From Candidatus Poribacteria bacterium (GTDB lineage: Bacteria; Poribacteria; WGA-4E; PCPOR2b), in assembly GCA_022822785.1 (NCBI GenBank), contig JAJEAL010000117.1:27321-91320 (forward strand): DNA of 64,000 nt, in the 5' to 3' direction. Within the stretch, counting starts at the first letter, position 1. Each line of letters opens with the position of its first letter. This document shows positions 1 to 64,000 of the stretch, piece after piece. Position numbers and translations under genes: made by a program. The notes under the pieces are model-generated. The model searched no databases and was not told the DNA's origin. It saw only the letters and a list, made by a program, of their open reading frames with translations.

Positions 1-987
1 CTGCCGGAATGGAGAGCGGTCCCAGATGAGCCGTTCGTTACAAGGGGCGATGATTGGTCTAGGAGACGAGAAAATCCCGCTGGAAGCGATATTTGGAGCG
101 CTATCGCAGCCGGAGATATCAAAGCAGTTAAGGGGCACTTGGCTAAAGGTGTGGATATCAATGCCAAGGATAGTACATTCGGTTCGACAGCTCTATCGTC
201 GGCGGCGCTGTTAGGGCATACTGAAGTCATTGCGCTGCTGCTTAAGGCGGGTGCGGATGTCAACGCAATGAATCGGGATGGTAGCACGCCATTGCATAAC
301 GCGGCTTTTCTCGGTCAATATGAAGCAGCTGAACTGCTACTTGATAATGGGGCGGAGGTCAATATCAGGAATGGGGATGGGGCCACACCGTTGGAGGCAG
401 CAGCGGCGGATTGGGAAACCACTCGTTTTATTCTTGGATTGTTGGAAATAAAGATAGATGAGGAAAAGATAGAAGCCGGCAGAACCAAAGTTGTTGAGCT
501 GCTTCGTCAACATGGTGCAACGACAAACGCAAGAAGTGTGAGTAATGTACTGTGTGACGCCGTCAGAAATGGAGATCTTCGGGCCGTCAAGAAGCAGTTG
601 GCGAACGGTGCAGATATCAATGCCGAGGATAATGAATTTGGAGTAACTGCCTTGTCGTGGGCAACGCTTAGAGGCGATACGGCAATAGCGCAATTTTTAA
701 TCGCAAAAGGTGCGGATGTCAATGCGAAGAATCGAGATGGCAGTACGCCATTGCACAGTGCAGCATTTCTCGGACGCACCGAAATCGCTAAACTGCTGAT
801 TCAGAGGGGCGCAGATGTGAACCCAAAGAACTACAGAGGCGAAACCCTGATTGATGTCTCGATGGTGGATTGGGAAACCACTGCATTTATCGCAGGACTG
901 TTACAGATAAATGTGGAAGCAGGGCAGGTAAAAGCTGGCAGAACCAAAGTTGTCAAAATCCTTCGCCAACATGGCTCAGAACACTAG
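1..987 (+). CDS. Ankyrin-repeat protein, 5' end outside the window
   Basis: The reading frame is open from base 1, so the gene begins upstream; 328 codons are visible. An in-frame TTG at 139 would start in the middle of an ankyrin helix and is unlikely to be the real start. The protein consists of ankyrin repeats with the usual 'G.TPLH.AA..G..E....LL..GADVN' pattern. It is an internal tandem duplication: residues about 50-175 and about 200-328 both run from a 'FG.TALS.A' repeat through 'NRDGSTPLH.AAFLG' to a 'WETT.FI.GLL' segment and end 'GRTKVV..LRQHG'. Ankyrin repeats mediate protein-protein contacts; no enzymatic domain is visible. Its stop overlaps that of the convergent ankyrin gene by 4 bp. 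The partner is unknown. Confidence 0.85.
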   Translation: MPEWRAVPDEPFVTRGDDWSRRRENPAGSDIWSAIAAGDIKAVKGHLAKGVDINAKDSTFGSTALSSAALLGHTEVIALLLKAGADVNAMNRDGSTPLHNAAFLGQYEAAELLLDNGAEVNIRNGDGATPLEAAAADWETTRFILGLLEIKIDEEKIEAGRTKVVELLRQHGATTNARSVSNVLCDAVRNGDLRAVKKQLANGADINAEDNEFGVTALSWATLRGDTAIAQFLIAKGADVNAKNRDGSTPLHSAAFLGRTEIAKLLIQRGADVNPKNYRGETLIDVSMVDWETTAFIAGLLQINVEAGQVKAGRTKVVKILRQHGSEH

Positions 988-1874
988 TCTTTCTTGTTCA
1001 AGGATCGGGCTAGGTTCGGCGGACTTATTTGCTGTTGGCGCTTGAGCGCCGTGACAATTTCCGCATTGCCCTCACGCAACGCCATGTCGAGCGGTGTTTC
1101 TCCACCATAGGGCTGAAATAGGACTCTCTTAAATTCCCTGAGGGGCCAGACCAGCGTTGTGACCTCGATTGTCCATTCGGCGAACTGCTTCGGGTCACTT
1201 ATTCGGCTGACTGTTTTGAGCGACGGGTTGGCGCCGTGGTCGAGTAGCATCCGAACCATCCGCAGATTGCCCAACCGGGCGGCGAAATGTAACGGTGTCT
1301 CCTTGCCGTATCGCACGAAATGTTCGTTATCCATAATAGGCTCATCATCAAGTCCGCTTAACGCTTGTGCATTGACATCTGCCCCTGCTTTAATTAGGGT
1401 ATAGGCTTGTGCGAGGTGGGTGTTGTCATCGTGACGTGCCTGAACATGGAGCAAAGTTTCGCCGTTGTAGGTCCATGCGAAATTCGGATCCAGTCCATTT
1501 TCCATCATGAGTAGGAAGGAATCGAAGTTGGTGACCCCGATGGCATGGAACCCAAGATAGCACGGTTGGTTGATGTCCGTCCCTTGACTGAGGAGATACC
1601 GGTTAATCTCATAATCGGTGCTGGGCCAATGCGTGCCTAAATCACTGTTATTTACGTCCGCACCTGCTTCTACGAGCGCCTTAACTTTATTGAGATTTTT
1701 GAGGTTGATGCTCGCACTAAAGAGCGGTCCCCACTGCCGGATTCTTCCGTTCGGTGATGTGTGATTCACTTTCACGTTCACGAGTTCCGGTGATTCGGCG
1801 AGCATTTGTCGAACTGTCTGTGCATCTGCTTTTTCAAATTCTGTTTGCCAACGTTCGGTGAGTCCTTGGTTCAT
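984..1874 (-). CDS. Ankyrin-repeat protein
   Basis: A 296-aa protein with ankyrin repeats along most of its length, for example 'LVEAGADVNNSDLG', 'LIKAGADVNAQALSG', 'TPLHFAARLGNLRMVRML' and 'GETPLDMALREGNAEIVTAL'. No signal peptide or catalytic domain is evident, so a cytoplasmic binding role is the most one can infer. The ATG at 1874 is preceded by a good ribosome site (aaggag, 5 nt spacing). It converges on the upstream ankyrin gene, with the two stop codons sharing the palindrome ctag at 984-987. The two proteins are not close copies: this one lacks the 'WETT..I.GLL' spacer of its neighbour. Confidence 0.85.
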   Translation of the reverse strand: MNQGLTERWQTEFEKADAQTVRQMLAESPELVNVKVNHTSPNGRIRQWGPLFSASINLKNLNKVKALVEAGADVNNSDLGTHWPSTDYEINRYLLSQGTDINQPCYLGFHAIGVTNFDSFLLMMENGLDPNFAWTYNGETLLHVQARHDDNTHLAQAYTLIKAGADVNAQALSGLDDEPIMDNEHFVRYGKETPLHFAARLGNLRMVRMLLDHGANPSLKTVSRISDPKQFAEWTIEVTTLVWPLREFKRVLFQPYGGETPLDMALREGNAEIVTALKRQQQISPPNLARSLNKKD

Positions 1875-2011
1875 TTCTTCTCCTTTTTAACGGAAAACCG
1901 GTGGATTTTCAATAGGTGGTAACTTAGTTTACTGTGCACCAATCGTTGCAAAATGTGAAATGATAGATGCAATTATAACATAACATATGTTAAGTATCAA
2001 GGAAAAACCCC

Positions 2012-2746
2012 ATGAAAGAACTATTGGAATTTTATAAGAAGAACGATTACGTTATTGTCCCGGACGCTCTATCTTCTGATGAAGTTTGTACTATTAATGA
2101 AATCATAGATCGCGACCTCGTCGAGAATCCGGCGATGTGGTTTGAGCGGGAAGACGGCCATTATCAACTCAATGTCCATCTGCTGATTACACATCCCGAT
2201 ATTGATTTCACCATGCGTCCGCCGCGGCTGTTGCCGTTGCTGGAAACGATTATGGGACCTGATTTATGTGCGGAAGAACATTCGGTACGCATTCGCAGGC
2301 CCAATCCCGATGGTCCCACCAGTTGCCGCTGGCACCGTGATGTCGGTCCCGGCGCAAATGAAATTCCCCACTCCACCCCGTATATCTCTGTTGTCTTTTA
2401 CCTGAACGATGTAGATGATACGACGCATACCTTTAGCGTACTGCCCGGTTCGGCGCATACGAGAGAGCAGCCGCTTGACGCTTATGACCTCACCCAAGCG
2501 CACCATATCACCGGTGCTGCGGGCACCGCTGTCCTGTTCAACGCGATAATGTTCCACGCTGGCAATGTCCGGCAGACCTCCGCAGAACGTCGGACCATTC
2601 ATCTTTACTGTGGTCGTACCACAGATCGCTACTTAAGCAATTATACCATTTTCCCACGCCGACTGTCGGAAGGTAAGGACGAAGCCACCCAAAAATACTA
2701 CAGTCGTCCCAATCCAATTACCAAATTGCTGTTAAAGCGGTTTTAG
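2012..2746 (+). CDS. Phytanoyl-CoA dioxygenase (PhyH) family protein
   Basis: A 244-aa Fe(II)/2-oxoglutarate-dependent oxygenase of the PhyH superfamily. The double-stranded beta-helix metal site is intact: the H-x-D motif is 'WHRDVG' (His108, Asp110), the distal histidine is in 'MFHAGN' (His182), and an arginine pair in 'ERRTIH' can bind 2-oxoglutarate. The strand motif 'FSVLPGSAH' is typical of the family. Such enzymes hydroxylate small molecules using O2 and 2-oxoglutarate; the substrate cannot be read from the sequence. The gene stands alone, followed by a serine hydrolase gene 83 bp downstream. It is one of two PhyH genes in the window that keep a canonical H-x-D. Confidence 0.88.
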   Translation: MKELLEFYKKNDYVIVPDALSSDEVCTINEIIDRDLVENPAMWFEREDGHYQLNVHLLITHPDIDFTMRPPRLLPLLETIMGPDLCAEEHSVRIRRPNPDGPTSCRWHRDVGPGANEIPHSTPYISVVFYLNDVDDTTHTFSVLPGSAHTREQPLDAYDLTQAHHITGAAGTAVLFNAIMFHAGNVRQTSAERRTIHLYCGRTTDRYLSNYTIFPRRLSEGKDEATQKYYSRPNPITKLLLKRF

Positions 2747-2829
2747 ATAGAGAACAGCATTCATTTCTTATAAAGCGAGGAGTTCGTTCGGATAAATCGT
2801 TACACCTATTTAGTCTACGGAGGAATCAG

Positions 2830-3717
2830 ATGGCAACATCAGATGTGATGTCTATAATTCAAGATGTTACGGCTCAGACAGAAGGGGTTATCGGAGTCGC
2901 CGCGAAACATCTGGAGACAGGGGTGCATGTTCACTATAACGCCGATACAGTATTCTTCACGGCTAGCACACTGAAAGTGCCGTTATTAGTAGAATTGTAC
3001 CGGCAGGTCGATGCGGGCATCATTGACGTGAACCAACGCATTGAGCTGACCGAAGCTTTACGGGTGCCTGGGTCCGGTGTTCTCAAGGAGCTTTCATCGG
3101 GGCTTAAACCGACCGTTCACGATTTGGCGATGCTTATGATTATCATCAGTGATAATACCGCTACCGATATACTTTACAACCGGGTTGGAGGAGATAACAT
3201 CAACAGTACAATGCGGCAGCTAGGGCTGCACCACACCCATATCCCAATGACCTGTCGTGAACTGCTCTACAGCATTACTGGACTTGAGGTAGAAAATCCC
3301 GCGCACACCTATCAGCTAGCGTCGGATCGTTTGAAAAAGGGGGAGTTTGTCTTAGAGGGTAATGGCTTCTCCGAAGATAAGTCCGATGTGTCGTCACCGA
3401 ACGATATGTGCCGTTTGCTGGAGCTGATTTACGAGGGCGATATCCTCTCGGCCCAGGCACGGGAGGCAGTTTTGGATATCCTCAAGCGTCAGCAGTTGAG
3501 CACGGTTATTCCGCACGCTCTTCCGTCGGGAACGGTGGTTGCCCACAAAACTGGCAGCTACCGCAGCGTCCGGTGCGATGTGGGTATCGTATTTTCCCCT
3601 ACAGGTCCATATACCGTAGCGATCATGGCGAAACAGATAGCAGCTGGCGATCGATTGAGCGTAGATACCGGTCTTGCTGCTGTCTCTAAAGCGGTGTACG
3701 ACGAATTGGCTGGATAG
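2830..3717 (+). CDS. Class A beta-lactamase-like serine hydrolase
   Basis: A 295-aa protein with the three signature motifs of the serine beta-lactamase / DD-peptidase fold: S-x-x-K as 'STLK' (Ser46-Lys49), 'SDN' (107-109) and 'KTG' (240-242). The text around them ('FFTASTLKVPLLVEL', 'MIIISDNTATDIL') is class A-like. The class A omega loop with its deacylating glutamate is not recognisable; the region holds 'MTCRELLYS' instead. No signal peptide is visible, so the protein may be cytoplasmic. It could therefore be an esterase or peptidase rather than a true lactamase. The ATG has the ribosome site 'ggagg' 8-9 bases upstream. Confidence 0.85.
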   Translation: MATSDVMSIIQDVTAQTEGVIGVAAKHLETGVHVHYNADTVFFTASTLKVPLLVELYRQVDAGIIDVNQRIELTEALRVPGSGVLKELSSGLKPTVHDLAMLMIIISDNTATDILYNRVGGDNINSTMRQLGLHHTHIPMTCRELLYSITGLEVENPAHTYQLASDRLKKGEFVLEGNGFSEDKSDVSSPNDMCRLLELIYEGDILSAQAREAVLDILKRQQLSTVIPHALPSGTVVAHKTGSYRSVRCDVGIVFSPTGPYTVAIMAKQIAAGDRLSVDTGLAAVSKAVYDELAG

Positions 3718-3754
3718 CCAATCTACCCCCCGCTCGGTGAGGAGATGATTAAAT

Positions 3755-4570
3755 CTACTCTAGAACCGGACGGTCTAGCCGTGTGTGATAGGGTGGTTCG
3801 AGTACGGCCCTTTGTTCCGGCGTTAATCCTTCAAGCATTGACTGGGGCCAATTGGGGAAGTAACCTTTGGCGTATGCCAAATTGCCCGGCGAGTATCGGA
3901 AGAGCAGAGAACGCCGTTGGTGGTCTGCCTTCCAAGGCAGCGTTCCATGCGTAGTGGCTTCCGTAAAAATAACAACGTCGCCGGCTTTGCCTGTAACCTG
4001 CCGAATGTGCTCTTGATACATTTCATAGCGTTTCATTTCGGGAGGGCAGGCAAGGTTGCCCTTGTGACTCCCCGGAATTAAGCAAAGCCCACCATCTCCC
4101 GGATTGACATCAGCGAGTTGCCACGCCACAACGGTTAATCCACAGTGCATCCTTCCATCTTTGAAGATGTAATACTGGTGTGGATCGAAGCCGGGCCCAG
4201 AAGAACCGTGGAATACATGTCCTTCTGCTCCCTTGCGCATGGTGATTAGTCCGGGGTTGTGATCCATACGGAATCCCTTTCCTAAGATACCGTGAAGATA
4301 GGGCACAATTTTCGGATGGGCAAGCATATTCCGGAAAGGTTCGCACCACGGTTTTTCCCAGCTCAACATTCCGCCGAGGTCGCCGCGTCCGGTGATGCCT
4401 TCCAAGGATTTGGAACCCCCTGACAACGAAAGTTCTCCGACACGCTCGCGGATGCTGTCTGCATGATGGTCAATTGCTTCATTGCACGACGTTACTTCAT
4501 CGGGAGTTAAGACGTTCTCGACAACTAGATAACCGTTGAGGTCAAAAAGATATTTTTCATGTTCGTTCAT
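3755..4570 (-). CDS. PhyH family oxygenase with non-canonical metal motif
   Basis: A 271-aa PhyH-superfamily protein. It opens with the family's usual 'LFDLNGYLVVENVLTPDEV', and has 'VAWQLADVNPGDGG', 'CLIPGSHKGN' and the distal histidine 'THGTLPW' (His208), followed by 'RRSLLFRYSPGN' for 2-oxoglutarate binding. The proximal motif is 'FHGSSG' (His121): the position that should hold the aspartate of H-x-D is a serine. The same non-acidic position occurs in the genes at 14091-16443. Either another residue supplies the ligand or the iron has an open coordination site. The gene lies convergent to the serine hydrolase gene and tail-to-head with the epimerase gene on the same strand. Confidence 0.85.
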   Translation of the reverse strand: MNEHEKYLFDLNGYLVVENVLTPDEVTSCNEAIDHHADSIRERVGELSLSGGSKSLEGITGRGDLGGMLSWEKPWCEPFRNMLAHPKIVPYLHGILGKGFRMDHNPGLITMRKGAEGHVFHGSSGPGFDPHQYYIFKDGRMHCGLTVVAWQLADVNPGDGGLCLIPGSHKGNLACPPEMKRYEMYQEHIRQVTGKAGDVVIFTEATTHGTLPWKADHQRRSLLFRYSPGNLAYAKGYFPNWPQSMLEGLTPEQRAVLEPPYHTRLDRPVLE

Positions 4571-4637
4571 TGTGGTATTCCTCTATGAGCGTTGGGGTGA
4601 TTAAAAGTATGTTATGATGTCGCTTGTGGATAGCTCT

Positions 4638-5489
4638 TCAGGGAGCTTGGGGACAGTGCTGATTCCAACCGGGTCTTGGCATGAAACCGAGCATCCGCTG
4701 CGCCTTTTTTGTACTGATGACACTTGCGTTGTCCTTAAGCGCTCCACGAATCTCGACGCGGTCCCCAAAGTTTTGCTGAATCAGCTCGACTGTCGGTTCG
4801 CGGAATCGTGTGGTCGGTTGAGCGAGCAGGAATGGTTCGTGTCCCTCTAGGTCTGCCTGAAGTGCTAGCACATGGGCATCGGCCACGTCGCGGGGATCGG
4901 CGTACGCCCACATCACGAGTGTAGTTGGATTGTCTGGTGTGGGTGCGGGCAAGGGAAACTCGGTCTGTCGCTCTGGGGGAACGACATTCGTGAAGCGTAG
5001 GCTTGCCACAGAGGTCGTTGAGCTTCGGGCAACCATTTCGCCGATGCACTCGCCGATTTGCTTCGACAATCCGTAAGGTTCAAAGGGCATCATCGGGTGT
5101 TCTTCGTCGAGCGGTAGGTACACCGGCACGAAGGCGCGTGGATCATGCGCCCATCCCATGGCGAACGCACTGGAGGAGAACACCACCCGGCGGAGCTTTT
5201 TTTCTGCCGCTGCCCAAAGGACATTAAATGTGCTCTGGATGTTGTTTTCAAAAACCTCGTGCGGAGTATCGCCCCTGGGCCCCGGAATCGCGCCCATGTG
5301 AATCACCGCCTCTGCGTCTGCCAACAGCTGCGTTGTCTGTTCAGCGTTGCAGAGATCCGCTTGAACAAATGGCGATCGCGACTCACTGTAGGGCACACGG
5401 TCTGTTCCTAATACGTCATATCCCTTTCCGATGAGACGTTGGACAACGCGTCTACCAAGTCGTCCCGCGGCTCCTGTGACTACAATCAT
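4638..5489 (-). CDS. NAD(P)-dependent epimerase/dehydratase (extended SDR)
   Basis: A 283-aa extended short-chain dehydrogenase. The N-terminus has the nucleotide-binding glycine motif 'VTGAAGRLG' (residues 4-12), then 'VIHMGAIPGP' and 'VVFSSSAFAMG' strands, and the catalytic tyrosine/lysine pair is in 'YGLSKQIGE'. This fold acts on nucleotide sugars or related carbohydrates. It is transcribed in the same direction as the PhyH gene at 3755, with a gap of 67 bp, so the two may be co-transcribed. The short C-terminus ends 'GWNQHCPQAP', without a clear substrate-specific domain. The exact sugar cannot be told. Confidence 0.88.
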   Translation of the reverse strand: MIVVTGAAGRLGRRVVQRLIGKGYDVLGTDRVPYSESRSPFVQADLCNAEQTTQLLADAEAVIHMGAIPGPRGDTPHEVFENNIQSTFNVLWAAAEKKLRRVVFSSSAFAMGWAHDPRAFVPVYLPLDEEHPMMPFEPYGLSKQIGECIGEMVARSSTTSVASLRFTNVVPPERQTEFPLPAPTPDNPTTLVMWAYADPRDVADAHVLALQADLEGHEPFLLAQPTTRFREPTVELIQQNFGDRVEIRGALKDNASVISTKKAQRMLGFMPRPGWNQHCPQAP

Positions 5490-5726
5490 AATCTTTGCCC
5501 TTCTCGCCTTAGATAGATTCTCGTTTGAAACCGTTCACGTAATGTAAATTGTACCAAACACAGGATCTATGATCAATCAAAAAGGGCATGTTGGTGGAGA
5601 GATGCCAATACTTGGATAAGCGTAAGGACGGTATTAGCGGCTTGAAATTTTGAGGTTTTCCTTCTATGATATAAGGGAATCGGGCAGTTGAGTGAGTACA
5701 GTGATATACTGATTCTAGGAGATATG

Positions 5727-6722
5727 ATGAAAAATTCAGCGAATATGTCCTATAAAGTGTTTCTGATTCTTAGTGTGTTCCTGTTTATTTGGTGTATGTT
5801 TGTCGGGCGGGTATATGCTGAAGCGGAGATCGACAAAATACATTTCCTCATCCCTGCTGGCGCCGGTGGCGGGTGGGACGGAACCGCTCGGGGTGTGGGT
5901 GAAGCGCTAACGCAATCGAAGCTCATCAAACGCGCGTCATATCAGAATATGTCCGGCGGTAGTGGCGGAAAGGGAATTGCGTATCTTATCAAAACGGCGA
6001 GGCGGCAGCAGGAAACATTGCTGGTCAATTCAACCCCAATCCTTATCCGCTCTTTGCAAAAGGTTTTTCCACACACCTTTCGGGATTTGACACCTGTTGC
6101 CGCTGTGATTGCGGATTACGGTGTGTTTGCTACCCGTCACGATTCGGAGTTTCAGCGTTGGGAAGATGTCCTCGTTGCTTTTCGAGCTAATCCGCGTCAA
6201 CTCAGGGTTGGAGGCGGGTCGGGGCAGCGTAGTATGGATGGCTTGGTTGCTGCACTGGCGTTTAAGGCAGCGGGGGGTGATCCCAAAACGGTGCGATACA
6301 TTCCTTACGATGGCGGCGGTAAGGCACTCGCTGGATTGCTTTCGGGAGAAACAGAGATTTTATCGACCGGGTTGGGAGAGGCACTGGAGCAGCACAAGGC
6401 AGGACAGGTTCGCATCCTTGCTATCACTGCGGAGAAGCGATCTGCCGCTGTTCCTGATGTGCCGACTTTGAAAGAATTGGGATACGATTGCACTTTTGTC
6501 AACTGGCGCGGTTTCTTCGGTCCACCGGGGTTAGCTGAGGCGCAAGTTGCCGACTATGCCGACCTGCTTAAAAAGATGTATGAAACGTCGGCTTGGGAGA
6601 CAGTGCGCGTGCGTAACGGTTGGGAGAATCTCTTCAAGCCGGGGAAGGAATTCTCGACCTTTTTGGAAGCACAAGAGAAAGTCATTGGTGAGCTGATGGG
6701 GGAACTTGGTTTTCTTGAATAA
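5727..6722 (+). CDS. tctC: Tripartite tricarboxylate transporter substrate-binding protein (TctC/Bug family)
   Basis: A 331-aa periplasmic solute-binding protein. A signal peptide is seen (basic start, then 'VFLILSVFLFIWCMFVG' and a likely cut after 'VYAEA'). The mature part has the family features 'FLIPAGAGGGWDGTARGV' near the start, 'GGGSGQRSMDGLVAALAFKAAG' in the middle and 'VPTLKELGYD' late. The ATG at 5727 is chosen because aggag lies 5 nt upstream; an upstream in-frame TTG at 5688 lacks such a site. The binding protein delivers a carboxylate to the TctA-TctB membrane complex encoded by the next two genes. The substrate is unknown. Confidence 0.9.
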   Translation: MKNSANMSYKVFLILSVFLFIWCMFVGRVYAEAEIDKIHFLIPAGAGGGWDGTARGVGEALTQSKLIKRASYQNMSGGSGGKGIAYLIKTARRQQETLLVNSTPILIRSLQKVFPHTFRDLTPVAAVIADYGVFATRHDSEFQRWEDVLVAFRANPRQLRVGGGSGQRSMDGLVAALAFKAAGGDPKTVRYIPYDGGGKALAGLLSGETEILSTGLGEALEQHKAGQVRILAITAEKRSAAVPDVPTLKELGYDCTFVNWRGFFGPPGLAEAQVADYADLLKKMYETSAWETVRVRNGWENLFKPGKEFSTFLEAQEKVIGELMGELGFLE

Positions 6723-6817
6723 TATAATCTGTTCAACCGTCTGATAACGATTCGGGGAGTGGCTCTCCCGGTTAAGAAATTATATGGAAGGCGATACAAC
6801 GCTCAAAGCGGAGATTA

Positions 6818-7306
6818 ATGACACGAGATAAAACGGGAGCACTGGTCATCCTCATCTTTTCAATAGTTTACGGCGCGATGGCGCTGAATATTCCAGAGGC
6901 ACCCGGAGTCGAAAGCTCCGGCGTGACCCCTGCTAGCTTGCCGCTAGCGCTAAGTGTAACAGGGGTTGTTGCCTCTCTGCTGATATTAATACTTCCGGCC
7001 GCCCGGCATAGCAATCGTGATGGAGATGGAGCTGCTTTCACGGCTGCCTTTAAGGGACTGAACTGGAAGTGTACAGTTTTTCTCTTTTTATTCATGATCG
7101 GTTATGGATTGATACTCAAACCCCTTGGATTCTTAATTTCTACGATCCTTTTTCTTTGCGGTGGATTTTGGGCGATGGGGGAACGGCGAATCAAGCTGAT
7201 GCTGTTGGTTTCAATCGGTATGGCCGTCAGTTTCTGGTTCGTTTTGACACAACTGTTGCGAATCTATCTTGAACCCGGTTTATTGCGTTTCTTGGAGATA
7301 AATTAG
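6818..7306 (+). CDS. tctB: Tripartite tricarboxylate transporter small membrane subunit TctB
   Basis: A 162-aa membrane protein with four hydrophobic segments (about residues 8-24, 43-62, 85-120 and 127-145), as expected for the small TctB subunit. It carries the loop 'SSGVTPASLPLALS' after the first helix, common in the family. It sits between the binding-protein gene and tctA, the standard tctCBA order. The start ATG follows a ggag at suitable distance. Confidence 0.85.
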   Translation: MTRDKTGALVILIFSIVYGAMALNIPEAPGVESSGVTPASLPLALSVTGVVASLLILILPAARHSNRDGDGAAFTAAFKGLNWKCTVFLFLFMIGYGLILKPLGFLISTILFLCGGFWAMGERRIKLMLLVSIGMAVSFWFVLTQLLRIYLEPGLLRFLEIN

Positions 7307-7363
7307 CCCGTGTCGTTTTTGAATCAATAGGATTAGACTGGCTAACAGCTTGGAGTTAAATCA

Positions 7364-8878
7364 ATGGTATTAGAAGGGATAATGACGGGGTTCTCAACGG
7401 CATTTACCCTCACCAATATTTTGATGGTGGCTCTGGGCGTTTTTGCTGGTACATTCATTGGCATGTTACCCGGCTTGGGTCCAATTTCAGCAATCGCTCT
7501 GATGATTCCAATAACTTACGGTTTTGAGCCGTCATCGGGGCTGATTCTGATGTCGGGTGTCTATTACGGGGCGGTTTTTGGTGGATCAACTTCTTCAATA
7601 CTGCTGAATGCGCCGGGGGTTGCTGGGACTGTTGCGACAGCGTTTGACGGGTATCCTCTCGCACAAGCAGGGAAGGCCGGGAAGGCGCTCGCCACCGCCG
7701 CGTACTCATCATTTGCCGGCGGAACAATTGGTGCGATGTTTTTGCTCTTTGCGGCGCCGGCGCTTGCTGTCGTCTCGCTGAGCTTCCAATCTGCTGACTA
7801 TTTTGCGTTGATGGTCATGGGACTCACCGCTGTCTCGGCTTTTACGGGAAAGGGGCAATTCCTAAAGGCTGCGCTGATGACAGTTTTGGGGGTGATGTTA
7901 TCCACTGTCGGTACCGATAATTCAACAGGGATTCAACGTTTCACACTGGGCCAACTTGACCTAATCGACGGCATCAGTTTTCTGCTTCTTGCTATGGCAA
8001 CGTTTGCCCTTTCCGAAGCGCTCACTGCTGCGTTAAGACCGGAGGGTACATCTGACACTACCCGTATCGTAGTCAAAGAAAAATTTGGTAGCCTTAAGGT
8101 TTCAAGACAGGAATTTACGGAAATCGCACCGAGTATTGGTCGGTCTTCTGTGTTAGGTTTCTTTATCGGTGTGCTACCGGGCGCCGGCGCAACAATCGCC
8201 TCTTTTCTGGCTTACGGGATGGAGCAAGCACTCGCAAAGGGGAAAGCAAAGCTCCAATTTGGCAAGGGGAGCTTAAAAGGGCTCACAGCACCCGAGACGG
8301 CGAATAATGCAGCCTCAACAGGGTCATTTGTGCCGTTACTCACTCTGGGTATTCCAGGATCTGGGACAACCGCTGTGATGTTGGGGGCGCTAATTTCTTA
8401 CGGGGTGCAACCGGGTCCGCGGTTGTTTGCGGAAAGCCCCGAAGTATTCTGGTCAGTGATTGTATCGATGTATTTGGGGAACATTGTTTTATTGATTCTG
8501 AATCTTCCCTTGATTCCTTATATTGCTCGGCTGCTCACCGTGCCGAAACCGCTTCTCGTTCCGTTTGTCCTTTTCTTTTCCCTAATCGGTGTTTACTTGG
8601 TTTCTTTCAATAATTTTGATATTTATCTGATGGTGGGGTTTGCCGCCTGTGCCCTCTTTTTTCGGCTCCTCGATTTTCCGATGGCACCGATGTTGCTAGG
8701 GTTTGTATTGGGCGGGCTGCTTGAAGAAAATCTGAGGCGTGCACTTCTCATTAACGATGGGGCGCTCTCTTTCCTATGGACTCGCCCTATCACGCTGAGC
8801 ATTCTAATTATTACGGTAGTTGTGCTATGCTTGCCCTTGTACCGGTCCTTAGTGGAGAGACTCAGAGAGCGTTCCTAG
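7364..8878 (+). CDS. tctA: Tripartite tricarboxylate transporter large membrane subunit TctA
   Basis: A 504-aa polytopic membrane protein, the translocation channel of a TTT-family secondary carboxylate transporter. It has the conserved glycine-rich motifs 'FIGMLPGLGPISAIALMIP', 'YYGAVFGGSTSSILLNAPG', 'GVLPGAGATIASFLAYG' and 'LGIPGSGTTAVMLGALI'. These include the duplicated 'GxLPGxGxxxA' signature of TctA. Length and order of motifs match the family. The gene follows tctB by 57 bp and probably shares its transcript. Such systems import organic acids with a proton or sodium gradient. Confidence 0.93.
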   Translation: MVLEGIMTGFSTAFTLTNILMVALGVFAGTFIGMLPGLGPISAIALMIPITYGFEPSSGLILMSGVYYGAVFGGSTSSILLNAPGVAGTVATAFDGYPLAQAGKAGKALATAAYSSFAGGTIGAMFLLFAAPALAVVSLSFQSADYFALMVMGLTAVSAFTGKGQFLKAALMTVLGVMLSTVGTDNSTGIQRFTLGQLDLIDGISFLLLAMATFALSEALTAALRPEGTSDTTRIVVKEKFGSLKVSRQEFTEIAPSIGRSSVLGFFIGVLPGAGATIASFLAYGMEQALAKGKAKLQFGKGSLKGLTAPETANNAASTGSFVPLLTLGIPGSGTTAVMLGALISYGVQPGPRLFAESPEVFWSVIVSMYLGNIVLLILNLPLIPYIARLLTVPKPLLVPFVLFFSLIGVYLVSFNNFDIYLMVGFAACALFFRLLDFPMAPMLLGFVLGGLLEENLRRALLINDGALSFLWTRPITLSILIITVVVLCLPLYRSLVERLRERS

Positions 8879-9014
8879 TTGAAGGCAAAACGATGGGAGG
8901 GTTTTAATGGACTCTCTCTTTTATTGTTGACTAATTTTTCGGATTGATGTTTGTTTAACCGTTTGCTATCCTATAGATAGCCGTGCCAGATTGGTATTTA
9001 GTGAGGAAGCCCGT

Positions 9015-10349
9015 ATGCGTATTATCGGACCCCAACCGCAAATTTCCGTTGATCCCGCCGCAAGGTCTGTGCGTCCTCCTGACGCTTATCTCGATCTGTT
9101 GACACAAAATGAGCAGGAGTTTCAGAAATATGTGCGGCAGGTCGAATCGCAGCAAGCCTTCCAGCGTTTGGTTGACGAAGGTTATGTCCGAAAAACTGTC
9201 TTTCAAGGGCGAATTCCACGTCATCTGTATGAGGAGTTTCAAGACCGTCAGTTTGTGGAGTTTATGCAGGAGTTTGAGATAGAGGCACGCGGCGATTGGC
9301 AGCGCGATTTTTTTCGCGAGGATGCGCGGCGGCGTATCATGGAATTGTCGGTTAAGTATCGCGTACCGCGTGGACGGCTTCTTCACGCGCTTGAATACTG
9401 TCGTTACCTCAAGCGATCTTGGGCGGGATATGAAGATAATCTTGAGTTTCATCTACGCCTCGATGATCCGGAATTCCACGAGCCACCAACAGCGCAAATC
9501 CCGCTTGAATCGGCGGAACCGTATGAAGCACTTGCCAAGTTGACAGAGGCGTACGACATTACGCAGTCGGAGTTTGTCGAATATTTTATGGATGCGGGTG
9601 CCGAATCAGAGGATATCGCTGATGAGTTGGGAATTCCACTAAGCGCGATTCGTGAGATTCGCGATCTTGTAGATCGGGTACAAATTGCGAGCTCGGCGCA
9701 GGTTACGGTTATCAGTACACCGTCGTCGTCAGGTCAACCGTCTCAGGCAGTGGCGACGGTACGGCAACTTAACAACCCGCCCCGCGCGGAAATTTACGTT
9801 TCGTCGGAAATTGAGTATAATTCTCGCTATCAGATCCAGATCCCTAGCGATCAGGAAACCGACAAAGAAACAGGGCATCTCCTCGACCAGCTGCGCCTCA
9901 TCAATCAGCGCAAAAGCCTTACCTTCCGTATCGTTATGTTCATCTATGAATATCAGTATCGTTTCTTCGTCAGTGGGGAGGAGCTGCATCTTAAGCCTTT
10001 GAGTCAAGCACAACTCTCTAGAGAATCTGGCGAGCATGAGTCCACTGTCAGCCGCATTCTACAGGACAAATGTATTGATACGCCCACAGGTATCCTGCCG
10101 CTCAAGTTCTTTTGTCAGAGTAAGGGGGAGGTTGTTCGCCGCTTGATTGCTGTGCGAGAGCGCCAAGAATTGGCATCAGGTAAGCGTAAGAAACCGTACA
10201 GCGACGCTGAACTTGCGGATATCCTTGAACGGGAATACGATACCAAGATTGCCCGACGAACCGTCACCTACTATCGCAATAAATTTCAGGAGACCCCAAA
10301 GTTCTATACGCGCCGAAAAAAAATCAGTCAGAACAGTAAGAGCAGGTAA
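9015..10349 (+). CDS. rpoN: Divergent sigma-54 factor (RpoN)
   Basis: The C-terminal half is clearly sigma-54: 'LINQRKSLTFRIVMFIYEYQ', 'FFVSGEELHLKPLSQAQLS' and the helix-turn-helix 'GEHESTVSRILQDK', then 'TPTGILPLKFF', ending with an RpoN box 'ARRTVTYYR' (residues 413-421; consensus ARRTVAKYR). This part binds core polymerase and the -24 element. The N-terminal 230 residues are unusual: the glutamine-rich Region I that meets enhancer-binding proteins is not recognisable, and acidic helical sequence stands there, with 'DITQSEFVEYFMDAG' and 'ADELGIPLSAIREIRD'. I chose the ATG at 9015 because gaggaag precedes it; a TTG at 8991 is less likely. No activator gene is adjacent. Confidence 0.75.
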   Translation: MRIIGPQPQISVDPAARSVRPPDAYLDLLTQNEQEFQKYVRQVESQQAFQRLVDEGYVRKTVFQGRIPRHLYEEFQDRQFVEFMQEFEIEARGDWQRDFFREDARRRIMELSVKYRVPRGRLLHALEYCRYLKRSWAGYEDNLEFHLRLDDPEFHEPPTAQIPLESAEPYEALAKLTEAYDITQSEFVEYFMDAGAESEDIADELGIPLSAIREIRDLVDRVQIASSAQVTVISTPSSSGQPSQAVATVRQLNNPPRAEIYVSSEIEYNSRYQIQIPSDQETDKETGHLLDQLRLINQRKSLTFRIVMFIYEYQYRFFVSGEELHLKPLSQAQLSRESGEHESTVSRILQDKCIDTPTGILPLKFFCQSKGEVVRRLIAVRERQELASGKRKKPYSDAELADILEREYDTKIARRTVTYYRNKFQETPKFYTRRKKISQNSKSR

Positions 10350-10712
10350 CGCGGTTTTGGGGTGCTATTTTGTAAGGATTCAGTTCATCTAAAAGGTTGG
10401 GGGAATGGCTACGGGGTTTCGGCAAAAACCTGTGAACTGAACAGATATATCTCTGTCTCTGGGTCCTGCCATGCGCCCTCCGGCAGCTGCGCTTTTTTGC
10501 AAACCTGCTGGAGGAATTGGTTCCGGTTCCAGTTATGCGCTGTTGCAGCTTGGACAGTAGCAATCCGCTTTATACAGAACATTGCGGTTCATCTCTCCGT
10601 TTTTTAGAGACTTGTCCATTTCTTCATTGACACTCACCATCTCGTGTGCTACACTTGAAATCCATAGAAACATGCAGCTGTTCTGTTTATCAATCAGATT
10701 GGGGGTAATCGC
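10350..10712. other. Intergenic region, no gene recognised
   Basis: This 363-bp stretch between rpoN and the Lon-domain gene has no convincing reading frame; those present on both strands are short and of random composition. It contains a GC-rich segment around 10466-10520 with a gcgc...gcgc palindrome and 'gcagctgc', and a small hairpin (acaga...tctgt) near 10441-10457. A structured RNA or leader is possible, but I match it to no known RNA family. Confidence 0.4.
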
Positions 10713-11420
10713 ATGCAAACCGACGCAATCCAAGAACTCGCTGAAGATGAAATGCCCCTTTTTCCGTTGGAGGTTGTGCTGTTTCCGGGGGGTGTCTTGC
10801 CACTTCATATTTTTGAGCAAAGATATCGATTAATGATCCAATACTGCTTGGACAATAATCGACTTTTCGGCATCGTCCTCATCAAAAGGGGGGACGAAGT
10901 GGGTGAACATGCCGAACCGTATCTCGTTGGAACTGCGGTCAAAATCCTAGAGGTCGATCGTCTCGAAGATGGCAGGATGAACCTCATAACGCTTGGACAA
11001 CACCGGTTTGAAATTATGAAAATTCGGCGGGATCTGCCTTATTTAGTTGGTCAGGTCCGGGCGTTGGAAATAGATGATACAGAAACCTCCGAGGACGCAG
11101 AGACGCGTGTTGTTAGAGCCATCCAATTATACCGAACTTACGAATCGTTGTTAGCTGATTTGGTTCCCGAATGGAAAACTGTGGACGAAATTCCAACGAT
11201 ACCTGACCATCTATCGTACCAGATTGCGACACGGCTCCAGATTCCCTTGACAGACAAACAACAGTTGATAGAAACATTGTCTATACATCAGCTTTTGGAC
11301 AGAGAAATCGAACTGCTTGAACGAGAAAATAAAAGATTAAAAATAAGCTTACTTGCTCGAAGAAGTTTTGAGAAACATGACACTAACATATCACCGTGGA
11401 AAAACGCCTTTCTGAATTAA
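10713..11420 (+). CDS. Lon N-terminal substrate-binding domain protein
   Basis: A 235-aa protein consisting of the Lon (S16) N-terminal domain without the AAA+ ATPase or protease. The diagnostic stretch is 'MPLFPLEVVLFPGGVLPLHI' (residues about 10-29), followed by 'FEQRYRLMIQYCL' and 'LVGTAVKILEVDRLEDGRMN'. The C-terminal part is helical ('LSIHQLLDREIELLERENKR'). Such stand-alone domains are widespread and probably bind unfolded proteins or act as adaptors; the precise role is not established. It begins a probable cluster with pgsA and two small genes on the same strand. Confidence 0.88.
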   Translation: MQTDAIQELAEDEMPLFPLEVVLFPGGVLPLHIFEQRYRLMIQYCLDNNRLFGIVLIKRGDEVGEHAEPYLVGTAVKILEVDRLEDGRMNLITLGQHRFEIMKIRRDLPYLVGQVRALEIDDTETSEDAETRVVRAIQLYRTYESLLADLVPEWKTVDEIPTIPDHLSYQIATRLQIPLTDKQQLIETLSIHQLLDREIELLERENKRLKISLLARRSFEKHDTNISPWKNAFLN

Positions 11421-11463
11421 ACGGCGATTCTTTTCGTCGCCTCACTTGAAATCGAGGACAACG

Positions 11464-12087
11464 ATGCAACGTCAACTTGCTTCAAATTGCTCTCCTCAAA
11501 CACCTGGTTCTTTTATTCCAGCCCGAAATTTTTTCTATGTCAGCAACCTGTTGTCGATAGTACGACTTGGATTGACTCCATTTCTTTTTTACACCATCAT
11601 TCGTCAATCTCACTTCGCGGCTCTGATAATAGGGGCGTTAGCAATCCTAACTGACATGCTTGATGGTTACTTCGCACGCCGTCTGAATCAGCGCACCAAT
11701 CTGGGTAAGGTTCTGGATCCAATTGCTGATAAGGCGATAATCAGTGCGGTCATTATCGCTCTCATTTTATCAAATTCAAGTCTCCCGCTGTGGGCTTTTG
11801 GCATTGTAATTGTTCGAGATATTTTGATTGTGATTGCCAACATCTTTTTGTTCCATCGGACGCAAACGATTGCCCGATCTAACGTATGGGGTAAATGTAC
11901 TACCTTTTTCCTTGCAACCGCGTTGGTCCTTTACATTCTAGCGAACAGCGAATTAATTCCTTCATTTGCTCCTTTTTACGTTTTGTGTGTCGGTTTGGTG
12001 TTTGCGTTGATTTCAATCTCGAACTATGGTTGGCATCTGTTGCGCGTGCTACAGGAGAACAAAACCCAAGCTAAAAAAGCAACGTAA
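11464..12087 (+). CDS. pgsA: CDP-alcohol phosphatidyltransferase, probably CDP-diacylglycerol-glycerol-3-phosphate 3-phosphatidyltransferase
   Basis: A 207-aa integral membrane enzyme with the complete CDP-alcohol phosphatidyltransferase motif D-x2-D-G-x2-A-R-x8-G-x3-D-x3-D, seen as 'DMLDGYFARRLNQRTNLGKV' followed by 'LDPIADK'. The aspartates bind the metal and catalyse transfer of the phosphatidyl group from CDP-diacylglycerol to an alcohol; the N-terminal 'FYVSNLLSIVRLGLTPFLF' is typical of PgsA. The product would be phosphatidylglycerophosphate, the precursor of phosphatidylglycerol and cardiolipin. Further membrane helices follow. The ATG at 11464 has gagga upstream; the TTG at 11446 does not fit. 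A phosphatidylinositol- or cardiolipin-type specificity cannot be excluded. Confidence 0.88.
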   Translation: MQRQLASNCSPQTPGSFIPARNFFYVSNLLSIVRLGLTPFLFYTIIRQSHFAALIIGALAILTDMLDGYFARRLNQRTNLGKVLDPIADKAIISAVIIALILSNSSLPLWAFGIVIVRDILIVIANIFLFHRTQTIARSNVWGKCTTFFLATALVLYILANSELIPSFAPFYVLCVGLVFALISISNYGWHLLRVLQENKTQAKKAT

Positions 12088-12111
12088 CCGTCAAATCAAA
12101 GAACGGAAAAC

Positions 12112-12600
12112 ATGGCAACTCCGCTCACCGTAGCCGAAATTACGAATATGATTGGCGTTGAAGAGTCTATCATCCGACAAACGCTTGAACGCCGTGACGA
12201 AGATCTCGTCCCTTATTTGCGTGACCCTGACGCATCTAGAAAAGAAGCGGATGCCAATGTTCCCCGCCCTCAGACGTTGCTTTTAGAACGTGAGGGGCTG
12301 CCCTTACTTATCACCAAACTCGCTTTTAATATTCCGACCTCAGACATTATTGAAAACCTCGCCTGTCAACTGTTGCACCTCACACTTGTTCAAGAACAGA
12401 ATGCCGATCTAACAAGTAAACACCAAGAGCTACAGGAACAGAGTGAGCGGTTGCAACACCACATCAAAGAGTTACAGCTGAGGGTTGATTCCCTAGAGAG
12501 TGAGCTAGCAGAGCAAATCCAGCTACGGGAAAAGGCTGAAGCCGAATCTCGCAAAGGCTTTTGGGGCATCTTCGGACGACGGGCATCCAAAGGTTCCTAG
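12112..12600 (+). CDS. Hypothetical protein with N-terminal helical domain and C-terminal coiled coil
   Basis: A 162-aa protein I do not recognise. The first 30 residues ('LTVAEITNMIGVEESIIRQT') look like a helix-turn-helix. Residues about 90-150 form a coiled coil rich in Gln, Glu and Leu ('LTSKHQELQEQSERLQHHIK'), and the tail is short and basic ('GFWGIFGRRASKGS'). It lies 24 bp after pgsA and 42 bp before a membrane protein gene, so it is probably co-transcribed with them. A role as a small DNA-binding or membrane-associated scaffold is only a guess. Confidence 0.6.
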   Translation: MATPLTVAEITNMIGVEESIIRQTLERRDEDLVPYLRDPDASRKEADANVPRPQTLLLEREGLPLLITKLAFNIPTSDIIENLACQLLHLTLVQEQNADLTSKHQELQEQSERLQHHIKELQLRVDSLESELAEQIQLREKAEAESRKGFWGIFGRRASKGS

Positions 12601-12642
12601 GAGTTTTCTGGCGAGCTACACCCGTTTCAGAAGAGTCAGCCA

Positions 12643-13236
12643 ATGGGAAAGCAGCGTCGTAATCAGCTACTTGTTATCGGGACACTCATTATCGGTTTAG
12701 TACTACTTTATCAACCGTATTCAGTCCTGCTTCGGGGAGCTGCTTTACTGCTACTGATTATTTCCGCTATCTTATCCGCTCTCTCCTTTTCAGAAAAGCG
12801 AATCATCGAAGTTATCGCTGGGTTAGGACTTATCGCCGGTTTTTCATTTCTCTATCTGCCCGTTCCCGCCGTTTTACACAGCTCTGCTTTTCACCTCCTT
12901 GCTGCGGGTGCAATCGCTTTTGGCATGACAACAAGCCTAATCAGATTCTCTGAAATTGCAGCAGGAGTTGTCGTGATAGCCGGGCTTGTGTCGCTCTACC
13001 AATCCCTTAGCCAACTCTTGCAAAGCAGCGGATTACACCTTATCTTGACGGGTATAATTGTGCTCGCTATTGTTTCCCCACGAAAACTGCTAATCGAGCG
13101 TGTCTCAATCGGCGGAATTGTGCTTGGATTGGTCTTCCTTTGTCAGCCTTTTGCCATCTTGCTGTATCAAACAGGCTTTCAGGTTCTCCTCGGCGGCTTG
13201 ACTGGGTTTATTGTTGTTGCACATAGAGCGGCGTAA
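12643..13236 (+). CDS. Membrane protein made of four 48-residue hairpin repeats
   Basis: A 197-aa, almost entirely hydrophobic protein. It is built from four tandem repeats of exactly 48 residues, each reading roughly 'I.GL..LYQP...LL.......L...I', with equivalent positions at Tyr23, Tyr71, Tyr119 and Cys167. Each unit would form a helical hairpin, giving about eight membrane segments. The units are 'GLVLLYQPYSVLL', 'GFSFLYLPVPAVL', 'GLVSLYQSLSQLL' and 'GLVFLCQPFAILL'. No charged residues suggest a transport path, and I match it to no named family. It ends a four-gene same-strand cluster with the Lon-domain gene, pgsA and the coiled-coil gene. Confidence 0.8.
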   Translation: MGKQRRNQLLVIGTLIIGLVLLYQPYSVLLRGAALLLLIISAILSALSFSEKRIIEVIAGLGLIAGFSFLYLPVPAVLHSSAFHLLAAGAIAFGMTTSLIRFSEIAAGVVVIAGLVSLYQSLSQLLQSSGLHLILTGIIVLAIVSPRKLLIERVSIGGIVLGLVFLCQPFAILLYQTGFQVLLGGLTGFIVVAHRAA

Positions 13237-13250
13237 TGCTATATCACAGC

Positions 13251-13985
13251 CTAACGGAAACTGCGTTTTATCTGCCCCCAAGTAGCTGTGAGTTTTCTCT
13301 GGGGCTGCACGGCAAGGTCATCCCATCGAGCTTCAAAGTTGTCGAAGTGAGCGATATTACCGCCCCCAGTCGATAGGTAAATTCTACCCTCATCGTAGCT
13401 ATTATCAAGGAAATCTAGCATTTTTTCGCCATCAACAAACATTTGAAACCGATTGCCCTTTGCAATGACCTTCAATCGATACCATGTATCCAATTGAACA
13501 TTAAAAGGAGAAAATTTGAGAACTTTTGGTACGATAAGTACGCGTTGTCCTCTTCCCCGACGAGGTAGTAGGTCTCCTACATGCCAAATCACTGCTCCAA
13601 GCCCCTTGGTTTTATCTGCGTTTCTACCTATCAAGAAGTTATAAGTTAAGTCATATTGAAGTGTTGGGTGCTTATCGTTCTCAAATAAAGCATGCGCGCG
13701 CAGCCCAATGAGCGGACCATTGGCAACGGCCCCAGCCACTAACTTGCGGATTTTCACAGATACTGTTATCTCATAATCTCTTGCAACCACACCATCAACA
13801 GCAATGATAACCGTGGATTTGCGAGAACCGAGAACCAATTCACCGTTTTGAATACCTCCATCTTCGGCATCTTGTACAAACGTCCAGCCTTTTAAATCAC
13901 CATCGTTGAAATCATCACGAAATATCCCTGCCCATGTTGATGATGCGAATAACGTAAGTATCAGCATAACCATTATGTACTTCAT
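13251..13985 (-). CDS. Secreted concanavalin A-like (LamG / DUF1080-type) protein
   Basis: A 244-aa protein with a signal peptide ('MVMLILTLFASSTWAG', cut probably after Trp-Ala). The mature part is a beta-sandwich of the laminin-G / DUF1080 kind: 'FRDDFNDGDLKGWTFVQD' at the start, 'YEITVSVKIRKL', 'WYRLKVIAKGNRFQMFVDG' and 'IYLSTGGGNIAHFDNFEARW' near the end. Such domains often bind or cleave polysaccharide, but no catalytic residues can be assigned. It is probably exported. The gene lies between a plus-strand cluster ending at 13236 and the PhyH fusion gene. Confidence 0.75.
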   Translation of the reverse strand: MKYIMVMLILTLFASSTWAGIFRDDFNDGDLKGWTFVQDAEDGGIQNGELVLGSRKSTVIIAVDGVVARDYEITVSVKIRKLVAGAVANGPLIGLRAHALFENDKHPTLQYDLTYNFLIGRNADKTKGLGAVIWHVGDLLPRRGRGQRVLIVPKVLKFSPFNVQLDTWYRLKVIAKGNRFQMFVDGEKMLDFLDNSYDEGRIYLSTGGGNIAHFDNFEARWDDLAVQPQRKLTATWGQIKRSFR

Positions 13986-14090
13986 GTCGCATCACCTGTG
14001 TTCAGATAGAGTCAGTTCTATTTGGAGTTTAGACTTCCAAAGCCTTTGAAATTTCGGAAGCCTAAACGGATATAATCATCGATCTGCTCC

Positions 14091-15626
14091 CTAAGGTGCA
14101 TACAAATTCCGTGACCGGTACTGGAAGAAGATCATCCGGCGGTTCTGTTCTCCGGTCCAGGGATATGCTCCGTGGGTTTGGGCGGAGGCGAGGAAAAGGA
14201 GCACATCGCCTGCCTTCATCTCTATATGCCGTACCATGTCCATCTCGTTATCGCACGTCCGGATTCCGTCAGGCATGGGATAGTGTGTCTTATGACTACC
14301 CGGCACACAGACAAAGCCGCCGTCCGCCAAGGTAACATCGCGCAATTGCCAAGCGACATTGAGGTACTCACTATAGACGCGGCCATTTTGTTGGCGGTAG
14401 TGGTTTGCCACCCGTGGTGGGTAGCCGTTGGCGTGTAGAGCATGTCCGGATGATCCTTTTCCCGACAGGAACCCATTGCACATCATACACTCATACCCGC
14501 TGCCCATGATCCAGTTCATGCGTTGAATCAGGGCGGGATGAGCGATCATCCTTTGGAACGGCTCGCCATACGGTGCGGGCAGCTGCCACGGGTTACCCAT
14601 TGACGATCTGCCGACCCCTGTTCCCGCTAACGGTTTTGAGTCTCCAGCCGCGGAGCCGCCTGTGCTGATTTGGTCGGGGTTGGCGTCAATCGCTTCGTTA
14701 GCGGCTGCTAGCCAATCCGCGTCCATCACTCCCCGTAAGACGAGGTGACCACACAGATCCCAGTGAAAAAATTCCTTCTCATCAATCCCCGAATCCGGGT
14801 CCCGTTTATAGATCGAAGGGTGAAGAATACCGGGCTCCGCTGACAGCGAGACTGTCTTACCATCCGAATGCACTACAGGCGGCGGATAGCCTCGATTCGG
14901 GTTGTGCAACACGGCGCGCTGCACGGGGGTTAGTTCCGCGGTCCATTCGGGCATCGTGTCGTCCTCGCCCGTAATTTCAGACGCTGCGGACGGTCGGACG
15001 CCGGCGCTGATATAGCCACATTCGAGCAAGCGTTGTGGTCCTTGTCCTTGCCATGGACGTATCCCCCACATCACGGACTCGGCGCACAACAACAGATCGC
15101 CTGCCTGTAAGGTCGGCTGCACGACTAGTCCCATATCGTCGTCCCCACTCACAAGATCTTGAGGAGCATCAACCGAACTGTTATGGCTCGCTGAAACCAC
15201 CACCAACCCGCCATCGTCTTCATTTACATCCGCTATCGCCCATATCGCTCGCAACCCCTGACAGAACCGGGTTCCACTGTGGTGACGATAAGCTCGGGAC
15301 CAGTCTTGCCATTCGCTGCCGCCCGACAAGGGCACCCTAGCGTCTTCGGAGCCATTGGTGTTCACCTCAAGCAGGTGCGGGGAACGGTCGAGAAGGAAAT
15401 CTTCGCCGCAGATTGCCTCCACATATTGGGTCAGCACGGGGTGGTCGCGCAGGAAGTGCAAACCAGCGCAGGAAGATACGCACGATGGGGATGCAGTGTT
15501 TCCTAACTGATCGAGCGCTTCGTTGCATGCCTTTAGTTGATCAGGGGTCAGCACGCCGGGGATGATTAGATAACCTGTTACGTCGAAATGATAGTTTTCT
15601 TCGTTAGTCATTTCTCTTTTATCCAT
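14091..15626 (-). CDS. Tandem double PhyH-domain protein, first domain degenerate
   Basis: A 511-aa protein with two PhyH-like domains, about residues 8-240 and 290-511; each begins with 'HFDVTGYLIIPGVL' or 'HWDLCGHLVLRGVM'. The second has 'ALHANGY' (His398, with Asn400 where Asp is expected), 'VAWQLRDVTLADGG', 'CVPGSHKTHY' and distal 'THGAYPW' (His485). In the first, the proximal histidine is replaced (leucine in 'VPLSGGSEW') and the distal position is Trp ('VMWGIRPW'), so it probably binds no iron and may serve structure or substrate recognition. The ATG at 15626 has aaggaaa upstream and clears the preceding gene's stop; the longer frame to 15746 would overlap that gene. It is likely translated from one transcript with the gene at 15649. 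Confidence 0.85.
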   Translation of the reverse strand: MDKREMTNEENYHFDVTGYLIIPGVLTPDQLKACNEALDQLGNTASPSCVSSCAGLHFLRDHPVLTQYVEAICGEDFLLDRSPHLLEVNTNGSEDARVPLSGGSEWQDWSRAYRHHSGTRFCQGLRAIWAIADVNEDDGGLVVVSASHNSSVDAPQDLVSGDDDMGLVVQPTLQAGDLLLCAESVMWGIRPWQGQGPQRLLECGYISAGVRPSAASEITGEDDTMPEWTAELTPVQRAVLHNPNRGYPPPVVHSDGKTVSLSAEPGILHPSIYKRDPDSGIDEKEFFHWDLCGHLVLRGVMDADWLAAANEAIDANPDQISTGGSAAGDSKPLAGTGVGRSSMGNPWQLPAPYGEPFQRMIAHPALIQRMNWIMGSGYECMMCNGFLSGKGSSGHALHANGYPPRVANHYRQQNGRVYSEYLNVAWQLRDVTLADGGFVCVPGSHKTHYPMPDGIRTCDNEMDMVRHIEMKAGDVLLFLASAQTHGAYPWTGEQNRRMIFFQYRSRNLYAP

Positions 15627-15648
15627 AACGGTTTCCTTTCTTATCTCT

Positions 15649-16443
15649 TTATTTAACGGGTGGTCTACGAGGTGTGATTGGTTGGACAATTGCTCGCCGC
15701 TCCGGTGTGAGTCGCGCCAGTAACCCCTCAGAAGGGACATAGGCAAACCGATGTGCGTACAGCGAGGGGAGATAGCGAAAGATAATCATGCGCCGCTCGC
15801 CGGGATTCCTTCGCTCTGCGGAACCGTGGCACAAACAATCATTGAATAACAGAGCATCGCCAGCGTTCAGATATACCTCCGTAGCGCCTTCAAGCATTTC
15901 GCCCGGACCGCTAGAGATACCTGAGTTTTGGTTTTGCATGGGGTGTGGAAGGTCTGACTTGTGGCTGCCGGGGATTATGACCGTCGGTCCATCGCCCCAA
16001 GCCACATCGGTCAAAGGGACCATTAAGGTCAACAGACAACAACACCATTCGCCTTTACTGCGACCCGTGCGGTTGCGGCTGTCGGGGACATGGCCTCCAG
16101 AATGGACGCCGATATATCCACCTTTACCACGTATGTTAATGAATCCTTCGTTGATGAATGGTCGATCGCGGGGACCGATATAGTGGCGGACCAGATCAAT
16201 CCAAGCGGGGTGATCGATGAGTCGTTCAAAAATCTCTCCGCCTTCGATGATATTTTGCAGGTTCATCCCATCAATTCCGCCATAGGTGTGGACATCTATA
16301 TTGCCGTACCACTGATCGATTTGCAGGGGGGGCAGCGCATCAAGAAAATCGTTCATCGCACGGAGGTGATCGGGATCAATTGCCCCCTTGATAACTGTGT
16401 AACCGTGTAGATCAAACAGGTATTCTTCCATCGGAGTTGGCAT
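15649..16443 (-). CDS. PhyH family oxygenase with H-x-G motif
   Basis: A 264-aa PhyH-superfamily protein. It starts 'LFDLHGYTVIKGAIDPDHL'. The proximal motif is 'VHSGGH' with His114 and Gly116 in place of the usual Asp; the distal ligand is 'CHGSAER' (His206) followed by 'ERRMIIFRYLPS' for the co-substrate. The 'TVIIPGSHKSDL' strand is typical. A missing carboxylate is the hallmark of Fe/2-oxoglutarate halogenases (Ala or Gly there), but other non-halogenating homologues lack it too, so the activity is open. The ATG has aaggag 7 nt upstream. It precedes the double-domain gene by 22 bp on the same strand. Confidence 0.85.
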   Translation of the reverse strand: MPTPMEEYLFDLHGYTVIKGAIDPDHLRAMNDFLDALPPLQIDQWYGNIDVHTYGGIDGMNLQNIIEGGEIFERLIDHPAWIDLVRHYIGPRDRPFINEGFINIRGKGGYIGVHSGGHVPDSRNRTGRSKGEWCCCLLTLMVPLTDVAWGDGPTVIIPGSHKSDLPHPMQNQNSGISSGPGEMLEGATEVYLNAGDALLFNDCLCHGSAERRNPGERRMIIFRYLPSLYAHRFAYVPSEGLLARLTPERRAIVQPITPRRPPVK

Positions 16444-16628
16444 GTTCTATCTCCTTGACTCGAACAGTGAGCGGAAAGGGATTGAACGTTTCAATGTCTG
16501 CCGATATTGTAAATGAACTTTTGGGAAAAAGCAATAACTGATTTCGCCGGAGGTCCTTCCATTTTACTCGTTGCTTAAAATTTCAATGTGCTATATAATC
16601 GGATATCCTGAAGGAGTGAAGAGTTATT

Positions 16629-17384
16629 ATGGCCACTAAATCAAGCATTGAATGGACCGAAGCCACTTGGAATCCGGTGACAGGCTGCACAAAGATCAGT
16701 CCCGGCTGTAAACATTGTTATGCGGAAAGAATGTCCTTTCGTCTGAAAGCAATGGGGCAACGGAACTACGTAAACGGATTCGATCTCACACTCCATGAGC
16801 GGATGTTAGAAAAACCCCTTTCATGGAAAAAGCCGCAGTTGATTTTTGTCAATTCAATGAGTGACCTATTTCATGATGAGGTTCCTATAGACTTTATCCT
16901 GAAAGTCTTTGGTGTGATGCGGTGTGCTTCTTGGCATCAGTTCCAGGTTCTGACAAAGCGTTCTCAGCGGTTGCTGGAGTTGAACGATCAAATTGATTGG
17001 CCAAATAATGTATGGATGGGCGTCAGCGTTGAAAACCAAGACTACACCTTCCGCATCGATCATCTGAGAAAAACGGATGCCGTAACCAAATTCCTCTCTC
17101 TTGAACCGTTGCTCGGTCCACTTTCAGGTTTGAATTTGGGGCAAATTGATTGGGTGATTGTTGGCGGCGAGTCGGGACCAGGGGCGAGGCCGATGTACGA
17201 AGAATGGGTCATCCAGATTCGGGATCAATGCAATGCGGCGGAGGTTCCGCTTTTTGTCAAACAGATGGGTGAGTCTTGGGCAAAGATTAAGAAAGTGAAA
17301 AGCAAAAAAGGCGGCAATATGGAGGAATGGCCAAAAAATTTACAGATACGAGATTATCCCTCATCAATTGTTGCTGCAGGATAG
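16629..17384 (+). CDS. Phage Gp37/Gp68-like (DUF5131) protein
   Basis: A 251-aa protein that begins with the family signature '[15 protein letters not shown]' and continues '[16 protein letters not shown]', giving three cysteines at 20, 27 and 30 (C-x6-C-x2-C). This recalls the iron-sulphur motif of radical SAM enzymes. Later motifs are '[11 protein letters not shown]', '[11 protein letters not shown]', 'WMGVSVENQ' and '[16 protein letters not shown]', all characteristic. The family was named from phage proteins but is common in bacterial accessory DNA; its biochemical function is not established. It is followed 27 bp later by an oxidoreductase gene. Confidence 0.88.
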
Positions 17385-17411
17385 GCGTATAGTGTTTCGA
17401 GGAGGTCCGTA

Positions 17412-18470
17412 ATGACACTAAAGGTCGGTATCATCGGTTGTGGACGTATGGCGAACACCATTGAGGACGAACAGATAGCAAGAAGGGAGCAAGGGAACCA
17501 CCGGGGCGGCTTGGTGTTACCCTACTGCCACGCCGGCGGTTATGCGGTCGTTGAGGAGACAGAAATGATTGCCGCGTGCGATATTGTGGAGGAGAAGCGG
17601 AAGGCATTTCAAGAACGTTGGAACGTGCCGCGGGGGTACGCGGATCATCGTGAGTTGATTGATGTGGAGAAACCCGACATCCTCAGTATTACAACCCGCC
17701 CAGAGCAGCATGCGGAAGCGATGATTTACGGGGCGGAGCACGGTGTCAAGGGGATGTATGCTGAGAAACCGCTCTGCTGTTCGCTCCTTGAGGCAGATGC
17801 CATCAATGAGGCATTTGAGCGAAACGGCGTTTTCCTTGAGTTTGGACCGATGCGTCGAAACTGGGCGGTCTATCGACAAGCACACAGCATCGCGCATAGT
17901 GGAGAGTTGGGAGCGGTGCGGTCGGTGATTGGCTTTGCTGGAAACAGCATCGGCGGACACTTTCTCGACACGTTGCTCTATCTGTTGGGTGATCCCGAAC
18001 CGATTTCTATTCGTGGGACGTTGGGGGAGCTGCATCCCGACGAAGGGGATACCACCAATATGCGATTTATGCGCGATGCAGCTATCCTATCGGCGTTTGT
18101 CGAATTTGATAACGGGACGGCCCTCCATGCGGCGGCGACCGGGGCAAGCCGAGAGTATGAACTGGTTTGCGAGGCGGGGATTATCCGAATCCAGAACGAT
18201 GGCGAGTCCTTGTATGTGCGTAAAGGCGAGGAACAACAGCGCGCCTACGACCCGATTGACGTCGAGCCGGTAACGCCGTGGAGCGGCACCGAGCGCAAGG
18301 TTCGTGAGTTGGTGGAGTCGATAAAAACAGGGGTGCCGGGGGTCAGCAATCTGCGCGCAACGATGTTGGGGACGGAGATTGGATTCGGTATTTATGAGTC
18401 ACATTTACGGGGCGGCGTTGCTGTCCATCCACCGGTTCCGACTCGTGAACGTTGGGTATCGAGTTGGTAG
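17412..18470 (+). CDS. Gfo/Idh/MocA family oxidoreductase
   Basis: A 352-aa NAD(P)-dependent oxidoreductase. The Rossmann glycine motif is 'GIIGCGRMANT' (residues 6-16), the 'ILSITTRPEQHAEAM' strand follows, and the conserved E-K-P is in 'MYAEKPLCCSLLEAD'. The C-terminal alpha/beta domain binds the substrate, usually a sugar or inositol derivative. The sequence is close in style to the gene at 54544 (both have 'CGRM' and 'EKPLC/DKPLC ... EAD'), so they are paralogues. The substrate is unknown. Confidence 0.9.
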   Translation: MTLKVGIIGCGRMANTIEDEQIARREQGNHRGGLVLPYCHAGGYAVVEETEMIAACDIVEEKRKAFQERWNVPRGYADHRELIDVEKPDILSITTRPEQHAEAMIYGAEHGVKGMYAEKPLCCSLLEADAINEAFERNGVFLEFGPMRRNWAVYRQAHSIAHSGELGAVRSVIGFAGNSIGGHFLDTLLYLLGDPEPISIRGTLGELHPDEGDTTNMRFMRDAAILSAFVEFDNGTALHAAATGASREYELVCEAGIIRIQNDGESLYVRKGEEQQRAYDPIDVEPVTPWSGTERKVRELVESIKTGVPGVSNLRATMLGTEIGFGIYESHLRGGVAVHPPVPTRERWVSSW

Positions 18471-18695
18471 GGAATCCGATGAATATACCAAATAAAATGA
18501 GAGAAACTGCTTAAGCTTCAGTGTACAGGCGGCATTGGAGCTCATTGTGAACCACCGCCCGGCTAGGAAACAGTGGATTCTTATGCGGCAGTGGTTAGGT
18601 TGAACGACATAATATCAAGGTTGCAGGATTAGAATCGTTAGGTTTCGTACTTCAATGTGTAGACCGAACTGTGAACATTTAAGGAGATGAATGTT

Positions 18696-20645
18696 ATGAA
18701 AACAGATCGTCGTCCCAGCGATTCAGAATTATTCGCTTCGTATGCACAAAACGATTTGGGTAAATGGCAAAAACTCAAAGGACTTCAAGTGAAGCATAAA
18801 ACTTTGGGAAACGGAATTATCACAGGAGTTGATCGGGCGTTTAATAACCAGATCGATGTCAGAGTCCAGTTTCATAGTGATAGTTATTGGACAAGATCGG
18901 ATCCGTTCAAGGATGAGTTCGTTTCCAATCTTACTGAGCTTGTCCTTACCGATCGGTTGAAACTAAAAATACTCAAAGGGTGGAAGACAACTCATCAAAA
19001 ATGGGAACGCACGAAAAAGGATTGGAAAGAAAAACAGCAGAGAGAATGGGAAAGGATACTGGAACAAAAGTTAGAAAGACAAAAGGAGTGGGAACGCCCG
19101 AAAAAGGATTGGAAGGAAAGACAGCAGAGGAAAAAGAAAAAGATACAGGAACAAGAGTTAGAAAAACAGAAAGAGCTTGAATTAAGAAAACAAAAACGAG
19201 AATCCGAAAAACAAAGACAACTTGAGTTACGAAGACGGGAAGAAGAAGAAAAAAGGATTCATCGTCGCCCTTTGGAACCATTTATTCAAGCAGCTAAACA
19301 AGTCTTTAGCACACAAATGAAAGTGACAGTTGACAGCCCAATTTTAAATGCACAGGATATACAACTTGCACTGGAATGGTACCGAGGACTAAAGAAACCG
19401 GTAATCCTACAACAATCCGGAGCAAATAGTCTCAACAAGGATCTTCTAATAGAAATAGCAAACGATGATGACGAGTTAGAGCGTGTTCTCTCAGCACGTG
19501 CTGCCGAGAAATCTGTCATGGAGTTTTATCAACGTAATGGATACTATGTCGAGGATGTATCGATACATGGAGTTACATCTGAGAGTCCTGACTGGAAACA
19601 GTACGACCTGAAAATTAACGGATCTTCTTTTGACGTGAAAAACTCGCGCTGTTCAGAACAGAACCCTAATAGTTATGTCGAGCATTGTGTTCCTAGTTTT
19701 AAGCGGGATCGAAGCAATCGAGACGTAACTATAGCTGGAGTCCTTTCACCCAACCTCCCAACATCTAAAATACTGAATCCAGAAAGTCTAATGAACCAAA
19801 ACACACCAATTCTATTTCTTGGGCTTACAAGTATCAAGGAGTTGACTGAAATAAGAAATGAGTTTGAAACCCGTGATCTGCTCGAAATTAATCTGCAACG
19901 TCGAAATAGAAGTGGATACTTCCTCCCGCCATGGATGTTCAATTATCCAAGATTTCTGTATGGACAACGAGATACTGAACTTAACAAGATTGTTGAACAG
20001 ACCGTTCCTGAATACGGTCTATGGAAAGAGTTCAATCTGAATCCAACTCCCTTATGCACAGCAGCAGGAATAGATCTAGGACAACTTTGGAGTTCGGAGA
20101 TTTTAATAGACTGGGAACGGTCATTTTTATCAACAGTTGTGAGTCGCCCCAAGAAGCATAGGCTATCTTTACCATATTTGTTTTTGAGCATGCTAAAGCA
20201 CTTCCTTCAAATGGTGTCTGCGAACGAGGGCATCAGTTATCGCCCCACTGGATATATGAAGTTGATTTATGATCCCAAGATAGATCCAAGTTATAATATG
20301 CCTTTGGGCATCTATGACCCGCTGTGTACGATTTATAACTTAATTACTTCGTTGGATAAGTTATGGAAGGCTGAACCTGAGTTAATACGAAGTTTTAAGA
20401 TGTTTAGACTTTGGGGATTGAATATCTTGAGGGGACGCAGAGAGGAAAATGAACGGTGGAAAACCCTTATTGCATACTGTGGAGGTCCAAAGTGTGGCAA
20501 AGATCCGTTGGTTCTGGGTGATTGTGAGCACTGCCGTGAGTGCGGTATGCTAATCTGCTCTGATTGCAAATTCTGTAGTAAAAACTGTTCTGAGTACGAT
20601 TTGAGGAGGCATGAATTTGAAAACTCACAGTCAGGGCAATCATAA
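18696..20645 (+). CDS. Large Tudor-like / coiled-coil / PD-(D/E)XK nuclease / zinc-cluster protein
   Basis: A 649-aa protein not matched to a named family. Residues about 27-85 resemble the SH3/Tudor domain found at the C-terminus of UvrD/PcrA helicases ('LQVKHKTLGNGIITGVD', then 'VRVQF' and 'LTELVL'). Residues about 95-195 are a highly charged coiled coil with repeated 'KKDWKE(K/R)QQR'. Residues about 270-340 look like a PD-(D/E)XK nuclease: a glutamate in 'AAEKSVMEFYQ', Asp304 in 'QYDLKI' and Asp313-Val-Lys315 in 'SFDVKNSR'. The C-terminus has ten or so cysteines (from 'YCGGPKCGKDP' through 'CEHCRECGM' to 'CKFCSKNC'), a probable zinc cluster. The ATG at 18696 sits 9 nt after aaggag; the ATG at 18687 abuts it. 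Restriction or phage defence is inferred. Confidence 0.7.
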   Translation: MKTDRRPSDSELFASYAQNDLGKWQKLKGLQVKHKTLGNGIITGVDRAFNNQIDVRVQFHSDSYWTRSDPFKDEFVSNLTELVLTDRLKLKILKGWKTTHQKWERTKKDWKEKQQREWERILEQKLERQKEWERPKKDWKERQQRKKKKIQEQELEKQKELELRKQKRESEKQRQLELRRREEEEKRIHRRPLEPFIQAAKQVFSTQMKVTVDSPILNAQDIQLALEWYRGLKKPVILQQSGANSLNKDLLIEIANDDDELERVLSARAAEKSVMEFYQRNGYYVEDVSIHGVTSESPDWKQYDLKINGSSFDVKNSRCSEQNPNSYVEHCVPSFKRDRSNRDVTIAGVLSPNLPTSKILNPESLMNQNTPILFLGLTSIKELTEIRNEFETRDLLEINLQRRNRSGYFLPPWMFNYPRFLYGQRDTELNKIVEQTVPEYGLWKEFNLNPTPLCTAAGIDLGQLWSSEILIDWERSFLSTVVSRPKKHRLSLPYLFLSMLKHFLQMVSANEGISYRPTGYMKLIYDPKIDPSYNMPLGIYDPLCTIYNLITSLDKLWKAEPELIRSFKMFRLWGLNILRGRREENERWKTLIAYCGGPKCGKDPLVLGDCEHCRECGMLICSDCKFCSKNCSEYDLRRHEFENSQSGQS

Positions 20646-20653
20646 AAGTCAAA

Positions 20654-20768
20654 GGCTCATGTAAAAACAGAGCGCAATTACAATGAAAGCGTTGAGGGCG
20701 GGGCAAGATGCCCCGCCTACGGTTTTTGAGGCAAGGCGGTGCTGTCGCACTAATTCTTAACATGAGCG
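20654..20768. mobile_element. Miniature inverted-repeat element, copy 1, with 8-bp target duplication
   Basis: The 115-bp element begins ggctcatgt and ends acatgagcg (inverted repeats gctcatgt / acatgagc). It is flanked by perfect direct repeats aagtcaaa at 20646-20653 and 20769-20776, a target-site duplication. The interior holds a GC-rich palindrome (gggcaagatgcccc). It encodes nothing. It lies between the nuclease gene's stop codon and the antitoxin gene. A second copy is at 23841-23965. Confidence 0.85.
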
Positions 20769-20799
20769 AAGTCAAATTATTTTTTTGAAGGGTTTGACT

Positions 20800-21048
20800 A
20801 TGTTGGGTAAAATTCAGAGATGGGGAAACAGCCAGGGGCTTCGGTTTACGGAGGCACTTCTCCAAGAAGCTCAGATGAACGTGGGTGATGAAGTAAACGT
20901 TTCAGTCGAGAAAGTGCGGATTATCGTTGAATCCGTGACCAAAGTGCGAGGCAAGTATGATTTGAAGGATCTGGTATCGAAGATACCCCAAGAGTGTCAA
21001 GTTGAAGAACTGGACTGGGGTGAGTCTGCTGGAAAGGAAGAGTGGTAA
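20800..21048 (+). CDS. MazE/AbrB-like antitoxin, orphan
   Basis: An 82-aa swapped-hairpin AbrB-fold protein. The N-terminus 'MLGKIQRWGNSQGLRFTEAL' is the DNA-binding strand pair of MazE-type antitoxins, followed by 'GDEVNVSVEKVRIIVESV'. The C-terminal 30 residues, ending 'LDWGESAGKEEW', would bind and neutralise a toxin. The start at 20800 follows gaaggg. No toxin gene follows: 112 bp of non-coding DNA separate it from a convergent PhyH gene. The pair may have been broken, or the protein acts as a plain regulator. An inverted-repeat element sits directly upstream and may affect its promoter. Confidence 0.85.
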   Translation: MLGKIQRWGNSQGLRFTEALLQEAQMNVGDEVNVSVEKVRIIVESVTKVRGKYDLKDLVSKIPQECQVEELDWGESAGKEEW

Positions 21049-21107
21049 ATACCCCGATATATTCCGAAGAAAGAGATTTTCGTGATTGTGGGTTTTGATC
21101 TGTAGGC

Positions 21108-21137
21108 TAGGCGGGACCAACAAGGTGGCCCCGCCTA
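21108..21137. terminator. Hairpin between convergent genes, possible bidirectional terminator
   Basis: Arms taggcggg (21108-21115) and cccgccta (21130-21137) enclose a 14-nt loop, placed between the stop of the antitoxin gene and the stop of the minus-strand PhyH gene. The sequence is also of the dispersed 'ggcggg...cccgcc' repeat type, so termination is inferred from its position only. Confidence 0.4.
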
Positions 21138-21160
21138 TCAAAATTCGCTGATTTTTATAA

Positions 21161-22093
21161 TTAATCCGGGTGCAATTCTCCCAGAGAAGTTTCGTCAGGC
21201 GCTATGAAATCAACAGCGGGACTTTCGACGCGACCGTAGGCGTTCCACACCTTAAAGCCGAGCAACGCCAACAGTTCTGGAGGCGCATTCTCCAAGACCT
21301 CTTTTGATGTGCCGAGCGTGAGATTCTCTTGTGTTCGGAATTGGGGACCACAGAATGTCGACAGCACCCCTAGCCGCGGACCATCGCTCACATTCGCGCC
21401 TGTGCCGTGCCACATACGACCGTCGAACACCATCGCCGTACCTGCGGGACCTGCGGCAGCAATCGGTTCAACATCCTTATCTCGCTCTTTGTCTGGGTGC
21501 CGTCCCGTCAGATGGCTTCGGGGCACGAGTCGGGTGCCGCCGTTTTCAGCGGTGAAGTCAACCAACATCCACATAACGTTGACAACGACAGCCGGTGCAA
21601 TCATCGACGGTGGACCGGCGTCATCGATATCTCGACGTTCGCGTGTAATTGAACCGACAGGGAGCGGAGAGCGATTTCGCCGGGTCGGTGGCGGCATCCA
21701 CCACTGATCGGTATGCAGATTCATTGCCACGCCGCCCGGCTTGGCGATGTTGGCGGTATAGCACGACAACAGGTATTGCTCGCCGAGGACATGCCCAATC
21801 AATTCACGGACACCCTTGTGGAGCAGCGGTTCGTGAAAAATCTTTCCCTTATTAATCAGCATCCAGACCCGTTGATTGATACCGCTGTCCCTATCCGTGC
21901 CGCCATCCTCAAAAGCGAGCCCCTGTTCCTTTTCCGCGGCTGCCTGCTCTACCAGTCGAGTGCGTAACGCCTCAACCTGTTTTGGGGTGAGCGCGTTAGC
22001 GAGTAGGCAGTAGCCGAACTCGTCTAAATGTGCCTTCGCTAGATTAAGATCAGTTGTCGGTTGAGGCAAATCATTTTTCGTTGTGCTTGTCAT
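21161..22093 (-). CDS. Phytanoyl-CoA dioxygenase (PhyH) family protein
   Basis: A 310-aa PhyH-type Fe/2-oxoglutarate oxygenase with a complete site: 'LHTDQWW' (His127, Asp129), distal 'MWHGTG' (His229) and an arginine in 'PRLGVLSTFCG'. The N-terminal 'HLDEFGYCLLANALTPKQVE' is the usual lead-in, and 'VNVMWMLVDFTAENGGTRLV' plus 'PRSHLTG' form the core strands. It is longer than the other PhyH proteins of the window and probably belongs to a different subfamily. The substrate is unknown. An amidohydrolase and an aldolase gene lie upstream on the same strand, so it may be part of one catabolic cluster. Confidence 0.9.
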   Translation of the reverse strand: MTSTTKNDLPQPTTDLNLAKAHLDEFGYCLLANALTPKQVEALRTRLVEQAAAEKEQGLAFEDGGTDRDSGINQRVWMLINKGKIFHEPLLHKGVRELIGHVLGEQYLLSCYTANIAKPGGVAMNLHTDQWWMPPPTRRNRSPLPVGSITRERRDIDDAGPPSMIAPAVVVNVMWMLVDFTAENGGTRLVPRSHLTGRHPDKERDKDVEPIAAAGPAGTAMVFDGRMWHGTGANVSDGPRLGVLSTFCGPQFRTQENLTLGTSKEVLENAPPELLALLGFKVWNAYGRVESPAVDFIAPDETSLGELHPD

Positions 22094-22180
22094 GACATTA
22101 TCTCCAATAATGAAACGTGGTGTGCAAGTTGGGTCATCTGTTCACTAGTAAACTAGTTTATTGATGAACCAATGAACTAA

Positions 22181-22948
22181 TCAACTATCGGTGAATTTCC
22201 ACACCGCTAGTGCGGTACGGCCGAAAATCCACTCACGGTCTTCCTCGCTCAAATCGGAGAAGTAATCAAGCGGAAACTGAAGTGAATGATGATAGCCTTC
22301 CCTGGAGCTGACCGGTGGATAATCACTCCCCCACATCACCCGTTGCGGTCCAAACGCCTCCACAACCATACGCGCTAGCGGCGGAACATCCTCGAATGGA
22401 TAAGGCAGGTTACAGAATTCTCCGAAGCCCGGCAATTTTATTGTTAGATTAGGGTGTTTCGCCAAACCGAGAACGCGCTTGAACTCATCGTAAGGTGGTG
22501 CCGCATTGGTGCCCACACCGCCTAAGTGTTCGATAACAATCTGGAGGTCAGGAAAGAGCTTCAGAACCTCGGCAAATTCATCGCTGAGGAGGGTTGATGG
22601 GTTTGAGGGAGCACTGACAACAAGATTGAGCTCGGCAGCGGTACGCCACTGTGCCAGCGGATCCGACGCTTCCGCGCGTGAGTTTGCACCGAGACGAATT
22701 CCCACAAGCCCTTGGTCCGCCCAGTAACGCATCCGCTCTCCATCGTCGGTGCTTTCCACAATCATTGCCGAAGCGAGACGGGTTGGATGGGCCCCCAAAC
22801 ATTCGACGTGGTAACTATTGTCGGTGGTTCCCTGATGTTGTATTAAGACCGCCCGGTCGACGCCAGATTGCGCCATGTGGTAAAGGAGGGATTCGACGGG
22901 TTCGTATTTATTCAGTCCGGCATGACAGTGGGTATCGACAATGATCAT
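22181..22948 (-). CDS. Amidohydrolase family protein (TIM-barrel metal hydrolase)
   Basis: A 255-aa protein of the amidohydrolase-2 type. The metal-binding H-x-H is at the start ('VDTHCHAGLN'), a second histidine is in 'IVIEHLGGVG', and the catalytic aspartate is in 'RVMWGSDYPPVS'. Members hydrolyse lactones or decarboxylate aromatic acids. The short length and the 'GVDRAVLIQHQG' segment fit the 2-pyrone-4,6-dicarboxylate lactonase-like group. It is transcribed with the PhyH gene downstream (87 bp) and possibly the aldolase gene upstream. Confidence 0.87.
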   Translation of the reverse strand: MIIVDTHCHAGLNKYEPVESLLYHMAQSGVDRAVLIQHQGTTDNSYHVECLGAHPTRLASAMIVESTDDGERMRYWADQGLVGIRLGANSRAEASDPLAQWRTAAELNLVVSAPSNPSTLLSDEFAEVLKLFPDLQIVIEHLGGVGTNAAPPYDEFKRVLGLAKHPNLTIKLPGFGEFCNLPYPFEDVPPLARMVVEAFGPQRVMWGSDYPPVSSREGYHHSLQFPLDYFSDLSEEDREWIFGRTALAVWKFTDS

Positions 22949-23015
22949 TGGACAGATCCTTTCTCTGTCATTTGGTTCGTGTCTGTGGGTCGATTTTCCA
23001 CAATTGACAGTTTTG

Positions 23016-23043
23016 TGTTGAGATATGAATCTCGACCTACGGG
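23016..23043. repeat. Short dispersed repeat, copy 1 (hairpin with gagat/atctc)
   Basis: A 28-bp sequence starting tgttgagat and ending cgacctacggg recurs at 28319-28346 with one mismatch. It can fold through gagat...atctc. Both copies lie in spacers next to gene starts. Confidence 0.6.
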
Positions 23044-23094
23044 TTCTGATGGATTGCTACTAACTGGTAACTTAGGTTATCTTAGGTGTGCTGC

Positions 23095-23769
23095 TTAGAG
23101 TCGCCCGCCGGGTGAGTAGGCAACTCCTACCTTGACTTGAGTTCCCTCCATCTGCTCCACGACATGCTGGAAGCACTCTTCAACCGTTTTGAATGGAGGA
23201 TTTGGATATGTTTCGAGACTAAATCCCAAGTCATTCGCACCAAACATGAGCATATCAACGCCGGGTTTTGCAAGTTTTCGGGCATTGATAATCGCATCAA
23301 CAGATTCGAGTTGCAGGCTGAGGATACCGTTGTTGTTCCACCATTCCGCGTATTCTAAGCGGTCCATCTCTGGCTTGAAACCGTACCCTGAACTGGGACC
23401 CCAACTCCGTTTTCCAACTGGCGGATAATAGAAGGCGTCGATCGCTTCTTCAACGGTTTCCTCTGTTTCGACCTGCGGTACGCAAATTGCCAGAGGACCC
23501 AAGTCGAGAATATTTCCAATGAGATAAGCGTTTCGGGTATGTTTGATGCGTAACTGAACGGGCATCCCTAGCTCTTCCAGGTTGGCGCAAAATGCAACGA
23601 GTTTCTCTTCATTGAATGCTGAATGTTGGGCATCGGTCCCGATTAAATCGTAGGAGTCCTGGCTGAGAATCGCTTCGAGTTCATCTTTTGAGGCGCTTGT
23701 GGATGCGCCGCCGATGTTAATCATTTCACCCCTGTGTATCCGTTGCTTCAACGTGAGTTGTTCTGACAT
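23095..23769 (-). CDS. HpcH/HpaI aldolase/citrate lyase family protein
   Basis: A 224-aa TIM-barrel protein of the HpcH/HpaI family, which cleave 2-keto-3-deoxy acids to pyruvate and an aldehyde with a divalent metal. Seen are 'DLIGTDAQHSAFNEE' (matching the family's 'D.EHg' strand), 'LGMPVQLRIKHTR', 'LGPLAICVPQVETEETVEEA' and 'FYYPPVGKRSWGPSSGYG'. The usual glutamate of the metal pair cannot be assigned with certainty. It ends close to 23095, 146 bp before the amidohydrolase gene on the same strand. Confidence 0.85.
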   Translation of the reverse strand: MSEQLTLKQRIHRGEMINIGGASTSASKDELEAILSQDSYDLIGTDAQHSAFNEEKLVAFCANLEELGMPVQLRIKHTRNAYLIGNILDLGPLAICVPQVETEETVEEAIDAFYYPPVGKRSWGPSSGYGFKPEMDRLEYAEWWNNNGILSLQLESVDAIINARKLAKPGVDMLMFGANDLGFSLETYPNPPFKTVEECFQHVVEQMEGTQVKVGVAYSPGGRL

Positions 23770-23840
23770 ATCTATACGACCTCCTGAAATTGTTGATTAT
23801 GTTATAACCCAAGCTGCCACCAAACTGGAAAAAACATTAT

Positions 23841-23965
23841 GGCTCATGTAAAAAGAGAGTGCAAAACACGAAGAGAACTGTAGGGGCAACCCTTGTGGTT
23901 GCCCTTTTGGGCAGGCACAAGACCTGCCCCTACAGTTTCTGTTACACGATTTCTTAACATGAGCG
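23841..23965. mobile_element. Miniature inverted-repeat element, copy 2, with 8-bp target duplication
   Basis: This 125-bp element begins ggctcatgta and ends acatgagcg, like copy 1 at 20654. It is flanked by perfect direct repeats aacattat (23833-23840 and 23966-23973). Its interior is a different palindrome pair (ctgtaggggc...gcccctacag and gggcaaccc...gggttgccc-like). The shared part is the ends: roughly the first 25 and last 20 bases. Confidence 0.85.
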
Positions 23966-24044
23966 AACATTATTTGTGTAGTAACGTGCTTCGCACCTTT
24001 GCGTTAAAATAAACGCTCTTACGCCCAACGTAGGATAAGCAAAT

Positions 24045-27000
24045 TTACTTTAGTATCAGCATCCGTCGCGTCGCTGTGAATTCTCCTGTTGTCAGCGTGT
24101 AGAAATAGAGACCGCTGGCGAGGGGCTCACCGAGTTGATTGCGTCCGTCCCAATAGGCTGCCCGGCTTCGACTCCGATACATGCCCGCTGCTTGATGCCC
24201 TACCGCTAAATGTCGAACTAGCTGCCCGTTTATATCATAAATCGTCAGCGTGACCTCCCCCGGTTCTGCCAGTTGATACGGAATCCACGTCTCCGGATTA
24301 AACGGATTCGGGTAGTTTGCCAATAACGCAGTTTCTTCAGGAATTAGCAAAGCTAGCAAATTTTGGAGATTTTCGATACCTTGTTTGAAGGCGAGTGACC
24401 CATCATCTTCCAACCGTGCCTGTGCTATCCACGCTTCTATCGTCGCAGCATCTATGCTTTCTGTCCCCACCGATGGCGCAGCGGACGCTGTGGTGTTGCC
24501 GAGACTTCGTGCCGTGAGGATGAGGTCGAGGATACTGACGACGCCATCGCCGTTGAGATCCACCGGTGAGCCAGCGGGTACTCTCCTCCCCAACTGCTGT
24601 GCGATGAGAATCAGGTCCAGAATGCTGACCACACCGTCTCGATTGACATCTCCTGTGGCAAGTTGTGCCTCCACAACGATGGTAATTTGATGTGGTCCTG
24701 CGGGAATAGCTACCCCTGTGGTGGAGCCGAATTGGAAGTTCTGCAATGCCAACTCTGTTTCACCGGCGGATTTTGCCTTGAACCTCACCTGAAGCAGTGT
24801 GCCGGTGCCATCCACACCTTGGGTGGATAAGCGCGCCGCGTTGAGTCCTACAATTTTACCCACCGCGTTATCAATGGTCCCACCCTGAAAGAAGGTGGTT
24901 CCGCCATCGTTCTTTAGGAAATCGCCTTCACTTACGCTGATAGCTTCAAGTACAGTAGAGTCGAAGGCGATATCAAACTGCCATCCTGCCAAATCGGTGA
25001 TATTTTCGGCGCGGATGTCGAGGGTAAAGGTATCGCCTGTATGAATTGGTATTTGGGAAAAAGTGTAGCCTATACCAGTTGACAACGTATACTCAGTTCC
25101 GGTTTCAAATCCAAAAAAGCCGTTAGCATGGGTGTAAACTGCAACTAACAAGACATTTCTCCCCTGCTGAAGTGTGACCGGTAAAAAGTCGGTGTAATCC
25201 TCACTTCTGCCCAGATGAAAGTTTTCGTAAACCAAAGCCCCGTTCAGCCAGACCTTTACACGCCCTGAGCTGCCAACGTACATCGTTGTGTTCTGTTCGC
25301 GTGGTGAATAAAGGGAGACAGAACCGTAGACAGTGCCGTCATGGATAATACTTTTCAGCATATCCTCAATGTTATTCTCCCCCGTAGGCGGAAGTCTGTG
25401 GAAGGTCCAAACACTATCCCCAACAGAACCTTCCACTATTGCCCCGTGGGTAGCAATATCCATCTCTGTCACTGTGCCTCCACTCATTTCTGATAGTAAA
25501 TCCGTGCTGCTATCTAGGTCTGTCTGCGGCAGCACGACCCAAAGCCACGGGCCCTCTATCTTCGGTCCTCCTTCCGGGAACGCTGGATTGCTGTGCCAAA
25601 GGAGTGTTATATTTTCGCGTAACCTGTCCAAAGGTGAAAAGTCGGGAATCTTGTTGTCGTAGACCGCTAGCCATTTCAAGTTGTTCAAACCCGCAAGGGG
25701 GGATATATCCGATATGTTATTGTGGGAGAGGTGTATCCATGTCAAACTAGCTACTCGCGCAAGGGGGGATATATCCGATATGTTATTAAACGAAAGATTC
25801 AAACGAGTTAACCCGGTTAACTCCGCGATAGGTGATATATCTGATATTTCGTTACGACGAAAATACAGTTCCTTCAGACCTGTTAAGCGTGCTAAAGGCG
25901 TAAGGTCCGATATCTCTGCGCCACAAATATCTACCCTTTCCATTTTTGTTAATCCCGCAAGGGGCGATAAATCGGAAATAGGGTTACCCCACGTGAGAAT
26001 GTCTTTCAGATTGATTAGTCCTGCAAGCGGCGATAAGTCAGATACGTTGTTACGGTTAAAACCTAAAGACTCTAGGTTCACTAACCCTGCAAGCGGTGAC
26101 AGATCCGATACATTACAATCAGTAAAATGTAAATACTTCAGATGAGTCATTCCTGCAAGTGGTAACAGGGACAGATCTGATACAGTGTCAAAGGAAAAGT
26201 CTAAAATCTCCAAATTGATTAGCCCTACTAGCGGTGAGAGATCAGAAATACCGGTAAAATTATGATCAAGCCTAAGTTCACGCAAGTTTATTAACCCTGT
26301 CAGCGGTGAGAGATCAGAGATTTGATTATCCCTAAGATTCAACCGCATCAGATTGGTTGCGAACTGAATGCCCGTCAAATCTTGGATGCCTCTGTCCCGT
26401 GCTTCAACTCTTGTCAACTGCTTCATCTCCTGCACAGTAATCGGGGTATTGGGGCTTTTGCCAAGTGCCTCTGCTATTGCAGTGTGCAGGTTGGGATCGG
26501 GGATCTGAACAATAGTCCCCGGTAACACTTCCGGCTGTGACGGACTGTCTACCTGGTCGTCAGGGAAGTCCAAAGCGTAAATAATCGCTGGAAAATTAGA
26601 CCTCCAGGCGTCCCGTTTCATGCTGCCACTGGGACTGTCCAATACCAATAATCCTGCATTCTGTAATCCTACATTCTCCCGTATCTTCTCTTGGAAGGTT
26701 TCCATCTCTAACCCAACGACTGCGGCAGCATAAGCAGCGCCCACAGGACCTTGGTACACCTCATGGAAACGGGAGATTGGCTCTATATCATCAACCGCAC
26801 CGCCCGTCGCTTCCAACGCCTCTTTGTACGTATCCATATCCTCCTGTAAGAGTGCGTCCATCTTTGACTGCTCGACGTAGAGACGGAGTGCCTGCGCCTT
26901 GTCGTACGTTGGATTGGTATTTGCCTCAATCACCGAACGCACCTCGTCTTCAAAGGTCTTCATGCCTTCGGTGTGGCAACCGAAACAGGAGAGTCCGTTC

Positions 27001-28238
27001 CGCACCCTCGGATCACTCGCTGCGGGATTAGAAACAATCCCTATCGGTGCTGCGTCTAGCCGAGAACCGGACGCATTGGTAATGTAGTAACCTTGTAACC
27101 CGTTAGGCAGATTGAAGATAACCTCGCCGCCGTCATGCGTAAAATCAAGAGGGTAGTTGAAAATGTTCTGTGTGCCGACACTGCCAGCAAAGTCGTAGCT
27201 CTTCCAGTACGCACCATAGCGGGAGGCGTGTCGTTCTATCACCCGGTTGTGGTTGGAGACGCCTGAATTATTCGTGCCTGCTCTCCAGACACGCACCCCC
27301 GGTGCATTTTGTAGGTTGCGGACCACATCAACCTCCAGTCGGGTCTCCAACTCCCTGTCGGTCAGTGGTAGAGACAGTAGGTCGTGGTATAACGGGGGTA
27401 GAGAGGCATTTGCAAGAAACCAATCGACATGCACCGATGGTATATCAGTTGTCATCTCCGTCTGTAACCGCGTCAGTTGTGCCTTCAGTGCGGTCTGTGC
27501 GGGTGCGTCAAACGAGATGTGATAGGGATATTCTGCTTCTATTGTCGTCCAGCCGTCATTGACATCCCACTCGTAGCGTCGCAGGTCGATGTAGAGGATT
27601 GTTTCTTCTGGGTCAATGGGTTGTGGGTTGGTGACTGTCGCACCCCATGAGAGGCTATTGATCAGTTTGTAGAGTCCTTTACGATATTCTTGGAGTATAC
27701 TCGGTGTTTCGCCTGCGTTATGGAGGTGTGTCATTGTGAAGTATCGGGCAAAGGCACGGTCAAAAGATGGGAGGGACATCAGGTGTGTTTCGATGGTATT
27801 AAGTACCTCACCGGGAGAGATGAAATCGCCATCGGTTGTGGAGGTTGTCGTCCAATCGGGTGCACCGGCTAATATCCAATTCCGGATTGTGTTAATTGAC
27901 TGAGGGGGCAGTTGGGGTTGCCCCAGTGGCATCTGTGCACCATTTTCTGTGCTTCCAAGTAGACGTTTATACAATTCTGAGGCATCGGGGTTGCCCGGGA
28001 CGACGGTTCCGTTTTCAATGAGTGCGTTGTGTTCTATTAAGAGTGTCTCTTTATAGGCACCGTCGGGGCCGTGACAGATGAAGCAGCTTTGTTGAAAGAT
28101 GGCGTAGGTGTCTAGGGCAATCTGTTGTTGGGCGGATATGTTTTGAGAACCAACGATGAGGATTAATAGACAGATGAGTGCGATGAGATGCTGCTTACGA
28201 ATACCAATCAGATTCGGGACGAAATAACGCTTAAACAT
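24045..28238 (-). CDS. Giant secreted haem c / leucine-rich repeat / cohesin-like / dockerin protein
   Basis: A 1397-aa exported protein with five parts. A signal peptide ('LIALICLLILIVGSQNISA') is followed by a cytochrome c-like domain with a haem motif 'CFICH' (52-56). A second haem motif 'CFGCH' is at 418-422. About residues 613-880 hold roughly ten leucine-rich repeats of the 'ISDLSPLAGLTNL' type. About 1060-1190 is cohesin-like ('AGWQFDIAFDSTVLEAIS'), then a type I dockerin with two calcium loops ('GDVNRDGVVSILDLILIAQQ', 'DLNGDGVVSILDLIL'). The last 90 residues ('NYPNPFNPETWIPYQL', 'GLYFYTLTTGEF') are the FlgD/type IX-like sorting domain. The ATG at 28238 has an aggag site; the longer frame to 28379 adds random sequence. 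Possible role: surface attachment plus redox chemistry. Confidence 0.85.
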   Translation of the reverse strand: MFKRYFVPNLIGIRKQHLIALICLLILIVGSQNISAQQQIALDTYAIFQQSCFICHGPDGAYKETLLIEHNALIENGTVVPGNPDASELYKRLLGSTENGAQMPLGQPQLPPQSINTIRNWILAGAPDWTTTSTTDGDFISPGEVLNTIETHLMSLPSFDRAFARYFTMTHLHNAGETPSILQEYRKGLYKLINSLSWGATVTNPQPIDPEETILYIDLRRYEWDVNDGWTTIEAEYPYHISFDAPAQTALKAQLTRLQTEMTTDIPSVHVDWFLANASLPPLYHDLLSLPLTDRELETRLEVDVVRNLQNAPGVRVWRAGTNNSGVSNHNRVIERHASRYGAYWKSYDFAGSVGTQNIFNYPLDFTHDGGEVIFNLPNGLQGYYITNASGSRLDAAPIGIVSNPAASDPRVRNGLSCFGCHTEGMKTFEDEVRSVIEANTNPTYDKAQALRLYVEQSKMDALLQEDMDTYKEALEATGGAVDDIEPISRFHEVYQGPVGAAYAAAVVGLEMETFQEKIRENVGLQNAGLLVLDSPSGSMKRDAWRSNFPAIIYALDFPDDQVDSPSQPEVLPGTIVQIPDPNLHTAIAEALGKSPNTPITVQEMKQLTRVEARDRGIQDLTGIQFATNLMRLNLRDNQISDLSPLTGLINLRELRLDHNFTGISDLSPLVGLINLEILDFSFDTVSDLSLLPLAGMTHLKYLHFTDCNVSDLSPLAGLVNLESLGFNRNNVSDLSPLAGLINLKDILTWGNPISDLSPLAGLTKMERVDICGAEISDLTPLARLTGLKELYFRRNEISDISPIAELTGLTRLNLSFNNISDISPLARVASLTWIHLSHNNISDISPLAGLNNLKWLAVYDNKIPDFSPLDRLRENITLLWHSNPAFPEGGPKIEGPWLWVVLPQTDLDSSTDLLSEMSGGTVTEMDIATHGAIVEGSVGDSVWTFHRLPPTGENNIEDMLKSIIHDGTVYGSVSLYSPREQNTTMYVGSSGRVKVWLNGALVYENFHLGRSEDYTDFLPVTLQQGRNVLLVAVYTHANGFFGFETGTEYTLSTGIGYTFSQIPIHTGDTFTLDIRAENITDLAGWQFDIAFDSTVLEAISVSEGDFLKNDGGTTFFQGGTIDNAVGKIVGLNAARLSTQGVDGTGTLLQVRFKAKSAGETELALQNFQFGSTTGVAIPAGPHQITIVVEAQLATGDVNRDGVVSILDLILIAQQLGRRVPAGSPVDLNGDGVVSILDLILTARSLGNTTASAAPSVGTESIDAATIEAWIAQARLEDDGSLAFKQGIENLQNLLALLIPEETALLANYPNPFNPETWIPYQLAEPGEVTLTIYDINGQLVRHLAVGHQAAGMYRSRSRAAYWDGRNQLGEPLASGLYFYTLTTGEFTATRRMLILK

Positions 28239-28318
28239 AGGAGAGTATCTCCTGAAATGCGAGTTTGCGGAGGTTACGGCACGCGGAGTGTGCCTACTAC
28301 TTTGTAACAACGGTTTAG

Positions 28319-28390
28319 TGTTGAGATGTGAATCTCGACCTACGGGCTGCCCCATTTCAGCATAGGTGGTGCGGGGCAAGATGCCCGCCT
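28319..28390. repeat. Dispersed repeats upstream of the giant protein gene
   Basis: Holds copy 2 of the 28-bp repeat (28319-28346; copy 1 at 23016) followed by a palindromic 'gcggggcaagatgcccgcc' unit at about 28370, similar to units at 20697 and 50993. No gene is seen in the surrounding 28239-28537 spacer. Confidence 0.6.
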
Positions 28391-28537
28391 ACGGTTGGAT
28401 GCGTAAGTCCTAGCTTTGTAGTCTGATGATTTATCATCGCTATACATCATTCCCAACGCCCGATGAAGCCCCGATTATCGTTCGTCTGAACGCGCAATAA
28501 ATTGCGCTACTACAAACTGAAGTGCACTCACTCCTAT

Positions 28538-29872
28538 CTAGTAAAGCCCAAGGTAATTATCGGTTTCCCACTGACTGATGCTTTGGTGATAGCTTCGCCA
28601 CTCCTCACGCTTAACTTCAATGTAATAAGGCGCATATTCAGGTCCAAGTGCGCTCTGAATAACCGCGTCCTCTTCTAGGCAATCGAGTGCTTGACTGAGT
28701 GTTCTCGGTAGCACATCAATACCGCGTCGTTGCAGCTCGTCCAGTGGTACTTCGTAGAGGTTATCGTCGTTGCGCGTACCGGGAGCAATTTGGTTTTCGA
28801 TACCATCGAGTCCGGCGGCGAGCGTTGCTGCCATAGCCAAATACGGGTTGGCGGCACCGTCCCCTGAACGGTTTTCAATCCGTCCGGCATCGGGGATACG
28901 GATCATCTGGGTCCGGTTGCTCCCGCCATACGTGATATAAACGGGTGCCCACGTCGCACCGGAGCGGGGTGCCCCGGAGATTAGGCGTTTGTAGCTGTTG
29001 ACAAGGGGATTGGTGACGGCAACGAGTGCTTTTGCATGGTGCAGAATGCCGCCCATGAACCAGTAGGCGAGTTGTGAGAGACCGTTTTCATCGGATTCAT
29101 CGAGGAAGTGATTGGTCTGATTTTCCGTATCCCACAGGCTCATGTGAAAATGTGCGCCGTTGCCGGTTAAGTTTGCAAACGGCTTGGGCATAAAGGTCGC
29201 CGTCAGTCCCTGCTCTTCGGCGACGGTCTTGACCATCCACTTGAAGAACGTGTGTCGATCTGCGGTGGTCAGTGCATCGGAATAGAGCCAATTGAGTTCA
29301 AACTGACAGTTAGCGTCCTCATGGTCGTTGGCGTATGGATCCCATCCTAACTCCTGTAGATACTTGATTAAGGTGGTCATTGTATCGAGGTTACGGTGGA
29401 GTGCCCGCAGATCGTAACAAGGCTTACCGAGCGTATCGAGTGGATCCCACGGCGCGTAGCTGCCGTCCTCACCCCGTTTTAGCAGCATAAACTCTGCTTC
29501 GACGCCGACGTTGAAGAGATAGCCTTTTTGTTTGGCTTTTTCCAGTTCTCGCTGCAAAATGGTGCGTGGACAGTAGGGCCATGCGTCGTCGCCCACGTGC
29601 ACATTTCCCGCCAACCACGCCACGTTTTCGCGCCACGGCACGATTGTGAGCGAATTAAAGTCGGGAAGGCTTGCCATATCCGGGTCATGTGGTCCCTGGC
29701 CCATCTCACCTGCTGCAAACCCTGCGAAACCAGCGCCCTCTTCTGCCATATCATCGATATGTGTCGTTGGCACTACCTTTGCTTTTGGCGCTCCAGCCAT
29801 TTCTACAAAGGAACAGAGGAAAAACTCGATTCCCTTCTCTGCGACTAACGCTTTAACCTCATCTAACGTCAT
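28538..29872 (-). CDS. gmaS: Type III glutamine synthetase-like enzyme, probably gamma-glutamylmethylamide synthetase (GMAS)
   Basis: A 444-aa glutamine synthetase-fold ligase. It has the GlnT/GMAS features 'FVEMAGAPKAKVVPT', 'FNVGVEAEFMLL' (metal-binding Glu), 'DPYANDHEDANCQFELNW', 'TGNGAHFHMSLWD' and 'NRTQMIRIPDAGRIENRSGD' (ATP and glutamate site). These enzymes join glutamate and ammonia or methylamine using ATP. Linkage with mgsABC homologues upstream points to the methylamine reaction, the first step of the N-methylglutamate pathway; in some rhizobia the homologue is called glnT. The ATG at 29872 is preferred because aggag lies 8 nt away; the ATG at 29878 is only 2 nt from it. Confidence 0.85.
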   Translation of the reverse strand: MTLDEVKALVAEKGIEFFLCSFVEMAGAPKAKVVPTTHIDDMAEEGAGFAGFAAGEMGQGPHDPDMASLPDFNSLTIVPWRENVAWLAGNVHVGDDAWPYCPRTILQRELEKAKQKGYLFNVGVEAEFMLLKRGEDGSYAPWDPLDTLGKPCYDLRALHRNLDTMTTLIKYLQELGWDPYANDHEDANCQFELNWLYSDALTTADRHTFFKWMVKTVAEEQGLTATFMPKPFANLTGNGAHFHMSLWDTENQTNHFLDESDENGLSQLAYWFMGGILHHAKALVAVTNPLVNSYKRLISGAPRSGATWAPVYITYGGSNRTQMIRIPDAGRIENRSGDGAANPYLAMAATLAAGLDGIENQIAPGTRNDDNLYEVPLDELQRRGIDVLPRTLSQALDCLEEDAVIQSALGPEYAPYYIEVKREEWRSYHQSISQWETDNYLGLY

Positions 29873-29910
29873 TATCATGGCTCCTTTCTCATTACCCTTC
29901 GATTTATTTC

Positions 29911-29976
29911 AACGCAAGGACGCAAAGTTTTTTATTATTTTATCTTCGCATCTTTGCGCCGTTGTGCCTTTGCGTT
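29911..29976. repeat. Inverted repeat of the 'aacgcaa...ttgcgtt' type
   Basis: Arms aacgcaaggacgcaaag (29911-29927) and ctttgcg...ctttgcgtt (29952-29976) can form a long imperfect hairpin in the spacer between gmaS and mgsC. Related half-sites occur near 23998 and 37000. It could act on mRNA stability or termination; that is inference. Confidence 0.5.
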
Positions 29977-29982
29977 AAAAAT

Positions 29983-30017
29983 TATGGTAGATTTTAGAAT
30001 TACTTAGACACTGCCAA
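29983..30017. repeat. Dispersed composite repeat, copy 1 (conserved head)
   Basis: The head tatggtagattttagaat followed by tacttagac and ccaa recurs at 50849 and 52905. Here it is followed by a palindrome ggcgc...gcgcc instead of the CCCCCTAAATCCCCC segment of the other two copies. Confidence 0.6.
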
Positions 30018-30099
30018 TCGGCGCAGTTGGAAACAGCGCCTACCCAACACGGGGACCGAAAGTGTTTATTTATTTTTAGAATTCACTATAAAATAAATA

Positions 30100-31443
30100 T
30101 TATTCCCGTTCTTTCCACCCCGGTCCGTCGCCAAACACACGGTTCGTCCCGACGAGCGGGATGTCGCAAATCATTGATGCTTCCAAATTCAGTGCCCTGA
30201 GGTCTTCGGGATCGAGGTCGTGTACATCTGCCTTGCCGCAAGCGCGGGCGAGGATCTGGATCTCCGAAGTCATCGCTTGCAGCAGGTTGGCGACGCGCTC
30301 TGCCGCCTCGTCGATGTCAAGGCGTTTCATCAGGTCGGGATCTTGGGTTGTAATCCCGACAGGACAGCGTCCTGTGTGGCAGTGGTGGCAATGGTACGGC
30401 TCGGTGCCGAGTTCGTGGTAGTCCTCGACATAGATAGGTTTGTTACAGTTTAGTGCCATCAGCCCTGCTGTGCCGATATAGACCGCATCCGCACCGAGCG
30501 CCATCGCCTTTGCTGCATCCACACCGTGTCGGATGCCGCCTGCGATGATGAGCTGCACTTCGCCGTACAGTCCGAGGTCTTCGAGTGCCGCGCGTGCCTC
30601 ACATACGGCGGCGAGCGTCGGAACCCCTGTGTGTTCCTGACAGATTTCGGCGGATGCGCCGGTGCCGCCTTCCATCCCGTCCACGACGATGACATCAGCA
30701 CCTGCCTTTGCCGCCAATTTCACATCATCGAATACTCGCGTCGCGCCCATTTTCACGAAGATTGGCACCTGCCAATCGGTTGCCTCCCGTAATTCTTCAA
30801 TTTTGATAATCATGTCGTCGGGACCGAGGAAGTCGGGATGCCGTGCCGGGCTGCGCTGATCAACGCCAAGGGGCAGATCCCGTTGTTCCGCGACCGTATC
30901 CAACACCTTTGATCCGAGCAGCAATCCTCCCGTTCCCGGCTTTGCGCCCTGTCCAATCGTCAACTCAATGCCGTCCGCCATCTGTAGATGGTGCACATCA
31001 ATGCCGTAGCGGGAGGGTAGCACCTCATAAATCAGCGCCCGGCTGTGCTCACGCTCCGCCATCAGCATCCCGCCGTCGCCCGTGGTATTGGACGAACCGA
31101 CGATATTCGCGCCCTTTGCGAGCGCGACCTTCGCGTTGTAGGAGAGCGCGCCCCAACTCATGCCGGTGATCATGATGGGAATATCAAGTTCAATCGGCTT
31201 TTCGGCGAAACGGGTGCCGAGAACGGTTTTGGGTGAACAACGTTCTCGATAGCCTTCGAGCGGAATGCGGGTCAGGGTGCAGGGGATGAAGGTGAGGTCG
31301 TCAAACGTCGCCCATCGCCGTTCACGCAACGTCCCAAATCCGCGGATACGATATCGCCCTAACTCCGCTTTGACTTGGATATCTTCAATGATGTCAGGGG
31401 TGAATGTTCCACTGGTTCGGAGGTTATCTGATTTGTCTGGCAT
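30100..31443 (-). CDS. mgsC: FMN-binding glutamate synthase domain protein, N-methylglutamate synthase large subunit (MgsC/GlxD type)
   Basis: A 447-aa protein equal to the FMN/iron-sulphur domain of glutamate synthase. It shows 'PIMITGMSWGALSYNAKVAL', 'GMLMAEREHS', 'IVVDGMEGGTGASAEICQ' and 'GIRHGVDAAKAMALGADAVY' (FMN phosphate site), then 'YHCHHCHTGRCPVGITTQ' with three cysteines for a 3Fe-4S cluster. In the N-methylglutamate pathway, the complex of MgsA, MgsB and MgsC transfers methylamine from gamma-glutamylmethylamide to form N-methylglutamate. The gene lies between the 111-aa gene and gmaS in an operon-like row on the minus strand. The 220-bp gap to gmaS contains repeats and may weaken coupling. 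Confidence 0.88.
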   Translation of the reverse strand: MPDKSDNLRTSGTFTPDIIEDIQVKAELGRYRIRGFGTLRERRWATFDDLTFIPCTLTRIPLEGYRERCSPKTVLGTRFAEKPIELDIPIMITGMSWGALSYNAKVALAKGANIVGSSNTTGDGGMLMAEREHSRALIYEVLPSRYGIDVHHLQMADGIELTIGQGAKPGTGGLLLGSKVLDTVAEQRDLPLGVDQRSPARHPDFLGPDDMIIKIEELREATDWQVPIFVKMGATRVFDDVKLAAKAGADVIVVDGMEGGTGASAEICQEHTGVPTLAAVCEARAALEDLGLYGEVQLIIAGGIRHGVDAAKAMALGADAVYIGTAGLMALNCNKPIYVEDYHELGTEPYHCHHCHTGRCPVGITTQDPDLMKRLDIDEAAERVANLLQAMTSEIQILARACGKADVHDLDPEDLRALNLEASMICDIPLVGTNRVFGDGPGWKERE

Positions 31444-31544
31444 TATAAAAAAGTTTCTCTCTCATGACTGTGGACGAATGAAGGCTGCCAAGTGTCCAGT
31501 TGTTGCCCACGCTTGCTGAAAATTCGCCAACGATGTCTGAGCGG

Positions 31545-31880
31545 TTAAGCCAGCCATTCGGCATTGGCATCGATCCTTTCTACTGTGTCTGTATCTGCTA
31601 GCAGTTCGCCCGTATCTGCGTCCACCAAAATTTCACCGACACGCCCAATGGTGCCTTTGGCAGGTGATGTAAGTACGACAGGTACTGACCAGCACAAGCG
31701 TTCACCGACATTCAAATCAGGGGTGTCACCGCAAAGTTGATTACTGATTTCACTGATGACAAATTGGGTAACCTTCTGCTGTGCTACAAAAGCTGTGATG
31801 TTTACTTGTGTTGTTATTTCAATTTTGAGGTCCACCGTTGCCCCTTCGGGGACTTGGACACCTTGAACATTCGTGGACAT
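31545..31880 (-). CDS. Conserved-looking 111-aa protein inserted in the mgs operon
   Basis: I do not recognise this 111-aa protein. It has no signal peptide or cysteine cluster apart from two separated cysteines. The C-terminus 'SPAKGTIGRVGEILVDADTG' reads like a small beta-rich fold. The start is well supported by aggaggtaat before the ATG at 31880. It sits between mgsB (24 bp upstream) and mgsC (101 bp downstream), in the same direction, so it is probably co-translated with them. It could be an accessory subunit or a maturation factor for N-methylglutamate synthase; nothing in the sequence proves it. Confidence 0.7.
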   Translation of the reverse strand: MSTNVQGVQVPEGATVDLKIEITTQVNITAFVAQQKVTQFVISEISNQLCGDTPDLNVGERLCWSVPVVLTSPAKGTIGRVGEILVDADTGELLADTDTVERIDANAEWLA

Positions 31881-31904
31881 TATATTACCTCCTTCTACAA
31901 CGAA

Positions 31905-32615
31905 TTACAACGCTTCCCGCCACACCGCTCGCTCGTCCTTATCGAAGTTCCACAGCTTGCGCCCAGAGACAACTTTCTTAAAATTGCGGATAGCGGTCTG
32001 TGAATTGCCATCTGTGGAAGGAAGATGCTGAGAGAGCGTGGATTCGAGGAAGGTGAGGTCTTCTTCGGTCGGTTCTTCAATTATGGCATCGTTGCCGAGT
32101 TCAGCGATATTACCACCGACAAAACAAACCGCTTCATACATCGAATCGGCGAACGCTTCACCGGTATCTCCGCAGACGATGATTGTCCCCCGCTGCGCCA
32201 TGAAACCCGCCATATAACCGCAGTTGCCGCCGACGATAATCAGGCCACCTTTCATCGAAACGCCCAACCGCGCAGCCGCATCGCTGCGAATAACAACTGT
32301 CCCACCTCGGATTGAAGCTGCTGCGCCGTTGCCCGCATTCCCTTTGACAATAACAGTACCACCCATCATGGACTCCGCCAATCCCCAACCCGCGCTCCCT
32401 TTGATCCCGACGGTGGGACCGTCAACCATCCCTGCACAGTAGTAGCCAACACTCCCGTTGAAGGTCAACTTCACCGGCTGTAGGATCGCCACGCCGAGAT
32501 TGTGCCGTGCGCCAGGATTTCTCAGCCGGATGTCAGTCTTACCGTCCGCGATGAGGCGTTTGATTTCCGTGTTGATGTCGCGGGTGGTTTTACCGTCACA
32601 GATTATGTCTGCCAT
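31905..32615 (-). CDS. mgsB: Glutamate synthase GXGXG-domain protein, N-methylglutamate synthase subunit (MgsB/GlxC type)
   Basis: A 236-aa beta-helix of the glutamate synthase C-terminal (GXGXG) type. The repeating units are evident: 'FNGSVGYYCAGMVDG', 'IKGSAGWGLAESMMGG', 'VKGNAGNGAAASIRGG', 'IRSDAAARLGVSMKGG' and 'VGGNCGYMAGFMAQRG'. The stand-alone form is the MgsB (GlxC) subunit. Its start (ATG 32615) overlaps the end of the upstream amidotransferase gene by 13 bp, indicating translational coupling. The C-terminal part ends 'WNFDKDERAVWREAL', short and acidic. Confidence 0.9.
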   Translation of the reverse strand: MADIICDGKTTRDINTEIKRLIADGKTDIRLRNPGARHNLGVAILQPVKLTFNGSVGYYCAGMVDGPTVGIKGSAGWGLAESMMGGTVIVKGNAGNGAAASIRGGTVVIRSDAAARLGVSMKGGLIIVGGNCGYMAGFMAQRGTIIVCGDTGEAFADSMYEAVCFVGGNIAELGNDAIIEEPTEEDLTFLESTLSQHLPSTDGNSQTAIRNFKKVVSGRKLWNFDKDERAVWREAL

Positions 32616-33511
32616 ACACTCACATCCTTTGCTTGTGCTTCGCGCACCTCAGAGCCGTCCCCGAAGGCAGCCCGGATCGCGATCTCTTCAGTTGCGACAG
32701 CGACAAAATCATCTGTTTCGGTAAAGAGTAGCGGTTTGAAGGCGAAGGGATCTTTGGCAAATCCAATATAATCCGTTGTTGCTGCGAGATAACTGAAGGA
32801 ACCGTCTAAATCGGTAAGCGACGCATCTAACGCTTCTTTGAACCCCAGTCCTTGGGACAATTGATCTGCGAGGTAAACACCGATGACTTCGGAGTCGTTT
32901 TCCGTGTAGAATCTGACACCGCGTTGTTCGTAGATGCAGCGTAATTTGTGGTAGTTTGTGATGTGTCCGTTGTGGACAATGGCGAGGTCAGGATAGTTGT
33001 GCGCCCAGAAAGGTTGCGAGTGACTCAGATCGACACGGCTCTCTGTCGAAAGGCGGGTATGTCCCAAGCCGTGTGTGCCTCGGAATGTCGAGACGCTGTG
33101 GGTTTCATCGAGGTTCTGGGGTGTGCCGACCTGCTTGACAATTTCGAGTTCGCGTCCCATGCTAACAACTTCGATGTCTTCATCTAAGGACTCAATGAAT
33201 TGTGTTAATGGTATTGCCTCTCCTCGCAGATCGATGACGAGCCGTAAATACTCAGCAGTTGTTTTCACTTCGTGCACGGAGCCGAATGCCTTGACCCCCT
33301 CTGCGATCGAAGTGCCCCTCTCAGCTGCGCCATCAAGTTCCCCCAATTTTATCTGCAGCGTGAACGCGCCATTTTCTGGAGGATGATAGAGTGCCACACC
33401 TGCCGAATCCGGTCCCCGCACTCCCAGTGCCGTGAGCATTGTGAGAACGGTCTTGCCCACAGGCGCGTTGCTATTTTGTGTTTTGTTTAAAAAACCAACG
33501 ATACCACACAC
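32603..33511 (-). CDS. mgsA: Class II glutamine amidotransferase, N-methylglutamate synthase subunit (MgsA/GlxB type)
   Basis: A 302-aa Ntn-hydrolase amidotransferase. The N-terminus 'MCGIVGFLNKT' places Cys2 as the nucleophile after methionine removal. Then come 'GHTRLSTESRVDLSHSQPF' and 'VHNGHITNYHKLR' (the substrate loop), as in GltB, GlmS and PurF. It is a GlxB/MgsA-type stand-alone domain. The gene begins with GTG at 33511, supported by aaggag 9 nt upstream and by the need for Cys at position 2. It is the first gene of the mgs row. Confidence 0.9.
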   Translation of the reverse strand: MCGIVGFLNKTQNSNAPVGKTVLTMLTALGVRGPDSAGVALYHPPENGAFTLQIKLGELDGAAERGTSIAEGVKAFGSVHEVKTTAEYLRLVIDLRGEAIPLTQFIESLDEDIEVVSMGRELEIVKQVGTPQNLDETHSVSTFRGTHGLGHTRLSTESRVDLSHSQPFWAHNYPDLAIVHNGHITNYHKLRCIYEQRGVRFYTENDSEVIGVYLADQLSQGLGFKEALDASLTDLDGSFSYLAATTDYIGFAKDPFAFKPLLFTETDDFVAVATEEIAIRAAFGDGSEVREAQAKDVSVWQT

Positions 33512-33563
33512 CCTTAATTTCTCCTTAGTTGTGGTTCAGGCTATCACGTTCAAATGTGAACGG

Positions 33564-34499
33564 TCACAATTTATCAAGTTCCTGTCTTCTAATCGTGCTA
33601 TTGATAACCGCGAAATATTCGTGTGGACTTGGGTCATGGTCTTGATAAAACATAACCGCTGTTGGGAAATCTTGATTCAAAAGGTATGCCACATTTATCT
33701 GACGCACGTTCAGGTCGTACTTTGCCGCGAGGGCGGTCGCCTTTTCCCGAATCGCAAAATTTTCATCGGTATACCAGCGGTTCAATCGGCGATCTTCCGG
33801 CACGGAATCTCGGTTAAGCTCTCTTGGAATGAAGAATGATTGGTTGAAATCGGAACCCCACGCGAGGACTGGCAGCTGCTTCTGTGTGATCAGTTCCTTC
33901 ATTGAGGCGTCAAAGGGGGTGTAACCCTCCCATACCCCCGACGTAGGCGTTGCAAGCGATAGCTCCGTCGTATTAACAAAAGAGAACCCACTGAGTTCCT
34001 TATTTTTTGCGTAATCCTGAGCTGCTTGAATCCTCGCAGGCGACCAATTGAATGGACCGTAGGCAGAAATCCGACCTTTCGCCTTCTCGACCTCTAGCAC
34101 ATCAATGATTTCGGCTGCTGGAATACCCTCATTATCTCCTCCGAGCACCACAAGGTCGAGATAATCGATTTCCAGAAGGTTAAGATTCTCTTCGATGTCG
34201 TTGGAGACCGATTTTGGGGAAAAACGGCTCTCTTCCAACACTGAGGTGACCTCATCATGTCCGTGGCAGATTTGAAAAAAGAGAACGAGGTCATCTCTGA
34301 TACCAAGACGTTTCATCCAGGAGGCGACATGCTTGCGGGTCTGTGTCTCGCCTCCTTCGCCGTGCATATAGAAGCAATTACCGCCCAATTCCACAAACTC
34401 ATCGAAATCTTTATCATCATGCGCTTTGCTTACACAATGCGGACCAATAATCAGGGGAGAAATTAAGCGTCGACAACCCTGAATTGGGATTGGTTTCAT
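33564..34499 (-). CDS. Aldo/keto reductase-like protein lacking the catalytic tetrad
   Basis: A 311-aa TIM-barrel protein resembling aldo/keto reductases, for example 'IEENLNLLEIDYLDLVVLGG', 'GRISAYGPFNWSPARIQAAQ' and a final 'RQINVAYLLNQDFPTAVMF'. The catalytic positions are altered: the usual Asp before the Tyr is not found ('GGNCFYMHG'), the lysine strand reads 'LVLFFQICHG', and the 'LIHWP' histidine is replaced by 'VVLGGD'. So it probably does not reduce carbonyls in the standard way. The ATG at 34499 has a ggag 7 nt upstream. It is directly upstream of mgsA on the same strand (52 bp), so it may belong to that operon. Confidence 0.75.
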   Translation of the reverse strand: MKPIPIQGCRRLISPLIIGPHCVSKAHDDKDFDEFVELGGNCFYMHGEGGETQTRKHVASWMKRLGIRDDLVLFFQICHGHDEVTSVLEESRFSPKSVSNDIEENLNLLEIDYLDLVVLGGDNEGIPAAEIIDVLEVEKAKGRISAYGPFNWSPARIQAAQDYAKNKELSGFSFVNTTELSLATPTSGVWEGYTPFDASMKELITQKQLPVLAWGSDFNQSFFIPRELNRDSVPEDRRLNRWYTDENFAIREKATALAAKYDLNVRQINVAYLLNQDFPTAVMFYQDHDPSPHEYFAVINSTIRRQELDKL

Positions 34500-34576
34500 C
34501 GCGTTTCTCCAACTTGCAACCATTTGTGGCGTATCTTATCACACTATCAGCGTCCTGTCAAACGTCGTAAAGACAT

Positions 34577-35770
34577 CTATTTGTCCCGCAAATCTTTGAC
34601 GTCCACAGCCAATCCTGAAAACTTGTTCTTTTCAAGAAGGATTTTGGCGGTCTTTTCGCCGATCTGCACACCAATATGTTCGCCACCTTCTCGCGATTCG
34701 GCAATCTGATTTCCCCGAATCATAATTGATTGGGTCTCACCCTGAATGTCAACGCCGATTCCATCTTTGTCCGATCCGCTGTTCGTAATCCGGTTGTTCT
34801 CCACTATGTTCCGATGCGGGCTGCGCCCTTCGTTTGGTTCGTTGCGGAAGGTAATGCCGACCTCTCCGCTGTCCTCGATTTGGTTGAGTCGGATAATATT
34901 GTCGGTGTCTCGATGCCCAATGGAGATGCCATACTGATGGTTGTTGAGAATTTGGTTATTCTCTGCGATCCCGTGTTTCACGCCCCAGCAGAAGAAAAGC
35001 CCCAACCGATTTCCTGCAAGGTAATTATCCTGCATGATCGGACGTTGGGAACCGGAGCCCGGATGCAACCCCAAATCAGCGTTGTTCAGGCTTCGGCAAT
35101 TCGTCACAGTTACGTCGTGGCAAATCTGCCATGAGATGCCGTCGCCGTTATAGTTTCGCGCTTCGACGTTATCAATTGTTATCCGCTCACAGTCCTGCAT
35201 GAAAATGCAGCCGGCATAATTCCCATCGAGGTGTCCATTGTTAGGTTTATTGCCATCGAGGCCGAGATCTCGGATCTCAACGTCGCAGATATGTTCGCCG
35301 CTCAGGATCGGAAACAGGGTCGAGATCTGTGCGTCATGGTCTGCCCAGAAGTTCTTTTCAAGCGATTTATCAAGCCAGAGACGGTTTCCTTCTTTTGCGA
35401 TAATCGTGCGCTTGATGACATTCGATCCACCGTGATGTGGGGTCTTTGCTCTGAGGCAAATCCCGTACCCTACCTCAAAGCCGTTGCTATTGGTGAGGGT
35501 CACGTCTGAATCGTACCAATCTGAATCGAGGGCAAGCGGTGTGCTCACAGAAGGGTTTTTAATCAGCACCGTTTCATCGCCGCTCCCTTCGATCCGGATG
35601 TTACTTCGCAGATAGATCGCGTTGTTGAGATGATAGACACCGGGCAGGAGTTTCAGTGTACCCCCGCCGAGTGCGGCAAGATAATCAATGCCCGCTTGGA
35701 TAGCACGATCATCGCTGCCGTTAATCTGTCCTTCATCTCTACCTACCGTCATTGATAACGAATTCTGCAT
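34577..35770 (-). CDS. Right-handed parallel beta-helix protein
   Basis: A 397-aa beta-helix protein. The N-terminal 'DDRAIQAGIDYLAALGGGTL' and 'PGVYHLNNAIYLRSNI' are the usual pectate-lyase-like lead-in. Coils follow in repeated 'I.NN.I......GI....' form, for example 'NIVENNRITNSGSDKDGIGV', 'GIAENNQILNNHQYGISI' and 'IIRLNQIEDSGEVGI'. Such proteins bind or cleave polysaccharides or isomerise mannuronate. No signal peptide is seen with the ATG at 35770, which has aggag just upstream. The catalytic residues cannot be assigned. Confidence 0.82.
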   Translation of the reverse strand: MQNSLSMTVGRDEGQINGSDDRAIQAGIDYLAALGGGTLKLLPGVYHLNNAIYLRSNIRIEGSGDETVLIKNPSVSTPLALDSDWYDSDVTLTNSNGFEVGYGICLRAKTPHHGGSNVIKRTIIAKEGNRLWLDKSLEKNFWADHDAQISTLFPILSGEHICDVEIRDLGLDGNKPNNGHLDGNYAGCIFMQDCERITIDNVEARNYNGDGISWQICHDVTVTNCRSLNNADLGLHPGSGSQRPIMQDNYLAGNRLGLFFCWGVKHGIAENNQILNNHQYGISIGHRDTDNIIRLNQIEDSGEVGITFRNEPNEGRSPHRNIVENNRITNSGSDKDGIGVDIQGETQSIMIRGNQIAESREGGEHIGVQIGEKTAKILLEKNKFSGLAVDVKDLRDK

Positions 35771-35836
35771 ACAAGACTCCTTTCGCCTCTGCCGACTTGT
35801 ACGAATCATATCTTTTTTTCATTCTAAGGCAATCCG

Positions 35837-36793
35837 TCATTTCTCCTGCATTGATTGTTCGGCGGACAAACTCACCCGTATAGCTTCGAGGGCGGTGGCT
35901 GCGTCTCTATCTGCTGCGCTTGTCTCCTGAGTCTGGATTTCCTGTATCCACCGTTCCTGAAGCGAAATGTGTGGGGCCTCAACCGGGGGAATTTCCTCTA
36001 CCCCTGCCCCGGTTGAACAGCGCCACCTGCCACCACTATCGCTGATTGTGCCACCTGTCAGTACATAGCGGGCGTGCTGTTCGGATTCGTGGATTTCCAC
36101 TCCTCCTGCCCAGACCCAACTCCCTACCCCGCCGTTTCTGAACTCGACATTGACGGTATTGACAAATCGGTTATAATTGCCCTGATCGGTTAATCCTTCG
36201 TAGACTGCAGAACCTTCGACTGACCTGACACCTCCGAAGATATCGACAATGGGATAGATGTGGTAGACGAAAAAGTGTGCTGGTGGACCAGAAATGGGCA
36301 GATTAAACAAAATCTCCGGACGAACGCCGCGCCCCGGTGTCAGGCGCAGAAATGTGGTCAACAGTAGATCTCCGAGTTCTTCTGCTTTCTGTTTAATTGC
36401 TCGGTGTGAATTGGACACGGTTTCGGAGTGGTTGATCCGTAGAACACGTTGATTCCTTTGTGTGGCTTCAACTACGGCTTCACCCGCGTCAATTGACCGT
36501 GCCAGCGGATATTCCATAAAGACGTGTTTATCACAACGGAGCGCCGCGAGCGCGATTTCGGCGTGGGTGTCGTTGTGGGTGCAGATAACGACGCCATCCA
36601 GATTATCGCGCTGGACAAGCGTGTACCAATCGGGGATAAACTCTGCGCCATGTTTTTCAGCAAGCGTGTTGCCTGTCTCAGTGTTTCTTGAAGCGATTGC
36701 TACAACCTCGACGGTTTCCATTTCAGAGAATCTCTCTGCATGGCGTGTTCCAGTACCACCAGATCCTATAATACCAATTCTTATTTTTGACAT
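35837..36793 (-). CDS. Gfo/Idh/MocA family oxidoreductase
   Basis: A 318-aa oxidoreductase of the Gfo/Idh/MocA family. The Rossmann motif is 'IGIIGSGGTGTRHAERF', followed by 'LDGVVICTHNDTHAEIALAA' and the lysine strand 'KHVFMEYPLARSID'. In the family's E-K-P the lysine is replaced by Tyr ('MEYPL'), which is noteworthy because this lysine helps catalysis. The rest of the C-terminal domain is typical. The gene is followed by the beta-helix gene 66 bp downstream on the same strand. Confidence 0.87.
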   Translation of the reverse strand: MSKIRIGIIGSGGTGTRHAERFSEMETVEVVAIASRNTETGNTLAEKHGAEFIPDWYTLVQRDNLDGVVICTHNDTHAEIALAALRCDKHVFMEYPLARSIDAGEAVVEATQRNQRVLRINHSETVSNSHRAIKQKAEELGDLLLTTFLRLTPGRGVRPEILFNLPISGPPAHFFVYHIYPIVDIFGGVRSVEGSAVYEGLTDQGNYNRFVNTVNVEFRNGGVGSWVWAGGVEIHESEQHARYVLTGGTISDSGGRWRCSTGAGVEEIPPVEAPHISLQERWIQEIQTQETSAADRDAATALEAIRVSLSAEQSMQEK

Positions 36794-37104
36794 GTTCCTG
36801 ACCTAACATATTGTGTGATGTATAACACCTGCATCTTATCACATTTCTACCCATTCACGCCACCCAAAATCCGAAAACCTAAATCAGGATTCGATGAAAA
36901 ATCTAACGCAAGTTGCTTTGAATCCCGATCTTATCGGGGGCGCTATGACGCCAAGACATAAAGTTATTTTTCTTGGCGACTTTGTACCTTCGTGTTTTTG
37001 CGTTTTATTTGATCTGATTCTGAAAGTTCTATCATTCTGAGTATCTTTATTCAGAAAATGAACTTTTATCTCTCCTGCGGTGTCATTCACAGTGAAAGTC
37101 TTTT
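36794..37104. other. Intergenic region with hairpins
   Basis: A 311-bp spacer between the divergent oxidoreductase and ECF sigma genes. It contains two hairpins: cccgat/atcggg at 36924-36938 and cgccaag/cttggcg at 36949-36978, the latter in 'cgcaaag'-type repeat sequence. The promoters of both divergent genes must lie here, but I cannot assign -35/-10 boxes. Confidence 0.5.
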
Positions 37105-37719
37105 ATGATGGAACAGTCAGACCAAACCCTCATTTGCAAGATTGTGAAGCGCGATGCTGCTGCCTTTGAGATGCTTTTTGCCCGACATCGTGCGTCCGTT
37201 CGCCAGCATATCCTTAGCATCGTGCGGACTGAAAGTGCCGCTGAGGATCTGGTTCAAGAGGTGTTTTTGCGTGTCTGGACGCGCGCTGAACAGTGGAATG
37301 GTCAAGGCGAGTTCCAGGGTTGGCTTTTCCGCATCGCAACGAACCTCGCCCTCAATCATTTGCGCACCGTGCGGCGCCGGCGACAGGAACCCCTTGAACC
37401 ACCGCCTGACGAATTCGACGATGAGAATGAACGGCCGGCAGATCCAGATTGGATGATTGATACTTCGTCGCACGGTCCTGACGTGATAGTGGAGCAAACC
37501 GAGCGGTCTCAGCTGCTCTGGCAGCTTATTGATGGGCTGCCTCAAGAGAAACGAGAGGTGCTTCACCTCATATATGAGAAAGAAATGGCACTTCGAGAAG
37601 CTGCCATAGAGCTTGGCATTCCAGAAGGCACCGTGAAGTCGCGTTTACACTACTCCATAAGACATCTCGCCCGCGAATGGAAGGAAATCGCAAGCGATTG
37701 GGAAGAAGAGAAAGAGTGA
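37105..37719 (+). CDS. ECF-type RNA polymerase sigma factor
   Basis: A 204-aa sigma-70 family ECF sigma factor. Region 2 is 'DAAAFEMLFARHRASVRQHI' and 'AAEDLVQEVFLRVWT', ending 'GWLFRIATNLALNHLRTVRR'. The linker is acidic. Region 4 is 'LIDGLPQEKREVLHLIYEKE' with the DNA-binding helix 'IPEGTVKSRLHYSIRHL'. No anti-sigma gene is adjacent, which is unusual for ECF factors; the next gene, 239 bp downstream and on the same strand, encodes the beta-beta' RNA polymerase-like protein. The start ATG is doubled (MM) with only a weak ribosome site. Confidence 0.9.
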   Translation: MMEQSDQTLICKIVKRDAAAFEMLFARHRASVRQHILSIVRTESAAEDLVQEVFLRVWTRAEQWNGQGEFQGWLFRIATNLALNHLRTVRRRRQEPLEPPPDEFDDENERPADPDWMIDTSSHGPDVIVEQTERSQLLWQLIDGLPQEKREVLHLIYEKEMALREAAIELGIPEGTVKSRLHYSIRHLAREWKEIASDWEEEKE

Positions 37720-37746
37720 GCAGGCGGCAACGTTTTACACTTTCAA

Positions 37747-37930
37747 GACTTACGCAAATTTAGCACACAAGGGGTAGATTTTTGATTTTTAACCCCTTAA
37801 ATCCCCCAACTCCCCTGACAAGGGGGGAAGATAAGAGGGATCTTCTTCCTTGTCTTTCCCCTCTTATCAGAGGGGTTCAGGGGGACTTATGAACGCGCTG
37901 CGTCTGTCCTAACTTTATAACTTACACAAA
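37747..37930. repeat. Palindromic repeat cluster before the RNA polymerase-like gene
   Basis: Between acttacgcaa (37748-37757) and acttacacaa (37920-37929), which are near-identical direct repeats, lie several palindromes: aaccccttaaatccccc, cccctgacaagggg and gagaggg/ccctctt-like arms. The CCCC-rich part is related to the segments at 50893 and 52950. It fills most of the 239-bp spacer after the ECF sigma gene, so it could be a terminator or an inserted element. Confidence 0.55.
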
Positions 37931-37958
37931 CGCAGTAGGAAGGAGATAGGAGGGTAGC

Positions 37959-40900
37959 ATGTCACACAACGTTACTGCATTTTGGCATAAGGAATCCTTT
38001 GAAGGATTGATGAAAGAACGGTTACCAGAACTTCTCGCTGACCGGATGCCGCTCGCCGGTTATCATTTTGAGTCAACCGATACGTACACCTGTCGAGTCA
38101 GAGTTGTAATAGCGTCAACCGGGGGCTATATTGAGGTCGAATACACTGACATTCCGCAACCTGATACAGACGGTGTGTTCATGCTCAACGGTGAATCGTA
38201 TATTGTCGTGCCGACCGCTTCGACTGTGAAACTGAAACAAGCGAAGATCGAATGTGTAGGCGATCAACTGTACGACTACTTCAAAGCACGTATCAGGGAA
38301 GCACCGCCAGATCTGGCATGGAATACGTCGCTAGTCCACTTGTGGCTTCCGATTGATAGATGGGTGCGTGAATTTTTTAGCGATACATACACCGCTCAGA
38401 AACTCGCTCAGACCAACTGGCTTGACAAGCATTCACATCTGCGTAGGGTACGGATTTCACAAGGGAATCAGGTGTTTAGCCCTGGACACTTTGGGCGGAC
38501 TTGTCCATTTGAGACGCCAGAGGGACCCAACGTTGGCAAGATTCTAACGATTGCGAGGGGTGCAGAGATTCGTGATGGAAAATTGGTTATCGTGGATGAT
38601 ACTCCTGAAGCGACGCTTGGTTTATCTGCAGCGCTGATCCCTTTTCTCGAACACAACGACCCATCGCGAATACTCATGGGTGCAAACATGATGCGCCAGT
38701 GGTTATCCCCGTCTACTCCAGAGACTGCTCCGGTTAGGTGTTCCAACGAAATGTCAAGATCGGCTGCCTCTCCAGAACCTGCACTTGTCCAGACAGGTTA
38801 CGAGCCCGATGTCCCCGACTTTTGGTGTGGGCGTAATCTGTTGACCGCTTTTATCTCTTGGGGCGGGGATACTTTTGAGGATGGCATCGTGATTAGCGAG
38901 TCGTGTGCCGCACGTCTAAATTTTCCCTATGCCGTTGAACCGGGCGATAAGATTAGTAACCGTCACGGAACGAAAGGGGTCATTTCACGTATCATCCCTG
39001 ACGATGAGATGCCTCATCTCGCCGATGGTACGCCGGCAGAGCTTGTTTTCAGTTTTGGTGCTTTGCATGGACGGATGAACTTTGGTCAGATCCGTGAAGC
39101 GGTCATGAGCCGCATTGCGCGGGCGGAGGGGGAAGTCGCTATTGTGCCTCCATTTCAAGCACCTAGTGCCGATCAACTTCGTGAGCGACTCCAAAAGGTA
39201 GGATTGCCTGAAGATGGGATGGAAATCCTCACCTTTGGGTCCAACGGTAAGGAACTGGATCGGCCAAGCACGGTTGGTTGGGTGTATTGGGGGAAGACGG
39301 TTCACATCGCGCTCGATAAGCTCAAGGTTTCCGAGCCTATCGTTCATGACGAACCTATATACCATCAGGGACTTGGCGAACTGGAATACTATACACTCCG
39401 TAATGCTTCAGCATTTGAGACTTTGCGGGAACATTTCAACACCCGCGCTTCGACGCGGGTAGATGCGGGGACACTTCCCGATCGCGTTGCAGCAGGAACA
39501 GTTGAGCAGGCGGGACCACCGACGCCGATGTTTGCCAAAATCAGGGGACGACTGTCGGCAGCAGGCATCCACGCCAACTTTGATGGTGACCAGCTGACTT
39601 TCCAATTTGCGCGTCCGACTGGGGATACACTTCAGCTTGTCCAGCCAGTTGCCCATCCGTGGCTACATGCTCAAACCATTGATGAAGTTGGTATATGTGA
39701 AGGCATTTCCGAGTATCGTGCACTTGCCGATGTCAATACTAGAGCAGAGCGGATGTTTGCAAATGATGCACCGGAAAGTCTAACCCTTCAAGTCCTGAAG
39801 CAACTCCAAACACGTCTTGCGGAATACTTCGACGCGCTTCTAAGTCCCGCGGACATGCGCTTTACGGCACAAACGCTTTTCAGCGGACGCAGCGTCATTG
39901 TACCAGATGCAGAGTTACGCGCCGATCAGGTTGGCATTCCGGAGCAGATGGCATGGGCGCTTTTCGGGCCTCAGGTTACAAAAGAACTCGGTGATGCCAA
40001 AGCAGTGCGAGGACGCAGCCAAAGTGCAACACAGGCACTTGATGAACTGATGGCGCGTTCATGGGTGATTGTACATCGAGCTCCGGCGTTTACGTCTACC
40101 ACCCTTCTTGCATTCCATCCGGTGCGCCAACCGGACCGCACCATCCGTGTTCACCCCTTTGTTTGTGAGTTGATGAGTGCTGACTTTGATGGGGACCAAG
40201 CGGCGGTTTTTCTGCCCATCACAGCGGGGGGGCAACGGGAAGCCGGTGAGCAGCTGTCTATCGCCGGACATCTCAAACGAGATCCAAATGTGTGCACAGC
40301 GTTAGCCCCAGGGCATGACGCGATTTGGGGGTTGGCAAGTTTGAGTCTTACCCCTGAAGGATGTGACGAACTTTCAGAAGTTGTCGGGATGGAGATTGCT
40401 ATCCCTGAGGGTTTGGTCACACGGCGCTCATTGGCAGATACGCTAAAAACACTCCTCAAACGCGAAGGAATTGATCGCACCATTGAAGTTGCTGAACGGC
40501 TAATGCAGCGTGGACTCGAAATTGTAAAGGAATCGGGAGCCTCCATGAGTCCGTTCCTCAGTAGGAGCGATGGTAGTCCTTCCATTCCTACGGACTCCGA
40601 GGATGTAACAGCATGGAACGCCTACGCGGAAGAACTTATGGAGTGGATTGCTGCTTACGAAGACTTTGCTGATAACAACTTGGGATCGCACATCCTCGCG
40701 GTCAAAAGCCGCGCCTTTACGAGTAGACTTTATCGACTCGCTTGTGTTGTTGGGGCGCGAGGAGCGGTTTCAGATATTCGAGGCGGAGATATTGTGATTC
40801 GTAACGGGTATTGTGATGGTTTAACGTCTGATGAACTCTACACGCTATCTGTCGGCTCACGGGAAGGGCTTGTTCGCCTCAACTTGGAAGTGCAACGCGT

Positions 40901-41078
40901 TGCGTGGGAGTTCCGAGATAGCAGCCAATCGAAAGGGTTTACCGTTCTGTCTCGTGCGATGCGAGCCAGACATCCCGGCATCGTTTTCGCCCGTGCCGCA
41001 GCCTGCGGTGAAGTCGATCCGCTTACAGATATTGATAGCCGGCTTTTCGTTGGGCTGCCTGTAGCAAGAACCGAGTGA
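37959..41078 (+). CDS. Minimal fused beta-beta' RNA polymerase-like protein
   Basis: A 1039-aa single chain joining the catalytic cores of RNA polymerase beta and beta'. From beta: 'CPFETPEGPNVGKIL' (182-196), 'ALIPFLEHNDPSRILMGANM', 'FEDGIVISES' (Glu307-Asp308) and 'GDKISNRHGTKGVISRI' with the two active-site lysines (331, 339), then 'ADGTPAELVFS'. From beta': 'LFSGRSVIVPDAEL' (640 on), 'VIVHRAPAF', and the catalytic triad 'SADFDGDQAAVFLP' (Asp742, 744, 746), then a bridge-helix 'VVGARGAVSDIRGG' (932 on) and 'GSREGLVRL' at the trigger loop. Most outer modules are absent: the beta lobes, the flap (FED to GDK is 22 residues), the beta' clamp, its zinc finger and the clamp helices. The usual trigger-loop 'STHGARKG' is missing too. 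The ATG has aggagg upstream. It probably makes RNA; primed or unprimed synthesis is open. Confidence 0.85.
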   Translation: MSHNVTAFWHKESFEGLMKERLPELLADRMPLAGYHFESTDTYTCRVRVVIASTGGYIEVEYTDIPQPDTDGVFMLNGESYIVVPTASTVKLKQAKIECVGDQLYDYFKARIREAPPDLAWNTSLVHLWLPIDRWVREFFSDTYTAQKLAQTNWLDKHSHLRRVRISQGNQVFSPGHFGRTCPFETPEGPNVGKILTIARGAEIRDGKLVIVDDTPEATLGLSAALIPFLEHNDPSRILMGANMMRQWLSPSTPETAPVRCSNEMSRSAASPEPALVQTGYEPDVPDFWCGRNLLTAFISWGGDTFEDGIVISESCAARLNFPYAVEPGDKISNRHGTKGVISRIIPDDEMPHLADGTPAELVFSFGALHGRMNFGQIREAVMSRIARAEGEVAIVPPFQAPSADQLRERLQKVGLPEDGMEILTFGSNGKELDRPSTVGWVYWGKTVHIALDKLKVSEPIVHDEPIYHQGLGELEYYTLRNASAFETLREHFNTRASTRVDAGTLPDRVAAGTVEQAGPPTPMFAKIRGRLSAAGIHANFDGDQLTFQFARPTGDTLQLVQPVAHPWLHAQTIDEVGICEGISEYRALADVNTRAERMFANDAPESLTLQVLKQLQTRLAEYFDALLSPADMRFTAQTLFSGRSVIVPDAELRADQVGIPEQMAWALFGPQVTKELGDAKAVRGRSQSATQALDELMARSWVIVHRAPAFTSTTLLAFHPVRQPDRTIRVHPFVCELMSADFDGDQAAVFLPITAGGQREAGEQLSIAGHLKRDPNVCTALAPGHDAIWGLASLSLTPEGCDELSEVVGMEIAIPEGLVTRRSLADTLKTLLKREGIDRTIEVAERLMQRGLEIVKESGASMSPFLSRSDGSPSIPTDSEDVTAWNAYAEELMEWIAAYEDFADNNLGSHILAVKSRAFTSRLYRLACVVGARGAVSDIRGGDIVIRNGYCDGLTSDELYTLSVGSREGLVRLNLEVQRVAWEFRDSSQSKGFTVLSRAMRARHPGIVFARAAACGEVDPLTDIDSRLFVGLPVARTE

Positions 41079-41100
41079 TGCAACATGAGTTAAAAATTAT

Positions 41101-41872
<772 letters not shown>

Positions 41873-42086
41873 TTAATTTCGATGTTCTATAAACATGTTG
41901 TCCCGCTAGGGCTATGTTGGTTCATGGACGCGTGAAATATTAAGTTTCCCCGTTCAAGCCAACTCTCTTCATCTCATTGATCAGAGGAAATCTAAGTACA
42001 TGACTGTTATAGATTTTACCATAGAATTGTTTGGTTGTGAGAAGGATAAACTCATACAATACGCAAAAAACCGGAAGCTTAACCCT

Positions 42087-43316
42087 CTATCTCTCTGAAG
42101 GGGTTACCATTTGTCCCGATTTTGCTTCTCGTTTCAAGAACAGTGTTAGAATGGAAGTCGCCAATGGTAGCATCACCAATCCGTCTAGCAGTTTCGGTAA
42201 TCCAACCCGATCGCCAATCATACCGACCGGATAGTTCAATAGCCCTGCGGTCCCCCATGCTGCGCCCATTGCTAGGCTAGAAGCAAGATTTTCATGTTTA
42301 GGAAGCAATTGTTGCGCCAAAACGATATTGATCGTGACCGAAGTGGAAAGCGTAAAGTTTCCCAAAAGAAGCAGAATTAAAAAGAGTGCGCCGCTACTAT
42401 GTAACGCAGCATATAAAATCGGTGGCGCTACGAGCAACGAAAAGCGCAACAACGTATAAGGATTAATCCGATCTGAAAGCGTGCCGCCGGTCATGATGCC
42501 CATTGAACCCGCAAATACAAAGAGGGACAGCACCGCCGAACGTTCGAGATTTGAAAAATCCTGTTGATCAAGGTGCAACGATAGGAAGTTCAATACCCCG
42601 ATTGTGGTGACGGTTCTCAAGGTAGTAATTAGATACAACACGATGAGCGGACGTAGTTCCGGACGCAGGGCAATCCAGAGTGTTCCCTTTTTCGGTTCGG
42701 TGTGCGAAAACGCTGTTGTCGTTACGACCCCTTCCGTGGCTGGTCGAGAGTAGTTGATTTTCGCAACGATTGATGCGACGAGAAGCCCCGGAATCATACA
42801 CCATATCAGCCGCTCCAATCCGTAGCGGTTTAACAAAAGCATGATGCAGAATGGTCCAATCGCTTGTCCTACGTTTCCACCGGTAATAAACAGTGATACA
42901 CCAAACCCTCTTCCCCGTTTGGCTAACAGTGCTGCTTGAACGGCTGCCGGGGGATGGAATGCTGCCACCGCCATGCCGCCAACTATCAGCAATAACATCA
43001 GCATCAGAAGGGACGGGACAACACCCATTAAGCTGGTGCAAACTGAAGGTATCGCAACACCGAGAATCAAAAAGTACGCGGGTCGCCATCGGTCTGCGAG
43101 TTGGCCAAAGGCGACCTGACTAAAGGAATTGAAAACCCCAGAAACAGCGATTAATAAGCCTGCGAGGCTACTCCAAGAGGTGGTTTGGGACACAAGCTTT
43201 CTAAACAGGAGGGGTAAGAGATGGGGTAGCGTTGTGGAGTATGCATCGACAACAGCGTGAGCAAACGTCAACAGAAAAAGCCGATTCCGGAGGGTAGTGT
43301 TAGATTTATCTAGCAT
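42087..43316 (-). CDS. Major facilitator superfamily transporter
   Basis: A 409-aa MFS transporter with about twelve hydrophobic segments. Family features are 'FGQLADRWRPAYFLILG' (between helices 2 and 3), 'VAAFHPPAAVQAALLAKRGRG' after helix 4 and 'GGTLSDRINPYTLLR' in the second half. This pattern is shared with the fosmidomycin-resistance-like group. It is a close paralogue of the next gene upstream, from which it starts with an overlapping stop/start (TAATG at 43316). The substrate is unknown. Confidence 0.9.
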   Translation of the reverse strand: MLDKSNTTLRNRLFLLTFAHAVVDAYSTTLPHLLPLLFRKLVSQTTSWSSLAGLLIAVSGVFNSFSQVAFGQLADRWRPAYFLILGVAIPSVCTSLMGVVPSLLMLMLLLIVGGMAVAAFHPPAAVQAALLAKRGRGFGVSLFITGGNVGQAIGPFCIMLLLNRYGLERLIWCMIPGLLVASIVAKINYSRPATEGVVTTTAFSHTEPKKGTLWIALRPELRPLIVLYLITTLRTVTTIGVLNFLSLHLDQQDFSNLERSAVLSLFVFAGSMGIMTGGTLSDRINPYTLLRFSLLVAPPILYAALHSSGALFLILLLLGNFTLSTSVTINIVLAQQLLPKHENLASSLAMGAAWGTAGLLNYPVGMIGDRVGLPKLLDGLVMLPLATSILTLFLKREAKSGQMVTPSER

Positions 43317-44512
43317 TATTTCTGTTTCAGCAGAGGAACTAGCACGACAGTTATCAATGGAAGCATCACCAATCCGTCCAACACCCTCGCTAGTCCAAAG
43401 TGGTCAGCGAGTATCCCAACCGGGATACTCAACAATCCGCCAATGCTCCATGCCGCACCCATCATGAAACTGGAAGCAATGTTCTCGTGTTCAGGGAGCA
43501 ACCGCTGGGCGAGAACGATATTAATCGTAGTTGAACTAGAGAGGACAAAATTTCCCAGAAAGAGAAGGGTCAGAAAAGTGCCCCCTGAGCTATGCAGAGA
43601 CAGGTATAAGAGTGGGACGGAGGCGATGAAAGAAAACAGCAATAAACCATAATAGTTAATCCGATCGGAGAGCGATCCGCCTACCATGATGCCCATCGAA
43701 CCAGCGAATATAAACAGTCCGATAACTCCTGACCGCGCGAGGTTGGAGTAATGCAAATCATCAAGGTATAACGAAAGAAAATTTTCCAGCCCAATTCCTG
43801 TTATTGTGCGGACGACGGAGAGCAGATATAGCACAAGGAGAGGTTGCCAGTGGGGATGAATCGCCCCCCAAAGGTTCTTTTGTTTCACAGAGCCGTTTGT
43901 GGGTGCTGCTGCCACTTGAGACGATACATTCACCGCTGCCGGTGGTGTCTTCAAGACTTTCGGAATAAGCAACGCAACAAGTACCCCAGCGGACATGCAC
44001 CACGGCATTGACTCTAACCCATATCGGTACACCACCAGATACATGATGACTAAGGGACCAAGGCCGCGTCCGATGTTTCCTCCCGTCAAGAATATTGATA
44101 TGGCGAAACCTCTCTCGCCTCTGGCGAGGGCTGCCGCTTGACTGGTGGCTTTTGGGTGGAAGGCAGCAACGCCGCAGCCACCAATCCCTAGCAACACGAG
44201 CGCGAAAAAAAGCGAGGGGGCAATTCCTAATAGGCTCAGCGCAATAGCGGTGAACGCGACACCAAAAGTCACGAAATGGAGCGTTTGAAACCGATCTGAT
44301 GCCCAACCGAAGAAGATCTGGCCTAGCGAACTAAAGGTGCTATAAACCGAAATGATTATCCCCGCAAGACTATTCCGCGCAGCGGTTTGAGATGCGAGTT
44401 TTTTGAGCAGCAGGGGGAGTAGGTGCGGTAAAACGGTCGCGTAGGAATCGATGACGGTGTGGACGACGGTGAGGAAATAAAGTTGTTTGCGTGCTTTCAG
44501 TCCCCTTTTCAT
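43316..44512 (-). CDS. Major facilitator superfamily transporter (paralogue of the downstream gene)
   Basis: A 398-aa MFS transporter with the same landmarks as the gene at 42087: 'FFGWASDRFQTLHFVTFG', 'VAAFHPKATSQAAALARGERG', 'GGSLSDRINYYGLL' and 'SSTTINIVLAQRLLPEHENI'. The two lie in tandem with a 1-bp overlap and arose by duplication. They could form a heteromer or have diverged in substrate. Confidence 0.9.
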   Translation of the reverse strand: MKRGLKARKQLYFLTVVHTVIDSYATVLPHLLPLLLKKLASQTAARNSLAGIIISVYSTFSSLGQIFFGWASDRFQTLHFVTFGVAFTAIALSLLGIAPSLFFALVLLGIGGCGVAAFHPKATSQAAALARGERGFAISIFLTGGNIGRGLGPLVIMYLVVYRYGLESMPWCMSAGVLVALLIPKVLKTPPAAVNVSSQVAAAPTNGSVKQKNLWGAIHPHWQPLLVLYLLSVVRTITGIGLENFLSLYLDDLHYSNLARSGVIGLFIFAGSMGIMVGGSLSDRINYYGLLLFSFIASVPLLYLSLHSSGGTFLTLLFLGNFVLSSSTTINIVLAQRLLPEHENIASSFMMGAAWSIGGLLSIPVGILADHFGLARVLDGLVMLPLITVVLVPLLKQK

Positions 44513-44741
44513 CGGGTCAATAGATGCGATAAGGGATTCGCACCAGTTTTCATTCTCCTTTCCATCTGTCTTTCAGTCCTTTTTCCATCAACAAAATAGG
44601 ACGATATCCTATCGCCATCAATGTGCCTAAAGTGTAGCATTTTTGCCTGATGGGTGCAAGTTTTTTTGTTTTACCCAAGTTGTGATCTTGGTCAGAAAAG
44701 GCGCAGAAATCGAGTTTTTTAGAACGAAGCCAAAGCAATTT

Positions 44742-46280
44742 TCAGTCCGCTGGTTCCAATAGCGGGTACAATGCCATGTGCTTTCCAGCGCCGTCCATAG
44801 CAGTTACTGTGTTCCCCGACCACTGAATCCGATAGGAATTCTCATATCCCACAGCGCGTTCCTGTATCGAAAACTGTGGTCGATCAAAAGTCATTTTAAC
44901 CTGAGCACCTTCACGGACTTGTTCCACTTTCAGGTGATATCGGGTTATCGGTACTGCATTTCCGTCAACAGTTGCTCTAAGGGATTCGCACCAAGGGGGA
45001 ATGCGAATGGACAGCGTCTCAATAGGGCGTTTCGCTTCGACCACCAGAGTGGTAATACCGCTGAGGACTGTGACCGCTTCATGTTCGCGGGACAATAGCA
45101 GGTTGACCCGGACATTGCCGTTACCGTCGCAGGTAATAATATGTTCCCAAGCGGCTGCTATACCCTGTAAAGCGGCACCGGTCAAATCTGAGTTATAGGA
45201 GTGAAAACCGTTCGGTTCGCCGAAGCAAAAAGCACCACGCGCCCGTCGTCGCAGCCCTTCATACGCCCGCCTTTCGGTATTCTCCATCCCCTCATTTTCT
45301 GCAACCCATGACAGGTCATCCATCTGAGAGGCGAGAAGGTGGTTGCAAAGCATCCGTTCCGCGTCTTCAAAATAGGAGCTATAGCCCGATACGCCAAGCA
45401 GACATGCTGCCTCGATTAGGTCTGCGGTGCAGTTCGCCTCGCCCCGCCCGTATCTTGCGTTCACGCTCTCCTTGACCCAACCGGTTGAGGTGCGATAAGG
45501 CAGCATCCCCACATCAAAGATGAGCCGTGCCCGAGCGGTAAACTCTTGCTCCCCGGTAACCAATCCAAGTTCTGCCAGCGAGGCGATTGTCCCGGTGATG
45601 GAGTGGATGTGTGTCCCACAAGCTGGGGTCAACCCGCCGTTCTCTCCGAAACTCACCGCGAGAGCGTGGCGGGCGAAACGGAGTGCCAGATCTATCCCAA
45701 GCGAATCGTCAAAGGTCCGACTGTAGGCGATCAGTGCGCCGATCGCCCGTTCTGAAGTTGTCGTTGCTATGTTATCTTCCTGCCAACCGTCTGGGCCCAA
45801 GCATCTCCCCGGATACGTTCCGGTGGCGCGAGTCGTTTTCTCCATCGCTGCAACGAGTGCTTTGGCATATTTCTCAGCTTTCGGATCGCCCCAAATCCGC
45901 CAAACAGCGATTAAGGCGAGCAACGCTTCGCGCTGATGGTGCATATAAGCTAAGGGTGGACTTGAATCGCCCCCCATATCGTCCCAAGCGAAACCGTCGT
46001 TGTGATCACAACTATCAAAAATCTGTTTGCGCAGCCCTTCTAGCAGCTCCGTATCGTCCGGTAAGCCGACCATCCCATGACACACATTTAGAGCGTGAAG
46101 GAATCTGCCAACGGTGTGTGGCGTATCAGCGGCTTCGTGCTGCGACCACACAGGCGGCGAAATCAGGTTGAAGCGGAAGTACGGACGGCAGTCTTGCTCG
46201 CGGTCTACGCTGTTACAAATATGTTCGATACCGAGCAGCACGTTTACCCGGAGGTCAATTGGTTCCATTGGATTCTTCAT
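44742..46280 (-). CDS. GH127-like (DUF1680) six-hairpin glycosidase-type protein
   Basis: A 512-aa protein resembling the (alpha/alpha)6 barrel plus beta-sandwich of beta-L-arabinofuranosidases. Seen are 'RFLHALNVCHGMVGLPDDTE' near residue 60, 'YFEDAERMLCNHLLASQMDD' (matching the family's 'ERALYNHVLA') and a C-terminal 'LSIRIPPWCESLRATVDGNA'. The cysteine/glutamate zinc-thiolate site of GH127 is not obvious, so activity is uncertain. No signal peptide is seen, so a cytoplasmic role is likely. Confidence 0.7.
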   Translation of the reverse strand: MKNPMEPIDLRVNVLLGIEHICNSVDREQDCRPYFRFNLISPPVWSQHEAADTPHTVGRFLHALNVCHGMVGLPDDTELLEGLRKQIFDSCDHNDGFAWDDMGGDSSPPLAYMHHQREALLALIAVWRIWGDPKAEKYAKALVAAMEKTTRATGTYPGRCLGPDGWQEDNIATTTSERAIGALIAYSRTFDDSLGIDLALRFARHALAVSFGENGGLTPACGTHIHSITGTIASLAELGLVTGEQEFTARARLIFDVGMLPYRTSTGWVKESVNARYGRGEANCTADLIEAACLLGVSGYSSYFEDAERMLCNHLLASQMDDLSWVAENEGMENTERRAYEGLRRRARGAFCFGEPNGFHSYNSDLTGAALQGIAAAWEHIITCDGNGNVRVNLLLSREHEAVTVLSGITTLVVEAKRPIETLSIRIPPWCESLRATVDGNAVPITRYHLKVEQVREGAQVKMTFDRPQFSIQERAVGYENSYRIQWSGNTVTAMDGAGKHMALYPLLEPAD

Positions 46281-46355
46281 TTTTCACCTTTACAACCCGA
46301 ACAAAGGCGGGTATCATTTTCAACGACTGACCTGTAAGAAAGGATAATCTATAAG

Positions 46356-47186
46356 ATGGCAAGCACCTCAAATTACCCCTCTCCCGAAGTCCTTGTTGCG
46401 ATTATGAATAACCACCGGGACTTGGAAATCGCGCGAACGCAACGTTGGTATCGCATTCCCGTTAAAAGCGCGGATCGGCTTATTCCGGAACTGGAGCAGA
46501 TGCAATACCTCGCATTCTACCAAACTGTGGTTTTCAAAAGGGACGCCTATGCTGTGAACTACTATGTGCAGATTGAGCGGATAAGTACCGCACCACGGAT
46601 CGAGTTGTTGCCTGATGAACCGGGACACCAGAATGCAGAGGTGCTGTATTACAAACTGGAGATTTCGCCATTACAACAGTTGCCGCAACCAATTCCAAGC
46701 AAACGCCTACGGCGCGTTACTTTCATTACGACGACACTAGCGAAATTCAGTGCAGCGCAGGAAATTAACGATCTCTTCCACACCAGTCCGATCGAAGATC
46801 TGATGTGGGACGGGCTAAGAGCCGCTGAAATCCAAGCGGAACGCCAGTATGAAATCCGTGAACGCGGCGCCAGTTATGACTTAGATTTCTTTGTTGAGTG
46901 CAGCGACGGAACTAGGATTAACATTGAATGCAATGGCGATACCTACCATTCGACCAAAGCTGCGAGAGACCGTGATAGGAGGAGAAATACCTACCTAACA
47001 ACCAATGACTGGTTGGTTCTGCGTTTCGGCACGGCCGAGCTTCGCAATGACATACGCGGTTGCGTCAATAAAGTCCGAAAGCTTATTAACCAACACGGAG
47101 GACCCGTCGATCGTAGCTTGGCTTACGATCTCTACCGAGATGATACAGATGCACAACTGAATCTCTTTGGGGAAGAAGAGGAATAA
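46356..47186 (+). CDS. DUF559-like endonuclease-domain protein
   Basis: A 276-aa protein. The C-terminal half is a Vsr/DUF559-type nuclease fold: 'SPIEDLMWDGLRAAEIQAER', 'YDLDFFVECSDG' (catalytic Asp), 'INIECNGDTYHSTKAARDRD' (Glu, Asn and His of the active site) and 'RRNTYLTTNDWLVLRFG'. The N-terminal 140 residues contain a beta-rich region of unknown function. Related domains occur in restriction enzymes, mismatch endonucleases and mobile elements. The gene lies alone between the GH127-like gene and a dehydrogenase gene on the other strand, so context gives no hint of a methylase partner. Confidence 0.75.
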   Translation: MASTSNYPSPEVLVAIMNNHRDLEIARTQRWYRIPVKSADRLIPELEQMQYLAFYQTVVFKRDAYAVNYYVQIERISTAPRIELLPDEPGHQNAEVLYYKLEISPLQQLPQPIPSKRLRRVTFITTTLAKFSAAQEINDLFHTSPIEDLMWDGLRAAEIQAERQYEIRERGASYDLDFFVECSDGTRINIECNGDTYHSTKAARDRDRRRNTYLTTNDWLVLRFGTAELRNDIRGCVNKVRKLINQHGGPVDRSLAYDLYRDDTDAQLNLFGEEEE

Positions 47187-47291
47187 ACATTTGATACAGA
47201 TTCACAATTGGACCTCTCCGAGATCACAGACTAATCATATTCTTCAGACCAAAAAGGTTTTTCTTGTTTCGCTGCTCTCCTTGGTAGTTTG

Positions 47292-48749
47292 TTACGCCCA
47301 ACGTTCCACGACCACTTTCTTCTGGGTGAAGAACTCAACCGCATCTTTGCCCTGCCCGTGCATATCCCCGAAGAAACTATCCTTCCACCCGCTGAATGGG
47401 AAGAACGCCATCGGTGCTGCAACGCCGAGGTTAATGCCGATATTGCCGATCTCCGCCTCATAGCGGAATTTTCGTGCAGCTGCCCCACTACTGGTGAATA
47501 GACACGCCATATTCCCATAACTTCCGTCGTTGACCAGTGCGATCGCATCATCAATCGTGTCCACATGAATGGCGCTCAGGACGGGCCCAAAAATCTCGGT
47601 CTTGGCGATTTCGCTCGATGGATTCACATCACTCAAAAGCGTTGGACGGACGAAATTTCCATTTTCATATCCGGAGATCTGAGGGTTACGTCCATCAACC
47701 AAAGCTGTTGCACCCTCATCCAACCCTTTCTGAATGAGTCCCTCAATCCGGGATTTGCTTTCAGGGGTTATCACAGGTCCCATCTCAACACCATCCGCTA
47801 ATCCGTAACCGACCACTCGCGTTTCTGCGGCGTCAGTCATGGCTTCCGCGAACCATTCTCGCGCCTCACCGACGGTGACCGCTAGTGAAGCCGCCAAACA
47901 CCGCTGTCCTGCACACCCGAAGGCACTTTCAGCGGTTGCGTGGCGCGTCATCTCTGGATCCGCATCCGGTAGGACGATAATCGGATTCTTCGCTCCGCCT
48001 TGGCATTGGGCGCGTTTTCCGTTGGCTGTCGCCCGGCTATAGACATATCTGGCGATTGTCGTTGAACCGACAAAGCTAACTGCCTTAATGGTGGGGTTAT
48101 CTAGGATAGCATTCACCGTTGCCTCGGACCCATTCACTAGATTGACGACGCCTTTCGGTAGTCCGGTCTCTTCAAGGAGTTGAAAAATCTTCTGCATCGT
48201 CAACGGCACTTTTTCGGAGGGCTTGACGATATAGGTGTTACCACAGGCGATCGCGTACGGCATAAACCACGATGTGATCATGCCGGGGAAGTTAAACGGT
48301 GCGATTGCCGCGCAAACACCCACCGGCTGCCGAATCATGATTTCATCGATGCCGGCCGCGATATCTTCGAGGTTGTAACCCTGCATCAACGTCGAAATGC
48401 CACAGGCGACCTCAACGTTTTCAATAGCACGACGCATCTCTCCCTGTGATTCAACTAACGTTTTACCACATTCCAGCGTGATGGTGCGGGCGATATCGTC
48501 GAAGTTTTCTTCAAGCAGGTTTTTCAATTTGAATAGGTACTGGACGCGGTCTGGTGCTGGGGTGCGCCGCCATTCGACAAGCGCATCCGCCGCCGCCTGC
48601 GCCGCCAAATCCACTTCGGCACTTGGAGAGAGGGGCACCACTCCGAGAACTTCTGCCGTGGCTGGGTTTGTAACATCTATGTATTCACTCGCACTGGACC
48701 GACGCCATTCATTGTTAATATAGTTATTAAGGGCGGTTTCTGTGCTCAT
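47292..48749 (-). CDS. mmsA: Methylmalonate-semialdehyde dehydrogenase (CoA-acylating)
   Basis: A 485-aa aldehyde dehydrogenase of the MmsA/IolA type. Diagnostic parts are '[20 protein letters not shown]', '[17 protein letters not shown]', '[20 protein letters not shown]' (NAD site) and the active cysteine in '[14 protein letters not shown]'. It converts methylmalonate or malonate semialdehyde to propionyl- or acetyl-CoA in valine and inositol breakdown. The start at 48749 gives the family length; a longer frame to 48884 adds unrelated sequence. Four Gfo/Idh/MocA genes in the window include possible inositol enzymes, but no complete iol cluster is seen. Confidence 0.92.
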
Positions 48750-48880
48750 AAGTATCTGTTTCCTTTCGTGTAGCCGGGGGAGGGAGTATTCCTTTGGGGT
48801 AAGCGATGTAAAATCTCGATCTATTGGGACAAAGCCTGTCTCAGTAGGGAACAACAATCGTTGTTCCCTACGGAATCCAA

Positions 48881-49420
48881 TCAACCTGTATTCAGTTTAT
48901 CCCGGAACGCCTTCCTAAATTTCCGTACTTTGGGGTCAATAACCACTTGGCAATACGGCTGATAAGGGTTCAGTCGGAAATAGTTCTGGTGATACGCCTC
49001 TGCGGGATAAAAAACATCCACCGGCTCAATTTCCGTGACGATCGGATCCTTCCATAACCCCGAAGCATCGGTTTCTTCCCTTGATTTTTGCGCTATCTCT
49101 TTCTGTTCTTCACTGTGGTAATAAATCGCAGAACGATATTGCGTACCGACATCGGCACCTTGCCGATTCAAGGTAGTTGGGTCATGAGTACGCCAGAAAA
49201 TGTACAGTATATCTTCGTAAGAGATAACCTCAGGATCGAAAGAAATCTGCACAACTTCGGCGTGGCCGGTGGTTTCGCTGCAAACCTGTTGATAGGTTGG
49301 GTTTTCAACCACGCCACCTGAATAGCCAGAAATCACTTCATGCACGCCTTGAAGGTCTTGATAAATAGCTTCAACACACCAGAAACATCCACCGGCGAGC
49401 GTTGCTGTTTCTTTGTTCAT
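48881..49420 (-). CDS. msrA: Peptide-methionine (S)-S-oxide reductase
   Basis: A 179-aa MsrA. The catalytic cysteine is in '[12 protein letters not shown]', followed by '[20 protein letters not shown]', '[13 protein letters not shown]', '[20 protein letters not shown]' and 'YCQVVIDPK'. It repairs oxidised methionine in proteins using thioredoxin. The ATG at 49420 has ggagga 5 nt upstream; the frame that extends to 49492 is spurious. The gene end is 131 bp upstream of the start of mmsA, on the same strand. Confidence 0.95.
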
Positions 49421-49482
49421 ACATTCCTCCATGCAGAATTTGTCAAATTCGGGGGACGGAAGGGCAACCACAAGGGTTGCGC

Positions 49483-50715
49483 CTACCTCCATGCTTGCTG
49501 GATCTTTGCAATCGCTTCAACGATGTTATCCATATCCTTGCGTGAACCGAGCAGGAGATTCTGGAATAGCCAGACACTTTCTTGACACACCTGATCCGCG
49601 ACGGGACAGGGGAGTTCACGAATCAGATGCGGGTATTTCTGGGCGGCATGTGCGATGCCAGCCTCTTGTGAAAGTGGCGCACCATATCCGCTTGAACAAG
49701 GGATCCCCTCTGCGCTCAGTGCTTCGAGAAATTTGCTCCGTGGCACTCCGCCGAACCCTTCCGGATTGTACTTGGCACAATATAGGTGATAACCGTGCTG
49801 AGTCACCCCAGCGCTCAATTTCGGAGGCGTGAAGCCTTCAATCTGCTTCAATTCCGTTGAAAGATACGCTGCATTTGTATTTCGGATTTTGGTTTGTCCC
49901 TCCAACTTACCCAAGCGCGGGATGAGCAGTGCCGCAAGGTACTCCGACGGACGGTAGTTCCAACCGAGGCGTGGATACTCCCATCGCGCGCCGCCCGGCG
50001 CACGACCAACGTTCATAAAGGCGTAGACGCGGTCACGAACATCTTTGTCATCCGTTGTCACCATGCCCCCTTCACCCGAAGTCAGGTTTTTGGACGATTG
50101 GAAGCTGAAGGCCCCTGCACTACCGAGTGCCCCTACCTTTGTCCCTTGATATGATGCACCGTGTGCTTGTGCACAGTCCTCGATGATTGCGAGTCCATGC
50201 CGTTCCGCGATTTGCTGCAGGGCCTCCATCTGTGCCGGGTGTCCGCCCAAGTGAACTGGCAAAATTGCCCGGGTCCGGTTGGGGTCAATCGCAGCTTCCA
50301 CTGCGGCGGGATCAATTGTGAAGCTATCCGGGTCGATATCGACAAACGCAATTGTGCAATTCCGGTCGAGCGCAGCGCTTGCCGTTGCGACGAAGGTGTA
50401 GTTGGGAATGATCACCTCGCCGCCATCGCCGAAGCCGTCCAGATCGAGCGCACCAGCTAACGCGGCACTGATTGCGTCGGTCCCGTGCGGCATGAACATG
50501 GCGTATTTTGTGCCGGTGTATTCGGCGTAATTCTCGTTGAGTTCTTCTATTTTTTGACCGCCCAATCCTTCTGTCGCGCTGAGATAGACTTCGCGCAATC
50601 TCGGCTCTATCTCCGACTCCCATTCTTCCACACCGGTTAGGGGGGAAATGGGCCACGGATCTTTTTGTGTGTCACGGACCGGTGTCCCACCGGATATAGC
50701 GAGTGTATTTGCCAT
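49483..50715 (-). CDS. DegT/DnrJ/EryC1/StrS family aminotransferase
   Basis: A 410-aa PLP-dependent sugar aminotransferase-type protein. Family motifs are 'YAEYTGTKYAMFMPHGTDAI', 'EVIIPNYTFVATASAAL', 'IIEDCAQAHGASYQGTKVGA' and the PLP lysine in 'FSFQSSKNLTSGEGGMVTT'. Such enzymes aminate keto-sugars for surface polysaccharides or antibiotics, or dehydrate them. The start at 50715 has an aggaggaatt site. No sugar-nucleotide genes are adjacent, so the substrate is unknown. Confidence 0.92.
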   Translation of the reverse strand: MANTLAISGGTPVRDTQKDPWPISPLTGVEEWESEIEPRLREVYLSATEGLGGQKIEELNENYAEYTGTKYAMFMPHGTDAISAALAGALDLDGFGDGGEVIIPNYTFVATASAALDRNCTIAFVDIDPDSFTIDPAAVEAAIDPNRTRAILPVHLGGHPAQMEALQQIAERHGLAIIEDCAQAHGASYQGTKVGALGSAGAFSFQSSKNLTSGEGGMVTTDDKDVRDRVYAFMNVGRAPGGARWEYPRLGWNYRPSEYLAALLIPRLGKLEGQTKIRNTNAAYLSTELKQIEGFTPPKLSAGVTQHGYHLYCAKYNPEGFGGVPRSKFLEALSAEGIPCSSGYGAPLSQEAGIAHAAQKYPHLIRELPCPVADQVCQESVWLFQNLLLGSRKDMDNIVEAIAKIQQAWR

Positions 50716-51195
50716 AAATTCCTCCTTAACTTCAAAGCAGGGCTCACTCCTGAAACCCGTTAAATTCTGTTTCAATCTCTTTACCCAATTATTATATCAC
50801 GAAAGCCAAATTTTTACCTAGAAATTTGCCCCTCATTTTAGGGGCATTTATGGCAGATTTTAGGATTCTTAGACACCCCCAATATAGAAGCTAACCCCCT
50901 AAATCCCCCTTGTCAGGGGGACTTTGTGGAGGTGGGAATAGTTGGTAAATGTTTTCTTATTTCTCTAATTTTCCATAATTCTTAGGGCGGGACAAGATGC
51001 CCGACCTACGACGTAAGAAGCAATCTGCTGTCTACCCGTCATCGGTCAACGAGCAGAAAACTCAGTAGCCCTACCCCTCATTTTATCATGCGGATAGTAC
51101 TGAAACATAGTATAATAGCTTGACTCTTGCACCGATTGAAGATACTTGGTTTTGTTGACATCTGAGAAAGAGATACTTGGAGGGAATTAACAATT
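50716..51195. other. Intergenic region with composite and palindromic repeats
   Basis: In this 480-bp spacer between divergent genes I see no coding region. It holds copy 2 of the composite repeat (50849-50924) and a 'gggcgggacaagatgcccgacctacg' type palindrome at about 50984-51009. Promoters for the aminotransferase and the phosphatase genes must be here, but I cannot fix them. Confidence 0.5.
50849..50924. repeat. Dispersed composite repeat, copy 2
   Basis: Head tatggcagattttaggat followed by tcttagac (compare 29983), then aaccccctaaatcccccttg and tcagggggactt. Copy 3 at 52905-52981 has the same two parts in the same order. Confidence 0.65.
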
Positions 51196-51870
51196 ATGGA
51201 ACTTTACCTGATTCGACACGGACAGTCCACCAACAATGAAGGAAAACTCCCGCGTGCTGCGGACCCATCGCTGACAGACATTGGGCGGGAGCAGGCACGC
51301 TGGGCCGGCGAATCTCTTAAGGATGAGAGGATAACTCGCCTCTACTGTAGCCCGATGTTGAGAACGTTGCAGACCGCCCAGATTATTGGCGATATTATCG
51401 ACCTTCCCCCGCACGTCTTTGTTGGGCTTCATGAGTGGGGTGGTATCTGGGAAATCCGTGAGGATGGAACCGCTGTGCAGCTCCCCGGATTGACCCGCGC
51501 TGAAATCCGTGAGATCTGTCCCGATGCGATTTTACCCGACGATGTAACTGACCGAGGCTGGTGGTTTAACGCGGGGTTTGCGGGAGATATTGAAGGGATG
51601 TGTCAACTCGCACACGAGAATGGCTTAGCTTTCATCGCTCATTTGGGAGAACATCACGGCGATACAGAGCAGCGGGTTGCTGCCGTTTCTCACGGTGGTT
51701 CCGGTGGGAGTTTGATTAGTGCCTTCTTTGGCTTACCGTCCGATGTGGGCTATTCGCGTTTCACCCAAAACAATACAGGTGTTAGTAAGTTATTATTTTC
51801 ACGGGAGCGAAGACAGCTACACTATCTTAACAAGATTAGCCATCTGCCGCCGGAGGCAGTTACATCGTAA
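51196..51870 (+). CDS. Histidine phosphatase (phosphoglycerate mutase-like) family protein
   Basis: A 224-aa protein of the histidine phosphatase superfamily. The catalytic histidine lies in 'LYLIRHGQSTNNEGKLP', with 'LTDIGREQARWAG', 'LYCSPMLRTLQTAQII' and a second histidine in 'VAAVSHGGSGGSLIS'. Members dephosphorylate small molecules or proteins; the specific substrate is unknown. The ATG is preceded by ggagg. The next gene, an oxidoreductase, starts 27 bp downstream. Confidence 0.92.
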   Translation: MELYLIRHGQSTNNEGKLPRAADPSLTDIGREQARWAGESLKDERITRLYCSPMLRTLQTAQIIGDIIDLPPHVFVGLHEWGGIWEIREDGTAVQLPGLTRAEIREICPDAILPDDVTDRGWWFNAGFAGDIEGMCQLAHENGLAFIAHLGEHHGDTEQRVAAVSHGGSGGSLISAFFGLPSDVGYSRFTQNNTGVSKLLFSRERRQLHYLNKISHLPPEAVTS

Positions 51871-51897
51871 GAGTTGGAGTTCCCAAGGAGGGTATCA

Positions 51898-52899
51898 ATG
51901 AAGATTAAACTTGCACAGTACGGCATCTCCCATGACCATGCGTCAGGCAAAGCACGAGTGATGCAGGAGAACGATGATGTCGATTTTTGCGGTATCTTTG
52001 AACCGACACCGGATACCCGCAGCACACTTGGAAGCAAACCGCCCTTTGTTGATGTGCCTTGGTTTTCATCGAAGGAGCAGATGCTGGAAGATGAAACGAT
52101 TGTGGGGATTGCTATCCAAGGGAAAGTCTCGGAGAACCTCGGCTTTGCGCGGGAAGCACTTGAGCACGACAAGCATGTCTGGCTCGATAAACCTGCCGGC
52201 GATGACTTGGAGGCGTTCCGGGCGGTTTTAGATATCGCACGGGAGAAAGGGTTACTGGTACAACTCGGCTATATGTTCCGCTACAACGCGGGCTTTCAGT
52301 TTATCCTTGATTGGGTGTGGTCGGGCAAACTTGGAGACATCTTCTCCGTTCGTGGACGGATAGCGTCTGGTGGTTCGACAGAAGACGCCTGGAAGCTGTG
52401 GGACTCACGCGGGGAACGTGAGGGTGGTATTATGTTCATACTTGCCTGCCATCTGATTGATATCTTTGTCGCATTATTGGGGCGTCCGGAGAATGTGACC
52501 CCGTTTTTGAAGAACGAAGACAAGGCTTTCCCATGGTATCAGGATAACACGGTGTCTGTCCTTGAATATCCGGACGCAATGGCGATTATCGAGTCAACCG
52601 GATTAGAGGTTTCCTCAGGAGCGTCGAGGCGGTTGGAGGTCTACGGGACGCGTGGTAGCGCAATCCTTGAACCGCTCGAACCGCCGGCATTACGCCTGTG
52701 CCTCGACAAAGATCGGGATGGCTATGCCGAAGGTTGGCAGACAGTACCGGTGGAAAATCGTCCGCGCTATGTCGAAAGCCTTCGCGCGTTCATTGCGGAT
52801 ATTCGGGGCGAGAAATCGCCGGACCGTTCCCTCGACCATGAATTTACCGTTCAGGAGACTGTGCTTCGTGCTGCGGGTATGATTAATGCGAACGACTGA
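51898..52899 (+). CDS. Gfo/Idh/MocA family oxidoreductase
   Basis: A 333-aa oxidoreductase with the family's two-domain structure. The N-terminus 'MKIKLAQYGISHDHASGKAR' has a changed glycine motif (G-I-S-H-D-H), seen in a subgroup of the family. The conserved lysine is in 'HVWLDKPAGDDLEAF', and the C-terminal domain contains 'GGIMFILACHLIDIF'. The ATG at 51898 follows an aaggaggg site. It is probably co-transcribed with the phosphatase gene. Confidence 0.88.
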   Translation: MKIKLAQYGISHDHASGKARVMQENDDVDFCGIFEPTPDTRSTLGSKPPFVDVPWFSSKEQMLEDETIVGIAIQGKVSENLGFAREALEHDKHVWLDKPAGDDLEAFRAVLDIAREKGLLVQLGYMFRYNAGFQFILDWVWSGKLGDIFSVRGRIASGGSTEDAWKLWDSRGEREGGIMFILACHLIDIFVALLGRPENVTPFLKNEDKAFPWYQDNTVSVLEYPDAMAIIESTGLEVSSGASRRLEVYGTRGSAILEPLEPPALRLCLDKDRDGYAEGWQTVPVENRPRYVESLRAFIADIRGEKSPDRSLDHEFTVQETVLRAAGMINAND

Positions 52900-52904
52900 C
52901 TATC

Positions 52905-52981
52905 ATTGGTAGATTTTAGAATTACTTAGACGCTTCCAACCCACAACGAAACCCCCTAAATCCCCCTTGTCAGGGGAACTT
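52905..52981. repeat. Dispersed composite repeat, copy 3
   Basis: Head ggtagattttagaattactt then agac..ttccaa, followed by aaccccctaaatcccccttg and tcaggggaact. It matches copy 2 at 50849 in both parts, and copy 1 at 29983 in the head. Confidence 0.65.
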
Positions 52982-53038
52982 GGGCAATTCCTCAGTCTAA
53001 TGGTGTAGAGGGTGGTACATAATCGGAGGTCAAAAAGC

Positions 53039-54532
53039 ATGGCAGATAGAGACGTACCAATCGCTGTCGATTCAGAGAAGCAGCTGTTTATTGACGATAA
53101 ATTTATCGCTGAAAGCGATGGAGTAACCCTCACGATGAATCCGCCACAGCAGATGCCTGAACCGGTGCTGGAAGTGAATCGACCGTGGGAGGGGTTCATC
53201 GGTGCTTATAACACTGTGTTGAAAGAAGGCGATCGATTTCGACTCTGGTATGACGTGATTCTACCGGAAGGGTCATCGGAAATCTTCCGAGGTATTGCTT
53301 ATGCAGAATCGGACGATGGCATCCACTGGACGAAACCAAATCAGCACCTCATTGAGTTTCAAGGTTCAAAGGAGAACAACCTCGTTGCACCGCGTCTTCC
53401 GGACGCACCACGCGGCGAGATGGAAGGGGCGACTGTTTTTAAGGATACGAATCCCGCCTGTCCGCCCGAAGAACGTTACAAGCTCTGGACCAAGATGCAG
53501 CGCATTCCCCCAGAGGATATCCAGGTTGGAAAGACCGGCGGCTTGGTGGCGATGTACTCCGAAGATGGAATCTACTGGCAGGTGTATGATAAGCGCGTGG
53601 ATACCCGCCACTGCGATACACAGAACGTCCCTTTCTGGGACGAGCGGCTTCAAAAATATGTTGGATACGTCCGTACACGGACAGAGACGGAAGATTACCG
53701 AGGTCGCTCTGTTGGGAGGGTTGAATCGGACGATTTTCAGGATTGGTCGGAGACGGAAATTGTGTTCCAGGCATCACCGGAAGATTTTCGCGCCCCAATT
53801 CCACCCGCTTGTCGTGACCGGATTGGGTCGTATGTGGATGTCTATACCAACGCTTGCATGAAGTATCCCTTCGCGCAGGCTGCCTACTTTATGATGCCAA
53901 GTTTCCTATATCACTGGGACTGTAAAGAGATACCCAACGAGCGGCAGATTAATTTCCCGGATACTTGTGACGTGCGGTTGCTGACCAGTCGAGACGGGAT
54001 CAGCTGGTCCTACGCTGGGGGTCGGAAGCCGTTCCTGCGGCTTGGGGCGTGGGGCAGCCTCTCGTCGCGGATGATTTACGCAGCACCCGGTGTCGCGAGG
54101 GTAAGAGATGAGTTATGGCATTATTACAAAGGGTCTAATTTTGACCATTCTAGCCAGCCGGACCCCGAGTCGGACGAAAAAGGGAGTGGGCTATTCCGAG
54201 CCGTTTCTCGGTTAGACGGCTTCATCTCAGCGGACACCCCTTATGAAGGTGGGACGCTGATCACCCCTCCGTTGATATTTAAGGGGGATCAACTGATACT
54301 GAATTTAGACACGAGTGCAGGCGGCATTCTCCGCGCCGAGATTCAGTCTGCTGATGGGAAACCGATAGAGGGATATACCTTGGCGGATTCCGATGAGCAC
54401 AATGGGAATTCAGTCTCTATGCCAGTTCGTTTCCAAGGGAAATCAGATGTCAGCGGACTCGCAGGGGTTCCGATCCGTTTACATTTTCAGATGCACGATT
54501 GTAAGCTTTATGCGTTTCAGTTCACCGTTTAG
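53039..54532 (+). CDS. Five-bladed beta-propeller glycosidase-like protein
   Basis: A 497-aa protein resembling the GH32/43/68 beta-propeller group. Seen are 'QLFIDDKFIAESDGVTLTMN' at the start, 'FRLWYDVILPEG' and 'GIAYAESDDGIHWTKPN' (a blade motif), and 'RLLTSRDGISWSYAGG'. The acidic catalytic residues cannot be pinned down. No signal peptide is seen. The ATG at 53039 has ggagg 10 nt upstream, while the frame starting at 53012 lacks one. Such intracellular relatives often act on oligosaccharides taken up from polymers. Confidence 0.75.
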   Translation: MADRDVPIAVDSEKQLFIDDKFIAESDGVTLTMNPPQQMPEPVLEVNRPWEGFIGAYNTVLKEGDRFRLWYDVILPEGSSEIFRGIAYAESDDGIHWTKPNQHLIEFQGSKENNLVAPRLPDAPRGEMEGATVFKDTNPACPPEERYKLWTKMQRIPPEDIQVGKTGGLVAMYSEDGIYWQVYDKRVDTRHCDTQNVPFWDERLQKYVGYVRTRTETEDYRGRSVGRVESDDFQDWSETEIVFQASPEDFRAPIPPACRDRIGSYVDVYTNACMKYPFAQAAYFMMPSFLYHWDCKEIPNERQINFPDTCDVRLLTSRDGISWSYAGGRKPFLRLGAWGSLSSRMIYAAPGVARVRDELWHYYKGSNFDHSSQPDPESDEKGSGLFRAVSRLDGFISADTPYEGGTLITPPLIFKGDQLILNLDTSAGGILRAEIQSADGKPIEGYTLADSDEHNGNSVSMPVRFQGKSDVSGLAGVPIRLHFQMHDCKLYAFQFTV

Positions 54533-54543
54533 CACCTCCGTTC

Positions 54544-55584
54544 TTACCATCGTCCCAAATACAGTGAGCGGTTTGCCATCGGCATCTTGACCTGTGCACC
54601 TTTTCGACGTTGTGAATCAACGATGCCAATGGTAATTTCTGTGCTGATACGCGCGAGGTGGATGTTTCCCGTTGTTTCACGCCCGGTGTCGATCGCTTCG
54701 ACGATGTCTTGGATGCAACCGACAGTGCCGCTTTCCCGCTCAAAGTGTGGGTATTCAACGTCCACAATCTCGTTGAATTCTCCATCCCGTTTGCGCAGTT
54801 GAAAGCCGCTCCCGTTATTCAGCGAGCGCACGGTGCCATCGGCACAATCAACTTCAAACTCGTAGGCACTTCCGGGGATGCTGACCCCGTGAACGCCATT
54901 TTTGAATCGGACATATCCCATAACGATGGACGGATCCGCATCGGTGCGATTATCGTCAAAATCTGCGTCATCAATGGCGACGTTGCCTTGAACGTATTCG
55001 ACCTCTGAATCGCCCGCTAGAAAGAGGAGCATGTCTGCAGCGTGCGTATATCCCCAGAGCGCGGAGCCGCCGGAATAGGCGATGACCGAACGTGGCTCGC
55101 CAATCTCGCCACTCTCTACAATTTCTCGCATCTTGAGATAGCCGGGGGTGTACCGACGTTGCGTCCCCAAATTGAATTTCATCCCATACCGCTCGCAGGC
55201 TTCGACCATCGCATCCGCTTCCTCCATTGAAGCACACAGCGGTTTATCGCAGTACACCCCCTTCACTCCGTGTTCCGCTGCAAAGATAGTAATTTCCGCA
55301 TGATTGCCCGGACGGGTTGCTACGCTGACGATATCCGGTTTCTCTGTCTCAATCATCTCCCGATAGTCCGCATATCGTTTAGGGATATTCCACTTTGAGC
55401 ACACATATTCCGCCTTTTCTGCCACAACATCCGACGCAGCGACGATGGTTGTCCGCTCATAAGCTGTATAGCCAGCGGCGTGGGAATAGGGCAACGCTCC
55501 ATGTGGCCCCCCTTGTACCTCTTCGTCGATGGTTCCGCCCATCCTGCCACAGCCGACAATACAGCCCCGGTATTGGTTCGCCAT
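54544..55584 (-). CDS. Gfo/Idh/MocA family oxidoreductase
   Basis: A 346-aa oxidoreductase with the Rossmann motif 'GCIVGCGRMGGTIDEEVQGG', the lysine in 'VYCDKPLCASMEEAD' and the usual C-terminal domain ('AYSGGSALWGYTHAADMLLF'). It is a paralogue of the gene at 17412: both have 'CGRM', a following acidic-rich segment and 'PYSHAAGY/PYCHAGGY'. The ATG at 55584 is chosen because of the gagaaaaac leader and the family start; the frame that extends to 55653 is less likely. Confidence 0.9.
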   Translation of the reverse strand: MANQYRGCIVGCGRMGGTIDEEVQGGPHGALPYSHAAGYTAYERTTIVAASDVVAEKAEYVCSKWNIPKRYADYREMIETEKPDIVSVATRPGNHAEITIFAAEHGVKGVYCDKPLCASMEEADAMVEACERYGMKFNLGTQRRYTPGYLKMREIVESGEIGEPRSVIAYSGGSALWGYTHAADMLLFLAGDSEVEYVQGNVAIDDADFDDNRTDADPSIVMGYVRFKNGVHGVSIPGSAYEFEVDCADGTVRSLNNGSGFQLRKRDGEFNEIVDVEYPHFERESGTVGCIQDIVEAIDTGRETTGNIHLARISTEITIGIVDSQRRKGAQVKMPMANRSLYLGRW

Positions 55585-55944
55585 GTTTTTCTCCTTTTTG
55601 ATATCGGTTGTAGGGGCAGCCGCCCCGATAGATTTCCGATGAGATCGGGACAAACGGGATTAATAAACTTACGGTTGCCCTTTTGGGTCGCTTTATCTAA
55701 CGTTCCTGATTTTCAGCATCCGGTTTCATTTGTGAAATCCAGTCGTATAACAGTTGCGCCGCTGAACAGGGCAGGAGGGAACAGATAACTGCTAATACGC
55801 ACTGGTAAGAACCTCCAAATTGGTTTGTAAGTTTCGATACCCGATTAACTCTTTTGACATTCTTTTCAATATGAGTTACACTTCTACAAATCGCTATTAT
55901 ATGGACAGCATCAAAATTTGTCATAGATAAAGGTTAGGTAAATA
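55585..55944. other. Intergenic region, no gene recognised
   Basis: A 360-bp spacer between divergent genes. It begins with a palindromic unit (gtaggggcagccgcccc near 55610) and 'cccgat...atcggg'-type hairpins. A 75-codon minus-strand frame at 55697-55924 has no ribosome site or recognisable features, so I do not call it. Promoters of the two divergent genes should lie here. Confidence 0.45.
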
Positions 55945-56331
55945 ATGCGACGAAAAAGATATTTTACTGTTGAAGAAGCGAACCGGTTGATCCCTATGTT
56001 GGAGCAAAAACTATCAGAACTGAGGGAGTTTCGGGTGGAGTTAGAAGAACTTGGGGCTGAGTTGACTCCGCTCTTTGAGGTTATTTCTCACAACGGTGGG
56101 CATCGAAAAACACCGCAGTTTCTTGAATTGACAGGGAAATTCCGGGACGCTATTGAGGAGATTCAGTCCTATGGGTGCACGATAAAAGATATAAATCCGG
56201 GGTTAATTGACTTCTCTCACCTTCGGGAAGGTAGGGAGGTCTACCTCTGCTGGAGAGCTGGGGAAGAAGCGATCATGTACTGGCACGAGGTTGATGCCGG
56301 GTTTGCCGGAAGACAGCTGATTGAAGAGTAA
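55945..56331 (+). CDS. DUF2203 family protein
   Basis: A 128-aa protein with the whole DUF2203 pattern: 'RYFTVEEANRLIPMLEQKLS' at the start, a helical middle, then 'GCTIKDINPGLIDFSHLREG' and 'VYLCWRAGEEAIMYWHEVDA' with a C-terminal 'GFAGRQLIEE'. The family is widespread, about this long, and its function is unknown. It is transcribed toward the convergent helicase gene. Confidence 0.92.
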   Translation: MRRKRYFTVEEANRLIPMLEQKLSELREFRVELEELGAELTPLFEVISHNGGHRKTPQFLELTGKFRDAIEEIQSYGCTIKDINPGLIDFSHLREGREVYLCWRAGEEAIMYWHEVDAGFAGRQLIEE

Positions 56332-56514
56332 AACGGTGCCTACAGGATTGGGGAAACTCAATCTCTCGGTGTAATGGCGCCCGGTTAACCTACTAGCCAT
56401 AGACGTTAATCTCATACACCTGTTGGTCTTCTTCTGTATTTTCCTCAAAGATAATATATTCCCTATTAGGAAACCACTTCAGAGCTATAGCAAACTCCAT
56501 CAGCAAATTAAAAC

Positions 56515-59500
56515 CTAAGTAACAGAACCTGCCCTTTTTAATGCTGCACTTAAAAACTCTAAGGCTGCCGTGCGGCGTAAATGTGGGTGCGCGAACTGGT
56601 TCCGATAACTCCGTAGGCAGCCGTAACAACTCTCATCACAACCACAACCACCCTCAACTCGCGTTTTCGCGCTACGAAGCACTTCCAAAAAAGTTTTCTC
56701 ATTTTCTAAGTGTGCCACTAAACCGGCACCACCCGGGACGTTGTCATACAACACAATCGCCGCATCGTCCGTGGTATTATCGCCAGTAATGGTGACGTTT
56801 AAGTCAGCATCCGGCACATCGAGTGCCTCGGCTGCGCCCAATAAAACGGCGTATGCGAGAGAATACGCCTCCCATTGATCGACCAATCTAGGAAATTGCA
56901 AACGGACCACATCAGTGACGAATTCATGTCCGAGTGAAAACTGTTCCGGCATCCCGTTACAATCACTGCCCTCGGGCGTTTTATGCGAAGCCTTTCGCTC
57001 AGTATCATGTGCGCCGCAGGATCGACAGATATAAAACCCATTTCCGTTCTTTCCTTCGCATAGAACAACTAAGCTTCCCGGCAATGCTTGGGTAATCCTG
57101 ATACCGAACAAATCCTTCGACAAATTTTCCAGTTGGGTGTCGTTATCAAACCCACGGAAGAACGGACGTGTAGTGTACAAACGATGAGATCGCCCATATG
57201 GCTCTCTAGGTCGATCTAGCAGCGAGGTCACGAAACCAAATTCGGGGCATAAGTATTTTCGCTGAAGGGAACTATCGTTTTCGTGGCATTGCTTGAAATT
57301 ACGTGCATCATCGTACTCATAACGCATAACGAGAAATTCCTTGCCGGGAATTTTTTTGACTCCGTAGGAGGTCCATTCCTTTTTATCTGCGACAACCTTA
57401 CCACCTGCTGCGTATTCGGCAATGGCCTGCTGCAAATCCCGTTGTAAAGAAACTTTTGCTGCATCTGCACTGCTTTTCGGACGGGTATCCAATTCCACGA
57501 CATCCACTGGGAAACCATATTTAGGAATAATGGCCTTACGTGATAAGAAAGTCAGCGTTCTTTCTTCTGCAATGGTATCCATGCGTCTACCTATTTGACT
57601 GACATGCCGATCATCTCGTTTGTGAAAGTATTCTTCTCTCATTTTCCGCATCTTGCAGTAGTCATCGCAAATTTCCTGCTCGGCATAGGCAAAACGGCTT
57701 TCAGATCCCGCGATTTCTTCCACCCATTTCCCGTTGTTTAGCCCTGTTTCGACGTACATATTCGATGGTACCACAAGGCGTATAGACTCATATAACTCGT
57801 CATTATCCCGGCAAAAATCATCAAAGTCAGCAACAGCACGAGGGTTATCCCAATCGTCGATAAGATTTTTCACATTCCAGAATCGCCCCACGTTATTTCT
57901 TTTTTTAAAAAATGCTGACAATGCCACGGCGGTGATGTGCCGTAAAATAATTTTCTTGTTCATCAACTTCAGGTGTGGCGGATTGATTTTGCCTTGCATG
58001 ACACGTTCTTCTGGTGCGGCATAATGATACAAGTCGTGTGGGTTACGGCGGCAATAAGTCAACGCTAAACCAGACATTCCCTCGCGGCGTCCCGCCCTCC
58101 CAACGCGTTGAGTGTAATTGAACGACTCCGGCGGCACGTTGCGCAAAAACACAACTTCCAGATCGCCCAAATCCACGCCGATCTCAAAGGTCGTTGAAGA
58201 GCTCAGCAAATTGATGCTGCCTGCCTTGAACTGGTCTTGACGGTTGCGTGCCTCTTCACTTTGCACTTGGGCAGTATGTTCTTCCGCACTAAGGTCTGGT
58301 GGAAGATCGGAATCTTTGTACAAAATCCGATAATGATTTTGCTCTAATTTTTCCTTATCGACATGGATTAACTGGCCAGGACAACGATTACGAGGACAAA
58401 TCCTGCGAATGTTATAAACGCTTAAACTTGCACAGGTATCACACTCGTAAATTTCCTCCGGTGTTAGTAACTTTATGCGTAACCATCTGGAATTTAGCCA
58501 AAAGGCTCCATTCTGCTTTGCGCGTACAAGTATCTTGTCAGCATCATCAACGGTACTTCTGTCACGCTCGCGAAGTGCTTTCCATATTACGTTCATCAGT
58601 TTTTCGCTAGCTTCGAGTTTATCAGGTGTAGATAAACCTCTTTCCTTCTCTAGTAAGCGGGAGAGAAAGTGCCTGATGACCGCCAACCGATTGCCACTCC
58701 ATGAACGCAGGTGTGCGTTACGACCTCTTCGTGGACTGCCTTGGCAGACAGCAAATTGAGGCCAAGACGACACATCGTCCCAATTCGGTGCTCCGTCGTG
58801 ATGAGAAAAATCTATTACTCTTTTGGTCCGCAAATCGTCCAAGAGATAAGCTAGTAATTCCCGTGCTTCCCTTTCTGTAAGACACCACGGTTCGCCTAGC
58901 ATTTCTTTAGGCGGTTGTAAACTGTTAGGAATTTTCACGAACCACTTTACTAAACCGACTCCTTCTAAGGAGATTCTCTTTTCATCGGCCAGCACCTCAC
59001 GATATATAATTTTCAGCATCTCTCGGTTCTTTGCCTCAGAACTGTCAGATTCGTTGAATAAGCCAGCGGCTTCCCACTGTTTTTTTAGCCGATTCTGTAA
59101 ATCAGCGATAGATAGTCCCTCGTCCTCTACTGTTTCCGCCTTCAAAGCGCGCAGGATGAAATTCCGATCGCGTACCTTGCTATAAGAATTTTCTGCATAC
59201 CACGCAAAGAACGCCGCTTCTTGTCGACTGTCGGCGAAAGAAAGTACCTTACGCCGCCCCTCTGGCAACAGACCATGCAAGGCAGTAGCGATTACTGAAT
59301 TCGGACCATCGGAACCATGTACGATCTCTTGGACAGGATCTCCGATCCCACCACGCTGATAGCCACAGACTTCACATTTTTTTATTTGATCTGAGTGTTC
59401 GTCATGTGAATCACATTTTTGAACGGGGATATCCGCATTGCACTCGCAACCAGCGTTCCGGGAAGAAAGCTTTCCGCATCGACGACATAAGCGTAATGTG

Positions 59501-60777
59501 GTGGGTGTTTCTACACCGCTATCCAGCGGTAGATAATAATCCACACCGAACTCCTGATGACTGGGATCACGTATCGCCTCTTGTAAAACTCCGTTTCTTT
59601 CTCGTCCAACGTAATAATGCTGTCCGCATTCTCGGCATAATGCAATTTCCAGAGCGACTGCTTTTAACTCATCTCCTTCCATTACGGACTTTCGATTTAA
59701 GACAATAGTATCTTTACCTTTATCGTGTGTCAAAAATGCTCCTTCCAGCGCGCTCATAAACAGGTGAAAACGGCGGGGATTCTCATCTTTTGTCTGTCTG
59801 TTTTTACCAAAAATGACGTTGTCAGTGCAGAATTTTTCTCCAAACAACGATTCGGCAAAACTAGCAACGGCTTGCTTGTCCTCTTCTCCTTCACCCGCGG
59901 AAATTGTTGCACTGGTAGCGATGCAATTAAAGCAATCTTCCCGTCCTCCAGCGCGCAACCGTTGTTTAAGCCGCCGCACCAACATACCCATCTCCATTCC
60001 TCTAGTTCCGCGATATTGGTGAGCCTCGTCGAGAACAATAAACCGCCAGTGTTTACCTCGTCCGTCATCAAATAGTTTACTGTCGTTCGGACGAATCAAC
60101 AAATATTCTAACATGGAGTAGTTGGTCAGCAATATGTGTGGGGGATTTTCGCGCATTTCTTCGCGGGATAACAACTCGTTAGTAAGACAATCTTCCTCGG
60201 CGTATGCGTTCCCTCGTTCCGGCGTTTCACCGATGTATTGCCCGAATGTTGGCTTGAAGCCAGAATAGGCTTTCTCCAGATCCCGACAAATTTCTCCCAA
60301 TCGCCGCCGCTGGTCGTTGGCAAGCGCGTTCATCGGGTACAAAATCAAGGCACGAACGCCAGGTTCGTTCAATTGACCGGAAAGGTGTTGCCGATACAAC
60401 TCAAACAGAATCGGATAAAGAAAACTTTCCGTCTTACCACTTGCCGTCCCAGTGGCGACGACTATATTCTGTCCTGAATTGACCGCGCGAATTGCCCGTT
60501 CTTGATGGTCATACAAGCGATCATCTCGCAAAGCAGGCAACAATCCATCGCTTTTTTGCAAGAAGATTTCTCTCGCCAAATCTTGTGTGTTGATACCTAG
60601 TTGGAAACCGTGTGCTATCTCAGGAAAAGGACCTTTCATCAAATCGTATTCTGCCAACGCTTGGTGAAACGATTTGCGCAAGTTGTCATCCTTAAAATAG
60701 AAGGAAGTTTTCAGATAGTTTTCGTAGCGGATGCGAATTGTCTGTTTCCACTTTTCAATATCATTCTGATTGGGCAT
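56515..60777 (-). CDS. Large superfamily 2 helicase with DUF1998-type C-terminus
   Basis: A 1420-aa SF2 helicase. Walker A is 'VVATGTASGKTESFLYP' (about 107-123), the DEAH box is in 'FIVLDEAHQYRGTRGMEM', motif III 'CIATSATISAG' follows, and motif VI is 'NYTQRVGRAGRREGMSGLAL'. A cysteine-rich insert ('CRECGQHYY', 'CRRCGKLSSRNAGC') is present between the helicase lobes. The last 120 residues have the DUF1998 signature: 'LYDNVPGGAGLVAHL', 'CGCDESCYGCLRSYRNQ' and 'HPHLRR'. This is the MrfA/YprA-like layout; DISARM DrmA/DrmB carry the same two parts as separate proteins. It follows the coiled-coil gene by 123 bp on the same strand, suggesting one operon. Confidence 0.9.
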   Translation of the reverse strand: MPNQNDIEKWKQTIRIRYENYLKTSFYFKDDNLRKSFHQALAEYDLMKGPFPEIAHGFQLGINTQDLAREIFLQKSDGLLPALRDDRLYDHQERAIRAVNSGQNIVVATGTASGKTESFLYPILFELYRQHLSGQLNEPGVRALILYPMNALANDQRRRLGEICRDLEKAYSGFKPTFGQYIGETPERGNAYAEEDCLTNELLSREEMRENPPHILLTNYSMLEYLLIRPNDSKLFDDGRGKHWRFIVLDEAHQYRGTRGMEMGMLVRRLKQRLRAGGREDCFNCIATSATISAGEGEEDKQAVASFAESLFGEKFCTDNVIFGKNRQTKDENPRRFHLFMSALEGAFLTHDKGKDTIVLNRKSVMEGDELKAVALEIALCRECGQHYYVGRERNGVLQEAIRDPSHQEFGVDYYLPLDSGVETPTTLRLCRRCGKLSSRNAGCECNADIPVQKCDSHDEHSDQIKKCEVCGYQRGGIGDPVQEIVHGSDGPNSVIATALHGLLPEGRRKVLSFADSRQEAAFFAWYAENSYSKVRDRNFILRALKAETVEDEGLSIADLQNRLKKQWEAAGLFNESDSSEAKNREMLKIIYREVLADEKRISLEGVGLVKWFVKIPNSLQPPKEMLGEPWCLTEREARELLAYLLDDLRTKRVIDFSHHDGAPNWDDVSSWPQFAVCQGSPRRGRNAHLRSWSGNRLAVIRHFLSRLLEKERGLSTPDKLEASEKLMNVIWKALRERDRSTVDDADKILVRAKQNGAFWLNSRWLRIKLLTPEEIYECDTCASLSVYNIRRICPRNRCPGQLIHVDKEKLEQNHYRILYKDSDLPPDLSAEEHTAQVQSEEARNRQDQFKAGSINLLSSSTTFEIGVDLGDLEVVFLRNVPPESFNYTQRVGRAGRREGMSGLALTYCRRNPHDLYHYAAPEERVMQGKINPPHLKLMNKKIILRHITAVALSAFFKKRNNVGRFWNVKNLIDDWDNPRAVADFDDFCRDNDELYESIRLVVPSNMYVETGLNNGKWVEEIAGSESRFAYAEQEICDDYCKMRKMREEYFHKRDDRHVSQIGRRMDTIAEERTLTFLSRKAIIPKYGFPVDVVELDTRPKSSADAAKVSLQRDLQQAIAEYAAGGKVVADKKEWTSYGVKKIPGKEFLVMRYEYDDARNFKQCHENDSSLQRKYLCPEFGFVTSLLDRPREPYGRSHRLYTTRPFFRGFDNDTQLENLSKDLFGIRITQALPGSLVVLCEGKNGNGFYICRSCGAHDTERKASHKTPEGSDCNGMPEQFSLGHEFVTDVVRLQFPRLVDQWEAYSLAYAVLLGAAEALDVPDADLNVTITGDNTTDDAAIVLYDNVPGGAGLVAHLENEKTFLEVLRSAKTRVEGGCGCDESCYGCLRSYRNQFAHPHLRRTAALEFLSAALKRAGSVT

Positions 60778-60900
60778 GTTCTTATTTTACCTCGACAAGG
60801 GTAATTAACTGAACCCACCATTTGGCACTGTAAGTCAACTGTTATATTAGAAATTCTTAGCTCGTAAAATTTAAATCCTTTTCCACGACACTTCTGTTGC

Positions 60901-63900
60901 TTATCTTTGCTCTTCCGTGATTTGTATGGCTGACTGAGGATACTTTGTTGATTCCCAATGACAATGTTGACACTGGTACCACATAAGCTTATCTTTCTCA
61001 CTATTAATTTTTGTAAGCCGATTTGAATCGCATTTTGGACATACCTCGCCCTCGGCGGGCACACGAATGATTGGCAATACTTTCCCATTGCATTGAATGT
61101 TTAGATGCGTACCTTTTGAAGAGGGTTTTTCGATCTCCTTATAGTCCAAGTCACGTATGGGTAGCTCAAATATATGTTTGTTTTTATTATTAGTAGTTGT
61201 CTTATAGCTATATGATCTATGAAAATCAGAACCAAATTTCGCCTGTATTTTGTACACACTGGAAGGTAAAGAAATTTGCACAACGGCATTCATGTTTCTA
61301 CGAAATTTCTGACGTGAAATGACAATTGGCTTGTCACACCATCCCTCCGAGAAATCATCGGTTTTTGTGATACGCCACCAAACACGCGGCAGGATGACAA
61401 CCGTATCAATGCTTTCCACTTTCCACCTTGTCAGGTCACTATCCGGCCCCTTAGTCAAGGCTCCATCTAGAGGCGTAATAATAACCGCACCATCATCACA
61501 TATACTTGCACGAGAACTGTTTCCCTTTTTCTGAGGACGGATATTTTGTCCTTCTGCATCTATAAATCGAATGCTGATTGTCTCGGTATACCCATCGGTG
61601 GAGGGTACTAACAGCCTTTCAGCCGAATAAATAATGTCATTAACCAGAATCTTTTTTAATGAGGGCTCTTCGGCAGGTACACGAATAATTGGAATCACTT
61701 CCCTACTACATTGAACTTGTAAATGTGTGTCTTCCAACAACCGGGTATCGATTTCCTCATAGTCCACGAAATCGCGTATGGGTAACTCAAATATGTGTTT
61801 GTTTTCGTTTTCATCGACAAGAGTCGCACTATATGACCTATCCAAATCGGACCCAAATCCCGCCTGGATCTCCTCAATGTTGGAAGGTACAGAAATGTGC
61901 ACAACAGCGTCCTCGTTTTCGCGAAACTCCTCGCGCGACATGTCAATCGGCTTGTCATGCCATACATCCAAAGATTCCTCAGCTTCTGCGATGCGCCACC
62001 AAACCCGTGGCAGAACGATAACCGTGGCAACGCTGTCCACATTCCACTCTGTCGAGTCACCATCAGGATGGGGTTCGACAATAACGGCATCATCTTTACC
62101 TATACTTGCATGAGAATTGCTACCGCTTTGCTCGGGACGAATATTATTTCCTTCTGTATTGATAAATTGAATAATTGTTTCCGGATACCCATCAGTGCAG
62201 GGAGCTAACAGCATCTCTTCGGAATAAATAGCATCATTAACCCGAATCTCTCTTAATGCTCGCGAATATCGGAAACCATCGCTATCGATTAAATTTACAT
62301 TCTGGTCATAGACGCGAACGTAGAACCAGCCCTGGCGACCCTCTAGAACATCTGACACAGTATCTTCCATCGGGTCAAAATTCCTACCTCGCCAATTTCC
62401 TCCACCTTCTGCACCGATTCTTACCCACGAAACACTCTCCTCGATTTCCAAATTTGGCGGATCGCCGATAAACAGGGGACCTTGCTCGGAATCATCATAT
62501 ATGCTGCTTCCCCTTAACGAGAAGACTTCTCGATTTGAAGGTAACTTATGCTCCTCAAAGCTATCAGCTGTAACGCTACTGTTAAAATAAAAATAATGCG
62601 CCAAGAATCTTTCATCCCTACATGCTTCTTGGGCAACTGGTGGATTTCCTTTTCTTTGCCATTGGTACGGCGCGAAAACAATGAAATGGCCACTCGAAAT
62701 GCCTTTGACTTTTCGGCCGTCTCCTGTCCATCTCTTACGAAGTTTGAAGATTAATGGAGATTTGCCGTTATACACTTTCACTGTTTCTTTGCTATCTTCG
62801 TACATAACGGTAAGGTTTTCAGAGAAATCGTTCAATTGATACTCCCCGTTAGCACTGGACAAGGGGACCCCGTTCTGTCGAACTTCAATAGGTGGCTGCT
62901 CTTCTGGTACAATTAATAAAATCTCCCACTGCCAGCCATTTTTTTTGCAAATTAGTTCGGGTTTAGGATTATATTCAGCTTGGTGATTGGTACTACCTTC
63001 AGGGACATTTGGCTGTTCTCCGCGCCTCCCTTTTATATCCCGTGGTTTCTGTGCCCCTCCTGCCGTATCTGTCTCGCTGTGTTCACCAATAGTATCAGTT
63101 TCTGTAGAGTCCTCCTCTGAATTAGACAGGTCACTAGGACTGTCGTCCGTGCCTTCCTGACTCTGGGGATCATCGGGATCCGTCGGGTTTTCTTCTATTT
63201 CTTGTATATCTGATTGTTCTGTTGATGCTCGATTGTCTGCTTGTTCTTTGTTTTTCTCTTGTAAGTGGGTGACCTCCTTTTTCTGATTGTTGAGTTCTGC
63301 TTGGGTTATGGCTAGTTCATGCTGTAGTTTTTCAACCTTTTTTTCGTACAGCATTCGACTTTGTTGTTCTGCTTTAAGGTCTTCTTCCAAGCGACTGATT
63401 ATATTTTTTTGTTTATCGAGCTCTGTTTGGTAGATTGTGGCTAATTCATGCTGTAGTTGTTGAGACTCTGTTTCGTACTTAATCCGGCTTTCTTGCTCCG
63501 CTTGAAGATTCTCCTCTAACCGATTGACCTTATTCTCCTTTCCTTGGAGTTCTTCTTGGATTTTATTCAATTCACGCTGTAGTTGTTCACATTCTGCCTG
63601 TTCTGCTTTGAGATTTTTTTCGAAATGTTTGACTTCATTTTGCTTTTGTTCTAGTTCTGCTTGGGTTTCTTCCAGCTCTACTTGGTTTGCGTTTAATTCT
63701 TGTTGGAGTCGTTCCGATTCTACCTGTCCAGCTTGAAGGTCCTGTTGTAATTGATAGATCTGCCTTTGCGTTTGCTTGAGTTTTACTTTAGTTGTGTTTA
63801 ACTCGTGTTGTAGTCGTTCAGACTCTGCCTGCTCAGCTTGAAGATTTTGTTGTAGCCGGCTGACTTCACTTTCCTTTTGTTTGAGTTCCGCTTGGCTTGT

Positions 63901-64000
63901 GGAGAGTTCCCGTTGTAATCGTTCAGATTCTGTTTGGTACTGAATCCGACTTTCTTGTTGAGTTTGAAGATTCTCCTCTAGGTGATTAACCTGATTTTGT
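60901..64000 (-). CDS. Very large coiled-coil, tandem beta-domain and zinc-ribbon protein, N-terminus outside the window
   Basis: The frame is open to the window edge, so at least 1033 residues are seen and the start is missing; the TTG at 63570 lies inside the coiled coil. The first ~270 visible residues are a coiled coil of Q/E/L heptads ('LRESEAQEAQLNQQLRS'). An acidic linker follows ('DPDDPQSQEGTDDSPSD'). The C-terminal half has two tandem copies of a ~200-residue beta domain (coordinates about 62260-61665 and 61658-61048) with shared landmarks 'VLPRVWWRI', 'DKPI', 'KHIFELPIRD' and 'PIIRVPAE'. It ends with a zinc ribbon 'CPKCDSNRL' and 'CQHCHWES'. No enzyme is recognised. It is directly upstream of the helicase gene, so the two probably work together. 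Confidence 0.75.
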   Translation of the reverse strand, partial: QNQVNHLEENLQTQQESRIQYQTESERLQRELSTSQAELKQKESEVSRLQQNLQAEQAESERLQHELNTTKVKLKQTQRQIYQLQQDLQAGQVESERLQQELNANQVELEETQAELEQKQNEVKHFEKNLKAEQAECEQLQRELNKIQEELQGKENKVNRLEENLQAEQESRIKYETESQQLQHELATIYQTELDKQKNIISRLEEDLKAEQQSRMLYEKKVEKLQHELAITQAELNNQKKEVTHLQEKNKEQADNRASTEQSDIQEIEENPTDPDDPQSQEGTDDSPSDLSNSEEDSTETDTIGEHSETDTAGGAQKPRDIKGRRGEQPNVPEGSTNHQAEYNPKPELICKKNGWQWEILLIVPEEQPPIEVRQNGVPLSSANGEYQLNDFSENLTVMYEDSKETVKVYNGKSPLIFKLRKRWTGDGRKVKGISSGHFIVFAPYQWQRKGNPPVAQEACRDERFLAHYFYFNSSVTADSFEEHKLPSNREVFSLRGSSIYDDSEQGPLFIGDPPNLEIEESVSWVRIGAEGGGNWRGRNFDPMEDTVSDVLEGRQGWFYVRVYDQNVNLIDSDGFRYSRALREIRVNDAIYSEEMLLAPCTDGYPETIIQFINTEGNNIRPEQSGSNSHASIGKDDAVIVEPHPDGDSTEWNVDSVATVIVLPRVWWRIAEAEESLDVWHDKPIDMSREEFRENEDAVVHISVPSNIEEIQAGFGSDLDRSYSATLVDENENKHIFELPIRDFVDYEEIDTRLLEDTHLQVQCSREVIPIIRVPAEEPSLKKILVNDIIYSAERLLVPSTDGYTETISIRFIDAEGQNIRPQKKGNSSRASICDDGAVIITPLDGALTKGPDSDLTRWKVESIDTVVILPRVWWRITKTDDFSEGWCDKPIVISRQKFRRNMNAVVQISLPSSVYKIQAKFGSDFHRSYSYKTTTNNKNKHIFELPIRDLDYKEIEKPSSKGTHLNIQCNGKVLPIIRVPAEGEVCPKCDSNRLTKINSEKDKLMWYQCQHCHWESTKYPQSAIQITEEQR

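Follow-up and report, generated by a model that had tools for sequence, protein, structure and literature searches.

Can a bacterium maintain, beside its ordinary RNA polymerase, a second one reduced to a single chain, and if so, what would direct such an enzyme to its templates? The question is raised by one reading frame in a 64-kb stretch of Candidatus Poribacteria DNA (the window, 64,000 nucleotides in full), in which beta-like and beta'-like sequences are joined in a product of 1039 residues, as compared with 2749 for E. coli beta and beta' together. A sequence-only reading had described this frame as a lone secondary polymerase. The evidence reviewed below concerns first the enzyme, then the sigma factor gene that precedes it, and finally the ways in which the two could be related.

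The predicted single-chain polymerase and its family

The gene and its two catalytic elements are located as follows.
37959..41078, + strand: predicted single-chain beta-beta' RNA polymerase, 1039 aa (frame, Pfam, family matches, AlphaFold model)
38943..38978, + strand: beta barrel, residues 329-340, GDKISNRHGTKG, with Lys331 and Lys339; equivalent to E. coli beta 1063-1074
40182..40196, + strand: beta' barrel motif DFDGD, residues 742-746, catalytic Asp triad (sequence, alignment, conservation)

The frame runs from ATG to TGA with no interruption, and its product carries three RNA polymerase domains (Pfam RNA_pol_Rpb2_3, 2.7e-9; RNA_pol_Rpb2_6, 4.8e-40; RNA_pol_Rpb1_2, 3.6e-18). Profile comparison with solved enzymes gave E-values of 2.7e-68 for beta and 1.2e-46 for beta'. 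Lys331 and Lys339 sit in GDK...NRHGTKG, so that the chain combines a beta-type barrel containing both lysines (GDK...HGxKG) with a beta'-type barrel containing DxDxD, as expected of a two-barrel polymerase; judging from its sequence, it is likely to have polymerase activity.

A homologue search returned 7509 of 7998 scored candidates at E <= 0.001, a set in which ordinary RpoB is partly included. The best 120 of these 7509, the query itself apart, cover 95-100% of the query at identities of 50-59, 67-70 or 84-90%, and by sequence comparison the family matches are far beyond chance. The frame is intact in 34 of 42 family loci and open but partial in five more, and stops or frameshifts occur in some copies (L018, L019 and L044); dN/dS against five relatives is 0.14-0.17. 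Stops are also present in the copy of Dictyobacter kobayashii. Residue conservation was counted in 35 full-length members, the window and 34 loci. Asp744 and Asp746 are invariant (35/35); Asp742 is retained in 33, the other two having N and Y, and N also occupies this position in 3 of the 30 rows of another alignment. Members with N or Y at this position are expected to be impaired. Position 331 is lysine in 31 members and arginine in four, and position 339 is lysine in 33.

The gene lies in a chromosomal setting (the longest contig measures 338.5 kb), and the genome has ordinary rpoB and rpoC on a different contig. Several claims of the sequence-only reading are borne out by these data, namely a single-chain beta-beta' core with the two lysines and the three aspartates in place, a chromosomal location, and an intact gene as opposed to a pseudogene.

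Modules retained and lost

Three further segments of the chain bear on how it could work.
39708..39839, + strand: clamp-helix hairpin, residues 584-627, equivalent to E. coli beta' 267-309, the docking site of sigma region 2
40827..40925, + strand: bridge helix, residues 957-989
40977..41054, + strand: highly conserved C-terminal segment, residues 1007-1032, GIVFARAAACGEVDPLTDIDSRLFVG, best match E. coli beta' 1329-1354

The AlphaFold model is a confident one (pLDDT 91, pTM 0.89) and matches beta on superposition, as its second half does beta'; the beta' half was also modelled and compared separately, because the structural matches of the whole model were dominated by beta. From these superpositions, Lys331, Lys339 and the Asp triad would be expected to meet in space. 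Profile alignment places the chain on E. coli beta from about residue 444 to 1342, with gaps, and residues 563-987 on beta' 243-799. In the alignments, beta 826-1056 (the flap) has no counterpart in the chain, and none was detected for much of the lobe region, for much of the beta' clamp, for the loop after the clamp helices, or for the trigger loop and the jaw; these are the modules to which we take the missing E. coli ranges to belong.

The clamp-helix hairpin, on the other hand, is kept. It is matched by profile to beta' 268-308 and 267-512, and appears in the model as helices 584-601 and 606-627. Some of its contacts are altered: A or V replaces R275 in 32 of the 35 members and A replaces E295 in 23 of them, and L285 and M298 are mostly polar. 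The bridge helix is supported by the beta' profile match (563-987) together with a helix at 957-989 in the model, as had been proposed from the sequence. The same proposal held that flap, lobes and clamp were all lost; this is correct for the flap and, in large part, for the lobes and the clamp, but not for the hairpin.

Trigger-loop remnants had also been suggested, and an initial comparison by eye in the present analysis set the C-terminal GEVDPLTDxDSRLFVGL against the trigger-loop motif. That assignment was abandoned, since both profile and structure alignments take the segment, with weak scores, to the end of beta'. Taken alone, its profile match there is weak (E 0.047; -1.2 bits against E. 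coli alone), and many structure alignments of the chain end at this segment, near beta' 1356. Over the trigger loop of beta' itself, profile matches never exceed a single column, although a structural remnant may be present.

The upstream sigma factor gene and its promoter-like site

What would direct this enzyme is suggested by the DNA immediately before it.
37060..37084, + strand: promoter-like site GAACTTTTATCTCTCCTGCGGTGTC before the sigma gene, with -35-like GAACTT and -10-like GGTGTC (GAAC-N18-GTC)
37105..37719, + strand: sigma factor of ECF type (204 aa), in which Pfam finds only regions 2 and 4, directly upstream of the polymerase
37720..37958, + strand: spacer between the two genes, with an inverted repeat GATAAGAGGG...CCCTCTTATC and an RBS-like AGGAGATAGGAGGG before the ATG

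The sigma protein is recognized by both of its domains (Sigma70_r2, 3.9e-17; Sigma70_r4, 2.1e-11) and retains region 4 and the core-binding residues; its acidic contacts are common also in the other ECF sigmas of the genome. A homologue precedes the polymerase in 41 of 42 family loci and in all 18 further loci with upstream DNA, and the two frames either overlap or are separated by at most 100 bases in 33 of 41 other loci. The two-gene set, with the same promoter-like sequence, occurs in at least five bacterial phyla. The polymerase-linked sigmas form one clade (SH-aLRT 100), apart from 13 other ECF sigmas of the genome and marked by a linker motif P-x-W-M-I-D, and their tree mirrors that of the polymerase, an agreement which may stem in part from the shared descent of linked genes. 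One protein (P0155), the sole case with a sigma domain among the best 120 of 315, joins sigma region 2 to the polymerase in one frame. It starts inside region 2 and lacks both region 4 and polymerase residues 1-71; it was given no weight as a natural fusion proving the pairing, since a deletion or misassembly would account for it equally well.

The GAAC-N18-GTC site before the sigma gene is the only match in the 64-kb window (0.05 expected). The pattern lies upstream of sigma in 57 of 59 operons examined (40/41 and 17/18 further), whereas mononucleotide shuffles of the first 41 gave a mean of 1.9 and a maximum of 8 matches. The N18 spacing is invariant among the sites found, typically in the form GAACYT...CGGTGTC. 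This is the shape of an ordinary ECF promoter, and the housekeeping polymerase could use it.

A strict version of the pattern gave 17 matches in 13 genomes, nine at mini-polymerase operons and eight elsewhere. The latter do not exceed the control, 11 for the reversed pattern in the same 13 genomes, so that no regulon is visible. Among nine extra promoter-match loci inspected, one (L220) was itself such an operon; of the other eight, some are intragenic or lack an evident gene downstream, and a site common to G013 and G014 is the exception. The strict pattern also misses true sites, among them those before the operons of G014, G091 and G099.

With a sigma gene immediately upstream and a fixed promoter, both missed earlier, the locus is better read as a sigma-polymerase pair than as a secondary polymerase standing alone. 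Ordinary rpoB and rpoC are also present; the pair is accessory.

A second transcription system?

The explanation that we favour, by a modest balance of probability, is that the dedicated ECF-type sigma and the predicted single-chain polymerase constitute a minimal second transcription system with GAAC-N18-GTC promoters. The two genes would be read as one transcript and the 1039-residue chain would make RNA. The beta' clamp helices are the docking site of sigma region 2 and the flap that of region 4; the polymerase has the former and lacks the latter. Region 2 would probably dock on the retained helices, with no flap to hold region 4, and sigma would guide the polymerase to GAAC-N18-GTC promoters, one copy of which lies before the operon. 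If the pair reads its own promoter, a positive loop would follow, and the cell would use this small second system under some condition. In a chain with no detectable trigger loop, the two barrels and the bridge helix would have to suffice for catalysis. A bolder version, that of an orthogonal two-protein holoenzyme without alpha, omega, flap or trigger loop, whose self-activating GAAC-N18-GTC loop is independent of the housekeeping polymerase, is put forward tentatively, as a conceivable but doubtful extension.

Some observations sit uneasily with the favoured explanation. The flap is wholly absent from the polymerase, yet sigma keeps region 4. The ordinary look of the promoter, the changed clamp-helix contacts, the acidic sigma contacts that other ECF sigmas of the genome commonly share and the lack of a visible regulon also count against it, as do the members with N or Y at position 742 and the copies with stops or frameshifts.

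Several of these features would suit a different division of labour, in which sigma serves the ordinary RNA polymerase and switches the operon on, the mini-polymerase being a product that acts without sigma, for example independently of promoters on single-stranded, damaged or foreign templates. The usual ECF shape of the promoter, the region 4 and core-binding residues kept by sigma, the flap missing from the mini-polymerase, promoter copies elsewhere at no more than control level, and the presence of ordinary rpoB and rpoC are all in its favour. It leaves unexplained why the clamp-helix hairpin was kept while much of the clamp was deleted, and why one sigma clade has stayed with the polymerase across at least five phyla, and we regard it as rather unlikely, if the most serious alternative.

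Anti-sigma genes usually lie directly after ECF sigma genes. The polymerase gene occupies that place and has kept the clamp helices, so the mini-polymerase might instead be a sink that binds sigma and so denies it to the ordinary polymerase; mere binding would leave the conserved catalytic lysines, the Asp residues and the bridge helix superfluous, and this role appears improbable.

The mini-polymerase is patchily distributed (11 of 84 genomes of its phylum, 5 of 6 of its genus), and compact polymerases are known in phages (PMC10770324, PMC7481178), so a phage or plasmid remnant, or a stray polymerase retained by chance, might be envisaged. Such an origin was dropped as very improbable, because no place covering 80% of the polymerase exists in 50,697 phage and 72,556 plasmid records, the matches on viral contigs (best 80 of 141) are either long at low identity or short stretches (up to 57%), the one viral-contig locus opened (L134) has its polymerase as two separate genes, and dN/dS is low; the non-phage character claimed earlier is upheld.

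Relation to known polymerases and sigma factors

With multi-subunit bacterial RNA polymerases the chain shares the barrels, catalytic residues, fork region, bridge helix, beta' clamp helices and beta C-terminus, but it differs from the canonical core in having neither full-length beta and beta' nor a flap nor a detectable trigger loop, and no alpha or omega subunit was found among the eight neighbouring proteins scanned. Fused beta-beta' proteins (PRK09603, PRK14844) likewise carry beta and then beta' in one chain; their models span 2890 and 2839 positions, as against 1039 residues here, and the polymerase scores 149 and 171 bits against them, below the NCBIfam cut-offs of 5372 and 4632.

YonO of SPbeta, which makes RNA and whose relatives occur in bacterial chromosomes too, likewise unites the catalytic residues of both large subunits in a single polypeptide with no detectable trigger-loop homology (PMC5467207). 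By that description YonO has few residues in common with multi-subunit enzymes, whereas the window chain matches beta and beta' strongly by profile, in agreement with the earlier proposal that it is the closer of the two to cellular polymerases; unlike YonO as so described, it stands behind a dedicated sigma gene. Gp66 of crAss-like phages and gp64/gp96 of P23-45 are also single-chain two-barrel polymerases (PMC10770324, PMC7481178). These are phage-borne, and the crAssphage enzyme is called highly divergent from cellular RNA polymerases (PMC7481178); going by these descriptions, the window chain is nearer to the cellular enzymes. According to PMC10770324, every RNA polymerase compared there shows conservation of the initial part of the trigger loop, and gp96 is clamp-less, while the window chain has no detectable trigger loop, a clamp-helix hairpin and an adjacent sigma gene. 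K2ORF6p of a yeast virus-like element also fuses beta to part of beta', but needs ORF7 as a partner chain and belongs to a cytoplasmic element, and the available portion of PMC6211774 describes no pairing with a sigma factor.

The window sigma resembles ECF (group 4) sigmas in consisting of regions 2 and 4 only and in having a GAAC/GTC promoter before its own operon. It differs from the others in that its conserved partner gene encodes a polymerase, and in its distinct clade, N18 spacing and linker. No description of this sigma-polymerase pair was found among the titles and abstracts listed in searches of open-licence PMC papers.

Significance

The core of an ordinary RNA polymerase amounts to about 400 kDa. 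If the favoured explanation is true, this operon would encode a natural minimal sigma-dependent RNA polymerase, in which two proteins do the work of core and sigma. From it one would learn which modules are needed for promoter-specific initiation (barrels, bridge helix and clamp helices) and that flap and trigger loop are dispensable outside phages, and it would provide a compact tool for orthogonal gene expression. The question of how small a sigma-responsive polymerase can be would be open to a direct test, for which two cloned genes and one 25-bp promoter are enough. For the bacteria that harbour the pair, it would mean that a second transcription machine, addressed separately, can be maintained.

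The mini-polymerase family and its distribution

The predicted single-chain beta-beta' RNA polymerase of the window is encoded by the following gene:

37959–41078, + strand: mini-polymerase, 1039 residues

As the sequence-only reading had claimed, the frame is single and intact, and Pfam domains from the two catalytic halves of bacterial RNA polymerase (Rpb2_3, Rpb2_6 and Rpb1_2) occur together in the one chain. A protein search returned 7509 proteins under the threshold; the 120 listed align over 95–100% of the chain, so the frame is not due to chance, and their identity to it, the query itself excepted, is 50–59, 67–70 or 84–90%. Where an organism is named, it belongs to Poribacteria, Hydrogenedentes, Chloroflexi, Anaerolineae or Ktedonobacteraceae, and the product label is mostly 'hypothetical protein', a few instead carrying concatenated Pfam domain names. 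The aspartate triad and the two lysines that had been described as intact in the window are largely kept among 35 full-length members: all 35 have D744 and D746, 33 have D742 (one N and one Y in the others), 33 have K339, and K331 is retained in 31 and replaced by R in four; R335, H336 and G337 do not vary. In a 30-row protein alignment (A1), N occupies the D742 position in three rows (P0012, P0031 and P0036), which argues against full activity of those members. Compared with five Poribacteria relatives, the mini-polymerase has a dN/dS of 0.14–0.17. The copy of a Dictyobacter kobayashii strain (L019:10001-13051) contains two in-frame TGA codons (663 and 672), and similarity runs on past both in the same frame.

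The ordinary rpoB and rpoC genes of the window's genome sit on another contig, where their open frames, counted from the first Met, span 1420 and 1436 residues, respectively, and ordinary RpoB is also seen in 14 of 17 other mini-polymerase genomes. The mini-polymerase is the sole match, without an ordinary RpoB match, in the other three (G087, G089 and G095), where the absence may stem from incomplete genomes. Of 84 genomes from the phylum of the window, 11 carry the gene (five of six in the window's genus). The phylum of L020 (labelled Latescibacteria), to which the genomes of L022, L028 and L038 (labelled Gemmatimonadota, Gemmatimonadaceae or Gemmatimonadetes) also belong, has it in 22 of 64 genomes; the corresponding counts are 17 of 201 for the phylum of L025 (labelled Armatimonadota), two of 68 for that of L010 (labelled Hydrogenedentota) and four of 400 for Dictyobacter's phylum, this last count being possibly low because only two candidates were scored per genome. 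Among 50,697 phage and 72,556 plasmid records, no match covered 80% of the mini-polymerase. On one viral contig (L134:7179-13109), a compact beta'-like gene (901 aa) comes first, with a compact beta-like one (1007 aa) adjacent to it.

The adjacent sigma gene

Directly upstream of the mini-polymerase, on the same strand, lies a sigma gene:

37105–37719, + strand: ECF-type sigma, regions 2 and 4

From a scan of the genome collection, the best 80 of 167 relatives were kept, namely 42 mini-polymerase-family loci (L004–L045) and 38 archaeal loci (L046–L083) with partial matches of low identity. Within these best 80, 41 of the 42 family loci have a sigma homologue upstream in the same orientation; the remaining one, L035, is fragmentary, its match beginning at residue 329. 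Counted to where the polymerase match begins, the gap is at most 100 bp in 33 of the 41 loci (overlaps counted in), 169–324 bp in four, and more than 1.2 kb, with another gene between, in four (L026, L030, L031 and L044); 11 loci show an overlap of exactly 4 bp between the frames. Searches of five phyla yielded 21 loci not duplicating the first set, from which L256, L260 and L279, partial genes with 0, 1 and 152 bases upstream, were left out. All 18 further loci with upstream DNA have the sigma gene, 16 in the initial flank and two (L245 and L246) shown in full with a longer flank, the initial flank of L245 including part of it only. No other gene cluster occurs beside the mini-polymerase in more than eight of the 42 loci, several of whose contigs are short.

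The spacer between the two genes in the window (37720–37958) contains an inverted repeat, with no second spacer copy in the window; spacers of six other Poribacteria loci vary (73–324 bp in five, overlap in L008), as if small repeats had been inserted. A metagenomic protein of 1135 aa (P0155) has sigma region 2 in frame with polymerase residue 72 onward and lacks region 4, the product of fusion, deletion or misassembly. A protein gene of about 330 aa lies upstream of sigma in seven of 42 loci (L011, L026, L027, L030, L031, L036 and L042), followed in six of them by a second, uncharacterised gene (about 320 aa). In L011 the region concerned is:

L011:7404-9277: region upstream of sigma

Of the ~330-aa proteins, the two tested (L011 and L036) score above cut-off for the DksA/TraR zinc finger, PF01258. 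Since DksA/TraR proteins act on RNA polymerase, a role as regulator of the mini-polymerase is conceivable. Elsewhere in the window, 46356–47186 (+) encodes an MTES_1575/DUF559 restriction-endonuclease-like domain with partial matches to three defence models (best 5.6e-9), and adjacent genes at 30100–33511 (-) read, from translations only, like split glutamate synthase domains.

A promoter-like site upstream of sigma

A block upstream of sigma is conserved in five genomes of the window's genus, where the surrounding DNA has diverged. The site in the window is:

37060–37084: promoter-like site GAAC-N18-GTC, sole match in the window (expected 0.05)

Of 41 operons (the window and 40 loci), 40 have GAAC followed by GTC upstream of sigma, L032 being the exception, and the spacing is exactly 18 bases in all 40, the search having permitted 18 to 21; mononucleotide shuffles gave a mean of 1.9 and a maximum of eight operons. 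With near copies removed, the remaining 26 rows give the consensus GAACCTT...CGGTGTC. The site recurs in 17 of the 18 further loci (15 in initial flanks, L245 and L246 with longer flanks) and is absent from L273. A stricter pattern gave 17 matches in 13 whole genomes, nine at mini-polymerase operons and eight elsewhere; because the reversed control pattern gave 11, the stricter pattern revealed no clear regulon outside the operon. The operons of G014, G091 and G099 fall outside this pattern, and G022, a genome of the window's genus with no polymerase match, has zero strict matches. Two genomes from a single related genus (L211, G013:C27:5237; L212, G014:C1:36390) have a second promoter copy with similar downstream bases; judged by eye, the gene behind it resembles an ABC-2-type permease and is a possible target.

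Shared history and a predicted holoenzyme

In the sigma tree, which included the window and left out L044 (sigma broken), a branch with SH-aLRT 100 separates the 41 adjacent sigmas from 13 other ECF sigmas, those under 260 aa recovered among 28 region-2 matches of the window's genome. Across 35 pairs, 13 of 32 splits occur in both the sigma tree and the polymerase tree (maximum two in 500 permutations) and distances correlate at 0.86 (maximum 0.29 in 2000 permutations); linked inheritance can be a partial source of this agreement.

According to PMC10216364, sigma in ordinary holoenzymes contacts the beta' clamp helices through region 2 and the tip of the flap through region 4. The mini-polymerase has lost the flap and much of the clamp, with the clamp-helix hairpin kept. 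Among the eight sigma-contact residues listed in that paper (E. coli beta' numbering), R278, R281 and I291 are kept in kind in the family, L282 is mostly still hydrophobic, and R275, L285, E295 and M298 are altered. The adjacent sigmas retain the matching D, E and one aromatic residue. Their acidic contact residues are also common in the genome's other ECF sigmas, while Trp at sigma position 58 is found in 41 of 41 adjacent sigmas versus three of 13 others. The likeliest reading, favoured with slightly better than even confidence, is that sigma and the mini-polymerase would form a holoenzyme of their own. The main alternative, held to be less likely, is that sigma works with the housekeeping polymerase only and merely switches on the mini-polymerase.

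Known single-chain two-barrel polymerases, as presented in excerpts of the respective papers, include YonO (PMC5467207), the crAss-like and P23-45 phage enzymes (PMC10770324, PMC7481178) and the yeast element enzyme K2ORF6p (PMC6211774); these excerpts describe no sigma-paired, chromosomal enzyme of cellular type, and no description of the sigma and mini-polymerase pair was found in the portions of open-licence papers searched.
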